Below, one piece after another: positions 1-54,680 of a stretch of DNA of 54,680 bases. This DNA comes from Patescibacteria group bacterium (lineage in GTDB: Bacteria; Patescibacteriota; Patescibacteriia; UBA1558; UBA10009), in contig JAHITV010000045.1 in assembly GCA_018817315.1 (NCBI GenBank), forward strand, positions 1-54,680, given 5' to 3'. Every line of letters begins with the position of its first letter. Position 1 is the stretch's first letter. The position numbers were made by a program, and so were the translations under genes. The notes under the pieces were generated by a model that was given only the letters and a program-made list of their open reading frames with translations, made no database searches and was not told the origin of the DNA.

Positions 1-87
1 CAGGGCTATTTTGTTCGCTCTGTTGGCCCAGGTCTAACCAAAGAACAAGTCGAGAAATATATTGAGGAGCAATCCGAGGAAAGATAA
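1..87 (+). CDS. C-terminal end of an IS200-type (Y1) transposase, cut by the window edge
   Basis: Only the last 28 codons are present, in frame 1, ending in TAA at 85-87. The peptide (QGYFVRSVGPGLTKEQ...) matches the C-terminal helix of IS200/IS605 TnpA and REP-associated tyrosine transposases, which usually end with a Gly-Tyr-Phe-x-x-x-Val-Gly stretch followed by an amphipathic helix with Tyr-Ile-x-x-Gln. The HUH motif and catalytic Tyr would lie upstream of the window and cannot be seen. Hairpins follow directly downstream, as expected for the right end of such an element. The family call rests on a short peptide, so completeness and activity are unknown. Confidence 0.65.
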   Translation, partial: QGYFVRSVGPGLTKEQVEKYIEEQSEER

Positions 88-95
88 TTATTAGG

Positions 96-249
96 TCAAG
101 CTCCGATGCTTGGCATCGGAGTACTCAAAGGCGCTTGACACGCTTTCGCCTTTCATTCTCTATACTCATTCAAGGCTTCGGCGTGCGAGGAGTGTTTAAT
201 CAACGCGTTATAAAAATAGTCAAGCTCCGATAACAGGGCAATCGGAGTA
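96..249. repeat. Two related hairpins downstream of the transposase tail
   Basis: The sequence tcaagctccgat...atcggagta occurs twice, at 96-123 and 220-249. In the first copy the arms ctccgatgc (101-109) and gcatcggag (113-121) pair perfectly around a 3-base loop. In the second the 7-bp arms at 225-231 and 241-247 enclose 9 bases. A further hairpin (aaaggcg 127-133 with cgccttt 147-153) lies between them. Subterminal hairpins recognised by the transposase are typical of IS200/IS605 elements, so these may mark the right end of the element or a partly deleted copy. Element boundaries cannot be fixed from one end. Confidence 0.5.
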
Positions 250-261
250 TACCTTCTTCAC

Positions 262-290
262 TTGACAAAATAATCTAAATGTTTTAATAT
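262..290 (+). promoter_or_regulatory. Sigma-70-type promoter for the first glycoside-hydrolase-like gene
   Basis: TTGACA at 262-267 and TAATAT at 285-290 are separated by 17 bases. The predicted transcription start near 297 leaves about 33 bases of leader that include a GGGAG ribosome binding site at 320-324. Confidence 0.5.
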
Positions 291-329
291 ATCTTGTTCG
301 CTCATCACAAGTAAACTTTGGGAGAAGAC

Positions 330-1445
330 ATGAAAAACGTGCTTTTGGTACTTTTATTTTCAGTTTTGTCTGTTCTTGATGCTACGGCAGTCCAGAAACT
401 TGAAGATAAGGCAGCGGTTTACTGGACCCAGCCGAGCCTAACTGAACAGCAAGCTGAAAGCTTGAAGGCGAATTACGGGCTATTGATTCTGGATTATGAA
501 ATTCCAGAAACTTCAGTAACAGCATTTGCTTTGCTTAAAACAGAATCACGTCCTTCTATGGTGTTCTACTGTAATCCTATGGAAATTTTTACTGAAGAAC
601 AACCTTATCATGGTCGTCCTTTACAAAGTAAATTGCAGCAGATTACCAGGGGTCATTCAGAGTATTTTTTGCAGGATACCCTAGGAGAGAGAATTGTTTC
701 CTGGCAAGAGCCAGCAATGTGGCTTTTGAATGTCACCAGCAAATGTCCTGTTATTGAAGGCAAAACCTGGCTGGATCACTATGTGGATTTTCTGGAAACA
801 GAAGTTGCTTGGCAAAGTTTTGCTGGAGTTTTTATTGATAACCTTTGGGATGATATTGATTGGAAAGGATTTCCTTTTGATGCCAATAACGACGGTATAG
901 CTGATCCTAAAGATTCAATCAACACTTGGTTGCAGGAAGGTTATCAAACCTTTGTGACGGCTCTTAAGCAACGTCTTGGCACGTCATTTATTGTCATCGG
1001 CAATGAAATGAATCTGTTGTACGATGACAAAGACGGCGCAATGTCCGAAGGTTTTCCTAATGGTTTTTTTGACAGTTGGTGGGGAACCATGGAAAATTAC
1101 CAAAAACTGGGAAGCTGGTCAGTTCTACAAACGACTGATTCAACTAAATTCAGTTTAGTGATGACTAGCGCTTTGCTTTTGGATGGTTATTTTGCTTTAG
1201 GCCAGAACCAGATTATTCTTCCGCCAGACATTGAACTTGGCAAACCTTTGCATCCTGTTCGCCGCCAAGCAAACAAATCATCGGCTTTTTCTGAGGTGTG
1301 GTATCATCAGTACAAAAAGGCGGTGGTAGTCGTCAATCCTTCAAGCAAGAACAGCCGAAAGTTTATTTACCGCAAGAAAGAGTATGAAATTGCTCCGGCA
1401 AGCGGTATAATTATTGAGAGAAAAACAGGTCGCAGATTGCTTTAA
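330..1445 (+). CDS. Secreted putative glycoside-hydrolase-like protein (GHL15/GH114-like barrel)
   Basis: The product is 371 residues. Residues 1-21 form a signal peptide (Lys-Asn, then a Leu/Val-rich core), so the protein should act outside the cytoplasm. The motifs GVFIDN at about 166-171 and DANNDGIAD at about 184-192 follow the pattern of putative TIM-barrel glycoside hydrolases in which a strand ends in an acidic pair. The tail is basic (RKTGRRLL). The frame is open back to a TTG at 318, but the ATG at 330 is preceded by GGGAG at proper spacing and begins a proper signal peptide, so it is taken as the start. The next gene is a paralogue 24 bases downstream with the same central motifs. 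The substrate is unknown; cell-surface or exopolysaccharide is a guess. The family assignment rests on motif pattern only. Confidence 0.6.
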   Translation: MKNVLLVLLFSVLSVLDATAVQKLEDKAAVYWTQPSLTEQQAESLKANYGLLILDYEIPETSVTAFALLKTESRPSMVFYCNPMEIFTEEQPYHGRPLQSKLQQITRGHSEYFLQDTLGERIVSWQEPAMWLLNVTSKCPVIEGKTWLDHYVDFLETEVAWQSFAGVFIDNLWDDIDWKGFPFDANNDGIADPKDSINTWLQEGYQTFVTALKQRLGTSFIVIGNEMNLLYDDKDGAMSEGFPNGFFDSWWGTMENYQKLGSWSVLQTTDSTKFSLVMTSALLLDGYFALGQNQIILPPDIELGKPLHPVRRQANKSSAFSEVWYHQYKKAVVVVNPSSKNSRKFIYRKKEYEIAPASGIIIERKTGRRLL

Positions 1446-1469
1446 TCTTGCGGCCTGTACCCTTTTTAA

Positions 1470-3449
1470 ATGTTTATGTTAAAAATTATATACAAATTAT
1501 TTATTATACTTTTGCTTTTATTTTTTCCTTTATCTTCTCTTTACAGTCAGGAAAAATATCCAAAGCTGGCTAATTATTATTTGTCTTGGGATATAACTGA
1601 TGAGACTGCTAAGGATTTAGCTAAATGGGATTTGCTTATTTTAAGTCCGCAGGCAGTTGACCGTAACAGTGATTTATTGCACTTAATTAAAAAGTATAAT
1701 CCGCAAATAAAAATATTAGCTTATTTTTTAACTCAAGAAATACATCAAAGATCTTTAGAAATTGATCCTTATGGCAGTTGGGGTGATATTTTTAGAAAAG
1801 TTAATGAGGAAGATTGGTGGCTTAAAGATTTGGCGCAGAATCGCTTAAATTTCTGGCCTGATACTTATTTAATAAACGTGGCGGATAAATCTGATGGTCA
1901 GTGGAATCATTGGCTGGGGGATTATATCAATGATAATTTTTTAAAAAAGAATCATTTGTGGGATGGCATCTTTTTTGATAACTGTTGGCCGACTATTAGT
2001 TGGCTTAATTTTAATTTAGATTTGAATAATGATGGTTATAAAGACAGCCAGAACCTAGTTGATCAGCAATGGTCAGCTGGCATGCAAGAGCTTTTAGAAT
2101 ATACCCGTAAGATCATAGGAGAAAATAAGATTGTGGTTTGTAATGGCGGTACAGAATATAAAAGTTATTATAATGGCAGAATGTTTGAAAGCTTTCCTGT
2201 ACAAAATGAAGGTGGCTGGTCTAAGAATTTAAATGATTATCAATCAACCGGACCTTATTCCATCATTAACTCTAATACCAAAAATTCAGGAGATTATGAT
2301 GATTCTCAAACAATGCGTTTTGGTCTGGTTAGCGCCTTATTAGGCAACGGTTATTTTTCTTTTGATTATGGCGATCAAAATCATGGTCAACTTTGGTGGT
2401 ATGAAGAATATGATAATTCTTTAGGTCAGGCAGAGAACCAATCTTTTAATCTTTTTGATGAAAGAAACGATTATTTTTTTGACGGCAGTTGGCGCAGGGA
2501 TTTTGAAAATGGCATTGTTTTGGTCAATTCTACTACCCAACCTAATAATATAAAACTTGAGGTAGAATACGAAAAGATAAGAAAAGAGCCAAGTGATAGA
2601 ATGAACATTGTAAATTCTGTTGAGTTATCAGCGCAAGACGGCATCATTTTATTAAAACCTTTAAAAGAAATTATTGACGTAAATTTTAAGAACGGCACTT
2701 TTGCCAGAGTTTTTAACAAAGAAGGCCAAGCTGTTCGTAATGGCTTTTTTGCTTACCAAAAAGAATTTTTGGGCGGAGAGGAAATTTTAATTAAGGATAT
2801 TAATAAAGATGGTAAAGCAGAAATTATCGTCGCCAGCGACCAACAGATTTTTATTTATCAAAATGATGGCAGTTTATTAAAGACCTTTTATCCTTATGGT
2901 GAAAATTATCATTATGGTTTAAATTTTTCTGTCGGTGATTTGGACGGTAATGGTCAGCCGGAAATAATTACTGCTCCTTTAAAAGGCGTGCCAGCGCATA
3001 TTAAAACGTTTTCTATTGATGGACGGCTTTTAAATCCCGGTTTTTTTGCTTATCCTAAAGGATTTCGGATAGGAGCTGATATTGCTTTGGCTGATATTAA
3101 TGGTGATGGTCGCAAGGAAATAATAACCGTTGCAGGCAAAGGCGGCGGTTCTCATGTCAGGATTTTTAATAAAGACGGCAAGTTATTAACGCCAGGTTTT
3201 TTCACTTTTGAAAAGAATTACAGAGGCGGATTAAATATTGCCACCGGTGATGTAGACGGAGACAGTAAAGATGAAATTGTTGTTAGCCGTAAGATAGGTG
3301 ATAGTGAAATTAAAATTTTTAAGGCCAGCGGAGAATTATTAAATCAATGGTTAAGCTTTTCCCAGGGAACAAGAGGCGTGGATGTAACAGTAAGTGATAT
3401 TGACGGAAATGGTATTTATGAAATAATAGCTTTAGGTGGTTATTATTAG
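1470..3449 (+). CDS. Secreted putative glycoside-hydrolase-like protein with C-terminal FG-GAP repeats
   Basis: This 659-residue protein has a signal peptide at residues 1-26. A catalytic-like domain follows up to about residue 390, with GIFFDN at 166-171 and DLNNDGYKD at 184-192, at nearly the same positions as in the preceding gene. About 400-659 is a beta-propeller-like region with five repeats of the D-x-(D/N)-G-(D/N)-G-x-x-E-I-(I/V) type, the calcium-binding FG-GAP/integrin-alpha pattern. A surface-attached glycan-degrading or glycan-binding role is plausible. Two close ATG codons (1470 and 1476) are possible starts and no clear ribosome binding site is visible. Tandem duplication with the upstream gene, followed by gain or loss of the propeller, is the simplest origin. 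Confidence 0.6.
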   Translation: MFMLKIIYKLFIILLLLFFPLSSLYSQEKYPKLANYYLSWDITDETAKDLAKWDLLILSPQAVDRNSDLLHLIKKYNPQIKILAYFLTQEIHQRSLEIDPYGSWGDIFRKVNEEDWWLKDLAQNRLNFWPDTYLINVADKSDGQWNHWLGDYINDNFLKKNHLWDGIFFDNCWPTISWLNFNLDLNNDGYKDSQNLVDQQWSAGMQELLEYTRKIIGENKIVVCNGGTEYKSYYNGRMFESFPVQNEGGWSKNLNDYQSTGPYSIINSNTKNSGDYDDSQTMRFGLVSALLGNGYFSFDYGDQNHGQLWWYEEYDNSLGQAENQSFNLFDERNDYFFDGSWRRDFENGIVLVNSTTQPNNIKLEVEYEKIRKEPSDRMNIVNSVELSAQDGIILLKPLKEIIDVNFKNGTFARVFNKEGQAVRNGFFAYQKEFLGGEEILIKDINKDGKAEIIVASDQQIFIYQNDGSLLKTFYPYGENYHYGLNFSVGDLDGNGQPEIITAPLKGVPAHIKTFSIDGRLLNPGFFAYPKGFRIGADIALADINGDGRKEIITVAGKGGGSHVRIFNKDGKLLTPGFFTFEKNYRGGLNIATGDVDGDSKDEIVVSRKIGDSEIKIFKASGELLNQWLSFSQGTRGVDVTVSDIDGNGIYEIIALGGYY

Positions 3450-3526
3450 TAATCGGTAATTAGTAACCAGTAATCGGTAACTAAGGAGTGATCAGTCATT
3501 AATCCCTGATTACTAATTACCGATTA
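3450..3526. repeat. Long inverted repeat (21-bp arms) after the FG-GAP gene
   Basis: Arms at 3450-3470 and 3506-3526 are complementary at 20 of 21 positions around a loop of about 35 bases. The core word taatcggtaa recurs at 3471 and, inverted, again up to about 3535, so the region is also internally repetitive. It starts directly after the stop codon of the upstream gene. No T-run follows, so it is not a classical intrinsic terminator; it could stabilise mRNA ends or be a miniature mobile palindrome. Confidence 0.6.
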
Positions 3527-3555
3527 CCGATTACTGATACCTAATATATAAATTT

Positions 3556-4743
3556 ATGATTGAAGAAGAAAATCAAGATAAAAGTGAGAAGGAAATAGAA
3601 GTTATTCAAGCCAAACCCATAGAGCAGGTTGCTAAAAAACAGCCCAGAATTGTTAATTTTATCAAAGTCGGCACTCTTAACATTTATAATCAGCTGCCGC
3701 CAAAACTTCAAAAACCTTTAAAAACAAGATACCAAAGATTTTATCAAAAAAATAAAGTTCATGTTTGGCTGGATGTATTATTTATTTTAATCATCCTTTT
3801 TTTATTGATTTTTAATTTGTTTTTTATCCTTAATAAAGATAGTTGTCGTCTGTCTGTGGATGTTGGCAATATCCAGCTGGTTAATATTGAAAAAGAGGAT
3901 TTGTCGGCAAAGATAAATTTGAATTTAGAACAGGAATTAATTAATAATCCCCAAGCTATTATTAGTCAGGGTCAGGATTTTATTTTAAAGATAACTTATC
4001 AAAACAGCGGCAGTCAGGATTTGCAAAATTTGAATTTAATGACCAATATAGAAAGTCAGGATTTGCAATATCAGTTACTCTCTGGCAATTTAAAAAAGAA
4101 TTACCTTCATTTAAATAGCGGAAAAAAACTGGAAAATGAGATAAAATTAAAATTTGTCAGTAGCAGTGAGAATGTAGTTAAGATACAAAGTGAATTAACT
4201 TTTGAAGCAAACAGAAAAAGCAAAAAAATCAGTTCAGAAGTTTTTTATCTAAAAGTTAATTCTGATTTAAAGTTTATAAGTTCCGCCCGTTATTTTACTA
4301 AAGAAGGGGATCAATTGGGAATTGGACCTTTGCCGCCAGAGGTAAACAAAAAGACCAGTTACTGGCTTTTTTGGCAGCTAGATAACAGTCTTAATGATTT
4401 AGCAGATGTTCAAGTAAGCGGTTTTTTGCCGGCTAATGTTAGTTACAGCGGAAAGTCCAGTGTGACCAGCGGTGAAGGCCTTAAATATGAAGCTAATGAA
4501 AGAAAGATTATTTGGCAGCTGGGAAAATTAGCCAAAGAGCAAAAAACTGTACAGGCAAGTTTTGAAGTAGAAATTATACCTACGCTAGCACAAATTAAAA
4601 CAGCACCTTTATTGATGCGTGAGATAATGGTTAAAGCCAAGGATTCATACACTAATCAATTACTGGAGCTTTCCTCTAACAACATTACTACTTTCTTACT
4701 TTATGATGATTTTGCCAAAGATTTAGGCACTGTCATTCAGTAA
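3556..4743 (+). CDS. Single-pass membrane protein with large extracytoplasmic beta-rich domain, function unknown
   Basis: The product is 395 residues. It has a charged, Lys/Glu-rich cytoplasmic N-terminus (1-68), one hydrophobic segment at about 71-92 (Trp-Leu-Asp-Val then Ile/Leu/Phe), and a large outside domain rich in Asn, Ser and beta-branched residues. Phrases such as LKITYQNSGSQDLQNLNL and the later VSGFLPANVSY resemble the DUF11-like/CARDB-type Ig folds found in surface proteins, but the match is weak. Architecture of this kind is common in CPR genomes. The start ATG has no obvious Shine-Dalgarno site. No enzyme motif was seen and no function is proposed. Confidence 0.6.
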   Translation: MIEEENQDKSEKEIEVIQAKPIEQVAKKQPRIVNFIKVGTLNIYNQLPPKLQKPLKTRYQRFYQKNKVHVWLDVLFILIILFLLIFNLFFILNKDSCRLSVDVGNIQLVNIEKEDLSAKINLNLEQELINNPQAIISQGQDFILKITYQNSGSQDLQNLNLMTNIESQDLQYQLLSGNLKKNYLHLNSGKKLENEIKLKFVSSSENVVKIQSELTFEANRKSKKISSEVFYLKVNSDLKFISSARYFTKEGDQLGIGPLPPEVNKKTSYWLFWQLDNSLNDLADVQVSGFLPANVSYSGKSSVTSGEGLKYEANERKIIWQLGKLAKEQKTVQASFEVEIIPTLAQIKTAPLLMREIMVKAKDSYTNQLLELSSNNITTFLLYDDFAKDLGTVIQ

Positions 4744-4786
4744 TTATTAAAATATAAAGTTAATGTTACGCCTTAGGGTAAGGGAT

Positions 4787-4822
4787 GATCCCTCCCCTTC
4801 GGCTACGCTCAGGGTCGGGATA
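4787..4822. repeat. REP-like GC-rich palindrome
   Basis: The stretch atccctccccttcggctacg and its continuation gctcagggtcgggat form an imperfect palindrome in otherwise A+T-rich intergenic DNA. The core tacgctcaggg is shared with the palindrome at 10779-10819. It lies between convergent genes, where it could also help terminate transcription. Confidence 0.45.
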
Positions 4823-4914
4823 ACGGTTTATAGAACTTTTATTTTAGAGTAATTATGATTTAGTTTACTTTGTTAAAACTTCAGTGAGGAGAAAAATTAT
4901 AGTATAAACCGTTA
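4821..4914. repeat. 12-bp inverted repeat TAACGGTTTATA / TATAAACCGTTA
   Basis: Perfect 12-bp arms at 4821-4832 and 4903-4914 bracket about 70 bases between two convergent genes; the right arm overlaps the stop codon of the minus-strand glycosyltransferase. A similar 9-bp pair occurs at 25189-25218 upstream of mreC. Confidence 0.5.
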
Positions 4915-6072
4915 GTTGACTTCAGAAGTCCTTTTATTTTTAAATTCTAGATAGTTATTGCCGTAAACTGTTTTATAATATAATAGGTCAGTTGCCTGAA
5001 TAATTTTAGACCAAGAGTAATATTCCTTTACAAATTTACAAGCTTTAATTCCGATTTTTGCAAAAACTTCGGGTTTTTTTATAATAGCCAAAATTTCTTC
5101 TTCTAAATTTTTCAAATTAGTAAAAGTTAATACCAAGTCCTTTTTGATAAATTCTCTGTTTTCAGGAATACTTCTGACAATGGTCGGTAGTTTAAAAGAT
5201 AAAGCTTCTAACAAGCTTAAGGAAAGCCCTTCATTTTTAGAAGGTAAAATAAAAGCCAAGGCATTTTGATAAAGCTGTTTTAATGTTTCCCCCTGCTGAA
5301 TACCGGTAAAAATAATATTTTTATTAGGGCTGGCTAACTTTTTTAAAAACTCAACATAATCATCTGTAAAAAAGCCGCCACCGGTAATGACTAATTTATA
5401 ATCAAGGTTCGGTAAACGGTTAAATACTTTAATGGCTTCCTCTAAATTTTTATGGGGAATTAACCGGCTGACCATGAGAAAATATTTTTTTGGTTCAAGC
5501 TTAAAAAGCTTCTTGATTTTATCAGAACCAGAAAATTTTTCTCCAACTTCAATACCGTTAGGTAAATAAACAGTTTCTCTTTTATAATTTTTTAAACAGT
5601 ATTCTTGCAAGTTTTTAGAAACAACAATTGTTTGATGAGGAAAAAAGCAAGCTGCCAATTCACCTAGCTTTAAAGCTGTTCTAGCTAGCCAGTTCCACTT
5701 TTCATGTTTTCGGTCAAGACAATGAAAAGTTACTATAACTTTGGCAGAAGGTTTAAAAATTCTAGGGATAAAAGAAAGTAAAGCCGGACCTACGCCGTGA
5801 TAATGAATGATGTCATAATGACTAAATAAACTGTGAAAGGTGGCAAAAAGGGTGTGAGTGATGGCATCCAAATGTTTAGTAAAAATTGAAGGCAGATTAA
5901 TTAAACTGACATTTTTATAGGTTTTTAGTTTTGTAGGGGTGTAATGGGATCTGGTGTAAACAAAAATCTCATGACCATTTTCAGCCATTCTGGTTGCCAG
6001 TTCTTCTACATGTCTTTCTATACCGCCACTTATAGCAGGTATTCCTTTTTGTCCAAGATAAGCTATTTTCAT
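4912..6072 (-). CDS. GT4 family glycosyltransferase
   Basis: The 386-residue protein has the two-domain GT-B layout of family GT4. The N-terminus has a glycine-rich acceptor-side loop (GQKGIPAISGGIERHVEELA at 8-27) and the C-terminal half has the nucleotide-sugar site EGLSLSLLEALSFKLPTIVR, equivalent to the usual E-G-x-x-x-x-x-x-E-A motif. It should transfer a sugar from an activated donor to a glycan or lipid acceptor at the cytoplasmic membrane face. It stands alone on the minus strand, convergent with the preceding gene, and is remote from the main glycan block at 30177-36567. Donor and acceptor cannot be predicted. Confidence 0.85.
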   Translation of the reverse strand: MKIAYLGQKGIPAISGGIERHVEELATRMAENGHEIFVYTRSHYTPTKLKTYKNVSLINLPSIFTKHLDAITHTLFATFHSLFSHYDIIHYHGVGPALLSFIPRIFKPSAKVIVTFHCLDRKHEKWNWLARTALKLGELAACFFPHQTIVVSKNLQEYCLKNYKRETVYLPNGIEVGEKFSGSDKIKKLFKLEPKKYFLMVSRLIPHKNLEEAIKVFNRLPNLDYKLVITGGGFFTDDYVEFLKKLASPNKNIIFTGIQQGETLKQLYQNALAFILPSKNEGLSLSLLEALSFKLPTIVRSIPENREFIKKDLVLTFTNLKNLEEEILAIIKKPEVFAKIGIKACKFVKEYYSWSKIIQATDLLYYKTVYGNNYLEFKNKRTSEVN

Positions 6073-6135
6073 GAGTTAAATCTCTTACTTTGTTTAAAAC
6101 ATATTATTTTAGCATAATAAGAAAATTTGTCAAGT

Positions 6136-6154
6136 TCCCTCGACAAGCTCGGGA
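6136..6154. repeat. Short REP-like palindrome
   Basis: The sequence tccctcgacaagctcggga has matching arms (tccc/ggga) and the word cgacaagctc. It lies in the short gap upstream of the minus-strand glycosyltransferase and before the terminator of the next minus-strand gene. Two near-copies of ttcgataaactca follow at about 6170-6205. Confidence 0.35.
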
Positions 6155-6220
6155 CAGGCTCAACCTAGATTCGATAAACTCACCTTGGTTTTCGATAAAC
6201 TCAATTTATTTTGATTGGAT

Positions 6221-6261
6221 AAAAAAAGATGCCCGTCTCCGTAAAAACAGAGAGGGGCATC
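6221..6261 (-). terminator. Intrinsic terminator of the 642-residue T9SS-tailed protein gene
   Basis: Read on the minus strand, gatgccc (6261-6255) pairs with gggcatc (6234-6228), extended by gaga/tctc, and is followed by a run of seven T (6227-6221). It sits about 30 bases past the stop codon at 6293. Confidence 0.75.
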
Positions 6262-6292
6262 AACTCGTTTGTGAAGCATTATCCGGTGAGAG

Positions 6293-8221
6293 TTACTTCA
6301 TCAGAACAAGTTTTCTCGTAAATGTCGCGTTGACGCCGATGAGCTGAGCGATATAAATGCCGCTTGGTAAATCGGATCCGTCAAAGGTTACGCGATGAAT
6401 GCCAGCTTCGGTGTGTTCGTTGACCAGGGTAGCCACTTTTTGTCCCACAATATTGTAGACCTGCAGCGACACTTTTCCTGGTTCCGTGACAGCGAATTCA
6501 ATGGTCGTCGTCGGATTGAAGGGCTGAGGGTAGTTTTCCAAATAGCACGATGTTGGTAGCAGATCAGTATTCCCTTCTTCTTCTACTGACGAGGTGATGG
6601 TCGGCGAATCTGGATCATCCTGAGGACGTGAGATCGGCTGAACATCCACTGAGACAGGGAGCGAAAATTGTCTGGAGTCTTTTACTTGGACATATGTGTT
6701 TGCTCCGACGGGTACGATACAGTTTATCTCCGTGGTCCCTTCGGGTAGACGTCGCAATGTTTGAGTCTCGGTCCAGCTATCATCGGATAGATATACCCGT
6801 TGATTAATGGGCGCTAAGTCGTAATCTATCCTTCCTGTTAAGCAAGGCTCGCCGGTTAAGACAGAGTCATACTGTACTTCATAGAACCATGAATCTACTG
6901 GTTCTTGAGTGGGAATGACTCCATTCTCGGTGGTTACGATAGTGACATCAATTGGTCCTTGAGCGCCGATTATATTGGTTCTGAACCAGGTACAGCCTTC
7001 TGGGATAGAGCTACATTGCTGGGGATCAGGATTTTCTCCAAAACAGACATCAACCAGCTCCATCGGAGCATGAGCAGGATAGAGAACCATATCGCGCAAG
7101 CCTGATTCCGGACTGAAGTAATAGTCGGAAGTGTTCGGCGATGAAGTCCAATATACGCTGTTAGCGAACATTTCTTCAAGGGTTACTTTGTAGTCCCTTG
7201 TCCTTGTTCCGCGTACTCCGTCAACCAAAGTGGCGATATATTCATGCAGGAGATTCCATCCAGTTCCGTTCATCACATGGCGCATCATGACGTCCCATGT
7301 GCTGAACTCGAGACCACATCGCCACTCCAGGTCCGGGTTTCCGTCACGATCCTGACCATCCGATGGCATAAGGTATTCGCCGTTAGCTGTAGACCAGAAA
7401 AGAGCCAACTTTTCGGTGAATGCTGCTCTAAAAGCGTCTGCAAAGTCTTCGCTCCAGGAAGTTTGCAGAATGACCATTAATTCCGCACCACCTATAATGG
7501 CCTGGATATTCTCAATGAAATCATCCAGGTAATACTTGCTCCAGGTTCCAAATTGATTGCACTCTGCGGGATCAGAAGGATTGATGACAAAGTACAATCC
7601 GTTGGCATCCTCGCCTGTGAGTGCGCTGATGACAATGACAAGCGTATCTTGGTTAGTCAGCTCGTCAAGTCTGGGTATGTCTCGTGGGTCAAATCGTGGT
7701 GGATCATCTTCTTCGCGCCATTTACTGGGGGGCCCTGGATTATCTGGCCTCGCTTTTTCCTCGGAGATAACAATTCCGCTGGTGTCGACTTGAGAGAGAG
7801 ACCCATGTTCACCAACCCAATCAATCCATTGATCGATGGTATCGTGGTGAGCAGGTAGGTATATGTTTCGCGGCGGAAAATGTTCAAACTCATTGTAGGG
7901 GAGGCATAGCCATTCGTCCTCAAACCAATATCGTCCACCACACCCAGCAAAATGGATGGAAAGTGTGGGGTGGAACATTGGACCCAGGAGTTTTCGAACT
8001 TCGGCAACAGTAGTGGAGTTTTTCACGTCCGACACCAGGAAATCAAGGTTTCCAGCAGGCGGTTGACGTAGTACATCTCCCGGAGCTGTCGTCAGTAGTG
8101 GGGCCTGGGGATCTTCTTCGGGGACAAAGTTGAAAATAAAGGTGTTAGCTCCGGCTGTTGGAGACAGTAACAGTGACAGTGACATTGCCACTATCATGAG
8201 TACAAGAAATTTTCTCTGCAT
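6293..8221 (-). CDS. Secreted protein with C-terminal T9SS-like sorting domain; central region loosely caspase-like
   Basis: The product is 642 residues with a signal peptide at about 1-25. Residues 560-642 form a Por/type IX secretion C-terminal domain: a Tyr-Pro-x-Pro-Phe-Asn-Pro-Thr-Thr opening, the VYNIVGQKVATLV core, then LPSGIYIAQL and a basic end. Such domains direct cargo across the outer membrane in Bacteroidetes, Ignavibacteria and relatives. Residues 192-280 (VIVISALTGED, then ILQTSWSEDFADAF) resemble the strand-His / strand-Cys order of caspase-fold peptidases, but neither the His nor the Cys is present. A GGAGG ribosome binding site precedes the ATG at 8221. Base composition is clearly richer in G+C than neighbouring genes, which suggests transfer from an FCB-group donor. 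Function unknown. Confidence 0.65.
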   Translation of the reverse strand: MQRKFLVLMIVAMSLSLLLSPTAGANTFIFNFVPEEDPQAPLLTTAPGDVLRQPPAGNLDFLVSDVKNSTTVAEVRKLLGPMFHPTLSIHFAGCGGRYWFEDEWLCLPYNEFEHFPPRNIYLPAHHDTIDQWIDWVGEHGSLSQVDTSGIVISEEKARPDNPGPPSKWREEDDPPRFDPRDIPRLDELTNQDTLVIVISALTGEDANGLYFVINPSDPAECNQFGTWSKYYLDDFIENIQAIIGGAELMVILQTSWSEDFADAFRAAFTEKLALFWSTANGEYLMPSDGQDRDGNPDLEWRCGLEFSTWDVMMRHVMNGTGWNLLHEYIATLVDGVRGTRTRDYKVTLEEMFANSVYWTSSPNTSDYYFSPESGLRDMVLYPAHAPMELVDVCFGENPDPQQCSSIPEGCTWFRTNIIGAQGPIDVTIVTTENGVIPTQEPVDSWFYEVQYDSVLTGEPCLTGRIDYDLAPINQRVYLSDDSWTETQTLRRLPEGTTEINCIVPVGANTYVQVKDSRQFSLPVSVDVQPISRPQDDPDSPTITSSVEEEGNTDLLPTSCYLENYPQPFNPTTTIEFAVTEPGKVSLQVYNIVGQKVATLVNEHTEAGIHRVTFDGSDLPSGIYIAQLIGVNATFTRKLVLMK

Positions 8222-8305
8222 TTTGTTTTTCCTCCAAAAAGTGTTATGAGGTTTACTTTTTTCTCCAACGAATGATTAACTATTGGCAGATTAGTGCTAA
8301 TAGTT

Positions 8306-8373
8306 GCATCTCAACCCCCCCTCCTTTCGTTGGTTGAGATGCAGTTAACGCGTTAAACCGAATAAATTCGGTT
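8306..8373. repeat. Cluster of three palindromes between the two T9SS-tailed genes
   Basis: A 10-bp stem (gcatctcaac 8306-8315 with gttgagatgc 8333-8342) is followed by the 12-base palindrome ttaacgcgttaa (8345-8356) and an 8-bp stem (aaccgaat 8356-8363 with attcggtt 8366-8373). The cluster follows the stop of the upstream minus-strand gene and precedes the GGAGG site of the next. The first stem could attenuate or process the transcript; the loop contains CCCCCCCTCC on the plus strand, that is GGAGGGGGGG on the transcript, which resembles a ribosome binding site. Confidence 0.55.
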
Positions 8374-8382
8374 GAAACGGGC

Positions 8383-9465
8383 CTATCGTACTAATTGAAG
8401 TCTTTTTACTGAATCATCCACCTTGACGAGAAAGAATCCGGAACCCAAAAATTTTGGTAATTCAATTTTTCTTCCTGTTCCCAAAAAGGTGAATTCAGCA
8501 ACTTGCTGTCCCAGAATGTTATGGATGGTAATTTGATGTTCTCCATTGTTCAGACCTGAAATTCTAACCCACCCATTAGTAGGATTGGGAAACATCTCAA
8601 AGGTAGTAGTTGTTTGAACCTTTTCTTGTGGCCATCGTTCATCTGCAGATACAGGGGATTGATAATGGTACACTGTGACCGTGCTATTATCCCGGGCCAA
8701 GATCCAAAGATTTTGCAGGCTGCCTGACATAGCAAGGATACTACCTATCATAGGATCTTCTGATCCTATTGAATAGGTAAAACCGTGAGCGTCAGTTGGA
8801 TACATAAATATCCCACGGTTAGTTCGGCTGGTATCACTCACTAGCCAGCCAGTAGAATCACGCAACAAGGCAAAGGGCCTGATCAGAAGCCCGCTATAAC
8901 AAGCAGGCCAGAACAGCCATTCAGCCCACGTACTATCAGAGTAGGAACAGCGATAAACACCCCCTTCCATTGAAAATCCTCCATTCAAGTGGATGAAAAG
9001 AGTATCTTTATGGAATGCGAGAGCAGTGATACCGCCATTGGTACCCCACTTGATAGGAGAACCCGATTGATCATTTCCAAATATTCTGTTTGATTGCAGT
9101 AAGTCCCCGGTGATTTTGTCATACTGCTCCAGCCAATAAGTGTTGACAGTGTCGTCAACCATTTTGTTCACTACTACGAAGAGTCGGTTGTTCACAGCAA
9201 TTGCTTTGCTTCCGGCAGAAACCTGGAAGCTACTACGACCATCCGATGAAGATACATGTCCTGAATTACTTAGTAACCACAGTATATTTTCTTCATCCAG
9301 TCTTTCTTCTGGTATTATGTTTTCTACTGACATGGAAATAACATCTGAAGGTACTGGAATTGGAGTTGGTGGTCCAAAATCGTCAAAGATTTGACCTTGC
9401 GCTTGGTAGGGGCAAACGACCACTACCATTAATAAGCAGATAAAATACAACATCTGGCGTTTCAT
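8383..9465 (-). CDS. Secreted protein with C-terminal T9SS-like sorting domain
   Basis: The 360-residue protein has a signal peptide at 1-24 (MKRQMLYFICLLMVVVVCP...). The middle contains Trp-, Asp- and Gly-rich strand repeats suggestive of a beta-propeller, for example LFVVVNKMVDDTVNTYWLEQ. Residues from about 285 to 360 are a second T9SS-like tail: FEMFPNPTNGWVRISGL, the HNILGQQVAEF core, SGFFLVKVDD and a basic end. A GGGGGT ribosome binding site lies before the ATG and a consensus promoter lies upstream. It is transcribed towards the other T9SS-tailed gene and the two may share an mRNA. Composition again differs from the A+T-rich neighbours. Function unknown; probably cell-surface. Confidence 0.65.
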   Translation of the reverse strand: MKRQMLYFICLLMVVVVCPYQAQGQIFDDFGPPTPIPVPSDVISMSVENIIPEERLDEENILWLLSNSGHVSSSDGRSSFQVSAGSKAIAVNNRLFVVVNKMVDDTVNTYWLEQYDKITGDLLQSNRIFGNDQSGSPIKWGTNGGITALAFHKDTLFIHLNGGFSMEGGVYRCSYSDSTWAEWLFWPACYSGLLIRPFALLRDSTGWLVSDTSRTNRGIFMYPTDAHGFTYSIGSEDPMIGSILAMSGSLQNLWILARDNSTVTVYHYQSPVSADERWPQEKVQTTTTFEMFPNPTNGWVRISGLNNGEHQITIHNILGQQVAEFTFLGTGRKIELPKFLGSGFFLVKVDDSVKRLQLVR

Positions 9466-9593
9466 GGGGTTACCCCCTTTCTCCAGTTTCCTGGCGTTTT
9501 TTCGGTTTTTCGGTGATTTTTCAGTGATTTACGAGTTTTTGATTGTTTATTGTAGATTATAGATTGTCAACGAGCTATTTAAATTAACAGAAT

Positions 9594-9622
9594 ATTATAG
9601 ATAATACAGTTTATTTTGTCAA
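9594..9622 (-). promoter_or_regulatory. Perfect-consensus sigma-70 promoter for the T9SS-tailed genes
   Basis: On the minus strand TTGACA (9622-9617) and TATAAT (9599-9594) match the consensus at all twelve positions with a 17-base spacer. The predicted start near 9587 gives a leader of about 120 bases before the ATG at 9465. The rest of the 422-base gap up to 9887 is A+T-rich and holds only the palindrome and terminator listed next. Confidence 0.7.
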
Positions 9623-9724
9623 ATCCGAAATTTTCTCTGTTGAGCTTATGCCAGTAAAAGATTTCTGTCAATAATTAGTTTTAATCCTTACATTATTAAT
9701 ATTAAACAAGTAAATTCAGAGTGT

Positions 9725-9775
9725 CAACCTTTCGAGGCTTCGACTGAGCTCAGCCGAAGTCCAAGCTCAAGGTTG
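9725..9775. repeat. REP-like palindrome, copy 1 of a 51-base element
   Basis: Outer arms caacct/aggttg enclose an inner near-palindrome cttcgactgagctcagccgaag-type core (9738-9758). An almost identical element lies at 10623-10673; between them the two differ at only a few positions. The copies bracket the 217-residue gene. Confidence 0.65.
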
Positions 9776-9814
9776 AGTTCAATAGGATAATATAAAAATT
9801 AGAGTGATAATAAT

Positions 9815-9866
9815 AAAAAAAGTCCCGCTAAGTCTGACTGGATAAGTCAAGGATACTTAGGGGACT
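9815..9866 (-). terminator. Intrinsic terminator of the 217-residue protein gene
   Basis: On the minus strand agtcccctaagt (9866-9855) pairs with acttagcgggact (9833-9821) and is followed by a T-run (9821-9815). It lies about 20 bases after the stop codon at 9888. Confidence 0.8.
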
Positions 9867-9887
9867 CAATTCAATTTTGGAGAATAA

Positions 9888-10541
9888 TTACCATACCCGC
9901 CGATATAAAATATGATGGCCACGTGTAAGAAACTCGCGCTTGATCCATCTAAACCATGATGTTGTCCATGGTTGTACAGATTTTGCGTCAAAGCAAGTGA
10001 CTTTTTGATTACAGACAACAGGAGTTACTCCGAGTTTGTAAAGTATCAGGCATGCTCTGACGATCATTCTTTGGTGAGCCAATTCAATTGCTACTTGCCA
10101 GTTATATTGTCTCATGATCTTTACTGTCTGCTGTTTAACTGCCCAGGTATCAAAATATTCTTCTGGATCAGCAGGCGGCCAAAGACAGATGATTTTTTCC
10201 TTGTATTGTACATACCATTCATAATCAAGAGCAACTGCTACTTCCCACTGGGTAATCACTGGGAGATGATGTTTATCAACAAGTTTTTGGCAAATTCGAG
10301 CTAACTGGCGGTTTGGTTCACCAGGATCAAATCCTCGTTGCCTTAACTCAAGGATAGTAGCCCAGTCCTTTTGGTGTAATTCTTCAAAAAGCTTTCTTAC
10401 TTCCTCTGCTAATTCACGATCTTGGAAAGCACCTCTGCCAAAAGCTTGGATGGCAATCACATCTGCCTTAGAGACATTGCCCAGCTTTTTAAGGCCAGGC
10501 CAGAAAAGAAAGTATAGAAGCCAGAGCTTCAACTTTTTCAT
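9888..10541 (-). CDS. Uncharacterised protein, possibly DUF218/YdcF-like
   Basis: The product is 217 residues and not confidently recognised. The order of segments is compatible with the DUF218 (YdcF/ElyC) fold: a strand ADVIAIQAFGRG near 25-36, a later strand-helix NWQVAIELAHQRMIVRACLI around 146-165 where DUF218 proteins have the H-x-x-R-A signature, and a C-terminal WIKREF helix. The N-terminal hydrophobic stretch (KLWLLYFLFWPGL) could be a membrane anchor. AGAGG lies before the ATG at 10541. It has its own promoter and terminator and is flanked by two copies of a REP-like palindrome, consistent with acquisition as a single-gene cassette. The function is open. Confidence 0.5.
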   Translation of the reverse strand: MKKLKLWLLYFLFWPGLKKLGNVSKADVIAIQAFGRGAFQDRELAEEVRKLFEELHQKDWATILELRQRGFDPGEPNRQLARICQKLVDKHHLPVITQWEVAVALDYEWYVQYKEKIICLWPPADPEEYFDTWAVKQQTVKIMRQYNWQVAIELAHQRMIVRACLILYKLGVTPVVCNQKVTCFDAKSVQPWTTSWFRWIKREFLTRGHHILYRRVW

Positions 10542-10597
10542 GGCTAACCTCTTATAGCTGGTTTTAGATAAATTTTTAGATGAACAAAGAATAAATC

Positions 10598-10625
10598 ATT
10601 TTAGCACTTTATTTGTTTTTGTCAA
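10598..10625 (-). promoter_or_regulatory. Promoter for the 217-residue protein gene
   Basis: On the minus strand TTGACA (10625-10620) and TAAAAT (10603-10598) are 16 bases apart. The start of transcription would be about 50 bases before the ATG at 10541. The -35 box overlaps the edge of the REP-like element at 10623-10673. Confidence 0.5.
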
Positions 10626-10673
10626 CCCTTTGAGGCTTCGACTGAGTTCAGCCGAAGTCCAAGCTCAGGGTTG
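10623..10673. repeat. REP-like palindrome, copy 2 of a 51-base element
   Basis: Outer arms caaccct/agggttg enclose the same inner core as the copy at 9725-9775, including the word agccgaagtccaagctca. The remaining part of the gap up to 10901 holds another palindrome (10779-10819), a small hairpin ctcgtcc/ggacgag (10840-10862) and no gene that I can support. Confidence 0.65.
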
Positions 10674-10778
10674 AGTTGACCCCGCTTTTCGATTGTCTTG
10701 ATAAACTTGGAGAGAACAAGCTTATAATAGAATTGCCAAAAGTCACTCATTTGTTGTAATATATAATCAAAGTTAGTT

Positions 10779-10819
10779 ATTCCCCTTCGCCCTTCGCTAC
10801 GCTCAGGGCTTCGGGGAAT
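10779..10819. repeat. REP-like palindrome with ATTCCCC/GGGGAAT arms
   Basis: Arms attcccc (10779-10785) and ggggaat (10813-10819) pair perfectly, with an inner ccct/aggg pair around a loop containing tcgctacgctc. The inner word is shared with the element at 4787-4822. Confidence 0.6.
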
Positions 10820-10901
10820 GAAATAGATTAATTAAATATCTCGTCCACCCAGGGCGGACGAGGTGACAAATGTATTTCATTAGATTATCCTTTATTTTTT
10901 T

Positions 10902-12488
10902 ATGATTGAACCAACAAAAAGGTTTATTTCTCTGCTAAAAAAATCCAATCTTAAAGATTATTATGCAGGTGATGATCTTTCCCGTATTCAAGTGGATGCT
11001 TTTATCAGTAAAATTGCTTTTATTTACGAAAAAGTCAGAAACACTATTGAATATAAGGAAGAACATTTGTTAAGAAAAAGTGCTATTGAAAGAATTGTCT
11101 GGCGCAGGATTAATATTGGCATTTCCAAAGAAAATATTGCCACTTCTTTGATTAAGGAATTAATCAGGGCAGGGTATTTGGAAAATAATCTTATTCCTAC
11201 AGCTAAAGTTGAGGAAGTCAACGCCATTATTAATAAATATCTGGTACTGATGAATATGTGCGGAGCAAAAAAAACTAACTCCGAAGGCAACAAATTACTC
11301 CGCTGGCTAATATCACTGGCTGCCTGCGAAATTGAAGAAAGTTTAGTTCCGCCGATTCAACATTTTGCCTTAGTTCATTTTGCTTATCAGGTAATGGGCA
11401 GAGAAGTAAATTTAGTTGATAATGCTTTATCTGCTGAAGAAAAAAAACTACAGGTTGTTATTGCCATTAATAGAGTTTTAATTAAGTCAGATCCTGCCAT
11501 GGTGCATTTTTTAATTTGGAAATATTACAATCCTAAATGGCGGCAAGTTGATAAAATGCAACTGCAGCAGATAGCCCAAAAAGTTAAAAATTTAAAGTTA
11601 GCCATTGAACGGCAGGCAAAGTATCATTTAAGCGAGAAGTTAATTCGTCTTTTTAAAAAATATGCTATTATCTTTCAGGTGTTAAGAGAGATTATTCTGG
11701 AAAATCCAGAAGAAGCAGAAAAAATCTTCAGCGACCCGCAGGAATTAGAATCTCATATTAAAAAAACCTGCGAAAAATTATATAAAAAAGCCAGAACTAA
11801 ACTGCGCCGCGGGATTTTTAGAGTCACATTATATATTTTTATTACCAAGATGTTGTTGATTTTACTTTTGGAATTGCCTTATGAACGATATATTGCCGAA
11901 AGCGTAATTTATTTACCTTTAATAATCAATGCTTTATTCCCGCCGGCTTTAATGTTTTTAATCGGTATGATTATTAGAGTGCCTTCAAAGAAGAATACTC
12001 AAACCATTATTAAAGTGGCTAAAACTTTGGTTTATCAGGGCAGAGCCGGAGAGTTTACCGGTATTGGTGCGCCCTTAAAGCGCAGTCAGCTGAAATCTTT
12101 TGTTTTTGGCTTATTATATTTTATTCTTTTTGCCGCTTCTTTTGGTTTAATTATTTATATATTACTTAAATTATCCTTTACAGTTTTTAGCGTCTTTATC
12201 TTTTTATTGTTTTTAAGTGTAGTTAGTTTTTTTGGCATTACTATTCGTCAGGGAGTGAGAGAATTGGTTACTATGCAAAGAAAAGAAAATTTTTTTGGTT
12301 TTTTGTTAAATTTATTATCTTTGCCTTTTTTAAGAATGGGACATTGGATTTCGGTTAAGTTTTCTAAGATAAATATTTTTGTCTTTATTTTTGATTTTAT
12401 TATAGAAGCTCCCTTTAAGATTTTTTTGGAAGTGGTAGAAGATTGGTTTGCTTTTTTAAGGGAAAAAAAGGAAGAACTGTATCATTAG
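10902..12488 (+). CDS. Multi-pass membrane protein with long helical N-terminal domain, function unknown
   Basis: The product is 528 residues. The first ~300 residues are soluble, highly charged and predicted helical (repeated Lys/Glu/Ile patterns). Four strongly hydrophobic segments follow at roughly 305-325, 338-360, 400-425 and 428-450, and the C-terminal part is amphipathic and basic. No catalytic motif was recognised. Such proteins recur in Patescibacteria without assigned role. It precedes the sugar-kinase operon but has its own stop 45 bases earlier and the next gene has its own -10 box, so linkage is weak. The ATG follows a T-rich stretch with no Shine-Dalgarno site. Confidence 0.55.
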   Translation: MIEPTKRFISLLKKSNLKDYYAGDDLSRIQVDAFISKIAFIYEKVRNTIEYKEEHLLRKSAIERIVWRRINIGISKENIATSLIKELIRAGYLENNLIPTAKVEEVNAIINKYLVLMNMCGAKKTNSEGNKLLRWLISLAACEIEESLVPPIQHFALVHFAYQVMGREVNLVDNALSAEEKKLQVVIAINRVLIKSDPAMVHFLIWKYYNPKWRQVDKMQLQQIAQKVKNLKLAIERQAKYHLSEKLIRLFKKYAIIFQVLREIILENPEEAEKIFSDPQELESHIKKTCEKLYKKARTKLRRGIFRVTLYIFITKMLLILLLELPYERYIAESVIYLPLIINALFPPALMFLIGMIIRVPSKKNTQTIIKVAKTLVYQGRAGEFTGIGAPLKRSQLKSFVFGLLYFILFAASFGLIIYILLKLSFTVFSVFIFLLFLSVVSFFGITIRQGVRELVTMQRKENFFGFLLNLLSLPFLRMGHWISVKFSKINIFVFIFDFIIEAPFKIFLEVVEDWFAFLREKKEELYH

Positions 12489-12521
12489 TAAATTTTACTA
12501 GTCCTAAAACCTCTTTTTTAG

Positions 12522-12527
12522 TATAAT
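12522..12527 (+). promoter_or_regulatory. -10 box of a probable leaderless transcript (pfkB-pduL-ackA)
   Basis: A perfect TATAAT ends 6 bases before the ATG at 12534, so transcription should start on or next to the start codon. No good -35 hexamer is visible at standard spacing. Confidence 0.5.
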
Positions 12528-12533
12528 TAAGTT

Positions 12534-13526
12534 ATGAAGAAAAAATTTGATATCGTGACTATTGGCGGTGCTACTTTGGATATTATGTTTGCTTTAAAAA
12601 AAGTAAAACTTATTAAAAGTAAGGATAGTTTTAGTTCGCAACGTTGGTTGGTTTTTCCTTGGGGAAGTAAAATTGTCAGCCAGGATGTTGTTTATACTTG
12701 CGGCGGCGGAGCAGCTAATACGGCAGTCAGTTTTGCTAAACTTGGTTTAAAAACCGCTATGTTGTCTTCTATGGGAGATGATCACAGTGCGCAGATTATT
12801 TTAGAAAAGTTAAAGGAGAATAAAGTTGACATCTCACTAAAACAAAAGGTGGATAATTATACAGCTCTTTCTTTTATTGTGACTGGCGGCAGTAAAAAAG
12901 AACATGTGATTTTTTCTCATCGCTCGGCCAATGATCTTTTGGAGGTTTCCCAGAATAAATTAAAAAATATTAAAAGCAAGTGGTATTATCTTTCTTCTCT
13001 TTCTGGGAAAAAATGGAAAGGAAATTTAAATATAATCTTTGCGGCAGTTAAAACCCAAGGAATAAAGATTGCCTGGAATCCCGGTTCTATTCAACTGGAA
13101 GCAGGTTATAAAAATTTAAAAAAGTTTTTTCCGCTCTGCGATGTTTTATTATTAAATAAAAGTGAAGCTATTCAGCTGGTGGCAACTAGCGGCATTAAGG
13201 CCAAAAGCTTTAATGAATTATTCAAAATAATCCTTGGCTGGGGCTGTAAAATTGTGGCTATAACCCAAGGGGAAAAAGGAGCTTATGTTTGTTCAAAAGA
13301 AATTGCCTGTTTTAGAAAATCTTTGCCAATTAGAGGTATTAATACTACTGGGGCAGGTGATGCTTTTGGTTCAAGTTTGGTCGGTGGTTTAATGATTTAT
13401 AAAAATGATCTAAAGAAAGCTTTGGATTTGGCTATTATTAGAAGCAGTTATGTAGTGAGAAAAATTGGTGCTCAAAAAGGCCTTTTGACTTTAGCAGAAA
13501 TTAAAAAGTTAAAATATAAAATATGA
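12534..13526 (+). CDS. PfkB-family carbohydrate kinase
   Basis: This 330-residue protein phosphorylates a sugar or nucleoside with ATP in the cytoplasm. The first PfkB signature is visible as GGGAANTAVSFAKLGL near residue 62, and the second as NTTGAGDAFGSSLVGG near residue 273, with the catalytic Asp in GAGDAF. The opening TIGGATLDIMF is the usual first strand of ribokinase-like enzymes. The substrate (ribose, fructose phosphate, adenosine or other) cannot be told from sequence. Its stop codon TGA overlaps the start of pduL (ATGA at 13523-13526), so it is translationally coupled to the acetate pathway genes. Confidence 0.85.
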   Translation: MKKKFDIVTIGGATLDIMFALKKVKLIKSKDSFSSQRWLVFPWGSKIVSQDVVYTCGGGAANTAVSFAKLGLKTAMLSSMGDDHSAQIILEKLKENKVDISLKQKVDNYTALSFIVTGGSKKEHVIFSHRSANDLLEVSQNKLKNIKSKWYYLSSLSGKKWKGNLNIIFAAVKTQGIKIAWNPGSIQLEAGYKNLKKFFPLCDVLLLNKSEAIQLVATSGIKAKSFNELFKIILGWGCKIVAITQGEKGAYVCSKEIACFRKSLPIRGINTTGAGDAFGSSLVGGLMIYKNDLKKALDLAIIRSSYVVRKIGAQKGLLTLAEIKKLKYKI

Positions 13527-14098
13527 CTAAAGTTCCAGTAGAAATAACAGCCAGGCACATCCATTTATCTACTAAGGATATAAAAAAGTTATTTGGGGCA
13601 GATTACCATCTTAAATTTTTGAAGAAGATTTCCCAGCCCAGTGATTTTGCCTGCAAAGAAACTTTAAAAGTGATAGGACCGCGTGCCAGTTTAAATAAAG
13701 TAAGAGTGGTTGGCCCTCCCAGAAGCAAAACGCAAATAGAAATTACTGCAACCGAAGCAAGAATTTTAGGGATTAAGGCGCCATACAGTGTTTCTAGTCA
13801 TTGGAAAAAAGCTGGGTCTGCCAGTTTAGTCGGTCCTAAAGGTAAAATAAAGTTAAAGAACGCTGTTATTATTCCTTTACGTCATCTGCATCTTAATACC
13901 AAAGAAGCTACTAAGTTAAAATTAAAGGAAGGTGATAAAGTTTCTGTCGCAGTAGGAACTATTCGTCGGGTAACTTTTCATCAGATAACAGTGAGAGTGG
14001 GCGATAAATACAGAATGGCAGTTCATCTTGATACTGATGAAGCTAATGCCGCTGGATTAAAAACGTGCACTTTAGGACAGTTAATTATCAAAAAATAA
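13523..14098 (+). CDS. pduL: PduL-type phosphate acyltransferase
   Basis: The product is 191 residues, the normal size for PduL. Two halves repeat the family pattern: VEITARHIHLS near the start and VIIPLRHLHLNTKEA at about 113-127, with the His residues that bind zinc; the GPRA and VVGPPR turns are also present. PduL interconverts acetyl-CoA and acetyl phosphate, here to feed acetate kinase. The start overlaps the kinase stop by 4 bases and the next gene is 16 bases downstream, so the genes form one operon. No encapsulation peptide or microcompartment gene is seen nearby, so a free cytosolic enzyme is likely. Confidence 0.88.
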   Translation: MTKVPVEITARHIHLSTKDIKKLFGADYHLKFLKKISQPSDFACKETLKVIGPRASLNKVRVVGPPRSKTQIEITATEARILGIKAPYSVSSHWKKAGSASLVGPKGKIKLKNAVIIPLRHLHLNTKEATKLKLKEGDKVSVAVGTIRRVTFHQITVRVGDKYRMAVHLDTDEANAAGLKTCTLGQLIIKK

Positions 14099-14114
14099 TT
14101 AAAAGATACTAACA

Positions 14115-15263
14115 ATGAAATACATTTTAGTTATTAATTCTGGTAGTGCTACTTTAAAGTGCAAAGTCTTTGAGGTAAAAAGCTTACAAGAAAAATTTAA
14201 AGTTATCGTAGAAAGAGTCGGGCTTAACCGCTCCTTTTTAGTTTACAGTTATAATCGTAAAGAATTCAAAATAAATTTTACCGCTGGCCTTAAAGATCAT
14301 CGACGGGTTTTAAAAGAAGTTATTAAGATTTTACCTTATAAAATTTATAAAAATATCAGACTCATTGGTCACAGGGTAGTTCACGGAGGAAAAGAATTTA
14401 TTCAACCAACCATTTTGAATAATTCAGTTATCAAAAAACTGCGCCAGTACCATGAGTTTGCGTCTCTGCATAATCCCATTAATTTTAGATGCATAGAAGC
14501 GGCTTTTAAAGAATTTCCTCAAGTTAGGCAAGTAGCGGTTTTTGACACTGGTTTTTTCAAAGATTTAGCGCCGCACGTCTTTCTTTATGCTTTGCCGATT
14601 AAATATTACCGTGCTGATAATATCAGAAAGTACGGTTTTCATGGACTTTCTCATGAGAATATGTATGAGCAGGCAGTTAAAAAAACAGGCAAAGCAAAAC
14701 TTAATTTAATTACCTGCCATTTAGGCAGTGGCTCTAGTATTACTGCCATAAAAGCAGGGAAGGTTTTAGATACTTCCATGGGATTTTCTCCTTTGGCAGG
14801 CGTAGTCATGGGTAGCCGTTGCGGCGACATTGATCCTTATATTCCTTTGTATCTGGCTAAAAATTTAAAAATGACTGCTGAACAAATAAATCAGGAGTTA
14901 AATTTTAATTCTGGCTTTGTAGGATTATTCGGCACTCAAGATTTACGGGAGATATTAGCAGCCAGCGGTGTTAAAGTAACAGGCTATCGTTTGGAAAAGA
15001 AATATTCCAAAGTCAAAAAAAGAATGGCAAAGTTAACTTTGGATATTTTTATTTACAGTGTGCAAAAATACGTGGCAAGTTATGCCGGACTTTTAGGCAA
15101 GGTGGAAGCAGTAGTTTTTAGCGGCGGCATTGGCGAAAGAAGCGAATTTATTCGTAAGCAAATTTTACAAGGCGTAAATTTTCTTCATAAACCCAAAGTG
15201 TATCTGGTTAAAGCCAATGAAGAGGCAATCATCGCTAAAAAGATCAAGAAATTTGTGAGTTAA
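14115..15263 (+). CDS. ackA: Acetate kinase
   Basis: The 382-residue protein makes ATP from acetyl phosphate and ADP. Family motifs are clear: INSGSATLKCKVFE at the N-terminus, GHRVVHGG, VFDTGFF, KYGFHGLSHE, the phosphate loop TCHLGSGSSITAI, DTSMGFSPLAGVVMGSRCGDIDP and VFSGGIGERS. Catalytic Arg (in GHRVVHGG) and Asp (in FDTGF) are retained. It follows pduL directly, giving a two-step substrate-level phosphorylation module. The usual family length is near 400, so this copy is slightly short but complete. Confidence 0.95.
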   Translation: MKYILVINSGSATLKCKVFEVKSLQEKFKVIVERVGLNRSFLVYSYNRKEFKINFTAGLKDHRRVLKEVIKILPYKIYKNIRLIGHRVVHGGKEFIQPTILNNSVIKKLRQYHEFASLHNPINFRCIEAAFKEFPQVRQVAVFDTGFFKDLAPHVFLYALPIKYYRADNIRKYGFHGLSHENMYEQAVKKTGKAKLNLITCHLGSGSSITAIKAGKVLDTSMGFSPLAGVVMGSRCGDIDPYIPLYLAKNLKMTAEQINQELNFNSGFVGLFGTQDLREILAASGVKVTGYRLEKKYSKVKKRMAKLTLDIFIYSVQKYVASYAGLLGKVEAVVFSGGIGERSEFIRKQILQGVNFLHKPKVYLVKANEEAIIAKKIKKFVS

Positions 15264-15272
15264 AGTTTACTA

Positions 15273-15521
15273 ATGACTGTCAAGAAATCATTATCAGATC
15301 AACCGGTTAAAAAAAAGAGAGCTAAAGATAGTTTAAAAATTATTATTGGCGCTGTCTTGATTTTTAATAATGTGACGCGAAGCAATTTCGGGTTTATTCC
15401 TTTTGACGGCGGAAAATCTTTTAATTACACTTTATTGATGAATGCCTTAACAGTTTTAACTTATGCTTTGGGAATTTGGTTAATTAACTCAAACTTTAAG
15501 ATTTACAAGAGAAGTAAATAA
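15273..15521 (+). CDS. Small membrane protein, function unknown
   Basis: The product is 82 residues: a Lys-rich cytoplasmic N-terminus (1-21), a hydrophobic segment (about 22-34), a short FGFIPFDGGKSFN loop and a second hydrophobic segment (about 50-70), then a basic tail. It starts 9 bases after ackA and is probably cotranscribed. No family was recognised. Confidence 0.5.
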   Translation: MTVKKSLSDQPVKKKRAKDSLKIIIGAVLIFNNVTRSNFGFIPFDGGKSFNYTLLMNALTVLTYALGIWLINSNFKIYKRSK

Positions 15522-15607
15522 AATTCCTCATAGCTTTACTTTGAAGTATTAGCGGAATTTTCCAAAGCTATAAACCCTCCTTCGCTCTTAAGAGCTTCGG
15601 AGGGTTC
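15520..15607. repeat. Interleaved inverted repeats followed by a GC-rich hairpin
   Basis: Four 8-base words lie in the order A, B, A-prime, B-prime: aaaattcc (15520-15527), atagcttt (15530-15537), ggaatttt (15554-15561) and aaagctat (15564-15571). Each pair is perfectly complementary and the pairs cross, with the same 2-base spacing between neighbours. Immediately after, aaccctcc (15573-15580) pairs with ggagggtt (15599-15606) around a gcucuuaagagc-type inner palindrome, followed by tctctt. The first part overlaps the stop of the small membrane protein. The second hairpin may end the ackA transcript. From 15607 to 15775 I see only a small tccgctaatagcgga hairpin at about 15667. Confidence 0.55.
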
Positions 15608-15775
15608 TCTTCACCTTGCTTATTTTGCTGAAGCAGCCTCTCTAGCTGTGAAGGCTAGACATAACTCCGCTAATAGCGGAGGGTATTTGGCGAAGGAGAA
15701 TAAAAAACTCGGCATTGCCAAAGGTATTACCTTATGGCGCTGCCAGGTTCCTGCGGAGAGACACAGGTTGGGTTG

Positions 15776-16078
15776 TTATTTCAGTAAATCATGTGTATCC
15801 ATGTCGAGGGCATCGGCGATTTTTTTGAAAGTATCATATGTTATAGTTTCACCTGCTTCAGCTCGTGCAAGGGTGGATCGGGCAATTTGCGCCTTTTTAG
15901 CAAACTTTTCTTGCGATAGCTTCAGGGCATCTCGTGCTTCCCGGATTTTTTCGCCATCGTGGTTTGTAACAAAATAGCTGTTTGGTGATGTTCTGAAAGT
16001 TTGTTGAAGGGTTGCTAGATCTCCTGCATCTCCTTCGGGTGGCATAAGCTCTTTGGTAAGTTGTCTGATTCGTGGCAT
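15776..16078 (-). CDS. XRE-family helix-turn-helix regulator
   Basis: The product is 100 residues. Residues 44-99 form a Cro/CI-type HTH: IREARDALKLSQEKFAKKAQ, then IARSTLARAEAGE as recognition helix region and TYDTFKKIADALDMD. The first ~40 residues are an extension without clear fold (TLQQTFRTSPNSYFVTNHDG). It may be the antitoxin or a modulator partner of a toxin, since antitoxins of HigA/MqsA type have similar size, but no toxin gene adjoins it. It has its own consensus-like promoter, and its composition is richer in G+C than the neighbours. It may be a recent arrival. Confidence 0.75.
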   Translation of the reverse strand: MPRIRQLTKELMPPEGDAGDLATLQQTFRTSPNSYFVTNHDGEKIREARDALKLSQEKFAKKAQIARSTLARAEAGETITYDTFKKIADALDMDTHDLLK

Positions 16079-16129
16079 GATCGTACTTCTCTTATTTTGA
16101 GATTAAATGATTGGTAAGAACAATATCCG

Positions 16130-16159
16130 ATTATATTATAAATTTTGATGTTTTGTCAA
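16130..16159 (-). promoter_or_regulatory. Promoter for the XRE regulator
   Basis: On the minus strand TTGACA (16159-16154) and TATAAT (16135-16130) are 18 bases apart. Transcription would begin about 45 bases before the ATG at 16078. The A+T-rich stretch ttatattata next to the -10 box could be an autoregulatory site; this is a guess. Confidence 0.6.
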
Positions 16160-16181
16160 GGATAAATTTTGGTGATTTATA

Positions 16182-16216
16182 CAGCCCCGCCCTTCGGTAA
16201 ACTAAAGGCAGGGCTG
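16182..16216. repeat. GC-rich hairpin between the XRE gene and recJ
   Basis: cagccc (16182-16187) pairs with gggctg (16211-16216), with inner pairs gcctt/aaggc around cggtaaact. It resembles the other REP-like palindromes in size and composition. Confidence 0.45.
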
Positions 16217-16227
16217 GATTTATTGAT

Positions 16228-16256
16228 TTGTCTAGATATTAAAAATCAGTTATCAT
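16228..16256 (+). promoter_or_regulatory. Promoter of recJ-rnhA with almost no leader
   Basis: TTGTCT (16228-16233) and TATCAT (16251-16256) are 17 bases apart. The -10 box ends 6 bases before the ATG at 16263, so the transcript should be leaderless. Confidence 0.45.
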
Positions 16257-16262
16257 TGTTTT

Positions 16263-17969
16263 ATGAAGCAATGGATTATTAAGCCAAAAATCAGCCAAGA
16301 TTTAATTAGCAAATTTCCGGAAATAAATCCGGTTATTTTACAATTATTAAGTGATAGGGGACTTAAGGAGCAGAAAAAAATTGATGAATTTTTGTATCCT
16401 GATTATTCGCAGGATGTTCATGATCCTTACCACTTTAGTCAGATGAAAAAAGCAGTGGACAGGGTTTATACAGCCAGAGATAAAAAGGAAAAAGTGGTTA
16501 TTTACGGCGATTACGATGCTGACGGTGTTTGCGGTTCTGCCATCCTAGCCAGAGTACTTAAAAAACTTGGTTTAAATTTTGAGGTGTACATTCCTCACCG
16601 GGATACAGAAGGTTATGGTTTAAATGAAAAAGCCATAAATTTATTAAAAGACCAGTTGGTTAATTTGATTATCACTGTTGATTGCGGGGTAAGCAATGTT
16701 TCGGAAATCAATTTGGCAAAAGAATTGGGTATAGAAGTGATTATTACTGACCATCATCATGTGCCGGCTAAACTGCCAGCGGCTTTAGCTATTATTCATC
16801 CGCAAGTTGATGAAAAATATCCTTTTAAATATTTAGCCGGCGGCGGCGTGGCTTTTAAACTAGCGCAAGCAATTATTCATGATCCTCGCTCAAAAATTTC
16901 TCAAACCTCTAAAGAAGCTATGGAAAAATGGTTGTTGGATTTAGTAGCCATTAGTACCATAGCAGATATGGTGCCTTTACTTGGCGAAAATAGAACATTG
17001 GTCAGGCACGGTCTTATTGTTTTAGCAAGAACCAAAAATTTGGGTTTGCAAAAGTTAATTGAAGTGACAGGAATCAGTCATAAAAAAATAGACACTTATA
17101 CTATTGGCTTTCAATTAGCACCCAGAATTAATGCTGCCGGCAGAATGGCACACGCTAATAATGCTTATCAGCTTTTAACCACCGAAAATATTGAAGAGGC
17201 CATTACTATTTCTCATCAGCTTAATAAAAGAAACAGCGAACGTCAGCAGTTAACCGATAAATTGATTGAAGAAGCCAGAAATCAACTGGGCGAAGTTAAG
17301 GATGACATTCCTCTTTTATTTGCTGAAGGTACTGGCTGGTCAGTTGGCGTTATCGGTTTGGTTTCCTCAAAATTAACTAATGAATATGCCCGTCCTTCCA
17401 TTGTTTTAAGTTTTGACGGAGAAAAATACACTGCTTCTGGCAGGAGTATTGAAGAATTTGATTTAATAGAAGCTATTACCAACTTTGAAGAACTGTTAAT
17501 TCGTTTTGGCGGGCATCCAGGAGCAGCCGGCTTTGTCATCGCTAAAGAAAATTTAGAGGAATTTAAAAGGAAAATAACAGATTATGCCAGAGAAAAATTG
17601 GCAGGCATAAAATTTTTGCCTAAGATTTTTATTGATTTAGAATTATTTCTTAAGGAGATTAATTGGGAATTGATAAAAGCGTTGAATCAGTTTGAACCTT
17701 TTGGCGAAGATAATTTTCGTCCGCATTTTTTAATTAAAAATTTACAGATTACCAGAGTAGAAAAAGTTGGGTTGGATGAAAAACATATTAGAATGATGGT
17801 TAAAGATAATGATCTAGAGCGCAAGGTTATTTGTTTTGGTTTTGGTGGAGATATTAGTAAGCTTAAAGTCAATGGCAGAATTGACATGGTAGTAGAAATC
17901 GGGGTTAATGAATGGAATGGCAATCAGGAAATCCAACTTTCCTTAATGGATTGGAAAGAGTCAGTATGA
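16263..17969 (+). CDS. recJ: Single-stranded-DNA-specific exonuclease RecJ
   Basis: The 568-residue protein is a 5'-3' single-strand DNA exonuclease used in recombination and mismatch/base excision repair. The DHH domain is shown by YGDYDADGVCGSA (81-93), DCGVSN (140-145) and TDHHHVP (162-168); the DHHA1 domain by GRSIEEFDLI and RFGGHPGAAGFVI (about 395-425). A C-terminal OB-like domain follows. All acidic and histidine metal ligands that can be recognised are present. The stop codon overlaps the start of rnhA by an ATGA at 17966-17969. Confidence 0.95.
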   Translation: MKQWIIKPKISQDLISKFPEINPVILQLLSDRGLKEQKKIDEFLYPDYSQDVHDPYHFSQMKKAVDRVYTARDKKEKVVIYGDYDADGVCGSAILARVLKKLGLNFEVYIPHRDTEGYGLNEKAINLLKDQLVNLIITVDCGVSNVSEINLAKELGIEVIITDHHHVPAKLPAALAIIHPQVDEKYPFKYLAGGGVAFKLAQAIIHDPRSKISQTSKEAMEKWLLDLVAISTIADMVPLLGENRTLVRHGLIVLARTKNLGLQKLIEVTGISHKKIDTYTIGFQLAPRINAAGRMAHANNAYQLLTTENIEEAITISHQLNKRNSERQQLTDKLIEEARNQLGEVKDDIPLLFAEGTGWSVGVIGLVSSKLTNEYARPSIVLSFDGEKYTASGRSIEEFDLIEAITNFEELLIRFGGHPGAAGFVIAKENLEEFKRKITDYAREKLAGIKFLPKIFIDLELFLKEINWELIKALNQFEPFGEDNFRPHFLIKNLQITRVEKVGLDEKHIRMMVKDNDLERKVICFGFGGDISKLKVNGRIDMVVEIGVNEWNGNQEIQLSLMDWKESV

Positions 17970-18412
17970 AAAAATTTAATGTCCAAAAATTAATTATATT
18001 TACAGATGGTGCGGCGCGAGGCAATCCTGGTCCGGCAGCCGCAGCCGCAGTTATCAAAAATGACCAAGGAACATTAGTCGCAAAAGTTGCAAAATATTTA
18101 CAGATAGCTACCAATAATCAAGCAGAGTACCAGGCCGTACTTTTAGGTTTGGAAAAAGCCAAAGAACTTGGGGCAGAAGAAGTTGATTTTTATCTTGATA
18201 GTGAACTGGTAGTTAGTCAATTAAATCGGGAATATAAAGTAAAAGATCTGTCATTGCAAAGTTTTTTTGTTAAAATTTGGAATTTAAGTAATTCTTTTAA
18301 AAAAATTACTTATCATCATGTTCCTCGTGAAGAAAACAGGGAAGCTGATAAATTAGCAAATTTAAAATTAGACGAAGTTTTAAAGATTAAACCAAGCTCT
18401 AGTGAAGGATAA
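17966..18412 (+). CDS. rnhA: Ribonuclease HI family protein
   Basis: The product is 148 residues and cleaves RNA in RNA-DNA hybrids. The four catalytic acids are visible: D14 in FTDGAARGNPG, E54 in NNQAEYQA, D78 in YLDSELVV and D128 in READKLAN. The frame is open back to 17912, but the ATG at 17966 overlaps the recJ stop, has GGAAAG about 8 bases upstream and begins directly before the first strand of the fold, so it is preferred. The absence of the basic handle loop and the short length match the Archaeal/Bacillus YpdQ-like type 1 RNase H. Coupling with recJ suggests a joint repair or primer-removal role. Confidence 0.92.
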   Translation: MKKFNVQKLIIFTDGAARGNPGPAAAAAVIKNDQGTLVAKVAKYLQIATNNQAEYQAVLLGLEKAKELGAEEVDFYLDSELVVSQLNREYKVKDLSLQSFFVKIWNLSNSFKKITYHHVPREENREADKLANLKLDEVLKIKPSSSEG

Positions 18413-18422
18413 GATGGGTTGA

Positions 18423-18462
18423 CCCCGCTTCGTCCTTCATTTGCATTCAGGACTTCGCGGGG
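18423..18462. repeat. REP-like palindrome with CCCCGC/GCGGGG arms
   Basis: Arms ccccgc and gcgggg plus an inner gtcct/aggac pair form a long imperfect stem in the gap between rnhA and holB. It may also terminate the recJ-rnhA transcript, although no T-run follows. Confidence 0.55.
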
Positions 18463-18535
18463 CGAAACGGGTAATTATCATGAACAGATGAAATGAATAA
18501 GCTTAATATTTGGCATTGTGGTTATATATTTTTCC

Positions 18536-18565
18536 TTGACAATAAAGCGGTAAATTTATTATAAT
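18536..18565 (+). promoter_or_regulatory. Consensus promoter of holB with almost no leader
   Basis: Perfect TTGACA (18536-18541) and TATAAT (18560-18565) are 18 bases apart. The start of transcription is predicted at about 18572-18573, 3 to 4 bases before the ATG at 18576, so the mRNA has no room for a ribosome binding site. Confidence 0.7.
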
Positions 18566-18575
18566 TTGTTTATCT

Positions 18576-19481
18576 ATGAAAGAAAATTGGGGTATTATTG
18601 GGCACCAAAATATTGTTAATTATTTGGATAACAGTTTAAAGAAAGAAAAGGTGGTTCACACCTATCTTTTTTACGGAGTCAAGCATTTAGGCAAAACAAC
18701 TGTTGCTAAAAAGTTTGCCGAAGAATTATTAGGCCAAAGTACTGGTAGCTCAAATCTAGATTTATTTGAGCTGAACCTTGAGAATCATCATAAAGAAATT
18801 AAAATTGATCAGGTGCGAGATTGGCGGCATTTTTTATCTTTAAAACCGTTTGGCAAAGGGTTTAAAGTCGGCATTATTCATCAATCCGAACATCTAAATA
18901 TTGAATCAGCTAATGCTCTTTTAAAGACTATTGAAGAACCCCCGCCAAAAACTGTTATCATTTTAGTGACTTCGTCCTGGCAGCGACTTTTGCCTACTAT
19001 AATTTCCAGAAGTCAGAAAATACATTTTTTGCCGGTAGCTTCTAAAATCATACAGGAAACAATCAAAGGAAAGGTCAGCGATCAAAAAGAAATTAAGGAA
19101 ATGGTAAGTTATGCTTTAGGCAGGCCCGGTTTAGCGCTGAAATTCTGCCAGGATCAAGAATTCAAAGAAGATTATTTAAAGTTACATCAGCAAGTGGTAA
19201 AACTTTGGTCAGTACCAATTGCTCAACGTTTTAATTTTCTTAATGATTATTTGGGCAATAAGGAGCTAAAAGAAAATTTTAATTTAATTGATGATTTATT
19301 GCACCATTTTCAGTTTATTTTAAGGGAAAAACTTTTATCTTTATACCAACTGGGTGATAGTCAGACCATTAAATCTTCTGCTTTAATTAAACAGTTGAAA
19401 ATAGTTTCAGACATTAAATCACTTTTAAAATTTAATATTCAGCCAAAATTACTTTTGGAAAATTTATTAATAAATTTATGA
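18576..19481 (+). CDS. holB: DNA polymerase III delta-prime subunit
   Basis: The 301-residue protein is the clamp-loader subunit that stays fixed while ATP-bound subunits open the sliding clamp. The N-terminal AAA+ domain has the P-loop GVKHLGKTT (34-42), the sensor stretch ANALLKTIEEPPPKTVIILV and the trans-acting arginine region TIISRSQKI, where the common SRC is SRS. The cysteine cluster for zinc is absent, with LLGQSTGSSNLDLFEL in its place. The retained P-loop suggests it might bind nucleotide. It overlaps the next gene by 4 bases. Confidence 0.88.
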   Translation: MKENWGIIGHQNIVNYLDNSLKKEKVVHTYLFYGVKHLGKTTVAKKFAEELLGQSTGSSNLDLFELNLENHHKEIKIDQVRDWRHFLSLKPFGKGFKVGIIHQSEHLNIESANALLKTIEEPPPKTVIILVTSSWQRLLPTIISRSQKIHFLPVASKIIQETIKGKVSDQKEIKEMVSYALGRPGLALKFCQDQEFKEDYLKLHQQVVKLWSVPIAQRFNFLNDYLGNKELKENFNLIDDLLHHFQFILREKLLSLYQLGDSQTIKSSALIKQLKIVSDIKSLLKFNIQPKLLLENLLINL

Positions 19482-20539
19482 AAAAGATTATTATTTACAC
19501 TTTGCTAACTTCGGTTATTTTTTTAGGCGGTTGTGTTGTCTCGGTTAAAACTACTCCTCATCAGACTGACGGCGGTCTTTTTATTTCCTTTGATAAGGGA
19601 GAAAACTGGGAGCAAAGAACCATAATTTATCAATTAGGTCAGGCAGCGGAAAATTTCAATACAGTGGATGTAGTCAGCATGGCAGTTGATCCCGGGGACA
19701 ATAAAGCTATTTATGTCGGTACAGTCAGTAAAGGTATTTATTATACTTATAATGGTAGCGAAGGTTGGCATCAAACTTTATTAGGTAATGGCAAGATTAA
19801 TGATATCGCTGTCAGTTCTCAAGAAACTTGTACTATTTATGCTGCCATTGGCAATCGTGTTTATAAAAGCAGTGATTGTAACAGGCATTGGGATTATAAG
19901 TTGATAGATACCAGAGTTGATCCCAATAATATTATTAATACCTTGGCAGTTGATCCTTTTAACACTTCCATAATTTATGCCGGTACTTCTGGTGAAGCAT
20001 TATACCGAAGCGATGACGCTGGGAATTCCTGGAGAGCTATTAAATTTTTTAATAATAAAGTAATAAAGATATTGGTTAATTCCAAGAAGCCAGGCGTTAT
20101 TTATGTGGCGACTGATAATGACGGTATTTATAAAACTGAAAATGAAGGAATTGACTGGCGTCAGCTTATAACCAGTGAATTAGAAGAGTCGTTTAAGAAC
20201 ATTCTGACTTACCGTGATTTAATTATTGATCCCACCCAGGAAGATGGCATAATTTATGCTTCGTCATACGGAATTTTCAGATCAGTTGACGGTGGCAATA
20301 ATTGGCAGGAATTAAAATTATTAACTCCGCCGAATACGGCAACTATTTATTCTTTGGCTGTTAATCCTTTTGACGAAAAGGAAATATATTACGGTGTCTC
20401 ATCAACTTTATATCGTTCCCAAGACGGGGGAGAGAACTGGATTACCAAAAATTTGCCTACCAGTCGCGCGCCTATTTTTCTTTTTGTTGATTCAGTTAAT
20501 CCTAATATAGTGTATATAGGAGCTAAAAAAGTAAAATAA
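19478..20539 (+). CDS. Lipoprotein with BNR/Asp-box repeat beta-propeller
   Basis: The product is 353 residues. The signal peptide ends in the lipobox LGGC with the modifiable Cys at 19, so it should be anchored to the outer face of the membrane. At least six Asp-box motifs of type S/T-x-D-x-G-x-x-W are visible (SFDKGENW, SDDAGNSW, SVDGGNNW and SQDGGENW are the clearest), the pattern of VPS10/sortilin, Ycf48 and sialidase propellers. No catalytic residues of sialidases were recognised, so a binding or assembly-factor role is more likely. It overlaps holB by ATGA. A related-looking but membrane-anchored protein lies at 36759. Confidence 0.75.
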   Translation: MKKIIIYTLLTSVIFLGGCVVSVKTTPHQTDGGLFISFDKGENWEQRTIIYQLGQAAENFNTVDVVSMAVDPGDNKAIYVGTVSKGIYYTYNGSEGWHQTLLGNGKINDIAVSSQETCTIYAAIGNRVYKSSDCNRHWDYKLIDTRVDPNNIINTLAVDPFNTSIIYAGTSGEALYRSDDAGNSWRAIKFFNNKVIKILVNSKKPGVIYVATDNDGIYKTENEGIDWRQLITSELEESFKNILTYRDLIIDPTQEDGIIYASSYGIFRSVDGGNNWQELKLLTPPNTATIYSLAVNPFDEKEIYYGVSSTLYRSQDGGENWITKNLPTSRAPIFLFVDSVNPNIVYIGAKKVK

Positions 20540-20560
20540 TTTTTAAATAAATCAATTTAT

Positions 20561-21115
20561 ATGAGTGAATATATTGATGAACAAAAAACAGAATTTACCA
20601 AAGTGATTGAGTTTTTTAAGAAAGAAATAAGCTCTTTAAGGGTCGGACGTGCTAGTCCTGTTTTGGTGGAAAATATTAAGGTAGACGCTTATGGCACAGC
20701 CACTCCTTTAATTCAACTGGCCAGTATTCAGATACCAGAGCCGCGATCTTTGGTAATTCAGCCTTGGGACAAGAATTTAGCCAAAGAAATTACCAAAGCA
20801 ATCAGCGCTTCTGATTTAGGCGTGAGTCCTGTTTTAGAAGGAGAAATTATCAGAATTAATTTTCCGCCTTTAACCGAAGAAACCCGTAAAGAAGTGGTGA
20901 AGAAGCTGCATCAAAAACTGGAAGAAGCAAAGGTAAGTCTTAGAAACCACCGTGAAAAAATCAAAGAAGGAATAGTTAGGTTAGAAAGAGATAAAGAAAT
21001 TTCAGAAGATGATAAATACAAAAGAATTGAAGAACTTGATCAACTGGTAAAAGAGAATAATACTATTCTCAAAGAGCTGGCTGATAAAAAAGAAACAGAA
21101 ATTATGAGTTTGTAG
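20561..21115 (+). CDS. frr: Ribosome recycling factor
   Basis: The 184-residue product has the normal RRF length and motifs: the helical SSLRVGRASPVLVENIKVDA, the YGTATPLIQLASI strand, the DLGVSPVLEGEIIRINFPPL hinge and the long charged C-terminal helices. With EF-G it splits the post-termination ribosome. The usual neighbours pyrH and tsf are not upstream. It follows the lipoprotein after 21 bases. Confidence 0.96.
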   Translation: MSEYIDEQKTEFTKVIEFFKKEISSLRVGRASPVLVENIKVDAYGTATPLIQLASIQIPEPRSLVIQPWDKNLAKEITKAISASDLGVSPVLEGEIIRINFPPLTEETRKEVVKKLHQKLEEAKVSLRNHREKIKEGIVRLERDKEISEDDKYKRIEELDQLVKENNTILKELADKKETEIMSL

Positions 21116-21248
21116 CTCATGAGTCATAATTTAATTAAAATTAATCTAAAGAAAGTAATCAATAAAGATAATTGCCTGGGCGCTTTTTTTATCCACCTCC
21201 GCTGGCAGGCAGGTAAGCTCGTGGAGCTTCATCTAAAAATATAATTTC

Positions 21249-22469
21249 ATGTTAATAACTATAATTTCTATCATTGTCATCTTAGGTTTTTTGATTTTTG
21301 TCCATGAATTAGGACATTTTATTACTGCTAAACGTTCTGGTGTAAAGGTTGAAGAATTTGGCTTTGGTTATCCGCCCCGTCTTTTTGGTATTCAAAAAAT
21401 AAAAGCTAATCAGCTTGCAAGTCCTACAAAAAAATGGCGGTTTTTTTGGGGGAAATACCCTCAATCAACAACTGAATCAGCGGATCAAGAAGGTGAATCA
21501 GAACAAAATACCATTTACTCTGTTAATTGGATACCAATAGGTGGTTTTGTTAAGATCAAAGGAGAAGGCGGAGAACAACGTGAGGATAAAAACAGTTTTA
21601 GTCATAAATCATTTGCGGTAAGAGGTTTAATTTTAAGCTCTGGAGTTTTGATGAATGTGATTTTAGCCGTAGTTTTATTTGCTATTGGTTTTATGATGGG
21701 GCTGCCGGCAGCTATTGATGAACAACAGATTAATGATAGTAATGTGAGGAATGTTAAAGTGCAGATTGCTTCTGTTGCCAAAGATTCACCCGCTGATGAA
21801 AGCGGTCTTTTATTAGCTGATCAGATTTTGGAAATAGATGGTAATAAAATTACTACTGTCAGTGAAGTTCAAAATTATATTAAAGAAAATCAGGAAGAAC
21901 CGCTTACCCTGGCTGTCAAAAGCGGTGCTGATATTAAAGAGATTACTGTTAAACCCGAAACAATTGAAGGTTTTGGCGAAAATAAGGTGTTGGGAGTTTC
22001 TTTAGTACAGACAGGAATTGTCAGTTATAATTTTTTTGAAAGCTGGTACAGAGGAGCTTTAATTACAGTTAATTTGTTAATTCAGATTGTTATAGCGTTT
22101 TACGGACTTTTTAAAAATCTCATTCTTGGTTTAGGATTGTCGCCTGATTTGGCAGGCCCGGTAGGAGTAGCAGTAATAACCGGCAGAATAGTAGATATGG
22201 GTTGGAGTTATATTATTCAGTTTGTGGCTTTACTTTCTTTGAATTTAGCGGTTTTGAATTTTTTACCTTTCCCTGCTTTAGATGGTGGACGTTTTATTTT
22301 CCTCTTGATTGAAAAAATTCGCCGTAAACCCAATAATCAAATGATTGAAAACTTAATCCATAACCTCGGTTTTAGTTTATTGATGATTTTTGTCCTCTTT
22401 ATCACTTATAGAGATTTACTTAGGTACGGCAGTGGGTTAATTGATAAGCTAAAATACTTTTTCAGTTAA
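21249..22469 (+). CDS. rseP: RseP-type site-2 zinc metalloprotease
   Basis: This 406-residue membrane protease cuts transmembrane segments. The zinc site HELGH lies at 19-23 in the first membrane helix, and the second part of the site, NFLPFPALDGG, is near 335-345. One PDZ domain lies between about 165 and 240 (ASVAKDSPADESGLLLADQI). A soluble insertion at about 50-95 precedes SVNWIPIGGFVKI. Membrane helices are seen at the N-terminus, near 125-145, near 270-290, near 315-335 and at 370-385. In CPR it may remove signal-peptide remnants or act in stress signalling; no anti-sigma factor is nearby. Confidence 0.93.
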   Translation: MLITIISIIVILGFLIFVHELGHFITAKRSGVKVEEFGFGYPPRLFGIQKIKANQLASPTKKWRFFWGKYPQSTTESADQEGESEQNTIYSVNWIPIGGFVKIKGEGGEQREDKNSFSHKSFAVRGLILSSGVLMNVILAVVLFAIGFMMGLPAAIDEQQINDSNVRNVKVQIASVAKDSPADESGLLLADQILEIDGNKITTVSEVQNYIKENQEEPLTLAVKSGADIKEITVKPETIEGFGENKVLGVSLVQTGIVSYNFFESWYRGALITVNLLIQIVIAFYGLFKNLILGLGLSPDLAGPVGVAVITGRIVDMGWSYIIQFVALLSLNLAVLNFLPFPALDGGRFIFLLIEKIRRKPNNQMIENLIHNLGFSLLMIFVLFITYRDLLRYGSGLIDKLKYFFS

Positions 22470-22473
22470 AAGT

Positions 22474-22785
22474 ATGCTTTTTCAGATTTCTAAAAGTGAG
22501 TTAAGTAAAAGTTTACCTGAAGTTTTAAGAAAATGCGGTTATTTTATGATTACCAGTTATCATTCCGGCGAAACCAGTTATGTTAAGCGCTTATCCCGTC
22601 TTCAGCATTATCCCAGATTTCATTTATATGTTCACGAAAAGAGTGATACTTATCAGTTTAATCTTCACCTTGATCAGAAAAAACCCAGTTATAAAGGAGC
22701 AGTAGCACACAGTGCAGAATATGATGAACCAAAAGTTTTAGAAGAGAAAGAAAGAATAATAAATACTTTGATTAATATTAAATAA
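22474..22785 (+). CDS. Conserved-looking small soluble protein, function unknown
   Basis: The product is 103 residues, rich in His, Tyr and charged residues, with phrases HYPRFHLYVHEKSDTYQFNL and KPSYKGAVAHSAEYD. The alternation of short strands suggests a compact alpha/beta fold. It lies 4 bases after rseP and 15 bases before proS, in the same direction, so it is likely a real gene of this operon. No known family was recognised. Confidence 0.6.
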   Translation: MLFQISKSELSKSLPEVLRKCGYFMITSYHSGETSYVKRLSRLQHYPRFHLYVHEKSDTYQFNLHLDQKKPSYKGAVAHSAEYDEPKVLEEKERIINTLINIK

Positions 22786-22800
22786 AAATTTAAAAAAAAT

Positions 22801-24063
22801 ATGCTGCAATCAAAATTTTTTGGAAAAACTTTAAGAGAGCCACCAAAGGATGAAACCAGCTTTAATGCCAAACTGCTTAGCCAAGCAGGTTTTATTGATA
22901 AATTAACGGCCGGGGTTTATAGTTATTTACCTTTAGGATTAAGGGTTTTGATTAAGATTCAGGATATTGTCCGTAAAGAAATGAATGATTTGGGTGGTCA
23001 GGAAATTTATATGCCTGCTTTGCAACCTCAAGAATTATGGCAGGAAACAGGACGATGGGATTCTTTGAAAAAGATTATGTTTCAGTTTGCAGGCAGAGGT
23101 GATAAAGAAGTGGGTTTAGCACCCACGCATGAAGAAAATGTAGTGGACATTGTAAGAAAACGTCTTAATTCTTACCGTGATTTGCCTTTGTTGCTTTATC
23201 AGATTCAGGATAAGTTCCGCAATGAGCCAAGGGCTAAGTCAGGATTATTGCGTGGCCGGGAATTTAATATGAAAGATCTTTACAGTTTTCATACAGATAA
23301 AGAAGATCTAGATGAATTTTATCAAAAAGCCATTACTGCTTATCAGAATATTTTTAATAATTGTAGTTTGGATTCTATGGTGGTAGAAGCTTCTGGCGGT
23401 GTTTTTACTAAAGAATATTCGCATGAATTTCAGGTTCCTACGCCTTTTGGCGAAGATGAAATAATCTTTTGTAAAAGCTGTAATTTTGCCCAAAATACCG
23501 ATATCTGCAAATTAAAGGAAGATAACAAATGTCCTAAATGTGGGCAGAAACTCGTTAAAACTAAAGCCATAGAAGTTGGGAATATTTTTAAATTGGGCTC
23601 TAAATATTCCCAGGATATGAAGTTAGTGTATGTAGATGAAAATGATAGTAGAAAAGAGGTGGTGATGGGTTGCTATGGCATTGGTCCTTCCCGCTTAATG
23701 GGGGCAGTGGTAGAAGTTTTCCATGATGATAAAGGGATTATTTGGCCAGCCAATCTTAGCCCTTTTGACGTTCATTTATTACTTTTGAGCGATAATAATG
23801 TTAAAAGTAATAGAGCCAAGAAGTTATACCAAGACCTTACTGACCAAGGTTGGCAGATTTTATTTGATGAACGAAAGCTTTCACCAGGGGTAAAGTTAAA
23901 TGATGCTGATTTGATTGGTATAACTTTACAATTAATCATTGGAGAAAAAACAAAAGACCGCTTGGAATATAAGTTAAGAGATGGCAGTCAAGAAGGAACT
24001 GTTAAAGAAAGCGAAATAACTAATTTATTAGAAAAGATCTATTCTAGTAAAAAAGTTAATTAG
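22801..24063 (+). CDS. proS: Prolyl-tRNA synthetase, short form without editing insertion
   Basis: The 420-residue class II synthetase attaches proline to tRNA-Pro. Motif 1 (GLRVLIKIQDIVRKEMNDLG), motif 2 (FRNEPRAKSGLLRGREFNMKD) and motif 3 (YGIGPSRLMGAVVE) are present, followed by an anticodon-binding domain from about 325. Typical bacterial ProRS has about 565 residues with a ~180-residue INS editing domain between motifs 2 and 3; here that region is replaced by a short part with two CxxC-like pairs (CKSCNF, CPKCGQ) that could hold zinc. Mischarged Ala-tRNA-Pro would need another factor. Confidence 0.93.
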   Translation: MLQSKFFGKTLREPPKDETSFNAKLLSQAGFIDKLTAGVYSYLPLGLRVLIKIQDIVRKEMNDLGGQEIYMPALQPQELWQETGRWDSLKKIMFQFAGRGDKEVGLAPTHEENVVDIVRKRLNSYRDLPLLLYQIQDKFRNEPRAKSGLLRGREFNMKDLYSFHTDKEDLDEFYQKAITAYQNIFNNCSLDSMVVEASGGVFTKEYSHEFQVPTPFGEDEIIFCKSCNFAQNTDICKLKEDNKCPKCGQKLVKTKAIEVGNIFKLGSKYSQDMKLVYVDENDSRKEVVMGCYGIGPSRLMGAVVEVFHDDKGIIWPANLSPFDVHLLLLSDNNVKSNRAKKLYQDLTDQGWQILFDERKLSPGVKLNDADLIGITLQLIIGEKTKDRLEYKLRDGSQEGTVKESEITNLLEKIYSSKKVN

Positions 24064-24090
24064 GAAGAAACAGTTTAGACATTAAAAAAT

Positions 24091-25134
24091 ATGTTTAACA
24101 AACTTTGGGGAAAATTATCAAGAGACATGGGAATTGATTTAGGCACGGCTAATACACTGGTTTACGTTAAAGACCAGGGTATTATTATTAATGAACCGTC
24201 AATTGTGGCGATTAATAATCGCAGTGACCAGATTATGACCATTGGTGAAGACGCTAAAAAAATGTTAGGCAAAACACCTGGGTATATAACCATTTCCAAA
24301 CCCTTAATAAGGGGAATTATTTCTGATTTTGAAGTCACAGAAAAAATGATTAAGCATTTTATTAATAAAGTACATCAAGAAAGTTTTGGTTTTATTGCCC
24401 GCCCCATTGTAGTTATTGGTATTCCTTTGGACGTTACCGAAGTAGAGCGTAAAGCGGTGGAAGATGCTTGTAAGTCTGCTGGCGCCAGAGAAGTACATTT
24501 AATAGAACAATCCTTAGCAGCAGCTATTGGCGCTCGTTTGCCAGTCCAAGAAGCTAGCGGCATGATGATTGTTGAATCTGGTGCTGGTCTGACAGAGATT
24601 GCTGTTATTTCCCTGGGCGGTATAGTGACTTTTTCTACTTTACCGATTGCCGGCAATGAATTAGATGAAAATATTATCCAGTATGCTAGGGAAAATTTTA
24701 ATTTACTCTTGGGCGAAAAATCAGCTGAAGAAATAAAGATTAAAATCGCTACAGTTTCTTCTGATTCCGAAAAAGTGGAAGCAACTATAAGAGGCCGTGA
24801 TTTAATGAGCGGCTTACCTAAAGAGGTAACCGTTACTAATCAACATATTAAAGAAGCTATTAGTAGATCAGTCAGGCAGATTGTTGAAGCCATACGCGAT
24901 ACTATAGAAAAAACCCCTCCTGAATTAGTGGTGGATATTTATGAACGGGGCATTTTACTTTCCGGAGGCACTGCCATGCTCAAGGGTTTAGATAAAGTTA
25001 TTGCCCAGGAAATAAAAATTCCGGTTCATGTAATCAATGATCCTCTGACTTCGGTTGTTCGGGGTACAGGTATAATCTTAGAAGATTTAAATAATCTAAA
25101 AGAACTTCTCATTCCTCCAACTGTTGAGGGTTAA
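24091..25134 (+). CDS. mreB: MreB-like actin homologue with degenerate nucleotide-site motifs
   Basis: The 347-residue protein is a bacterial actin of the cell-shape machinery, first gene of mreB-mreC-mreD-PBP2. The phosphate-1 motif MGIDLGTANTLVYV (13-26) is intact. The phosphate-2 motif, normally VDIGGGTTEI, reads VESGAGLTEI (161-170): the Asp is Glu, one Gly is Ala and the Thr is Leu. The preceding IEEPMAAA-type motif reads IEQSLAAA (138-145), so the Glu before the Pro position is Gln. Hydrolysis, perhaps also binding, is likely altered. A canonical paralogue lies at 29094. The start is the ATG at 24091; no strong ribosome binding site is visible. Confidence 0.92.
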   Translation: MFNKLWGKLSRDMGIDLGTANTLVYVKDQGIIINEPSIVAINNRSDQIMTIGEDAKKMLGKTPGYITISKPLIRGIISDFEVTEKMIKHFINKVHQESFGFIARPIVVIGIPLDVTEVERKAVEDACKSAGAREVHLIEQSLAAAIGARLPVQEASGMMIVESGAGLTEIAVISLGGIVTFSTLPIAGNELDENIIQYARENFNLLLGEKSAEEIKIKIATVSSDSEKVEATIRGRDLMSGLPKEVTVTNQHIKEAISRSVRQIVEAIRDTIEKTPPELVVDIYERGILLSGGTAMLKGLDKVIAQEIKIPVHVINDPLTSVVRGTGIILEDLNNLKELLIPPTVEG

Positions 25135-25188
25135 AATAAATCAACAAGATTTTTTTAAAGACAATTTAATATTATTAGAATTTAATTA

Positions 25189-25218
25189 ACGGTTTATACT
25201 AAGGAATTCATAAACCGT
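25189..25218. repeat. 9-bp hairpin upstream of mreC
   Basis: acggtttat (25189-25197) pairs with ataaaccgt (25210-25218) around a 12-base loop, in the 112-base gap between mreB and mreC. It shares the word acggtttat with the inverted repeat at 4821-4914. Confidence 0.5.
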
Positions 25219-25246
25219 AGCAGTTAACTAAAGCCAGGATTTTCAA

Positions 25247-26032
25247 ATGGAAAAAGCAAGAAAAAGAACTTTGGCAACAATAATAATTATCGTAATTTTA
25301 TTAATCTTCTTTCATTACACTGGCTTATTTCATTTTATAGAGCAAACAGCTGTTAAACTATTTATGCCTGTCCAGACCGTTTTTTATAGCTGGGGCAATA
25401 AATTAAATCAGTTAACGCATCTAAATAGTATCAACGAAGAAAATCAAAGATTAAAAGAACGGATAGGACGTCTAAGTATTGATTATTTAAAACTCTCGTC
25501 TTTAGAAACGGAAAATGAATATTTGCGGGCAGAACTGGATTTTTTAAAGAAAGAAAAATATCAATATCAATCAGTAAATATCCTTGGCAGGTTACCTACA
25601 GATAATCAAATATTAATTCTTGATAAAGGAGCATCTTCCGGATTAAAGGAGGGGCAAGCAGTGACAGCGGCGCAAGGTGTTATTGTGGGTAAGATTTTAA
25701 AGGCAGAAGAAGATATCGCCTATGCGATGTTGTTAACTGATATTAAAAGTAAACTAGCGGTCAGTTTAGCTGATTTTTCCGACACTTCAGGGTTATTAGT
25801 TGGACAAACAGGCAGTAGTTTGCTGATGGATTTAATACCTTATAATCAAGAAATAAAAATTGGAGATATAGTTGTTACTTCTAATTTAGAAGAGTCAATA
25901 CCCACAGGTTTGGTTGTTGGTGAGGTCAGTCAAATAGACAGTACTTTAGGTGAGATATTTAAACAGGCAAAAATTACTCCTTTTTTTTCTTATCAAAATT
26001 TACAAAGTTTAACGATTATTGTAGAAAATTAA
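25247..26032 (+). CDS. mreC: Rod shape-determining protein MreC
   Basis: This 261-residue protein links MreB to wall synthases from the outer face of the membrane. It has one N-terminal membrane helix (about 9-27), a coiled coil (about 55-100, INEENQRLKERIGRL and onward) and the beta-barrel domain with ILDKGASSGLKEGQAVTAAQ and the VVTSNLEESIPTGLVVGEV closing motif. Length and order match MreC. The mreD start is 3 bases beyond its stop. Confidence 0.93.
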   Translation: MEKARKRTLATIIIIVILLIFFHYTGLFHFIEQTAVKLFMPVQTVFYSWGNKLNQLTHLNSINEENQRLKERIGRLSIDYLKLSSLETENEYLRAELDFLKKEKYQYQSVNILGRLPTDNQILILDKGASSGLKEGQAVTAAQGVIVGKILKAEEDIAYAMLLTDIKSKLAVSLADFSDTSGLLVGQTGSSLLMDLIPYNQEIKIGDIVVTSNLEESIPTGLVVGEVSQIDSTLGEIFKQAKITPFFSYQNLQSLTIIVEN

Positions 26033-26035
26033 ATT

Positions 26036-26557
26036 ATGGCAAGACTTAAGAGTCTAGTGATCATTCTCATTATCGCTGTTATTTATATCTTTCAGAGTAG
26101 TTTTTTTTCTGGTAGCAATACCTTTTTAGTTAATCTTAACTTGATAATGATTATAGTTATTTGGTTGAGTTTTGTTAATTCACCCTGGCGCTGGTTGTTT
26201 GCTATTTTTGGCGGTTGGTTGCTGGATCTGCAGCAAGGCACTTTTGGGGTTAATTTAATTACTTTGGTTTGTCTATCCGGCTTAGTAATTGTTTTAAGGA
26301 AGTACATTGCTACTACTACTGGTAGATCAGGCCAGTTTATGGTTATTTCTATAACCTGTTTGATTATTGGTATTTTTTTACCTTATTTTCTTAATTTGTT
26401 GTTAAAAATTTTAATAAATAGCCAGGCACTATTTAACTGGTTAAATTATGGATCTCCTTTTGTTTGGTATAAACTTTTGCAATATATCATGGTTAATTTT
26501 GTCCTTTTATTGTTGATTCATGTGTTTTATTTAAGAAGAATTAAACAGCTTATTTAA
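26036..26557 (+). CDS. mreD: Rod shape-determining protein MreD
   Basis: The product is 173 residues and consists of about five membrane helices with few charges; the GGWLLDLQQGTFGVNLI segment matches the MreD pattern around helix 3. Position between mreC and the PBP2 gene, with gaps of 3 and 1 bases, supports the call. It belongs to the elongasome membrane core. Confidence 0.88.
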   Translation: MARLKSLVIILIIAVIYIFQSSFFSGSNTFLVNLNLIMIIVIWLSFVNSPWRWLFAIFGGWLLDLQQGTFGVNLITLVCLSGLVIVLRKYIATTTGRSGQFMVISITCLIIGIFLPYFLNLLLKILINSQALFNWLNYGSPFVWYKLLQYIMVNFVLLLLIHVFYLRRIKQLI

Positions 26558-26558
26558 A

Positions 26559-28508
26559 ATGAAGAAGAGAAATAAAGATCCTTTTGTTATCCCTCAACAG
26601 GCCAAAGGGATGAAAAATAATCTCTTGCCCCGTTTTAGTCATACCCAAGAGCTGGGTAGTTTTTTTATGACTGAAAAACCTGCTTCTTTATGGTTGGGAA
26701 ATATTATCTCTTTGGTAAAATTTAATATTTCTTTTTTGTTCATTGTGCTGTTGTTTGTTATTTTATTTTTTCGTTTAGGATTTTTACAGCTTATCAAGGG
26801 AGAAGAATACCGCCAGCTGGCTGAAGGCAATCGTATCCGTTTGGAATATTTACTACCACAGCGAGGAATAATTTTTGATCGTTGGCACCAGCCATTAGTG
26901 GAAAATGTTTCTGCTTTTTCTTTATATTTGACCCCCAGTGATTTACCAAGTTCCGCTATGGAAAATGAAAAAATCCGTAATCTTCTAAAAGGGTTAGAAA
27001 TTGAGGGAGAAAAATTGTCCAGCGCTACAGTTGATCAGTTAATTGATAGTAAAAGTCAGGTACCTTTGTTAGTAAAAGAGAATTTGGATTATGAGGAAGC
27101 AGTACGTTTAATGATTGAAACTTCTGCTTATCCTAGTTTGCGGGTGGTAACTGATCCCAGACGTCATTATCTTTCCTTGAACCAGGCCACTGCACATTTA
27201 TTAGGTTATACTACCAGAATAACCAGCGAAAAAAAAGATTTTTATTTAGATAAAGGATACCAGCTGATTGAACGGGTGGGTACAACTGGTATTGAAGAAT
27301 TTTATCAAGATCAGTTAAGAGGAAAGTTAGGAGAAAAAAGAGTTGAGGTAGATTCTTTGGGTCATGAAAAGAAAATTATTGCTGAAGAAAAATCTGTATC
27401 CGGGAAAAACTTAATTTTGGCTATAGATAAAGATTTGCAGGAGATTATTGCCGAAACTTTCAAGAAAAATTTAAGTCATCAAGCGGCAGCGGCTGTAGCT
27501 CTTGATCCTCGGTCAGGCAAGGTACGGGCGTTAGTTAATTGGCCGACATTTGATAACAATATTTTTAGTCAGAGTTTGATTACCGAAGAATATAATAAAA
27601 TAATCAGCGATCCTTTAAAACCTTTGATTAATCGGGCTATCGCCGGTGAATATCCTTCTGGTTCTATTATTAAAATGGTGGTAGGTGGCGTGGCATTGGA
27701 GGAAGATTTAGTTACCAGATCCACTCAAATTTTAAGTTCAGGAGGAGTTTGGTATGATAAATGGTTTTTCCCTGATTGGAAAGAAGGCGGTCATGGCGTA
27801 ACTAATATTATCAAAGCTCTAGCTGAATCAGTTAACACTTATTTTTATTATTTGGCTTTAGAAGATTTTGATAATCATCAAGGTTTAGGCATTGATAAGA
27901 TGACGCATTATTTTGAAGAATTTGGTTTAGGTCAAGTATTGGGTTTGGATATTCATGGAGAGAAAACAGGTCTAATACCCACACCTGCCTGGAAAAAGGA
28001 GGTCAAAGAAGAAATATGGTACCCGGGTGATACTTTACATTTAGCTATTGGGCAGGGAGATTTATTAGTTACTCCTTTACAAATGGCCAACATTACTGCA
28101 GTTATTGCCAATGGCGGAGTTTTATATCGTCCCCAAATAGTTGAACAAATAGAAGATCCCCTGAATAATCAAAAACAAAATATTAAATCTGAAATTATTA
28201 ATTATGGAATGGTTAGTAAAAGCAATCTTAAAATTATAGCCGAAGGTATGCGAGCCGCTGTTTTAGGAGGCAGTGCCAAAAGTTTAGCTAATCATAACTT
28301 AGCTATTGCAGGTAAAACCGGTACCGCCCAAGTAGGTGGTAATAAAAAGCCCCATGCTTGGTTTACTAGTTTTGCTCCTTATGATAATCCTGATTTAGTC
28401 TTAACTATTATTGTAGAGAACGGTGGAGAAGGATCAGAAGTGGCTGTTTCTATTGCTCGGCAAGTTTGGCAATGGTATGCTGATAACAGGGTTAAGAGTG
28501 AAAGTTAA
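26559..28508 (+). CDS. mrdA: Penicillin-binding protein 2 (class B transpeptidase)
   Basis: The 649-residue protein cross-links peptidoglycan during elongation. A cytoplasmic N-terminus precedes one membrane helix at about 55-77. The dimerisation domain carries RGIIFDRWHQPLVEN (about 102-116). Transpeptidase motifs are complete: SIIK at 369-372, SVN at 424-426 and KTG at 586-588. It follows mreD by one base, the classic mreBCD-mrdA order; rodA is not next to it. Confidence 0.94.
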   Translation: MKKRNKDPFVIPQQAKGMKNNLLPRFSHTQELGSFFMTEKPASLWLGNIISLVKFNISFLFIVLLFVILFFRLGFLQLIKGEEYRQLAEGNRIRLEYLLPQRGIIFDRWHQPLVENVSAFSLYLTPSDLPSSAMENEKIRNLLKGLEIEGEKLSSATVDQLIDSKSQVPLLVKENLDYEEAVRLMIETSAYPSLRVVTDPRRHYLSLNQATAHLLGYTTRITSEKKDFYLDKGYQLIERVGTTGIEEFYQDQLRGKLGEKRVEVDSLGHEKKIIAEEKSVSGKNLILAIDKDLQEIIAETFKKNLSHQAAAAVALDPRSGKVRALVNWPTFDNNIFSQSLITEEYNKIISDPLKPLINRAIAGEYPSGSIIKMVVGGVALEEDLVTRSTQILSSGGVWYDKWFFPDWKEGGHGVTNIIKALAESVNTYFYYLALEDFDNHQGLGIDKMTHYFEEFGLGQVLGLDIHGEKTGLIPTPAWKKEVKEEIWYPGDTLHLAIGQGDLLVTPLQMANITAVIANGGVLYRPQIVEQIEDPLNNQKQNIKSEIINYGMVSKSNLKIIAEGMRAAVLGGSAKSLANHNLAIAGKTGTAQVGGNKKPHAWFTSFAPYDNPDLVLTIIVENGGEGSEVAVSIARQVWQWYADNRVKSES

Positions 28509-28553
28509 AAAATAGATTTTATATATTTAATAATTAATTAAGGAAAAAATTAT

Positions 28554-29012
28554 ATGGCAGATTATCCAGTTTTAACCGAAGAAGGTAGAAAGAAATTAGA
28601 AGACGAGTTAAAAAAACTTAAAGAAGTAAAACGTAAAGAAATCAAAAAAAGAATTGAACTGGCTAAAGACCATGGAGATTTAAGCGAGAACGCTGATTAT
28701 CAGGATGCTCGCGAAGAGCAAGCTTTTATTGAAGGCAGGATTTTGGAAATTGAAAATGTTTTAAAAAGTGCTGTTACAGCGCCGCAGTCAGACAGAAACG
28801 GTATTAGGATAGGTTCAAAGGTTGTAGTGGAAGTTGAAGGTCAGACAGTGCAATACAACATTGTTGGTTCTCATGAAACAAATCCCGAACAAGGATTAAT
28901 TTCTTGTGATTCACCTTTGGGTCAAGCTTTTTTAGGACACTTTATTGGTGATAAAGTGGAAGTAGAAACCCCTAAAGGCGAGGTTGTTTACCAGATTAAA
29001 GAAGTAAAATAA
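28554..29012 (+). CDS. greA: Transcription elongation factor GreA
   Basis: The 152-residue product has the two-domain Gre structure: an N-terminal coiled coil with the acidic tip around EDELKKLKEV...GDLSENADYQDAREEQAFIEGR, and a C-terminal FKBP-like domain with IGSKVVVEVEG and PLGQAFLGHFIGDKVEVETP. It rescues backtracked RNA polymerase by stimulating transcript cleavage. The conserved Asp/Glu pair in SENADYQDA is kept. It lies between the PBP2 gene and the second mreB. Confidence 0.95.
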   Translation: MADYPVLTEEGRKKLEDELKKLKEVKRKEIKKRIELAKDHGDLSENADYQDAREEQAFIEGRILEIENVLKSAVTAPQSDRNGIRIGSKVVVEVEGQTVQYNIVGSHETNPEQGLISCDSPLGQAFLGHFIGDKVEVETPKGEVVYQIKEVK

Positions 29013-29093
29013 AGAAGTAAAGTAAGGAATGAATTCTAGAGTTGGCAAGTTTTTAATTTTATGTTAGGATAATTTAACAATTTTAAATATTTT

Positions 29094-30107
29094 ATGTTTT
29101 CTAAAAAGATCGGTATTGATCTGGGAACAACTTATACTTTAGTGCATCTGCCTAAACGGGGGATTATTATTAATGAACCTTCGGTGGTAGCTATTTCCAC
29201 AATGGATAAGAAAGTCTTGGCAGTAGGAGAAGAAGCTAAAGAAATGATAGGCAGAACGCCGGATACTATTATTGCTCAAAGACCATTAAGAGATGGAGTA
29301 ATTGCTGATTATAAAATAACAGAAGCGATGTTAAGATATTTTATTAATAAAGCTTTAGGCGGAGTTAAGTTGTTTCGTCCTGAAGTAATGATCGCTGTTC
29401 CTGCTGGCATTACTTCTACTGAACGTCGGGCGGTAATTGATGCTACTATGGCGGCTGGCGCTAAAGCTGCTTATATTATTAAAGAACCGATTGCCGCAGC
29501 GATTGGCGCTGATATTCCCATTGGTTCTGCTTCTGGTCATATGATAGTGGATATGGGCGGCGGAACTTCAGAAATTGCTATTATTTCCTTGGGAGGTATT
29601 GTAACCAATACCTCAATTCGCATTGGTGGCAATAAATTTGATTTAGCTATTGCCGAATTTATTCGTAAGAAATATGGTTTAGCTGTTGGAGAAAGGACTG
29701 CCGAAGAAATTAAAATAAAAATCGGTTCAGCCATGTATTTGGATGAAGAGGAAAGATTAAGAATGAATATCAGGGGCCGAGATATGATTTCCGGTTTGCC
29801 TCGTACCATTGAAGTGAATTCTGATGATGTTACCGAAGCTTTACAGAACGAATTACAGGGCATAATTGCCGCAGTAAAATCAGTTTTGTTTAAAACCCCT
29901 CCAGAGCTTTCTGCTGATGTGATGGATAAGGGTATGGTTTTATCAGGCGGTACATCTTTATTACGTAATATTGCTGATCTTTTTTTTCAGGTAACCGGGG
30001 TACCGTCATATGTTGCTGATGAACCCCTTTTATGTGTGGCTAAAGGAACAGGAGTTGCTTTAGATAATCTTGAATCATATAAAAGAAGTATTCTTTCCAC
30101 TAAATAA
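29094..30107 (+). CDS. mreB: MreB, canonical paralogue
   Basis: This 337-residue bacterial actin has intact motifs: IGIDLGTTYTLVHL at the N-terminus, IIKEPIAAAIGAD (128-140) with the Glu-Pro pair, the phosphate-2 loop VDMGGGTSE (152-160) and the GMVLSGGTSLLRNI adenosine motif. It can be expected to bind and hydrolyse ATP, unlike the degenerate copy 5 kb upstream at 24091. It lacks the short N-terminal amphipathic extension (MFNKLWGKLS) seen in the other copy, which may mean weaker direct membrane binding. A GCCCGCC/GGCGGGC hairpin follows the stop at 30114-30132. Confidence 0.95.
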   Translation: MFSKKIGIDLGTTYTLVHLPKRGIIINEPSVVAISTMDKKVLAVGEEAKEMIGRTPDTIIAQRPLRDGVIADYKITEAMLRYFINKALGGVKLFRPEVMIAVPAGITSTERRAVIDATMAAGAKAAYIIKEPIAAAIGADIPIGSASGHMIVDMGGGTSEIAIISLGGIVTNTSIRIGGNKFDLAIAEFIRKKYGLAVGERTAEEIKIKIGSAMYLDEEERLRMNIRGRDMISGLPRTIEVNSDDVTEALQNELQGIIAAVKSVLFKTPPELSADVMDKGMVLSGGTSLLRNIADLFFQVTGVPSYVADEPLLCVAKGTGVALDNLESYKRSILSTK

Positions 30108-30113
30108 ATCCCT

Positions 30114-30132
30114 GCCCGCCAATTCGGCGGGC
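30114..30132 (+). terminator. GC-rich hairpin after the second mreB
   Basis: gcccgcc (30114-30120) pairs with ggcgggc (30126-30132) around aattc, seven bases past the stop codon. No T-run follows, so termination would be weak or the hairpin only protects the 3' end. Confidence 0.45.
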
Positions 30133-30176
30133 TAAATAAAAGGAGGATTTTAATTATATTTTAATTTATCAATCAT

Positions 30177-31286
30177 ATGGTTATCGGTATTGATACTTCG
30201 CGGGCTAATCATTTTCCTAGAGGTGGTGTAGAGTGGTATGCTTATTATTTGATTAGAGAGTTTTATAAATTAGATCATCTAAATGAATATATTTTATATA
30301 CCCCTGATAAATTAAATAAAGATTTACAGCCGCCTTCTTCTAATTTTAAAGAGAAAATTTTAAACTGGCCTTTAAAGAGATTTTGGACATTAGGACGGAT
30401 GAGTTGGGAAATGATATTTAGCAGACCAGATGTTTTATTTATTCCTTCTCATACTTTTCCCTTAGTTGGTGCTAAAAGAAATGTTATCACCTGGCATGAT
30501 GTTGGTTATGAGAGGTATCCAGAAAATTATACCAGGTGGGAACTGGCATCTTTAAGACAGGGTTTAAAGATTGCTTTAAAGATAGCAGAAACAATTATTT
30601 CCGTGTCTGAATTTACTAAGAGTGAAATGGTTAGGATTTATGATATTGATCCAAAGAGAATTAAGGTTATTCATTTAGGTTGCGATCATGATAAATGGTT
30701 TCCGGTAGCTCAACAAACAGTAAAAGGTTTTTTACAAAGGAGGAATATCAATTTACCTTATTTTGTTTTTCTTGGTCGTTTATCTTTAAAAAAGAATGTA
30801 GCTGGTTTGATTAGAATATATAATCGTTTTAGAGAAAGACTCCATCAACCTCACAATTTAATTTTAGTAGGCAGCGAAACTCCTTTTCATCAGGAAATTA
30901 ATGAAGAAATAAGGAATTCTCCTTTTAGAAATGAAATAAAAAAATTAGGTTGGTTGCCTATTAATGATCTTCCTGTACTGCTTAGCGGTGCTACAGCTTT
31001 AATTTATCCTTCAATTTATGAAGGTTTTGGCTTGCCGCCGCTAGAAGCCATGTCCTGTGGTTGTCCGGTTATTGCCAGTGATTCATCTTCTTTGCCTGAG
31101 ATAGTCTCTGATGCTGGTTTATATGCCCAGACTCATGACATTGAAGGTTTTGCTGATCAGATGATTAAATTAATTGAGAATGAGAATTTAAGAGATGATT
31201 TAATTACCAAAGGTTTAGAAAGATCAAAATTATTTAATTGGCAAACTTGTGCCAAGGAAACTTTAAAAGTTTTAAAAGGTGACTAG
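30177..31286 (+). CDS. GT4 family glycosyltransferase
   Basis: The 369-residue protein has a GT-B fold of family GT4. The N-terminal domain opens with IGIDTSRANHFPRGGVEWYA; the linker region has VSEFTKSEMVRIY; the donor site reads EGFGLPPLEAMSCGCPVIAS with the usual E-x7-E. It probably adds a hexose to a lipid-linked glycan. It is closest in layout to the enzymes at 34340 and 35479. The sequence AAAGGAGGA lies about 30 bases upstream of the ATG, too far for a normal ribosome binding site, and no nearer in-frame start was found. Confidence 0.88.
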   Translation: MVIGIDTSRANHFPRGGVEWYAYYLIREFYKLDHLNEYILYTPDKLNKDLQPPSSNFKEKILNWPLKRFWTLGRMSWEMIFSRPDVLFIPSHTFPLVGAKRNVITWHDVGYERYPENYTRWELASLRQGLKIALKIAETIISVSEFTKSEMVRIYDIDPKRIKVIHLGCDHDKWFPVAQQTVKGFLQRRNINLPYFVFLGRLSLKKNVAGLIRIYNRFRERLHQPHNLILVGSETPFHQEINEEIRNSPFRNEIKKLGWLPINDLPVLLSGATALIYPSIYEGFGLPPLEAMSCGCPVIASDSSSLPEIVSDAGLYAQTHDIEGFADQMIKLIENENLRDDLITKGLERSKLFNWQTCAKETLKVLKGD

Positions 31287-31323
31287 TAGTAGAGGTAATG
31301 AGCACACATATTATTTAGAGTTC

Positions 31324-31352
31324 TTGACTTTATTTTTAAATTATGTTATGTT
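31324..31352 (+). promoter_or_regulatory. Promoter of the RNase P RNA gene
   Basis: TTGACT (31324-31329) and TATGTT (31347-31352) are 17 bases apart; the predicted start coincides with the 5' end of the RNA at about 31360. Confidence 0.55.
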
Positions 31353-31359
31353 AGTTTAG

Positions 31360-31740
31360 CTCATTCAAGTTTAGATGATCGCTCCGCCAAGTCTGACTTG
31401 GCGGGGAGGAAAGTCCGAACACCATATTAAGGATAGTTGGTAACGCCAACCGCCGTGAACCGCAAGGTGCATGGTAGAACAAGTGCAACAGAAAATAGGT
31501 CTATTCGTGAACCAAAGGTATACCTTTCACGAATTGAGAATGAAATGGTCCACTAAGGAGTGGACCTGTCCCGTTGGTGACAACGGGAAAGAGGTAAACT
31601 TTTATCCGGTGCAACTCCAAGTAGGTCCCTGAGTAGGGGCGGGTTGGAGGCATGACCCTGTCCGGCAACGTTCAGGGCTAGATAGATGATCATCACCCAC
31701 CAATGGTGGGCACAGAATTCGGCTTATTAACTTGAGTGAG
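31360..31740 (+). ncRNA. rnpB: RNase P RNA, bacterial type A
   Basis: This catalytic RNA removes the 5' leader of tRNAs. The ends pair (ctcattcaagtt at 31360-31371 with aacttgagtgag at 31729-31740) as P1. The universally conserved P4 strand GAGGAAAGTCCGAAC lies at about 31409-31423, and its partner region ACAGAATTCGGCTTA lies near the 3' end at about 31712-31726. The GGTAAAC and GTGCAACTCCAAGTAGG blocks of the specificity and core regions are also visible. A terminator follows directly. The rnpA protein gene is not in the window. Confidence 0.93.
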
Positions 31741-31750
31741 TATTTAATTT

Positions 31751-31780
31751 CCCGCTCTTTGTAGAGCGGGGTTATTTTTT
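31751..31780 (+). terminator. Intrinsic terminator of rnpB
   Basis: cccgctct (31751-31758) pairs with agagcggg (31763-31770) around ttgt, followed by GTTATTTTTT. Confidence 0.85.
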
Positions 31781-31807
31781 ACAGTAAGTGTAAAAAATAG
31801 ATAAATC

Positions 31808-31816
31808 TGCTATTAT
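31808..31816 (+). promoter_or_regulatory. Extended -10 promoter of the glycan block
   Basis: TGC-TATTAT is an extended -10 element that ends 7 bases before the ATG at 31824, so the transcript should be leaderless. No -35 match is evident. Confidence 0.4.
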
Positions 31817-31823
31817 ATTTAAT

Positions 31824-33212
31824 ATGAAAAAGCTGGAATTATTTTTTACTGTTTTACTTGTACCTTTGGATTATTTGGCTTTGCTTTTGGCTGGAAGCAT
31901 CGCTTATTTTCTACGTTTTGAATCATTTGTTACAGAAATCAGACCGGTAATTTTTGAGATGAGCTATGAGCAGTTTTTTAAGGTTATTTTATGGGTAGCT
32001 TTTGCCTGGCTTTTAAGCCTGGCTTTTAATGGTTTATATTCAACAAAACGTCGCAGTATCATCAGAGATATTTCCAAAATATTTGTTGCTTGTAGTATCG
32101 CCACCTTAATTATTGTGGTGGCTTTTTTCTTTAATTTCCAGCTTTTTTCTTCCAGACTGATTATTTTGACCAGTTGGCTTTTAAGCATTTTTCTGATTAG
32201 CTTGGAAAGAATTATTATTCATTATCTCAAGAAGATTTTTTATCAGAAAGGCATCGGCGTCCGTCAGGTTGTTGTTATTGGCAATGATAAGAACGCTCAG
32301 GACATTATTGAAGAGTTTAATAAAAAACAGTCGTATGGCTTTAAAGTGGTTAAAAGTTATCCTGCTTTTAATGATGAAGTTTTAGCTGATTTAAAAGAGT
32401 TGTCTCAAAAGCGAAATTTGGATGAAGTAATACTGGCTGATATAAATTTAACCAGTGATCAAAAGAGTCAGTTAATTAATTTTTGCCTTGATTATCATTT
32501 GAATTATAAATATATTGCTTCTTTACTGGAGACAAAGTTGATAAATTTTGAGTTAAGCACTGTAGCTGGCGTGCCTTTGATTGAAGTTAAGCGGACACGT
32601 TTGGATGGCTGGGGCAGGATTCTTAAAAGAACTTTTGATTTAATCATTTCTTTAATTATTTTTATTATCTTAATCCCGCTGTTGTTAGTAGTAGGATTAG
32701 GCGTAATAATAAGTTCGCCCGGCTCAATTTTGGTTAAATTGGATCGTATTGGTTCTGATGGCATTAAATTCAAGTTATATAAATTCCGTTCCATGATTAA
32801 AGACGCTCATGCCTTAAAATCAACTTTAACTAAATTTAATGAAAGAGCTGACAGCCCTTTATTTAAGATGGAAAATGATCCGCGTTTAACTAAATTTGGA
32901 AAATTTATCAGGCGCTGGAGTCTTGATGAATTGCCGCAATTAATAAATGTTATGTCAGGGAAAATGAGTTTGGTCGGTCCTCGTCCTCATGAACCAGAAG
33001 AAGTGGCGCGTTATCAAAGTGGTCAAAAAAAACTTTTAGCGATTAAACCAGGTATGACAGGCATGGCCCAAGTTTCTGGCAGAAGTGATTTGTCCTGGGA
33101 AGAAGAAGTGCGTTTAGACACTTATTATGTGGAAAATTGGAGTTTGGGTTTGGATATTCAAATATTACTAAAAACACCTAAAGCAGTTATCAACCAACGT
33201 AAAGCTAGTTAA
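31824..33212 (+). CDS. Polyprenyl-phosphate sugar-1-phosphate transferase
   Basis: The 462-residue membrane enzyme moves a sugar phosphate from a nucleotide sugar to undecaprenyl phosphate, the first step in building a surface glycan. Four N-terminal membrane helices (to about 130) and a CoA-binding-like cytoplasmic domain (about 145-235) precede a fifth hydrophobic helix (about 268-293) and the catalytic domain with LYKFRSMIKDAH, WSLDELPQLINVMSGKMSLVGPRP and PGMTGMAQVSGRSDLSWEEE. This is the WbaP/CpsE/EpsL layout. The next gene starts 4 bases after its stop. Confidence 0.92.
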   Translation: MKKLELFFTVLLVPLDYLALLLAGSIAYFLRFESFVTEIRPVIFEMSYEQFFKVILWVAFAWLLSLAFNGLYSTKRRSIIRDISKIFVACSIATLIIVVAFFFNFQLFSSRLIILTSWLLSIFLISLERIIIHYLKKIFYQKGIGVRQVVVIGNDKNAQDIIEEFNKKQSYGFKVVKSYPAFNDEVLADLKELSQKRNLDEVILADINLTSDQKSQLINFCLDYHLNYKYIASLLETKLINFELSTVAGVPLIEVKRTRLDGWGRILKRTFDLIISLIIFIILIPLLLVVGLGVIISSPGSILVKLDRIGSDGIKFKLYKFRSMIKDAHALKSTLTKFNERADSPLFKMENDPRLTKFGKFIRRWSLDELPQLINVMSGKMSLVGPRPHEPEEVARYQSGQKKLLAIKPGMTGMAQVSGRSDLSWEEEVRLDTYYVENWSLGLDIQILLKTPKAVINQRKAS

Positions 33213-33215
33213 TTT

Positions 33216-34331
33216 ATGAAAATTGCTTTAACTCATGATCATTTGTTTCAATTAGGAGGAGCAGAAAAGGTGCTTTTGGAATTTCATAAAATGTTTCCCG
33301 AAAGCCCGGTTTTTACTTTGATTCATAATCCCGAAAAAGCAGGGCTGTTTAAAGATCTGGATATTAAAACTTCTTTTTTAGAAAAAATGCCTTTGGGCGT
33401 AAAGCACTTTAAGTGGTATTTATGGTTAATGCCTTTGGCTTGGGAACAGTTTGATTTTAGCGGTTATGATATTGTTATCTCCTCATCATCGGCTTTTGCC
33501 AAAGGAATTTTAACACCGCCTAACACTTTGAATATAAGTTATTGCCATTCGCCTACCAGATATTTATGGTCAGATACTCATCAGTATGTTGAAGAATTAA
33601 ATCAGCCAGAAATCATCAAAAAAATTTTACCTTTAATTTTAAACAGGTTAAGAGTGTGGGATCATGTGGCAGCGCAAAGAGTAGATAAGTTTGTGGCCAA
33701 TTCAGAGTTTGTCGCCAGACGCATAAAAAAATATTATCAGCGTGAGGCCACGGTTATTCATCCACCGGTAGAAACCAAGAAATTTTTTATTTCTTCAGAA
33801 ATTGATAATTATTATGTGATAGTTTCCAGACTTCGTCCTTATAAAAGAGTGGATTTAGCTATCAAGGCTTTTAATCAACTGCGTATTCCCTTAAAGATCA
33901 TTGGCACCGGCGAAGAAGAGAATCATCTAAAAAAAATTGCTAAAGATAATATTCAGTTTTTAGGAGAACTTTCTGATGAGGAGAGAAATAAAGTTTTATC
34001 GCGCGCTAAAGCTTTTATTCATCCGCAAGAAGAGGATTTTGGTATTACTGCCGTGGAAGCCATGGCTTCGGGCCGGCCGGTAATCGCTTATAAGTCGGGC
34101 GGTGCTTTAGAGAGCGTTATTGATAATGAAACAGGTAAATTTTTTGATGAGCAAAGTTGGGAATCGCTTGCTGATCTGGTTATCAGGTTCGAAAGAATAC
34201 TTAAGCAGTTTGATCCGCAAAAAATAAAAGAACATGCCGAAAAATTTGATATTGCAGTTTTTCAGAAGAATTTTAAAGAGTTTATCAGTAAATCATGGCA
34301 GGAATTTTCCGGTAAAATATTAGAGTTTTAA
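33216..34331 (+). CDS. GT4 family glycosyltransferase, WbaZ-like
   Basis: The 371-residue protein begins with the pattern THDHLFQLGGAEKVLLEFHK and has YCHSPTRYLWSDTHQY, typical of WbaZ-like mannosyl- or related transferases of GT4. The donor site reads EEDFGITAVEAMASGRPVIA. It probably acts second in the assembly of the lipid-linked repeat unit, directly after the initiating transferase. The sugar is a guess from distant family knowledge. Confidence 0.88.
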   Translation: MKIALTHDHLFQLGGAEKVLLEFHKMFPESPVFTLIHNPEKAGLFKDLDIKTSFLEKMPLGVKHFKWYLWLMPLAWEQFDFSGYDIVISSSSAFAKGILTPPNTLNISYCHSPTRYLWSDTHQYVEELNQPEIIKKILPLILNRLRVWDHVAAQRVDKFVANSEFVARRIKKYYQREATVIHPPVETKKFFISSEIDNYYVIVSRLRPYKRVDLAIKAFNQLRIPLKIIGTGEEENHLKKIAKDNIQFLGELSDEERNKVLSRAKAFIHPQEEDFGITAVEAMASGRPVIAYKSGGALESVIDNETGKFFDEQSWESLADLVIRFERILKQFDPQKIKEHAEKFDIAVFQKNFKEFISKSWQEFSGKILEF

Positions 34332-34339
34332 AAAAAAGT

Positions 34340-35461
34340 ATGACCATTGCCATAGACATTAGAGCTTTGTTATCTTCCCAGTTAACTGGCGTAGGTGTTT
34401 ATCTTTACGAAATATTAAAACAATTATTTAACTTAGATCAAAAGAATAATTATAAACTTTTTTTAAATTCATTGAGCGGTCCGCTTCCTAAAATTATTAG
34501 TGAATTTAAGAGTTATCCAAATGTTAAAGTTTATTCCTTTAATTATCCCAATAAATTATTGAACCTTAGTTTAATTTTTGTTAGTAGACCTGCTTTGGAT
34601 AAAATGATCGGTGGTTGTGATTTATTCTGGTTTCCTAACTTAAATTTTTGGCAGGTGACTAAAAACTGTAAAACAGTTATTTCTATTCATGATCTTTCTT
34701 TTCAAAGAATACCATGGGCTTATTCTGCTAAGATGAGATGGTGGCATAAAGCCGTTAAACCCAAGGTAAAGCTAGAACAAGCCGATAAAATTTTAACAGT
34801 TTCCCGTAATTCTAAAAGAGATTTACAGGAGGTTTATGATTTGCCTGTAGAAAAAATAGAAGTTATTTATCCGGGAATAGAGGAAAATCCTCCTTTTAAT
34901 CAGCAGAATTTTGAAAAAAAGTATAAATTACCTAAAGAATATATTCTTTATTTAGGTACCTTGGAACCAAGAAAAAATGTAGAAGGAGTTATTCAGGCTT
35001 TTGAAAAAATAAATAAGAGAGATATCTATCTTATTATTGCCGGCGGTAAAGGCTGGCTGTATCGCAGGATTTATAAAACAGTTCAAAAGTCAAAAGCCAA
35101 AAATAGAATTATTTTCCTTGACTATGTAAATAGTAATGATAGATGGCAATTATATTATGGAGCCAAACTTTTGCTTTGGCCGTCATTCTATGAAGGTTTT
35201 GGTTTTCCGGTAGTGGAAGCGATGTCCTGTGGCTGTCCGGTTATTACTTCTGCTAATTCATCTTTGCCAGAAGTTACCGAAGGCGCTGCTTTTTTGGTTG
35301 ATCCTTATAATATTCAGGAGATAACCAGCGCAGTTAATTATTTATTAAATGATGAAAAATTGCGTCAGCAGTTAATTGCTCAAGGTCTTAGGCAAGCTAA
35401 AAAATTTAACTGGCAAGAGACTGCTAAAAAGGTTCTACAGACATTTGAGTCTTTAAAATAA
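34340..35461 (+). CDS. GT4 family glycosyltransferase
   Basis: The 373-residue protein has IDIRALLSSQLTGVGVYLYE at the N-terminus, LYLGTLEPRKNVEGVIQAF as the start of the C-terminal domain and EGFGFPVVEAMSCGCPVITS as donor motif. It lies 8 bases after the WbaZ-like gene and 17 before the next transferase. Similar length and motif wording to the genes at 30177 and 35479 suggest they arose by duplication. Confidence 0.9.
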   Translation: MTIAIDIRALLSSQLTGVGVYLYEILKQLFNLDQKNNYKLFLNSLSGPLPKIISEFKSYPNVKVYSFNYPNKLLNLSLIFVSRPALDKMIGGCDLFWFPNLNFWQVTKNCKTVISIHDLSFQRIPWAYSAKMRWWHKAVKPKVKLEQADKILTVSRNSKRDLQEVYDLPVEKIEVIYPGIEENPPFNQQNFEKKYKLPKEYILYLGTLEPRKNVEGVIQAFEKINKRDIYLIIAGGKGWLYRRIYKTVQKSKAKNRIIFLDYVNSNDRWQLYYGAKLLLWPSFYEGFGFPVVEAMSCGCPVITSANSSLPEVTEGAAFLVDPYNIQEITSAVNYLLNDEKLRQQLIAQGLRQAKKFNWQETAKKVLQTFESLK

Positions 35462-35478
35462 TTTAAAGTGAAATAAAT

Positions 35479-36567
35479 ATGAAAATTGGCATTGACGCCA
35501 GACTTTACGGTTTAAAGAACAGGGGACTGGGGCGTTACATTCAAAAATTAGTTGACGGATTAATAAAAGCTGATCAAAAAAATCACTATGTTGTTTTTTT
35601 AACCAAAGACAATATTGATTTATTAAAAACATCAGCAACAAACGTAACCAAGGTTTTATTGGATGTTCGTTGGTACAGTTTTAAAGAGCAGTTTAAAGTT
35701 CCGCAAATTATTAATCAAAGCCAAGTTGATTTAATGTATTTTCCTCATTTTAATGTTCCTTTAACTTATCATAAGAAATTTATTGTCACTATTCATGATC
35801 TTATCATTGATCATTTTCCGGATTCACGAGCAACTACCTTACCTCTTTGGCTGTATAAAATTAAACTCTTGGTTTATAAAAGAATCGTCAAACACACTAT
35901 TAAAAAGGCAGTTAAGATTATTACTCCTTCTAATTTTGTCAAAGATGATTTAATAAAGTTATATCAGGTGCCGGAAAATAAAATAAAAGTTATTCATGAA
36001 GGATATTCTTTAAAAGAAGATTCTCCAACGTTAGATTTGAGTAAATTTAAGATCAATAAACCGTATTTATTATATGTGGGAGCAGCTTATCCTCATAAAA
36101 ATCTTGAAAGATTAATTAAAGTTTTTCAGAAATTAAACAGCCAAGCAAACTATCAATTGGTTTTAGCAGGTGAAACAGAATATTTTTATAAAAAACTTAA
36201 AGAAAAAATCAATAAAGAAAATGTAATTTTTACCGGTTTCATTCCTGACAATGGATTAAAAGCATTGTATCAGCAGGCATTAGTGTATGTTATTCCTTCT
36301 TTTTATGAAGGCTTTGGTTTAACTCCTATAGAAGCGCAGGTTAATGGTGTGCCAGTAGTTTCTTCTAATTACACTGCTTTACCGGAAGTTCTTAATGATT
36401 CTGCCATTTTTTTTAAGCCTGATGATGAAAACGAGATGTTCGGTAAAATTCAGCTGGTTTTAGAAAACCGAGCTTTGCAGGAGCAATTAATTAAAAAAGG
36501 ATATGAGAATATTAAAAGATTTAGCTGGGAGAAAATGGCAGCAGAAGTTTTAAAACTTTTTGTATAG
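35479..36567 (+). CDS. GT4 family glycosyltransferase
   Basis: The 362-residue protein opens with IGIDARLYGLKNRGLGRYIQ, has LLYVGAAYPHKNLERLIKVF at the domain junction and EGFGLTPIEAQVNGVPVVSS as donor motif. It is the last gene of the glycan block. The 190-base gap that follows is A+T-rich and contains only a small hairpin around ctgctacgctacg near 36717; I see no gene in it. Confidence 0.9.
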   Translation: MKIGIDARLYGLKNRGLGRYIQKLVDGLIKADQKNHYVVFLTKDNIDLLKTSATNVTKVLLDVRWYSFKEQFKVPQIINQSQVDLMYFPHFNVPLTYHKKFIVTIHDLIIDHFPDSRATTLPLWLYKIKLLVYKRIVKHTIKKAVKIITPSNFVKDDLIKLYQVPENKIKVIHEGYSLKEDSPTLDLSKFKINKPYLLYVGAAYPHKNLERLIKVFQKLNSQANYQLVLAGETEYFYKKLKEKINKENVIFTGFIPDNGLKALYQQALVYVIPSFYEGFGLTPIEAQVNGVPVVSSNYTALPEVLNDSAIFFKPDDENEMFGKIQLVLENRALQEQLIKKGYENIKRFSWEKMAAEVLKLFV

Positions 36568-36758
36568 CCCTTGTTAAAATTCGTATTTTTGTGTATTATT
36601 TTGATATTTCGTCCTTTTATATTATCTAGTTGGGTGATATATTTTCAAGTTTCTTTTTGAATAAAGAATGAGTGAATTTTTTTCTTTATTTAATGAGGGG
36701 AAAATAGGAGTTTTCTCTGCTACGCTACGAAAATGATTTATTAATTAATTTAAAAAAT

Positions 36759-37919
36759 ATGAGAAAAAAAATTATTATTCTTTTCGTGATCTTCTTTATT
36801 ATTTTGATTAGTTTAATATTTTATTTATTAAAAACAAACAATAATAATAAATCTAATGAGCAAAGCTCACGAGTACAGAGCCCTGTTGTTTGCCAACAAA
36901 TTAATCAAGGATTGTTAACAAAAAAAATTAATGATATTGCAATGGCAAATGATCGCGAATTGTATGCCGCTACTGATATGGGAATTTTTAAAAGTATAAA
37001 CAACGGGGCTACTTGGTGGTCGGTCAATAATAAATTAAGAGTAAACGGTAATACGCCTAATGTTGAAAAAATTATTATTCATGACAATCAAACAATAGGA
37101 GATGATAGTATTGTTGTATATGCCTTAGCTGATGATTATCACATTTTTAAAAGTGAAAACAAGGGAATGGATTGGGAGGAATTGCCTTATCCCACTAAGG
37201 GAATTGTAATAGATATTGATGTTGCTCAGAGTTATTCATGCGGGATGCATAAGAATTGCGGAGACATTTATGCCTTAACTGTAGATCTTGATTTTAATAA
37301 TAAGGTAGATATCGGAGACATAAAAGTAGCCAAAAACATTTATTATTTAAATCGTTTTGATATTAACTCTTGGGAGAGTCAACCCATTGATATTAATTTA
37401 GAAAAAGGAAGTATAGCAAATCTTGTTATCAATGATTGGAATATTTATTATTTGTTAACGCAATATCCATCTAATTTATATAGATCATCAGACGATGGAG
37501 AAACATGGGAAAAAATAATAGATGACGATTTATCTGGTGGCTCGGTTAATGTTTATTCTACATTTACAGATAGTTTGCCAGCAGATGGTGATACTGATCC
37601 GATTTCTATTTTAGTACAATATATTTATTCTGATTCTTCAATTGCTCTATATGATTTTACAAAGTCATATGATAAATTATATTCTGTTCCCAAAGAAAAA
37701 TTAAAATATAAAACAATTAAAGTGGGAGAAAATTATTTTAATGTTATTCAATATTATCCCTATATCGATGAAGAAAAAATGAAGAATAAAGAATGGTATG
37801 AAATAATTAAAGATGTTCATTATTATATCCCACTCAATTATCAAGCCACATACCATAATCTAAAAAATACTTTATTTGTTGCTTTGAATGAGGGAGTGTA
37901 TTCTTGCGAATTAAAATAA
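36759..37919 (+). CDS. Membrane-anchored protein with Asp-box motifs, function unknown
   Basis: The product is 386 residues. One hydrophobic anchor is at 5-24, followed by an Asn/Ser-rich linker. At least three Asp-box-like motifs are visible: SINNGATWW, SENKGMDWEE and SSDDGETWEK, as in BNR propellers. A segment DLDFNNKVDIGDI resembles an EF-hand-like or dockerin-like calcium loop. It shares the propeller idea with the lipoprotein at 19478 but not its anchor. No enzymatic residues were recognised. Confidence 0.6.
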   Translation: MRKKIIILFVIFFIILISLIFYLLKTNNNNKSNEQSSRVQSPVVCQQINQGLLTKKINDIAMANDRELYAATDMGIFKSINNGATWWSVNNKLRVNGNTPNVEKIIIHDNQTIGDDSIVVYALADDYHIFKSENKGMDWEELPYPTKGIVIDIDVAQSYSCGMHKNCGDIYALTVDLDFNNKVDIGDIKVAKNIYYLNRFDINSWESQPIDINLEKGSIANLVINDWNIYYLLTQYPSNLYRSSDDGETWEKIIDDDLSGGSVNVYSTFTDSLPADGDTDPISILVQYIYSDSSIALYDFTKSYDKLYSVPKEKLKYKTIKVGENYFNVIQYYPYIDEEKMKNKEWYEIIKDVHYYIPLNYQATYHNLKNTLFVALNEGVYSCELK

Positions 37920-38111
37920 ACTTATATGATTCGCTCGAAAAATTACTCGTTCTTTATCATATAGCTTACGCGTGTTGGCTTTTAGGATCAATCAGATCTT
38001 GTCATATGAGACCCATCTGTCTTGAAAAAGGAAAATCTTGAAAAAGGCAAATGGGGTCATTGAATAAAAAATATGGTTGGTTTCTGGAAAGTCATAATCG
38101 CGTCTGCAAAT

Positions 38112-38153
38112 AACCCCTTGGGTGGTTTTTGAGCTTGAGGGGTTTTGTTTTTT
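38112..38153 (+). terminator. Intrinsic terminator after the Asp-box protein gene
   Basis: aacccctt (38112-38119) pairs with gaggggtt (38137-38144), followed by TTGTTTTTT. It lies almost 200 bases after the stop at 37919; the stretch between has no supported gene. Confidence 0.7.
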
Positions 38154-38178
38154 AGTAATATTATATTTTATTATTTTA

Positions 38179-38187
38179 TGTTATAAT
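38179..38187 (+). promoter_or_regulatory. Extended -10 promoter of the DUF4012 gene
   Basis: TGT-TATAAT is a perfect extended -10 box. The surrounding 20 bases (ttattttatgttataattaa) are identical to the promoter of murJ at 41340-41359. Transcription should begin near 38194, on a two-codon ORF ATG AAA TAA at 38195-38203, 15 bases before the gene's ATG. Confidence 0.6.
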
Positions 38188-38217
38188 TAAACAGATGAAA
38201 TAAAAAGTTTTCCCCAA

Positions 38218-40893
38218 ATGAAAAAGACAAAGATAAGTCATTCTAAAAAGAATAGCCAGACAAAAAAAAGTAAAATCAGCAAAAGATCATCAGTCAAAAA
38301 ATCAAAAAAAGATAATTTAGCGTCATTGGCTGTTAAAGACAAACAAGCAGTTATACAGCTTGAACATTTTTTAGTAGATGAACAAATTAGTTATTCAGAT
38401 GGTTTTTTAGAGAATAAAGTTGAACAGATTTCGGGTCAGGTAAATCAATTAGGAGAAGAGAGGATAAATAGCGATTCTTCTTTGCCTTTGGAAGAGAAGA
38501 AAAAGCAGGAGCTTTTGCCTCAAAATGAGATTAAAATTTATTTGAATAAAGAAGGGCGCACAATTAAGAAAAAGAAAACTTATAAACAGTTCAATTCTGC
38601 TTATTTAATTAATCTAAAAGAAGAGGAAAAACATTTTCCTAAGTTTAAAAAACCACCCTCTTCTAGATTCAAGTCTTTATTCCAGCCATATGATGAATTT
38701 GCTAAAGATTTTACTGATGATAATAAATTTACTATTCCTGCCACCTCTTTAATTAAAAAGAAAAGCTTGATTGAATTTTTGGATGAGTTTGGTGTTAAAG
38801 TACATAAGTGGTATAAAAATTTATTTAAAGCTAAAAAAAAGGAAAAACCGGCTTTTACTTTTGTCCAACAAAAAAGAACAGAGGGATTTTTAGTTAATCT
38901 AAAATTTGCTCTTAATTTTGCTCTTATTGCTTTGCTTTTAGTCCTGCCCATCAGAGGGATATTTTTTTATGAACATTTAGCTAAAACTAAAAATAAGGTT
39001 TCGCTTTTCAGTCAAGCTGCCTGGCAAGAGATTAAACAGGGTGCAGAAGCCGCTACTCAAGCTGACTGGCAAAACGCCGCCGTAAATTTTAGCACTGCCA
39101 ATAATTATTTTGCCGAGGCCCTGGTAGCTATGGAAGATAATAATCGCTCATTAATGGATATAATTAAGGTGATTCCGGCGGCCGGTCAAAAGGTAACATC
39201 TGCTCAAAACTTGCTTATGGCCGGCAAACATCTCACGACCGCTGCTCAAAATTTGGCAGGAGTTTTCTCCCAAACTAAACCAGATGACAGTTTAGGTGTA
39301 ACTACTTCGGATGGTTTGGCTTTTATCCAAAATGATTTAACGATGGCTAAGGAAGATTTAGACCAAGCCCTTAATTATTTAGCCAAAGTTGACCCTAAAG
39401 TCTTACCGGTAGAGTACCGCGATTATTTGATAGAAGTGCAGTCAAAATTGCCGCAGTTGCGGAAAAATTTAGATCAGGGCAGCGAACTTTTTAGCTTGGC
39501 TTTGGACGTTCTGGGCCATAATTCACCCAAGCGATTTTTATTTATGTTCCAGAATACTAACGAGCTTAGAGCCACGGGCGGTTTTTTTGGCAGTTTGGCT
39601 CTGGTAGACATTGAAGACGGTAAGATTATTAATTTGGAAGTGCCAGCAGGCGGCTCTTATGATTTAAAAGGTTATTTTACAGAAAAAATAATTTCTCCTG
39701 AACCTTTGCACTTAGTGGGAACAGCTTGGGAAATTTGGGATGCTAATTGGTGGCCTGATTTTCCCACTTCAGCCAAAAAAATAACCTGGTTTTTTGAAAA
39801 ATCCGGCTGGCCATCTGTTGATGGTGTAATTGCTTTTAATTCTTCCTTAATACCTGAACTTTTAAAAATTGTGGGTAATATTGAAATGCCTAAATATAAT
39901 AAGGTTTTAACTCCAGATGATGTAGTACTGGCTTTGCAACATGCCACTTTATTTGAATATGATAAGGAAGAAAATCAACCTAAAGAGATTATTAGTGATC
40001 TGATGCCGATTTTAGTTGAGCGATTATTGTCTGTTCAAACAGAGCAAACCCTGCCTTTACTGTTAACTTTAAATGAAGCTTTTAAAAATAAAGATGTTCA
40101 GCTTTATTTTGCTGATTCCTCAATGCAGGCCAAAGCAAATAATTTTGGTTTAACCGGAGAATTATTGCCAGCCCAAAAAGATTATTTGGCAGTTATTGAT
40201 ACTAATATTGCCGGCGGCAAAACCAACGGCGTGATTGAACAAAAGATCAATCACTATAGTTATCTTCAGGATGATGGTAGTATTATTGATACTGTTGCTA
40301 TTACCAGAACTCATTTAGGAAATCCAGATGATGTTTTTGAGAAAGTAAACAATGTATCATATTTAAGAGTCTATGTGCCTTTAGACAGTCAACTGATAGA
40401 TGTAACCGGTTATAATCCGCCGACAAGAGATTTATTTAAGAGAGTTTATGAAAATTTTTATAATGATGAGTATCTACAGAAAATTCAGGGAAAAGTTACA
40501 GTTGATCCGCAAAGCGGTACAAGAATTAATAATGAGTTGGGCAAGACTGTTTTTGGCAACTGGATTCAAGTAGAGCCGGGACAGTCAGAAACAATAACCT
40601 TTTCTTATCGTTTACCTTTTAAAGTCAAGGAGCATCAATCTTTTTTTAGTAAGTTGCTTGGCAAATTAAAGAAGGGGAGTTCAACTGATTTGGCAACTTA
40701 CAGTTTACTGGCCCAACGTCAATCCGGAACTGATAATGTTTCGCTAAAAAGTATTTTATTCTTACCTTCTAATCTGCATGTTAAGTGGTTAGATAATACC
40801 CAAGAGAGTAAATTGGTTATTTCTGATAAAGGCGTTGATTTTACTTCTACACTTGATTCTGATCAGTATTATGCTGTGGTATTAGAAAAATAA
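38218..40893 (+). CDS. DUF4012 domain-containing membrane protein
   Basis: The product is 891 residues. The first ~200 residues are cytoplasmic, Lys/Ser-rich and poorly ordered. One membrane helix lies at about 229-248. The outside part begins with helices and then holds the DUF4012 domain from about 440, marked by FMFQNTNELRATGGFFGSLA. The C-terminal part contains beta-rich segments such as WIQVEPGQSETITFSYRLPF. DUF4012 proteins occur in Actinobacteria and Patescibacteria, often near polysaccharide export genes, and their role is not known. Its position after the glycan block fits a part in surface glycan attachment, which is inference only. Confidence 0.85.
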   Translation: MKKTKISHSKKNSQTKKSKISKRSSVKKSKKDNLASLAVKDKQAVIQLEHFLVDEQISYSDGFLENKVEQISGQVNQLGEERINSDSSLPLEEKKKQELLPQNEIKIYLNKEGRTIKKKKTYKQFNSAYLINLKEEEKHFPKFKKPPSSRFKSLFQPYDEFAKDFTDDNKFTIPATSLIKKKSLIEFLDEFGVKVHKWYKNLFKAKKKEKPAFTFVQQKRTEGFLVNLKFALNFALIALLLVLPIRGIFFYEHLAKTKNKVSLFSQAAWQEIKQGAEAATQADWQNAAVNFSTANNYFAEALVAMEDNNRSLMDIIKVIPAAGQKVTSAQNLLMAGKHLTTAAQNLAGVFSQTKPDDSLGVTTSDGLAFIQNDLTMAKEDLDQALNYLAKVDPKVLPVEYRDYLIEVQSKLPQLRKNLDQGSELFSLALDVLGHNSPKRFLFMFQNTNELRATGGFFGSLALVDIEDGKIINLEVPAGGSYDLKGYFTEKIISPEPLHLVGTAWEIWDANWWPDFPTSAKKITWFFEKSGWPSVDGVIAFNSSLIPELLKIVGNIEMPKYNKVLTPDDVVLALQHATLFEYDKEENQPKEIISDLMPILVERLLSVQTEQTLPLLLTLNEAFKNKDVQLYFADSSMQAKANNFGLTGELLPAQKDYLAVIDTNIAGGKTNGVIEQKINHYSYLQDDGSIIDTVAITRTHLGNPDDVFEKVNNVSYLRVYVPLDSQLIDVTGYNPPTRDLFKRVYENFYNDEYLQKIQGKVTVDPQSGTRINNELGKTVFGNWIQVEPGQSETITFSYRLPFKVKEHQSFFSKLLGKLKKGSSTDLATYSLLAQRQSGTDNVSLKSILFLPSNLHVKWLDNTQESKLVISDKGVDFTSTLDSDQYYAVVLEK

Positions 40894-40922
40894 TTAAAAT
40901 AATTAAATGATAAAAATAATTT

Positions 40923-40946
40923 TTGGCTAAGATTAGCCAAATTTTT
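40923..40946 (+). terminator. Intrinsic terminator of the DUF4012 gene
   Basis: ttggcta (40923-40929) pairs with tagccaa (40934-40940) around a 4-base loop, followed by ATTTTT. Confidence 0.75.
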
Positions 40947-40967
40947 AATTTAAAGCTTAATTCGGAC

Positions 40968-40996
40968 TTGACAAACTTTTTAAATTATGATATACT
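40968..40996 (+). promoter_or_regulatory. Very strong promoter ahead of a structured transcript
   Basis: TTGACA (40968-40973) and TATACT (40991-40996) are 17 bases apart, and TGA precedes the -10 box as an extended element. Start of transcription is predicted near 41003. No recognised protein gene begins within 400 bases. Confidence 0.7.
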
Positions 40997-41002
40997 GTTT
41001 TG

Positions 41003-41209
41003 TTAAGTAAAATATAACTTTGTAAATTGAATAATTTAAATGATGGTTACTGGAGGGAGAAAGTCTTTCATGCTTGGGCTTGGTGGACTAAAAGATAATA
41101 TTTTAGCTTTATTTTTCGGTCAGAATCTCTTTCTTGACTGAAAATTGCTAAATTTTATCTGGTCCCGTATAACTGGGCTTTGCTCAGTATAAGCGGGTAT
41201 TCGCCCTCC
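41003..41209 (+). ncRNA. Candidate structured non-coding RNA of unknown family upstream of murJ
   Basis: A closing stem ggaggg (41052-41057) with ccctcc (41204-41209) encloses at least three hairpins: ctaaaa/ttttag (41088-41106); an 11-bp stem 41113-41123 with 41134-41144; and a long interrupted stem 41164-41197 whose inner actgggc/gctcagt arms (41172-41178, with a 3-base loop) and outer cccg/cggg arms stack. A very strong promoter lies just upstream. It lacks the signatures of RNase P, SRP RNA and tmRNA that I know. It could be a stand-alone sRNA, a 6S-like RNA or a riboswitch-like leader for murJ. An ORF of 33 codons (41040-41141) overlaps it and is an alternative reading. Confidence 0.5.
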
Positions 41210-41258
41210 GTTAATTTTCTTTTAGAATTAGTAAAATAAAAATTATATATAAATCTTA

Positions 41259-41332
41259 AAAACTGAACTTTAAGTGATAACCTACTATAATATAAATTAA
41301 AAGAGGTGATCATAATCAAAGTTCAGTTTTTT
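41259..41332 (+). terminator. 13-bp perfect inverted repeat ending in a T-run
   Basis: aaaactgaacttt (41259-41271) pairs perfectly with aaagttcagtttt (41318-41330), and TT follows. The 46-base loop contains the Shine-Dalgarno-like word agaggtgatc. It could terminate the structured transcript started near 41003 or act as an attenuator before murJ. Confidence 0.5.
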
Positions 41333-41347
41333 GATATAGTTATTTTA

Positions 41348-41356
41348 TGTTATAAT
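41348..41356 (+). promoter_or_regulatory. Extended -10 promoter of murJ
   Basis: TGT-TATAAT, with flanks identical to the DUF4012 gene promoter. The start near 41363 places a 9-bp hairpin (aaacctcaa 41366-41374 with ttgaggttt 41382-41390) at the very 5' end of the mRNA. Confidence 0.6.
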
Positions 41357-41408
41357 TAAAGAACCAAACCTCAAGGAAGTTTTGAGGTTTATTTTCAATA
41401 AATTTAAT

Positions 41409-42992
41409 ATGTTAAGAATTTTTTGGACTAAGTTAGTAACTACGGTAACTGGTGGCGCTGTTTTAATTGCCGTTTTTAATATTATTAGTAGACTGTTGGG
41501 TTTATATCGGGATCGTTTGCTGGCATCGTACTTTGGTGCCGGTGCTTTGCTGGACAGTTATTATGCGGCTTTTAAAATACCTGATTTGATTTTTAATACT
41601 TTAGTGTTAGGAGCTTTGGCTTCTGCCTTTATACCAGTTTTTACCCAAGTACTGCAATTAGATCGCCAACGTGCTTATCAGATTTCTAATATCATTTTAA
41701 ATTATTTGCTGGTTATAATTTTAGTTTTTAGTTTTATCTTTTTTATCCTGGCACCGTTTATTGTTCCGCTTATTGCTCCTGGTTTTTCCGGCGACCAACT
41801 TTTACAAACCATTGCTTTGACCAGAATTATGCTTTTAAGCATTATCTTTTTTACTGCCAGTAATGTTGTTGGCAGTATTTTAAATTCTTTTAAAAAGTTT
41901 TTTACTTTTTCTTTGGCTCCGGTTTTTTATAATTTAGGCATAATCTTTGGTATAACTGTTTTTTATTCTTTTTGGGGACCGTTAGGACTTGCCTGGGGCG
42001 TAGTCTTTGGCTCTTTTCTTCATTTATTGATTCAACTGCCGGAAGTTAAAAGATTAGGTTGGCGTTACATGTGGCAGTGGCAGATTACCAAAGAAGTGAA
42101 AAGAATAATGAAATTGATGGTTCCCAGGGTTATAGGTTTAGCAGGAAGTCAAATTAATCAATTAGTGATTACGGCGATTGCTTCTACTTTGATGGTGGGC
42201 AGTGTGGCTATTTTTAATTTAGCCAATAATTTACAAAGTTTTCCTATTTCTATTTTTGGCGTGTCACTGGCTATTGCCATCTTTCCGGTTTTTAGTGAAG
42301 CTATTGCCAGCAATGACCGCCAACGTTTTGTGGCAATTTTTTCGGTAAATTTTAGAAGAATACTTTTTTTAATTATTCCTTTATCAGTCTTTATCCTTTT
42401 GTTGAGAGCACAGATCGTTAGAGTCATCTTGGGTTTTGGAAATTTTGATTGGCAGGATACCTACTATACTGCCCAAACTTTGGGCTGGTTTGTTGTTTCT
42501 TTATTTGCTCAAAGTTTAATTCCTATGCTGGCTCGTTCTTTTTATGCTTTGGAAGACACCAAGACGCCGGTTCTGATCAGTCTTTCTGCCATTGCTTTGA
42601 ATATTATTGGCTCGGTGATTTTAGGAAAATTATTAGGAATAGAAGGTTTGGCTTTGGCTTTTAGTTTAGCAGCCATAGTTAATATGCTGGCCCTTCTCTT
42701 TATTTTAAGGTTGCGTTTGGGTTATTTAGGTGATAAAAAAATAATTAAATCTGTTTTAAAAACCTCTTTTAACTCTATTTTGGCAGGTTTAGCTGTTTAT
42801 GGTACTTTAAATTTACTGTCTTTAGTTGTGGATATGAGAACTTTTTGGGGTATTTTTACTCAAGGAGCAGTGGCTGGTTTAGCGGGTTTAGCAGTTTACT
42901 TTTTCTTAAGCGCTATTACTAATTGTGAGGAAATAATTCTGGTTAAAAAATTCTTACAACGTTATTTACAGCCATTAATATTTAAAAAATAA
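41409..42992 (+). CDS. murJ: Lipid II flippase MurJ
   Basis: The 527-residue protein has about 14 membrane helices and flips the peptidoglycan precursor lipid II across the membrane. The N-terminal pattern NIISRLLGLYRDRLLASYFGAGALLDSYYAAFKIPDLI... (first part residues 20-39) is characteristic of the MurJ/MviN family, with the conserved Arg residues of the central cavity. The frame extends back to a TTG at 41382, but that lies inside a 5' hairpin only about 20 bases after the predicted transcription start, so the ATG at 41409 is preferred. Confidence 0.92.
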   Translation: MLRIFWTKLVTTVTGGAVLIAVFNIISRLLGLYRDRLLASYFGAGALLDSYYAAFKIPDLIFNTLVLGALASAFIPVFTQVLQLDRQRAYQISNIILNYLLVIILVFSFIFFILAPFIVPLIAPGFSGDQLLQTIALTRIMLLSIIFFTASNVVGSILNSFKKFFTFSLAPVFYNLGIIFGITVFYSFWGPLGLAWGVVFGSFLHLLIQLPEVKRLGWRYMWQWQITKEVKRIMKLMVPRVIGLAGSQINQLVITAIASTLMVGSVAIFNLANNLQSFPISIFGVSLAIAIFPVFSEAIASNDRQRFVAIFSVNFRRILFLIIPLSVFILLLRAQIVRVILGFGNFDWQDTYYTAQTLGWFVVSLFAQSLIPMLARSFYALEDTKTPVLISLSAIALNIIGSVILGKLLGIEGLALAFSLAAIVNMLALLFILRLRLGYLGDKKIIKSVLKTSFNSILAGLAVYGTLNLLSLVVDMRTFWGIFTQGAVAGLAGLAVYFFLSAITNCEEIILVKKFLQRYLQPLIFKK

Positions 42993-43047
42993 AAGATGAA
43001 ATATTCATCAACTGGCAAGACTTGGATTATTCACGTTAGATTATTTT

Positions 43048-44814
43048 ATGACTAAAATTCGTAATTTCTGCATTATTGCACATATTGACCATGGTAAATC
43101 TACTTTGGCTGATCGTTTTTTGGAAATAACCAAAACAGTTGAAAAGCGAAAATTTCAGGAGCAGATGCTGGATCGCATGGATCTGGAAAGAGAAAGGGGG
43201 ATTACTATTAAACTTCAGCCAGTAAGAATGGAATATAAAGGTTATATTTTGAATTTAATTGACACTCCTGGCCACATTGATTTTACTTATGAAGTTTCCA
43301 GATCTTTAGCGGCAGTAGAAGCGGCTGTTCTTTTGGTAGACGCTTCTCAAGGTATTCAGGCGCAAACCATTGCCAATTTATATTTAGCTTTAGAACAGAA
43401 TTTAACCATTATTCCGGTAATAAATAAAATTGATCTGGCTTCGGCCAATCTTGCCAAAGTGAAAAAAGAAATGGTGGCTTTTTTAGGTTGTAAAGCAGAA
43501 GAGATAATTTTTGTCTCTGCTAAAACCGGTAAAAATACAGAGGACGTTCTTAAGGCAATTATAGATAGAGTTAAACCGCCTGCCGGGGAAGTCAATAATA
43601 AAGCTCAAGCATTAATTTTTGATTCAGAATTTGACGATTATAAAGGGGTAGTCGCTTTTGTAAGAATGGTTAATGGTCAACTGATGATCAAGGACAGAGT
43701 CAAGTTTATGGCAACTGGTGCAACTAGCGAAATACTGGAAGTAGGTTATTTTAAACCTTATTACCAAAAGTCCGGGAAAATTATTGCCGGCGAAATCGGC
43801 TATTTAATTACCGGTCTTAAAGATTTAGATAAAGTTAGGGTTGGCGATACCATCACTTTAGTTAAGGAGCCGGCTGATTCTTTAACAGGTTATAAGGAAG
43901 TCAAGCCAATGGTTTTTGCTGGTGTTTTTTGTCAGGAAGGTGATGAGTATTTAAAACTGCGGGCGGGTTTGGAAAAGCTAAAGTTGAATGATGCGGCTTT
44001 ATTCTTTGAGCCGGAAAATTCTCCGTCTTTGGGTTTTGGTTTTAGATGTGGTTTTTTAGGTTTACTGCATTTGGAAATTGTGATGGAAAGATTAAAAAGA
44101 GAATATGGGTTAAAGTTAATTATTTCAACACCGTCAGTAGCGTATAAAGTCATAAGTCAGAATAAAGAATTTATCATCCATAGCCCTCAAGAGCTTGCTA
44201 AATTTTCTTCAGTTGAGTTTATTGAAGAGCCGTATGTGAGGTTAGATATTGTCACACCCAAAGATTATTTGGGGAACATTATGAAATTTGTTCAGGACAA
44301 AAGAGGTGAATATAAAAATACCGAATATTTGGAGGAAAAAAGAATTATTCTGCATTATGACATTCCCTTTGCCGCGATTTTAGTGGATTTTTACGATAAC
44401 TTAAAAAGCATTTCTTCTGGTTATGCTTCTTTAAATTATGAATTTTTAGAATATCGCCAGGCTGATGTGGTTAAAATGGATATCTTGGTTGCCGGTGATA
44501 CTATTGAGGCCTTGGCTACTATGGTTTACCGCGACCAGGCATTTACTGTTGGTAAAAAAATTGTTAAAGCATTAAAAGATTTTTTACCCAAACAGTTATT
44601 TGTCATTAAAATTCAGGCAGCTCTTGGCGGAAAGATTATTGCCGCAGAACAGCTTTCGGCTTTAAGAAAAGATGTAACTGCTAAATTATACGGCGGCGAT
44701 GTCACCAGAAAAAGAAAACTTTTAGAAAAACAGAAAAAAGGCAAAAAGAAAATGATGAAAGCAGGCAAAGTTGAAATACCGCAGGAAGCTTTTATGGCAG
44801 TGTTAAAGAGGTAA
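43048..44814 (+). CDS. lepA: Elongation factor 4 (LepA)
   Basis: The 588-residue GTPase acts on the ribosome, promoting back-translocation or helping 30S biogenesis. G-domain motifs are complete: AHIDHGKSTL (P-loop), RGITIK (switch I), DTPGH (switch II) and NKID. The later SVEFIEEPYVRLDIVTPKDY and the C-terminal LepA-specific part with GGDVTRKRKLLEKQKKGKKK are clear. Length is near the family's 600. It ends the plus-strand block before a small minus-strand gene. Confidence 0.96.
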   Translation: MTKIRNFCIIAHIDHGKSTLADRFLEITKTVEKRKFQEQMLDRMDLERERGITIKLQPVRMEYKGYILNLIDTPGHIDFTYEVSRSLAAVEAAVLLVDASQGIQAQTIANLYLALEQNLTIIPVINKIDLASANLAKVKKEMVAFLGCKAEEIIFVSAKTGKNTEDVLKAIIDRVKPPAGEVNNKAQALIFDSEFDDYKGVVAFVRMVNGQLMIKDRVKFMATGATSEILEVGYFKPYYQKSGKIIAGEIGYLITGLKDLDKVRVGDTITLVKEPADSLTGYKEVKPMVFAGVFCQEGDEYLKLRAGLEKLKLNDAALFFEPENSPSLGFGFRCGFLGLLHLEIVMERLKREYGLKLIISTPSVAYKVISQNKEFIIHSPQELAKFSSVEFIEEPYVRLDIVTPKDYLGNIMKFVQDKRGEYKNTEYLEEKRIILHYDIPFAAILVDFYDNLKSISSGYASLNYEFLEYRQADVVKMDILVAGDTIEALATMVYRDQAFTVGKKIVKALKDFLPKQLFVIKIQAALGGKIIAAEQLSALRKDVTAKLYGGDVTRKRKLLEKQKKGKKKMMKAGKVEIPQEAFMAVLKR

Positions 44815-44826
44815 GTAGTTTAGAAT

Positions 44827-44855
44827 AAAAACCGCCGAAAGAAATCCAGCGGTTT
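44827..44855 (-). terminator. Intrinsic terminator of the histidine-phosphatase-like gene
   Basis: On the minus strand aaaccgc (44855-44849) pairs with gcggttt (44835-44829), followed by TT and an A/T-rich tail. It lies about 40 bases past the stop at 44893. Confidence 0.6.
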
Positions 44856-44892
44856 ATAACAAAGCTGATGTTGATCCTCTGGAGAAGAAAGA

Positions 44893-45357
44893 TTAAGTTA
44901 TGTCTTCAGCAGAAAAAAGGTGTTTAACATCTACAATCTCCCCATCGTCAATGGCGACTTTGTAGACACTGGCACTGCGAGCATCTGGCAAGTCCTGTAC
45001 CTCGTGGCTTTTGGCCAGTTTAAGAAGTGTCTTCATGAGCGGGCTGCCGGCAAGAATCAGGGAATTGTCAGGTAGTTCAAGGATGAATTTCCAAATCCTT
45101 TCGTCTTTGAAACTAGTCGGGCTGCCGACAGCTTCGCAAGAATAAAAGTTTTCAGGAAGTTTATCAAGTTCCTCAAGGGAGAGACTCAGCAGGCGAACCA
45201 TTTCGATATATCTTCTGCTATTCCCAAAATGGACTTCTGCAGGTTTTTCTGGTAGAAATTGTTTTAGAGCCTCTACCTGTCGCATTCCTCTTGTAAGGTG
45301 GCCTGGATTTAGTGAATCGTCCATTTCTCCATGAGTGACAATAGTAATTGTCGCCAT
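44893..45357 (-). CDS. Histidine-phosphatase-fold protein lacking parts of the active site
   Basis: The 154-residue protein follows the order of the phosphoglycerate-mutase-like superfamily: first strand ITIVTHGEMDD where the family has RHGE, then GHLTRGMRQVEALKQFLP, then FGNSRRYIEMVRLL in place of S-x-x-x-R-x-x-x-T-A, and LILAGSPLMKTLL where the second catalytic His is expected. The first His is kept, its Arg neighbour is Thr, and the second His appears absent, so it may bind a phosphate compound without hydrolysing it. A GGAGG site lies before the ATG. Composition is richer in G+C than neighbours, suggesting transfer. Confidence 0.5.
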   Translation of the reverse strand: MATITIVTHGEMDDSLNPGHLTRGMRQVEALKQFLPEKPAEVHFGNSRRYIEMVRLLSLSLEELDKLPENFYSCEAVGSPTSFKDERIWKFILELPDNSLILAGSPLMKTLLKLAKSHEVQDLPDARSASVYKVAIDDGEIVDVKHLFSAEDIT

Positions 45358-45489
45358 GATTCCTCCAAAATCTGTTTGTTTGTGTATTTTTTTGCCAATG
45401 TTCAGAATTGATATATTAAGATATCAGGTATCAGTTGTTTAATCAAACATAACCTTTAGACTACAAGAAAGAACGAATTTTTGGTAAGA

Positions 45490-45585
45490 TTAATAGTAGA
45501 GAGCTCCTAAAGTCCAGATAATCATGGAAGCAATAATCATAATACTTAAGATTATCCATACTATTTTGCCGGTTTTTCTTCTCAT
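45490..45585 (-). CDS. 31-residue single-helix membrane peptide
   Basis: This short gene runs from ATG at 45585 to TAA at 45490. The peptide starts with a basic MRRKTGK, continues as one hydrophobic helix of about 20 residues (Ile/Met/Trp-rich), and ends in GALYY. A perfect TATAAT (45597-45592 on the minus strand) ends exactly 6 bases before the ATG, so transcription should start on the A of the start codon. It diverges from the PH-domain gene 22 bases away and may serve with it. No family was recognised; the clean membrane-peptide pattern plus the promoter is the evidence. Confidence 0.5.
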   Translation of the reverse strand: MRRKTGKIVWIILSIMIIASMIIWTLGALYY

Positions 45586-45607
45586 GTTGTAATTATAGAT
45601 TTAATAT

Positions 45608-46195
45608 ATGAGTTATTTTACCAAAAATTTAAAAGATAATGAAGAGTTGATAAGAATAGTAAAAAGGCATTATTTGTCTTTTGTGCCAGCGGTTTTTTTT
45701 ACTTTAATTACTTTGTTGCTGCCATTTTTTCTGATGTTTTTGTTTTTTCGCTGGGGTGCAATTGGTTTAATAATTTTTACCTTTTTATTGTTAGTGGGCT
45801 TTTTATCTTTACTGCGGCTTATTATCACCCGTTATTATAACTGTTTAGTGATTACCAGCCAGAGAGTTATTTTGTATAAACAGAAAGGTTTTTTTGACCG
45901 CCAGGTAGCAGAAATTGAGTATCCTAAGATTCAGGATGTTTCTTATCATTTTAAAGGGATATTTCAGACTCTTTTTCATTATGGTTCTTTGAAGATACAA
46001 ATACTTTCCAGCGAATCAATTATCAGAGCTGAAAAGATACCCCATCCTGCGCAAATTCAGGATTTAATTAAGCAGATAAGAAAAAATATATCTTTACAGA
46101 CAGATAATGTGTCTGTGGAAGCATTAGTGGGAATTGCTAAAAAGCTAAAGGACAAATTAGGTTCTGATAAATTAAAGCAGATTTTGGATGAATAA
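45608..46195 (+). CDS. PH-domain (bPH2/YdbT-like) membrane protein
   Basis: The 195-residue protein has two membrane helices (about 28-48 and 52-72) followed by a bacterial PH domain of the YdbS/YdbT type: YYNCLVITSQRVILYKQKGF, then EIEYPKIQDVSYHFKGIFQT and YGSLKIQI. The last ~30 residues are a short helix. Such proteins sit in the membrane with the PH fold in the cytoplasm; roles proposed in the family concern envelope stress. An extended -10-like TGT-TGTAAT (45585-45593) overlaps the promoter of the divergent small peptide. Confidence 0.8.
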   Translation: MSYFTKNLKDNEELIRIVKRHYLSFVPAVFFTLITLLLPFFLMFLFFRWGAIGLIIFTFLLLVGFLSLLRLIITRYYNCLVITSQRVILYKQKGFFDRQVAEIEYPKIQDVSYHFKGIFQTLFHYGSLKIQILSSESIIRAEKIPHPAQIQDLIKQIRKNISLQTDNVSVEALVGIAKKLKDKLGSDKLKQILDE

Positions 46196-46208
46196 ATCTT
46201 TTAAAGAA

Positions 46209-46237
46209 TTGATTGCTAGAGAGAGTTCTGTTATAAT
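46209..46237 (+). promoter_or_regulatory. Promoter of the FtsB-like gene with a leader of a few bases
   Basis: TTGATT (46209-46214) and TATAAT (46232-46237), with TG at 46229-46230, are 17 bases apart. The -10 box ends 9 bases before the ATG at 46247, leaving about 3 bases of leader. Confidence 0.6.
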
Positions 46238-46246
46238 TTATAAGCT

Positions 46247-46663
46247 ATGCGGAAAGATATTGATTTAGGTAAAAGAATTTTATCTTCTAAGTTTTTGCTT
46301 TTGTTAAGTTTATTTATTTTGATTTTTTTCTCTGTTAATTTAGTTAAAGAAGTTATCAATCGGCGTGATTTAAAAAAAGAAGTCAATAAATTACAGGGAG
46401 AAATTAATAATTTAGAAGAAAAGAATAAGGAGTTAGCAGATTTAATTGGTTATTTTGAAAGTATAGAGTTTGTGGAAACAGAAGCGAGAACAAAGTTAAA
46501 CTTGCGTAAGCCCGGAGAAAAAATAATTATTATTCCTGAAGAAGGAACCCCTACTTCCACTGAAGAAAAAATTACCAGTGCTCCGGAAAATTTAATCGCC
46601 AGTCAGGCAGGAGCATTGTCTAATCCTCAAAAATGGTGGAATTATTTTTTCAAAATTTATTAA
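46247..46663 (+). CDS. FtsB/DivIC-like septum formation initiator
   Basis: The 138-residue protein has a short cytoplasmic start, one membrane helix (14-32), a coiled coil (about 38-72, DLKKEVNKLQGEINNLEEKN) and the small globular end FVETEARTKLNLRKPGEKIIII, which is the signature of FtsB/DivIC (short arm ending in R-x-x-L-x-x-x-x-P-G-E). In the divisome it bridges FtsL and FtsQ. The C-terminal ~35 residues are a Ser/Thr/Pro-rich tail. Confidence 0.85.
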   Translation: MRKDIDLGKRILSSKFLLLLSLFILIFFSVNLVKEVINRRDLKKEVNKLQGEINNLEEKNKELADLIGYFESIEFVETEARTKLNLRKPGEKIIIIPEEGTPTSTEEKITSAPENLIASQAGALSNPQKWWNYFFKIY

Positions 46664-46682
46664 TTAACTGATTTGAAAATAT

Positions 46683-47804
46683 ATGGATAAACAAGATAAA
46701 GAAATAATAAATAATAAGAGCGCCTTTAAAGAAGAAACAGGGGATCAACAAATGGATTTGCCCGAGGCCCGCAAAGCCGTTCTAGAAGAGATTGAGAATA
46801 TTACCAGCTCTAAGATGCCTGAAAAGAGTAGAAAGCCAGCTAAAACAGTGGTAGGGCAACCATCAAACCAAAGTCAGTTAGAGGAATCAACAGAAAAGAA
46901 AGAAGTTAAAAAAGCAACAAAAAGTTGTTCTTTTATTAAGGCAGTATTGATAAGTTTATTATTAATAATAATTGCCGGTATAGTACTGTTATTAATTGGT
47001 TTATATTTAGGAAAGTGGCAGGGTCCAATAGTTGATAAATTAACTAAAATAGTACCTTTGCCTGTAGCTTATGTTAATGGTAAAGCAATTAAAATCCATA
47101 CTTTTAACAGTGATGTTTCTGTTCTGGACCGTTATTTGAATCGTTACAGTCAAAAGGTTTCGGAGAAAGATTTGCGTAAAAAGACCATGGAAACTTTGGT
47201 AGAACTGGAAGTTATTAATCAGTTAGCCGAGAAAAGCAATGTTTCTGTCACCGAGGAGGAGTTACAGTCAAAATTAGATGACCTTTTTATGGAGTCCGTT
47301 GATGAACAAAGAGCAGAAGGCATAACCAAAAATTTATTTGGTTGGAATTTTAGGACTTTTGCTGAAAAGATTTTAAAACCCCTGCTTTTAGCGAAAAAAG
47401 TTGAACAGTATTTTTACGAAACCAGTGGTGTACCGCAAATCAAACAGAGAATGAATGAGATCCATAAAATTTTAGAAGGAGATCAAAGAGAGTTTTCCAA
47501 AATTGCTAAAGAAGTAAATGAGGATAAAAGTGCTGTGGCTGGCGGCGATTTGGGCTGGTTAAATTTAGGTGAAACAGCTCCAGAATTTGAACTGCAGTTA
47601 TTACAACTAGAGCCAGGTGAAATAAGTCCAGTAGTAGAAACCAGATTTGGTTATCATATTATTGAATTAAAAGAAAAGTTAAATACCAGTGATGATAAAC
47701 CGACTTTTCATGCCAGTCATATCTTTATAAAAAAACCCTCTTTTGAGGATTATTTAGCTGAACAAATTAATAGATCAAGAGTAGTTACGTTGATAAGGTT
47801 TTAG
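46683..47804 (+). CDS. Membrane-anchored parvulin-type peptidyl-prolyl isomerase
   Basis: The product is 373 residues: a charged cytoplasmic region (1-80), a membrane helix (84-109), a SurA/PrsA N-like helical domain starting VAYVNGKAIKIHTFNSDVS, and a parvulin domain with FSKIAKEVNEDKSAVAGGDLGWLNLGETAPEF and FGYHIIELKEKL. The usual opening strand with His-Ile-Leu is not at the start of this domain; a HASHIFIK segment instead follows at the C-terminus, so the domain may be circularly arranged or a second parvulin domain is truncated. It should help fold exported proteins. Confidence 0.82.
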   Translation: MDKQDKEIINNKSAFKEETGDQQMDLPEARKAVLEEIENITSSKMPEKSRKPAKTVVGQPSNQSQLEESTEKKEVKKATKSCSFIKAVLISLLLIIIAGIVLLLIGLYLGKWQGPIVDKLTKIVPLPVAYVNGKAIKIHTFNSDVSVLDRYLNRYSQKVSEKDLRKKTMETLVELEVINQLAEKSNVSVTEEELQSKLDDLFMESVDEQRAEGITKNLFGWNFRTFAEKILKPLLLAKKVEQYFYETSGVPQIKQRMNEIHKILEGDQREFSKIAKEVNEDKSAVAGGDLGWLNLGETAPEFELQLLQLEPGEISPVVETRFGYHIIELKEKLNTSDDKPTFHASHIFIKKPSFEDYLAEQINRSRVVTLIRF

Positions 47805-47810
47805 GATAAC

Positions 47811-47936
47811 ACGGACCGACGCGAACACTCGCGGATATTTTATAATTTGTCTGCGTGGTCCGCGCCTGTCTGCGATTGTTAGCGTTGTCTACGTAGTTCG
47901 CGTCCGTTCGCGCAAGTCTATGTTAGTCCGCACGTT
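47811..47936. repeat. GC-rich intergenic stretch of degenerate short repeats
   Basis: Variants of gtctgcg, gtccgcg and gttcgcg are strung together at spacings of about 8-14 bases, on both strands, in otherwise A+T-rich DNA. It lies between convergent genes and the last part overlaps the end of the broken NUDIX gene. Similar strings are known to me from CPR intergenic regions, but I cannot name a family. Confidence 0.4.
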
Positions 47937-48348
47937 GACTTAAATAATTTTCAAACGCTGGGATAAGATTTTCTATAAGATTATATTCTTTATATTCTTG
48001 GGGCTTTATCCATTGGAATTCGTCATGATCATCGCCTAAGATAACTTTATCTAAATCAGTAAAACATATAAAAAAGATGCCAATGATTTGCCAGGGCTCT
48101 TCTCTGACTAGAGGTCGCCATTCATTGACAAAAAACGGTTTGCCGATTTTTACTTTAAGGCCGGTTTCTTCTTTAATTTCTCTAATTAAACTTTCATCAA
48201 ATCTTTGTCATGGTTTAATCCTTCCTCCGGCCACATCATATTTTCCAATGTTGGCACCGTCTTGATATTTGGGTGATTCTTTTAAAATTAAAACTTTACC
48301 TTGATGAACAATAAATGCTTTAGTGGCAACGAATAATTTAGTTTCCAT
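47923..48348 (-). pseudogene. NUDIX hydrolase interrupted by an in-frame TGA
   Basis: Reading from ATG at 48348 to TAA at 47923 gives 141 residues with one internal TGA at codon 47 (48210-48208). Before it the frame encodes KAFIVHQGKVLILKES and YDVAGGRIKP; after it QRFDESLIREIKEETGL, which together make a NUDIX box (G-x5-E-x7-REUxEExGU) with the TGA exactly at the Gly before the Glu position, and Gln in place of that Glu. The metal-binding REIKEE core is intact. A GGA-to-TGA change explains the stop. It starts 9 bases after the stop of the preceding minus-strand gene. It is either a recent pseudogene, a sequencing error, or read through. Confidence 0.8.
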
Positions 48349-48357
48349 AATGTTTTA

Positions 48358-49434
48358 TTAAATTTTTTCTTGTAATACTTCTTTAGCAAATTTTTTTACT
48401 CCAAAGATTTTCATAAATTCATCTGCGGTTTCTATAAATTTACCATGAGGAAATATATTTTTTAGCAGTGGTTTATTTTTTATCCGTTCTAACATTTCTT
48501 TGGTGGGTTTCCAATTAATATCAGCTTTGTCAAATAATAATTTTAGTTGATAACATTCTTGGGTCATGACCATTAATTTTAATTGTTCAAAGTCCATGCC
48601 TTTAATTTCTTGATAAACTGCTTCTGCTTTATTGGAAGACTCTTTAATAAATTCAATCATCTTTTCTTGACTAACTGTTTTATCATCTGCTATTACAGCA
48701 TATTTCTTCATTCCGGTAACTGGATTTCCTTTTTTGGATACAGTATGACAGCCAACAACATAAATTTCCCATTTAACATCCTGGTAAAGGGCATAGATAA
48801 TTAATTCTTTTGCAGAGGCAAGATATTTCTGTGGCCATAATTCTTTTGGTGCAAGGTTAGGAAAGTGTCTGATCAGTAAAGTATAGTTTTGCTTTAGATG
48901 TTGGATTTGATAGGGGCCATATGTTTCCCAGCCAAGATCAGTGACAACATCATTATATTGGCCATGGACTAATGATCCTACTGCAGTAATAAGCTGTCCG
49001 ATTTTTCGGGCGATTGTTGTGTCTGCCTCTTTCCAGGGGATTGTTTGTACTAGATCTCTGATTTCTTCTTTGGAATGATAAGGATTTGAAGTAAGCGAAA
49101 AGGGATCATTAGTACAGCTTTCTTGCAATATTTTAGCAAAGAAATTGGCAACAAGTTTATATTCATTCTTATTTTTTATGGATGAAGCGTGATAAGAAGC
49201 GATGAGTTTAAGTAAAATTGCACGTATATTTGAAGGCGGCGGTAATAAATATTTAATATCCTTAAAGTGTTTATTTCCTAAATTTAGTTTTTTGATGATT
49301 TCTGTAATTTTAGCAACCCAAAGGTCATGCCATAAAGGGAAAAAGTGGAAAAAATCAATTGGTTGAAAACCTTCAAGTACTTGTCCGGCGAATACTTTAA
49401 AGGTTGCTTTGGAGAATGGTTTAATCCAAGACAT
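48358..49434 (-). CDS. Uncharacterised helical protein coupled to a phosphohistidine domain
   Basis: The 358-residue protein is mostly helical and soluble, with aromatic-rich segments (FQPIDFFHFFPLWHDLW, LGWETYGPYQ). A loose likeness to the region that precedes the mobile domain in PEP-utilising proteins is possible but not firm; I saw no ATP-grasp or PEP-binding motif. Its start overlaps the last 14 bases of the mobile-domain gene, so the two are translationally coupled and likely act together, perhaps as a split version of a single protein. Confidence 0.6.
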   Translation of the reverse strand: MSWIKPFSKATFKVFAGQVLEGFQPIDFFHFFPLWHDLWVAKITEIIKKLNLGNKHFKDIKYLLPPPSNIRAILLKLIASYHASSIKNKNEYKLVANFFAKILQESCTNDPFSLTSNPYHSKEEIRDLVQTIPWKEADTTIARKIGQLITAVGSLVHGQYNDVVTDLGWETYGPYQIQHLKQNYTLLIRHFPNLAPKELWPQKYLASAKELIIYALYQDVKWEIYVVGCHTVSKKGNPVTGMKKYAVIADDKTVSQEKMIEFIKESSNKAEAVYQEIKGMDFEQLKLMVMTQECYQLKLLFDKADINWKPTKEMLERIKNKPLLKNIFPHGKFIETADEFMKIFGVKKFAKEVLQEKI

Positions 49435-49756
49435 AAACTTCTCCTTTTAGTCCATCAACATTAATAAGCATATTGTCTTTAATTTTTTTTGTTGCTTCTT
49501 TGGTATTGACCACACATGGTATTCCCATTTCTCTGCTAAGGATAGCAGGGTGGGAAGTGATACCGCCAATATCAGTAATAATAGCTGCTGCCCTTATCAT
49601 TGCTTGGACCATGGTGGGATCAGTAATAGTTGTAACTAATATATCACCCTCATTAAAATTTGAAGAATCATCGCCGGAAAAAAATAATTTTGCTTTGCCT
49701 TTAGCTTTTCCCGGACTGGCAGCTATACCTTTTAAAATTAGTTGTCTTTTGGGCAT
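49421..49756 (-). CDS. Stand-alone PEP-utilising enzyme mobile (phosphohistidine) domain
   Basis: The 111-residue protein is just the swivelling domain found in PEP synthase, pyruvate phosphate dikinase and rifampicin phosphotransferase. The opening LKGIAASPGKAKGKAKLFF and the phosphorylation motif GGITSHPAILSREMGIPCVV, with its TSH histidine, are clear, as is the closing INVDGLKGEVYVLD. In full-length enzymes this His carries phosphate between two active sites; here no nucleotide- or PEP-binding domain is attached. The neighbours are a coupled helical protein and a histidine phosphatase, which suggests a phosphohistidine carrier with an erasing enzyme. Confidence 0.85.
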   Translation of the reverse strand: MPKRQLILKGIAASPGKAKGKAKLFFSGDDSSNFNEGDILVTTITDPTMVQAMIRAAAIITDIGGITSHPAILSREMGIPCVVNTKEATKKIKDNMLINVDGLKGEVYVLD

Positions 49757-49767
49757 AGTTATTCTAT

Positions 49768-50720
49768 TTATAAATTATCTATTTTTTTAGCATCAATACT
49801 ATCTTCTGCTGTAATGTGTTCTTGGGCTAATTGACGTAACACTTCAAGATCAATACCAAACTTTTGAGTATCACCATTTTCTCGTCGTAAGATAATTGTA
49901 ATTTGTTTGTTGCCTTCTTGGTCATTCTCTACTTGTAAATCCCAGCTATCAAGAATTTTTAAACTCCCGCCAATATCTTTTAGGGAATCAAAGCCAGTTA
50001 CTTTTTCTCCTTGAACTTTGCGAGTAATTGCATATTTTAAGAATGCTTCTGTTGAGGTTTTATGTCCGGCGCTGACAAGATCAACTGATTTATCATTCGG
50101 CATATAATCAGGCAGATTAATTAAACGGTTCATTTTAAAGGCAACAGCTCGGGCCCATTCTCTGGGTGAGGGCGTTTTATCATCAAAGCGTTTATCATCA
50201 AGAGATAAGTACCATTCAATAGCTGGTTCTTCTGCATATTCCATAACAGTTTCCTGTTGATCAGGAGTTAGCTCTTTAAGTTTTTTGCCAGAAAACTGTT
50301 GCTTGAGACATTCTTCCCGCCTTGGGCTTATTCTTTTATCATATTCTTTTAAGAATTCATCACTGTAAGATGTGCCTGGCAAGGCAAAGAATGCTTTTAT
50401 ATTTTCAGGATTTTGATCTTCTAATATTTTTGTTTCTGGATCAATGCCGCCAGCGTCAAATGCTGCTCGTAAAGTTTCTTCAGTTCTTTTAACTTCAGTT
50501 GCATATCCCATATTTATATTCCGGCCAGTAAGTTTTGATAAACCAAACCACCCGGCTCTCGTTCTTCCACCTTTAGAAATAGAAGAAGCAGATATTTCTC
50601 CATTTTGAATTACTTCGCCTGATGCTTTTTGGCTGTGCCGTACAAAGGTAAAACGCGCTTTGGTATTATGGCCTATTTTTTTAGTTCTTGTTCAAAAGTA
50701 GTAGTAGGTCCTTCTTTCAT
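49768..50720 (-). CDS. Histidine-phosphatase family protein with a frameshift in an A7 run
   Basis: The open frame from the ATG at 50511 gives only 247 residues and lacks the first catalytic motif. The same frame continues upstream to 50681 without a start codon and encodes RFTFVRHSQK, the RH motif of the superfamily, then RTRAGWFGLSKLTGRNINMG. An ATG at 50720 opens another frame (MKEGPTTTFEQEL) that reaches a TAG at 50675-50673 just past seven A (50682-50676 on the coding strand). A -1 shift on A-AAA-AAA joins the two into about 317 residues with RHS at 28-30, KRTEETLRAAF and the second His in SAGHKTSTEAFL. Real frameshift mutation, sequencing error and programmed slippage are all possible. 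Confidence 0.65.
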
Positions 50721-50770
50721 AGACTTATGTTTAATGATTAAAAATTTTCAAATTTATATTACTTTTCACT

Positions 50771-51133
50771 TTAATTTTCAAGATTTTCTAATTCTGTCAA
50801 GATTTTATCAATTATAGCATCAGCACTATCTATATCTTCTCGTGTTTTTGATTTTTGATTAAATTCTAGGGTATGGATAGTAGTAAGATATTCTCTTATT
50901 TCATGAGATAGTTCTGGAGAGATTAAGGTTTTATCTTTCTCAGATTCTCTTAGAATGTCACTTAATTGAAAGCTAATAATTTGAAATAAATTGTTTCCTT
51001 TTATTTCATCTTTTAATATTAGATCTAAAGAACCAGAATCTTCTAGTTTATCTTGAAGTTCTTTAAGTTTAGTTATTATTTGTTCTTTAATTGTTTCCTG
51101 GGTTATTTCAAGTTGGGTTTCTATCTTGTTCAT
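50771..51133 (-). CDS. Small helical coiled-coil protein, function unknown
   Basis: The 120-residue protein is almost wholly charged helix with heptad-like leucines (QIITKLKELQDKLEDSG, then DAIIDKILTELENLEN). It begins the five-gene minus-strand cassette, 50 bases upstream of the histidine phosphatase gene. No family was recognised. It could be a dimerising partner or regulator for the cassette. Confidence 0.55.
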   Translation of the reverse strand: MNKIETQLEITQETIKEQIITKLKELQDKLEDSGSLDLILKDEIKGNNLFQIISFQLSDILRESEKDKTLISPELSHEIREYLTTIHTLEFNQKSKTREDIDSADAIIDKILTELENLEN

Positions 51134-51298
51134 AATTTTAATGATTTAAATAGTTTGCTTACTGTTGATATCTTAATCAATATTAACTAAATTGTAAATA
51201 ATATTCTAAATTAAATACTTTATTAATAGTTAAATTTATGTTACAATTCTATAAAGAATTAAAATTAGTTTTTCGGTCTATTTTTTATTATTAAGAAC

Positions 51299-51374
51299 TG
51301 GAGCCAGGAGTGGGGATCGAACCCACGATCTCTGCTTTACGAAAGCATTGCTTTACCAGCTAAGCTATCCTGGC
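51299..51374 (-). tRNA. tRNA-Thr (anticodon CGT)
   Basis: A cloverleaf can be drawn on the minus strand: acceptor GCCAGGA / TCCTGGC, anticodon loop TTCGTAA giving CGT, T-arm GTGGGTTCGATCCCCAC and encoded CCA. It reads ACG codons. A second tRNA gene lies 35 bases upstream on the same strand. Confidence 0.9.
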
Positions 51375-51409
51375 AAAAGATAAATTTTATATAGTATAGT
51401 TTAAATTCT

Positions 51410-51483
51410 TGGAGCGAGATAGGGGAATCGAACCCCCGCTACAAGCTTGGGAAGCTTGCGTACTACCGTTATACTAATCTCGC
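51410..51483 (-). tRNA. tRNA-Gly (anticodon CCC)
   Basis: On the minus strand the acceptor GCGAGAT / ATCTCGC, anticodon stem-loop CAAGC-TTCCCAA-GCTTG giving CCC, T-arm CGGGGGTTCGATTCCCC and an encoded CCA form a normal cloverleaf. It reads GGG codons. It is probably cotranscribed with the tRNA-Thr gene. Confidence 0.92.
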
Positions 51484-51520
51484 TTTAATGTAAATTATTA
51501 TAATATAAAAATAAGAAAAA

Positions 51521-52630
51521 ATGCAATTTTTCAAAAGAGTAATCATTATAATATTATTCATTGCTTTACCGTTTAATTTTGTCTTAGCAGCCAGTATTCA
51601 TTATACTCCCAGCCAATCTACGCAGGAAAATGTTTTTTCTGCCTATGACGGCTTAATTGAACTTACCCTCCCTCCTTTAGAAGACAGTCATTTAGATGTT
51701 TATCTTTATAAAGCTTTAGCAAATAATTTACCAGAAGATTTAACGATTGTAAGTAATGCCTATACCTATTATTTAATGTCATCAAAGATAGATGGTAATT
51801 TTCAGTTTAAGGTTACTTTAAAATATGAAAGTGATAATATTTACGCCAAGCATATTTATCAATGGCAGGAAAAAGAGCTTAGCTGGAAGGCTTTATCCAG
51901 TGATGTTGAGATAAATAATAAAAGTATCACCGCTCAATTAAAAGGCAAAAAAGGAAAAATTATAGTTTTGGAAAGTCATCCAATTGAAGCAAAAGGTAAT
52001 ATTGTTAAAACAATTAATGAAGATTTTTCGGTGATAATGCCGCAAACTATTGATGGTGATAAAGTAACTACTACTTTAACGCCATTTTCTAATCTTGGTT
52101 ATGCAGAAAAAAAGTTAAGAGTCAGTGATATTTTTCAGTTTGATATCAAAGCCAAAGAAGAATTAGATTTTTCCCAGCCGTTGCAGCTTTCTTTAAAATA
52201 TCAGTCAGACAATAACATAGTAAAATCCATGTATTATTGGGATAATAATAAAGATGACTGGCAAGCTTTGCCTTCATATATGAATTTAGAGGAAGAAATA
52301 GTGAATGCTATTATTCATTTACCTTTTGCCCGCTTAGCTTTATTTGAAGAGCCAGATCAATGGGTGGGAGAAGCCAGCTGGTATGCGTATAAAGGAGGTT
52401 TATATGCTGCTTCCAGAGATTTCCCTAAAGGAACTAAATTAAAAGTTACTAATTTAACAGCCGCTAGCAAAAATTTTAAAAAATCAGTGATCGTTACAGT
52501 GAATGATTATGGTCCCGAAGAATACACTAAAAGAATTATTGATTTAGATAAAGTAGCTTACAGTAAAATAGGCTACTTAAAAGGAGGGGTAATGCCAGTG
52601 ACAGTCGAATTAATCAAAAGTGATTTATAA
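51521..52630 (+). CDS. Secreted RlpA-like protein with C-terminal double-psi beta-barrel
   Basis: The 369-residue protein has a signal peptide (1-23). Residues from about 285 to 369 form the RlpA-like barrel: VGEASWYAYKGGLYAASRDF, FPKGTKLKVTNL, VIVTVNDYGPEEYTKRIIDLDK and AYSKIGYLKGGVMPVTVEL. This family includes lytic transglycosylases that cut naked glycan strands at the septum, with a catalytic Asp in N-D-x-G-P. The first ~260 residues are beta-rich and not recognised. ftsE follows 23 bases downstream, which fits a role in cell separation. Confidence 0.85.
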   Translation: MQFFKRVIIIILFIALPFNFVLAASIHYTPSQSTQENVFSAYDGLIELTLPPLEDSHLDVYLYKALANNLPEDLTIVSNAYTYYLMSSKIDGNFQFKVTLKYESDNIYAKHIYQWQEKELSWKALSSDVEINNKSITAQLKGKKGKIIVLESHPIEAKGNIVKTINEDFSVIMPQTIDGDKVTTTLTPFSNLGYAEKKLRVSDIFQFDIKAKEELDFSQPLQLSLKYQSDNNIVKSMYYWDNNKDDWQALPSYMNLEEEIVNAIIHLPFARLALFEEPDQWVGEASWYAYKGGLYAASRDFPKGTKLKVTNLTAASKNFKKSVIVTVNDYGPEEYTKRIIDLDKVAYSKIGYLKGGVMPVTVELIKSDL

Positions 52631-52653
52631 GTTTTTCAATCTTTAAGTGAATT

Positions 52654-53334
52654 ATGATTAAACTGAAAGGAATAAGTAAATTTTATAAACCCAATATTTA
52701 CGCTTTAAAAGATATAAATTTAGATATTGCACCTGGCGAATTTATTTCTATTGTCGGACAAAGCGGGACTGGAAAGACCACTTTGATTCGTTTGGTTATT
52801 GCTGAAGAAAAACCGACTGAAGGTCAGATTGTTATTGGCGGTTGGGATATTACTGGTATTCAAACTCGGGAAATTCCTTTTCTTAGACGTCAGATCGGTG
52901 TGGTTTTTCAGGATTTTAAACTTTTGAAAAAGAAAACTGTTTTTGAAAATGTTGCTTTTGCCTTGGAAAGTTGCGGTACGCCTAAAAATAAAATTATTAA
53001 TATTATTCCACAGGTTCTTAAAATCGTGGGCTTGGAAGAAAAAATTGACCGTTATCCTACTCAACTTTCCGGCGGCGAGCAGCAGCGCGTGGTCATTGCC
53101 CGCTCTCTTGTTCATAAACCGCGTTTGTTGGTGGCAGACGAGCCTACTGGCAATTTGGATTCCATTAATACCAAAGAAATTATAGATTTACTTAAACGGA
53201 TTAATGAGCTAGGTACCACGGTGGTTTTAGTGACACATAATCGGGAAGTGGTGAACAATTTACGTAAACGGGTTATTACTTTGGATAATGGCCAAATCAT
53301 TGGCGATCAGTCAAAAGGAAGATATTTACTTTAG
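52654..53334 (+). CDS. ftsE: Cell division ATP-binding protein FtsE
   Basis: The 226-residue ABC ATPase has Walker A GQSGTGKTT (35-43), the Q-loop VVFQDFKLL, signature LSGGEQQR (138-145), Walker B LLVADEP and the D-loop GNLDS. With FtsX it forms the complex that activates wall hydrolases at the division site. ftsX begins 21 bases after its stop. Confidence 0.95.
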   Translation: MIKLKGISKFYKPNIYALKDINLDIAPGEFISIVGQSGTGKTTLIRLVIAEEKPTEGQIVIGGWDITGIQTREIPFLRRQIGVVFQDFKLLKKKTVFENVAFALESCGTPKNKIINIIPQVLKIVGLEEKIDRYPTQLSGGEQQRVVIARSLVHKPRLLVADEPTGNLDSINTKEIIDLLKRINELGTTVVLVTHNREVVNNLRKRVITLDNGQIIGDQSKGRYLL

Positions 53335-53355
53335 ATATTATTAATCTTATAATTT

Positions 53356-54279
53356 ATGTTATTTTTGGAAATTTCTCGCGTGATAAAATTTGCTGTCCAA
53401 AGTTTTTTTCGTAATATTTGGTTATCGGTAGTGACGGTATTTATTATTGTGTTGTCTTTAGTTTCCATAAGTATTTTACTGACTTCTAATATTTTAACTC
53501 AGCATGTATTAAGTGTTTTGGAGGAAAAAACCGAAGTTTATATTGATTTAACCAAAGAAGCTACAACTGAACAGGCGCAAGTTTTAGTTAGTGAGCTTAA
53601 TAAACTGCCGGCTATTAAAGAGGCGTTATTTATTACACCAGAGCAAACTTTGGAGAATTTTAAGAAACGACATCAAGACGATCCTTTAATAATTGAATCA
53701 TTGGATTCTTTGGAAGAAAATCCTTTTACCGGCAGTATAAAAATCAAAACTCATGATATTAGTGATTTTCCTGTTATTTTGAACGAGTTATCTAAGAAAG
53801 ATTACTCCAGATTTTTAGAAATTGAGGATAAAGAATTCACTGATGCCAAACTTTTAATTACTAAAATAACTGAATATTCAAAAAAAATCCAAAATGCCTG
53901 GACAATTATCAGTTCAATTTTTGTCATTATTTCCATTTTAGTTGTTTATAATACCATTCAAATAAATATTTACACTCAACGTGAGGAAATAGGTATTATG
54001 AAATTGGTGGGAGCTTCTAATAGTTTTGTCCGTTCACCTTTTTTAATTGTGGGCATGGTTTATAGTTTAATTGCTGTAGTAATACTGGTGATTATTTCCT
54101 ATCCGCTTTTAGTTGTTTTACAACCTTATGTAGATAGTTTTTTCCAAGAATATAGTTTGAATTTAGTTGAGGCTTTTGCTGAAAATTTTATTAAAGTTAT
54201 CGGTACAGAATTATTAATAGCCACTATCATCACTGTTTCTAGCAGTTATCTGGCTACCAGAAAATACCTTCATGTTTAG
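53356..54279 (+). CDS. ftsX: Cell division protein FtsX
   Basis: The 307-residue membrane protein has the FtsX layout: a cytoplasmic amphipathic start, first helix about 22-45, an outside domain (about 46-180) with the QAQVLVSELNKLPAIKEALF segment, then three helices with the conserved NTIQINIYTQREEIGIMKLVGAS between helices 2 and 3. It partners FtsE. Confidence 0.93.
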   Translation: MLFLEISRVIKFAVQSFFRNIWLSVVTVFIIVLSLVSISILLTSNILTQHVLSVLEEKTEVYIDLTKEATTEQAQVLVSELNKLPAIKEALFITPEQTLENFKKRHQDDPLIIESLDSLEENPFTGSIKIKTHDISDFPVILNELSKKDYSRFLEIEDKEFTDAKLLITKITEYSKKIQNAWTIISSIFVIISILVVYNTIQINIYTQREEIGIMKLVGASNSFVRSPFLIVGMVYSLIAVVILVIISYPLLVVLQPYVDSFFQEYSLNLVEAFAENFIKVIGTELLIATIITVSSSYLATRKYLHV

Positions 54280-54319
54280 ATTTTGTTTAAGAAGGTACTG
54301 AATAGCGGCGCTACAAAAT

Positions 54320-54348
54320 AAAATTCCCCAAAGTTTAAGGGGAATTTT
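54320..54348. terminator. Bidirectional terminator between ftsX and rpmA
   Basis: aaaattcccc (54320-54329) pairs perfectly with ggggaatttt (54339-54348) around a 9-base loop. T-runs occur on both strands, so it can serve the two convergent genes. Confidence 0.85.
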
Positions 54349-54375
54349 ATTTCCAAAAAGGAAAGACAAAGTAAT

Positions 54376-54651
54376 TTATTTAATCACATTAACTATTTTA
54401 GCATTTTTTAAATTACCATCAAAACGTTTTAATTTTTTAGTAATAAATTTTACCTTACCATCACTTATAGCAAAAAGGGTGTCGTCTTTGCCTTTTTTCA
54501 CATTCTGACCAACACGGAATTTAGTGCCTCGCTGGCGAACTAAAATCATACCAGCTTTGACTATTTGGCCATCATGTCTTTTAACACCTAATCTTTTAGA
54601 AACAGAATCTCGTCCCAAAGAAGTAGAACCGCCTGCTTTCTTATGAGCCAT
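54376..54651 (-). CDS. rpmA: 50S ribosomal protein L27
   Basis: The 91-residue protein begins [20 protein letters not shown], the usual L27 N-terminus that reaches the peptidyl transferase centre, without the cleaved extension of Firmicutes. The core [23 protein letters not shown] and the [14 protein letters not shown] end are typical. The usual partner rplU is not in the visible part; it could lie past the window end. Confidence 0.96.
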
Positions 54652-54680
54652 ATTTTTAGCAGTTAATTTATAAAAATTTA

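Follow-up and report, generated by a model that had tools for sequence, protein, structure and literature searches.

The non-coding gap upstream of murJ in the Patescibacteria genome analysed here encodes a conserved structured RNA that belongs to no described family (RNA-1), and in related genomes the same gap also holds a second undescribed RNA (RNA-2), which is found class-wide and usually in a single copy. Judging from their sequences, both most likely function as stand-alone RNAs that act by base pairing. We give a probability of roughly 0.45 to the specific form of this reading, in which RNA-1 would be a stand-alone non-coding RNA that pairs with RNA, RNA-2 a trans-acting small RNA, and RNA-1-type modules its antagonists or partners. 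Bacteria of the candidate phyla radiation are known mostly from their genomes alone, and RNA regulation in them is, to our knowledge, largely undescribed; a literature search for structured or regulatory RNAs in CPR/Patescibacteria found nothing relevant.

The window (the whole stretch of DNA that was analysed, 54,680 nucleotides) comes from a member of the Patescibacteria, within the candidate phyla radiation, with a 1.05-Mb draft genome that is about 92% complete (G000). Three other genera of its family are represented by G001 (contig JAHISB010000044), G002 (contig LCKE01000019), and G003; families carry arbitrary labels (f1 for this one, f36, etc.) that are not taxon names. Within the window, 515 non-coding bases separate a gene for a DUF4012 protein (38218-40893, on the forward strand like all features described here) from murJ (PF03023; 41409-42992, with its ATG at 41409), which is followed by lepA. 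A DUF4012-type gene is likewise located upstream in G002, G003, and a further genome, G102. A terminator-like sequence, TTTGGCTAAGATTAGCCAAA, lies 3' of the DUF4012 gene at 40922-40941, and similar hairpins, TTAGCCAA, occur at this place in several relatives. The near-consensus promoter with an extended -10 element that had been proposed in a sequence-only reading of this DNA was recovered at 40968-40996 as a sigma70-type TTGACA-17-TATACT, matching at 11/12 and with TG before the -10. By eye, TTGACA-type promoters also precede the RNA-1 region of G001 and G002.

The DNA that follows the promoter folds with -66.9 kcal/mol over 41003-41220 (z = -5.9 against 200 shuffles) and with -96.1 kcal/mol over 41003-41340 (z = -8.2, with none of 100 shuffles equally good). 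These values bear out the several good stems, an interrupted hairpin among them, that the earlier reading had described, but its one structured region is really two separate units, at 41042-41219 and 41258-41332. The first of these is RNA-1, which begins 45 nt downstream of the promoter and is closed by helix P1, whose 5' strand GATGGTTACTGGAGGG (41042-41057) pairs with a 3' strand at 41204-41219 that runs into a U-rich tail. P1 contains the GGAGGG/CCCTCC closing stem expected from the sequence (41052-41057 with 41204-41209) and extends it outward to 41042/41219. A purine box, GGAGGGAGAAAG, occupies 41052-41063; at this place G001 and G002 have GGAGGGAGAGAG, and G003 has GGAGGGGGAGAG. The P2 hairpin (41062-41089) has been rebuilt from different sequence in three of the four species, while P3 (41093-41160), the long interrupted hairpin, has three compensated pairs in its top helix. 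Within the apical loop of P3, AATCTCTTTCTT (41124-41135), the letters UCUCUUUC are invariant in all four species and resemble the RNA-2 motif. The last hairpin, P4 (CCCG...CGGG, 41164-41197), is missing from G001 and present in the other three.

RNA-1 was confirmed as a real conserved structured RNA by comparison with its relatives. A BLAST search with the stretch matched the family mate G002 (4e-7) at the equivalent place upstream of murJ, and copies in G001 and G003 were recognised on inspection, with murJ downstream in 4/4 cases. Common to the four copies are the closing UGGAGGG/CCCUCC helix, a sequence-variable P2, and a long P3 with UCUCUUUC. A leave-one-out covariance model built from G001-G003 only finds 41042-41219 with 90.4 bits (E = 1.5e-21), compared with 23.8 bits for an antisense decoy. 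In the four-sequence alignment, 89% of the cells are paired and nine pairs have changed on both sides, and both the covariation score and the percentage paired exceed those of all 500 shuffles and all slid controls, values that are to be read with n = 4 and a structure derived from those same four sequences. In P1, 98.6% of the cells are paired and three pairs show two-sided changes among the four species. Compensatory changes in related genomes, which had been suggested as a check on the fold, were thus found in both P1 and P3 across four genera. The Rfam covariance search suggested alongside came back empty, with nothing at gathering cut-offs in Rfam 15 and merely sub-cut-off chance matches at E<=10. 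The distribution of RNA-1 is narrow: a search of 36 genomes of the order and 381 of the class returned only G000-G003 and a weak match in G102 (35-38 bits). The latter is syntenic and keeps UUAUUGGAGGG/CCCUC in a 1179-bp DUF4012-murJ gap with several hairpins, and it is only suggestive of an RNA-1 copy. A hit in G020 (32 bits) was rejected, as it lacks GGAGGG and does not rise above antisense decoys (28-35 bits). In G004, a fifth family member that is 72% complete, the murJ match was not found.

RNA-2 lies between RNA-1 and murJ in G001-G003. It is a rod-shaped hairpin of about 110 nt there, typically AAAAAGCUGCG...CGCAGCUUUUU, and bears an unpaired, nearly invariant 14-letter strand, AAAUCUCUCUCCUC. 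Across the 381 class genomes the pattern AAAWCTCTCTCCTY has 86 sites and its reversed control 13, and 55 of 83 examined motif sites are unpaired in folds with z<-3, mostly intergenic and spread over some 30 families, a family count taken from the pattern matches. Relative to the tip hairpin, the motif strand is found on the 3' side, on the 5' side (as in Kerfeldbacteria, among others), or within the apical loop, so it is the exposed strand that is conserved and not its position. In the RNA-2 of one family, 25 of 42 consensus pairs are compensated and the motif is invariant. A model from that one family finds RNA-2, under strict filters and nearly always as a single copy, in 60/381 genomes, belonging to f1 (G001 and G002), f10, f11, f12, f19, f26, f27, f36, f43, f55, f61, f63, f89, and others; based on the exact 14-mer and this one model, the prevalence figures are lower bounds. 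Searches against Rfam returned nothing for ten RNA-2 loci at E<=1 and for one at E<=10. RNA-2 is followed by murJ in several families, at a distance of 127-370 nt, and elsewhere its neighbours, named by eye from translations, are rpoB, the end of rpoC, ftsK, or a greA-like gene with lysS. As these neighbours vary, RNA-2 is probably a free-standing RNA gene rather than a murJ leader, and promoter-like sites about 80-130 nt ahead of the motif in many loci suggest that it may often be its own short transcript. Interpreting the motif as the reverse complement of a Shine-Dalgarno sequence on the opposite strand was rejected as a general explanation, since a start codon and open frame accompany it at just 6 of 55 structured sites. 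Occurrences of the motif outside the class were mostly dismissed as well: among 30 loci examined, about three are structured (L249, L269, and L272) and the rest are due to chance. These three are RNA-2-like rods with the motif, and L269 has the same GCUG..CAGC closing stem. A further observation concerns the Kerfeldbacteria MAG contig PEXU01000004 (L071:783-3000), in which the DUF4012-murJ gap comprises 2.2 kb of non-coding DNA with repeated hairpin modules (UUGGAGG..CCUCCAA, with flanks AAAGA/UCUUUC) and ends in a permuted RNA-2.

At the RNA-2 position in the window (41258-41332) there is an inverted repeat, a hairpin without AAAUCUCUCUCCUC. Its arms, AAAAACTGAACTTT (41258-41271) and AAAGTTCAGTTTTTT (41318-41332), are about 46 nt apart, and it ends in six T. 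The 13-bp inverted repeat with a T-run of the sequence-only reading is therefore present, but it spans 14 bp and, given the distance between its arms, is not a compact intrinsic terminator. The RNA-2 covariance model has no match in G000, and none of the near matches checked elsewhere in this genome (about 92% complete) is a structured copy of the motif. The hairpin is likely a degenerate copy of RNA-2 that has lost its motif. Beyond the T-run, a TATAAT (41351-41356) and a 5'-end hairpin AACCTC..GAGGTT (stem 41366-41390) agree with the idea that murJ has a promoter of its own, though the -35 is weak and the site is absent from the promoter-scan list. A CCTCA/TGAGG hairpin stands at the equal position before murJ in G001, G002, and G003, and this conserved element is probably the 5'-end leader hairpin of murJ.

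The purine box of RNA-1 has two potential partners. It can pair with its own P3 loop (UCUCUUUC) in all four species, at a predicted -11 to -14 kcal/mol, and its predicted duplex with the RNA-2 motif (CUCUCUCC) amounts to -16 to -18 kcal/mol in G001-G003, compared with -2.7 in G000, where the motif is gone and the box is now GGAGGGAGAAAG. Near the 55 structured RNA-2 loci, GGAGAGAG occurs 16 times in the 1 kb upstream, often a few tens of nt past a TTGACA promoter, while it is found zero times downstream and once in the reversed control. The best complement of the motif is also stronger upstream than downstream (p = 9e-5), a bias that was not seen around unstructured motif loci. These findings support the view that an upstream purine box may pair with RNA-2. 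Other points weigh against it. A strong upstream complement is present at some structured loci only and the partner is not always adjacent, so that box pairing cannot be the entire function of RNA-2. Because the box doubles as a strand of P1, pairing with RNA-2 would open that helix. The drift of the box along with the motif was seen once, in G000, and the motif is too invariant for box/motif covariation to lend support.

In the reading that we prefer, RNA-1 would be a stand-alone transcript from the 40968-40996 promoter, with four helices closed by the long P1, and would act by RNA-RNA pairing, without ligand sensing for murJ. RNA-2, acting in trans as an sRNA, would use its invariant pyrimidine loop to bind ribosome-binding sites of the GGAG type, and RNA-1-type modules would be its antagonists or partners, as in a sponge model. 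RNA-1 might alternate between an internal pseudoknot of box and P3 loop and pairing with RNA-2. As RNA-2 has decayed in G000, RNA-1 would be left there with the internal form only, its box having drifted to GGAGGGAGAAAG and its own loop still being matched. We are doubtful about a broader version, in which a single-copy CUCUCUCC-loop sRNA would act on ribosome-binding sites across the class and be regulated by GGAGAGAG-box partner RNAs. If true, such a system would amount to a global circuit of post-transcriptional control in a group of bacteria from which the literature searched describes no regulatory RNA. The analysis adds a pair of RNA families that had not been described, both supported by covariation, of which one is widespread and as a rule present once per genome, together with a candidate pairing code that is explicit.

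The main rival to pairing between separate RNAs, drawn by analogy with GOLLD and ROOL, makes RNA-1 and RNA-2 parts of one bigger scaffold RNA with a structural role, in which kissing between GGAGAGAG and CUCUCUCC would either close the molecule or join several copies into a multimer. We consider this rather unlikely, as promoter-like sites lie so close ahead of the RNA-2 motif and the upstream complement is missing at many loci, yet it would fit the several loci in which a TTGACA promoter is followed within a few tens of nt by GGAGAGAG and then, ahead of RNA-2, by many hairpins, as well as the repeated modules of the Kerfeldbacteria gap, and kissing loops in GOLLD and ROOL provide a precedent (PMC12286853). 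The sequence-only reading had left the choice between a separate small RNA and a leader sensing envelope status. The former is favoured, and a cis-acting leader or riboswitch for murJ seems improbable. Although RNA-1 is always directly before murJ in f1 and RNA-2 precedes MurJ in several families, this tie is positional only, and murJ has its own TATAAT and leader hairpin after the T-run to 41332. In other families RNA-2 precedes rpoB, ftsK, or lysS or follows rpoC. In many order mates, moreover, DUF4012 and murJ are spaced by 1-18 bp and the RNA is absent, and no Rfam riboswitch was matched.

Less probable again is a diverged housekeeping RNA, either SRP or 6S. The small SRP RNA model RF00169 was detected in 0/95 class genomes while most controls match it, and the SRP RNA of the class is either very diverged or missing; RNA-2 is, in addition, usually a single-copy rod (about 110-140 nt) near housekeeping genes. 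However, at E<=10 neither RNA-1 nor the one RNA-2 searched scored with an SRP or 6S model, nor did the ten RNA-2 loci searched at E<=1; the 6S covariance model left RNA-1 and RNA-2 loci unmatched, and neither RNA has the RF00169/domain IV motif of bacterial SRP RNA. The tip loops and stems of RNA-2 are also unconserved, with only the CUCUCUCC strand kept and switching sides of the tip hairpin. Next to no weight falls on a short coding gene or on chance folding of AT-rich DNA, which we regard as refuted. A 33-codon ORF does exist at 41040, and the sequence-only reading had pointed to its possible conservation, but G001-G003 have no homologous ORF; with reading frames unconserved, it is not a gene. 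Together with the z-scores (-5.9 and -8.2), the recovery of RNA-1 by the leave-one-out model (E = 1.5e-21), its covariation, and the lack of an Rfam match, this upholds the original call of a structured RNA of no known family.

Among known structured RNAs, the class A RNase P RNA (RF00010) is also encoded in the window (31362-31742, 204 bits), at a separate locus and with no resemblance to RNA-1. GOLLD, ROOL, and OLE are comparable to RNA-1 and RNA-2 as folded non-coding RNAs of poorly understood function that may engage in long-range or intermolecular kissing (PMC12286853), although the modules described here are much smaller, have no association with phages or tRNA islands, and lack Rfam similarity. 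The closest likeness of RNA-2 is to the alpha-r14 sRNAs of rhizobia, such as NfeR1, which expose an ultraconserved, unpaired anti-Shine-Dalgarno loop, CCUCCUCCC, on diverging stems (PMC10746234). Like these, RNA-2 presents an ultraconserved pyrimidine motif of anti-Shine-Dalgarno type, unpaired, on highly variable stems. In contrast to them, it carries AAAUCUCUCUCCUC once per RNA, forms a single long rod rather than three hairpins, belongs to a different phylum with no detected homology, and has a putative purine-box partner RNA nearby, so that RNA-2 resembles the alpha-r14 family in design and not by ancestry.
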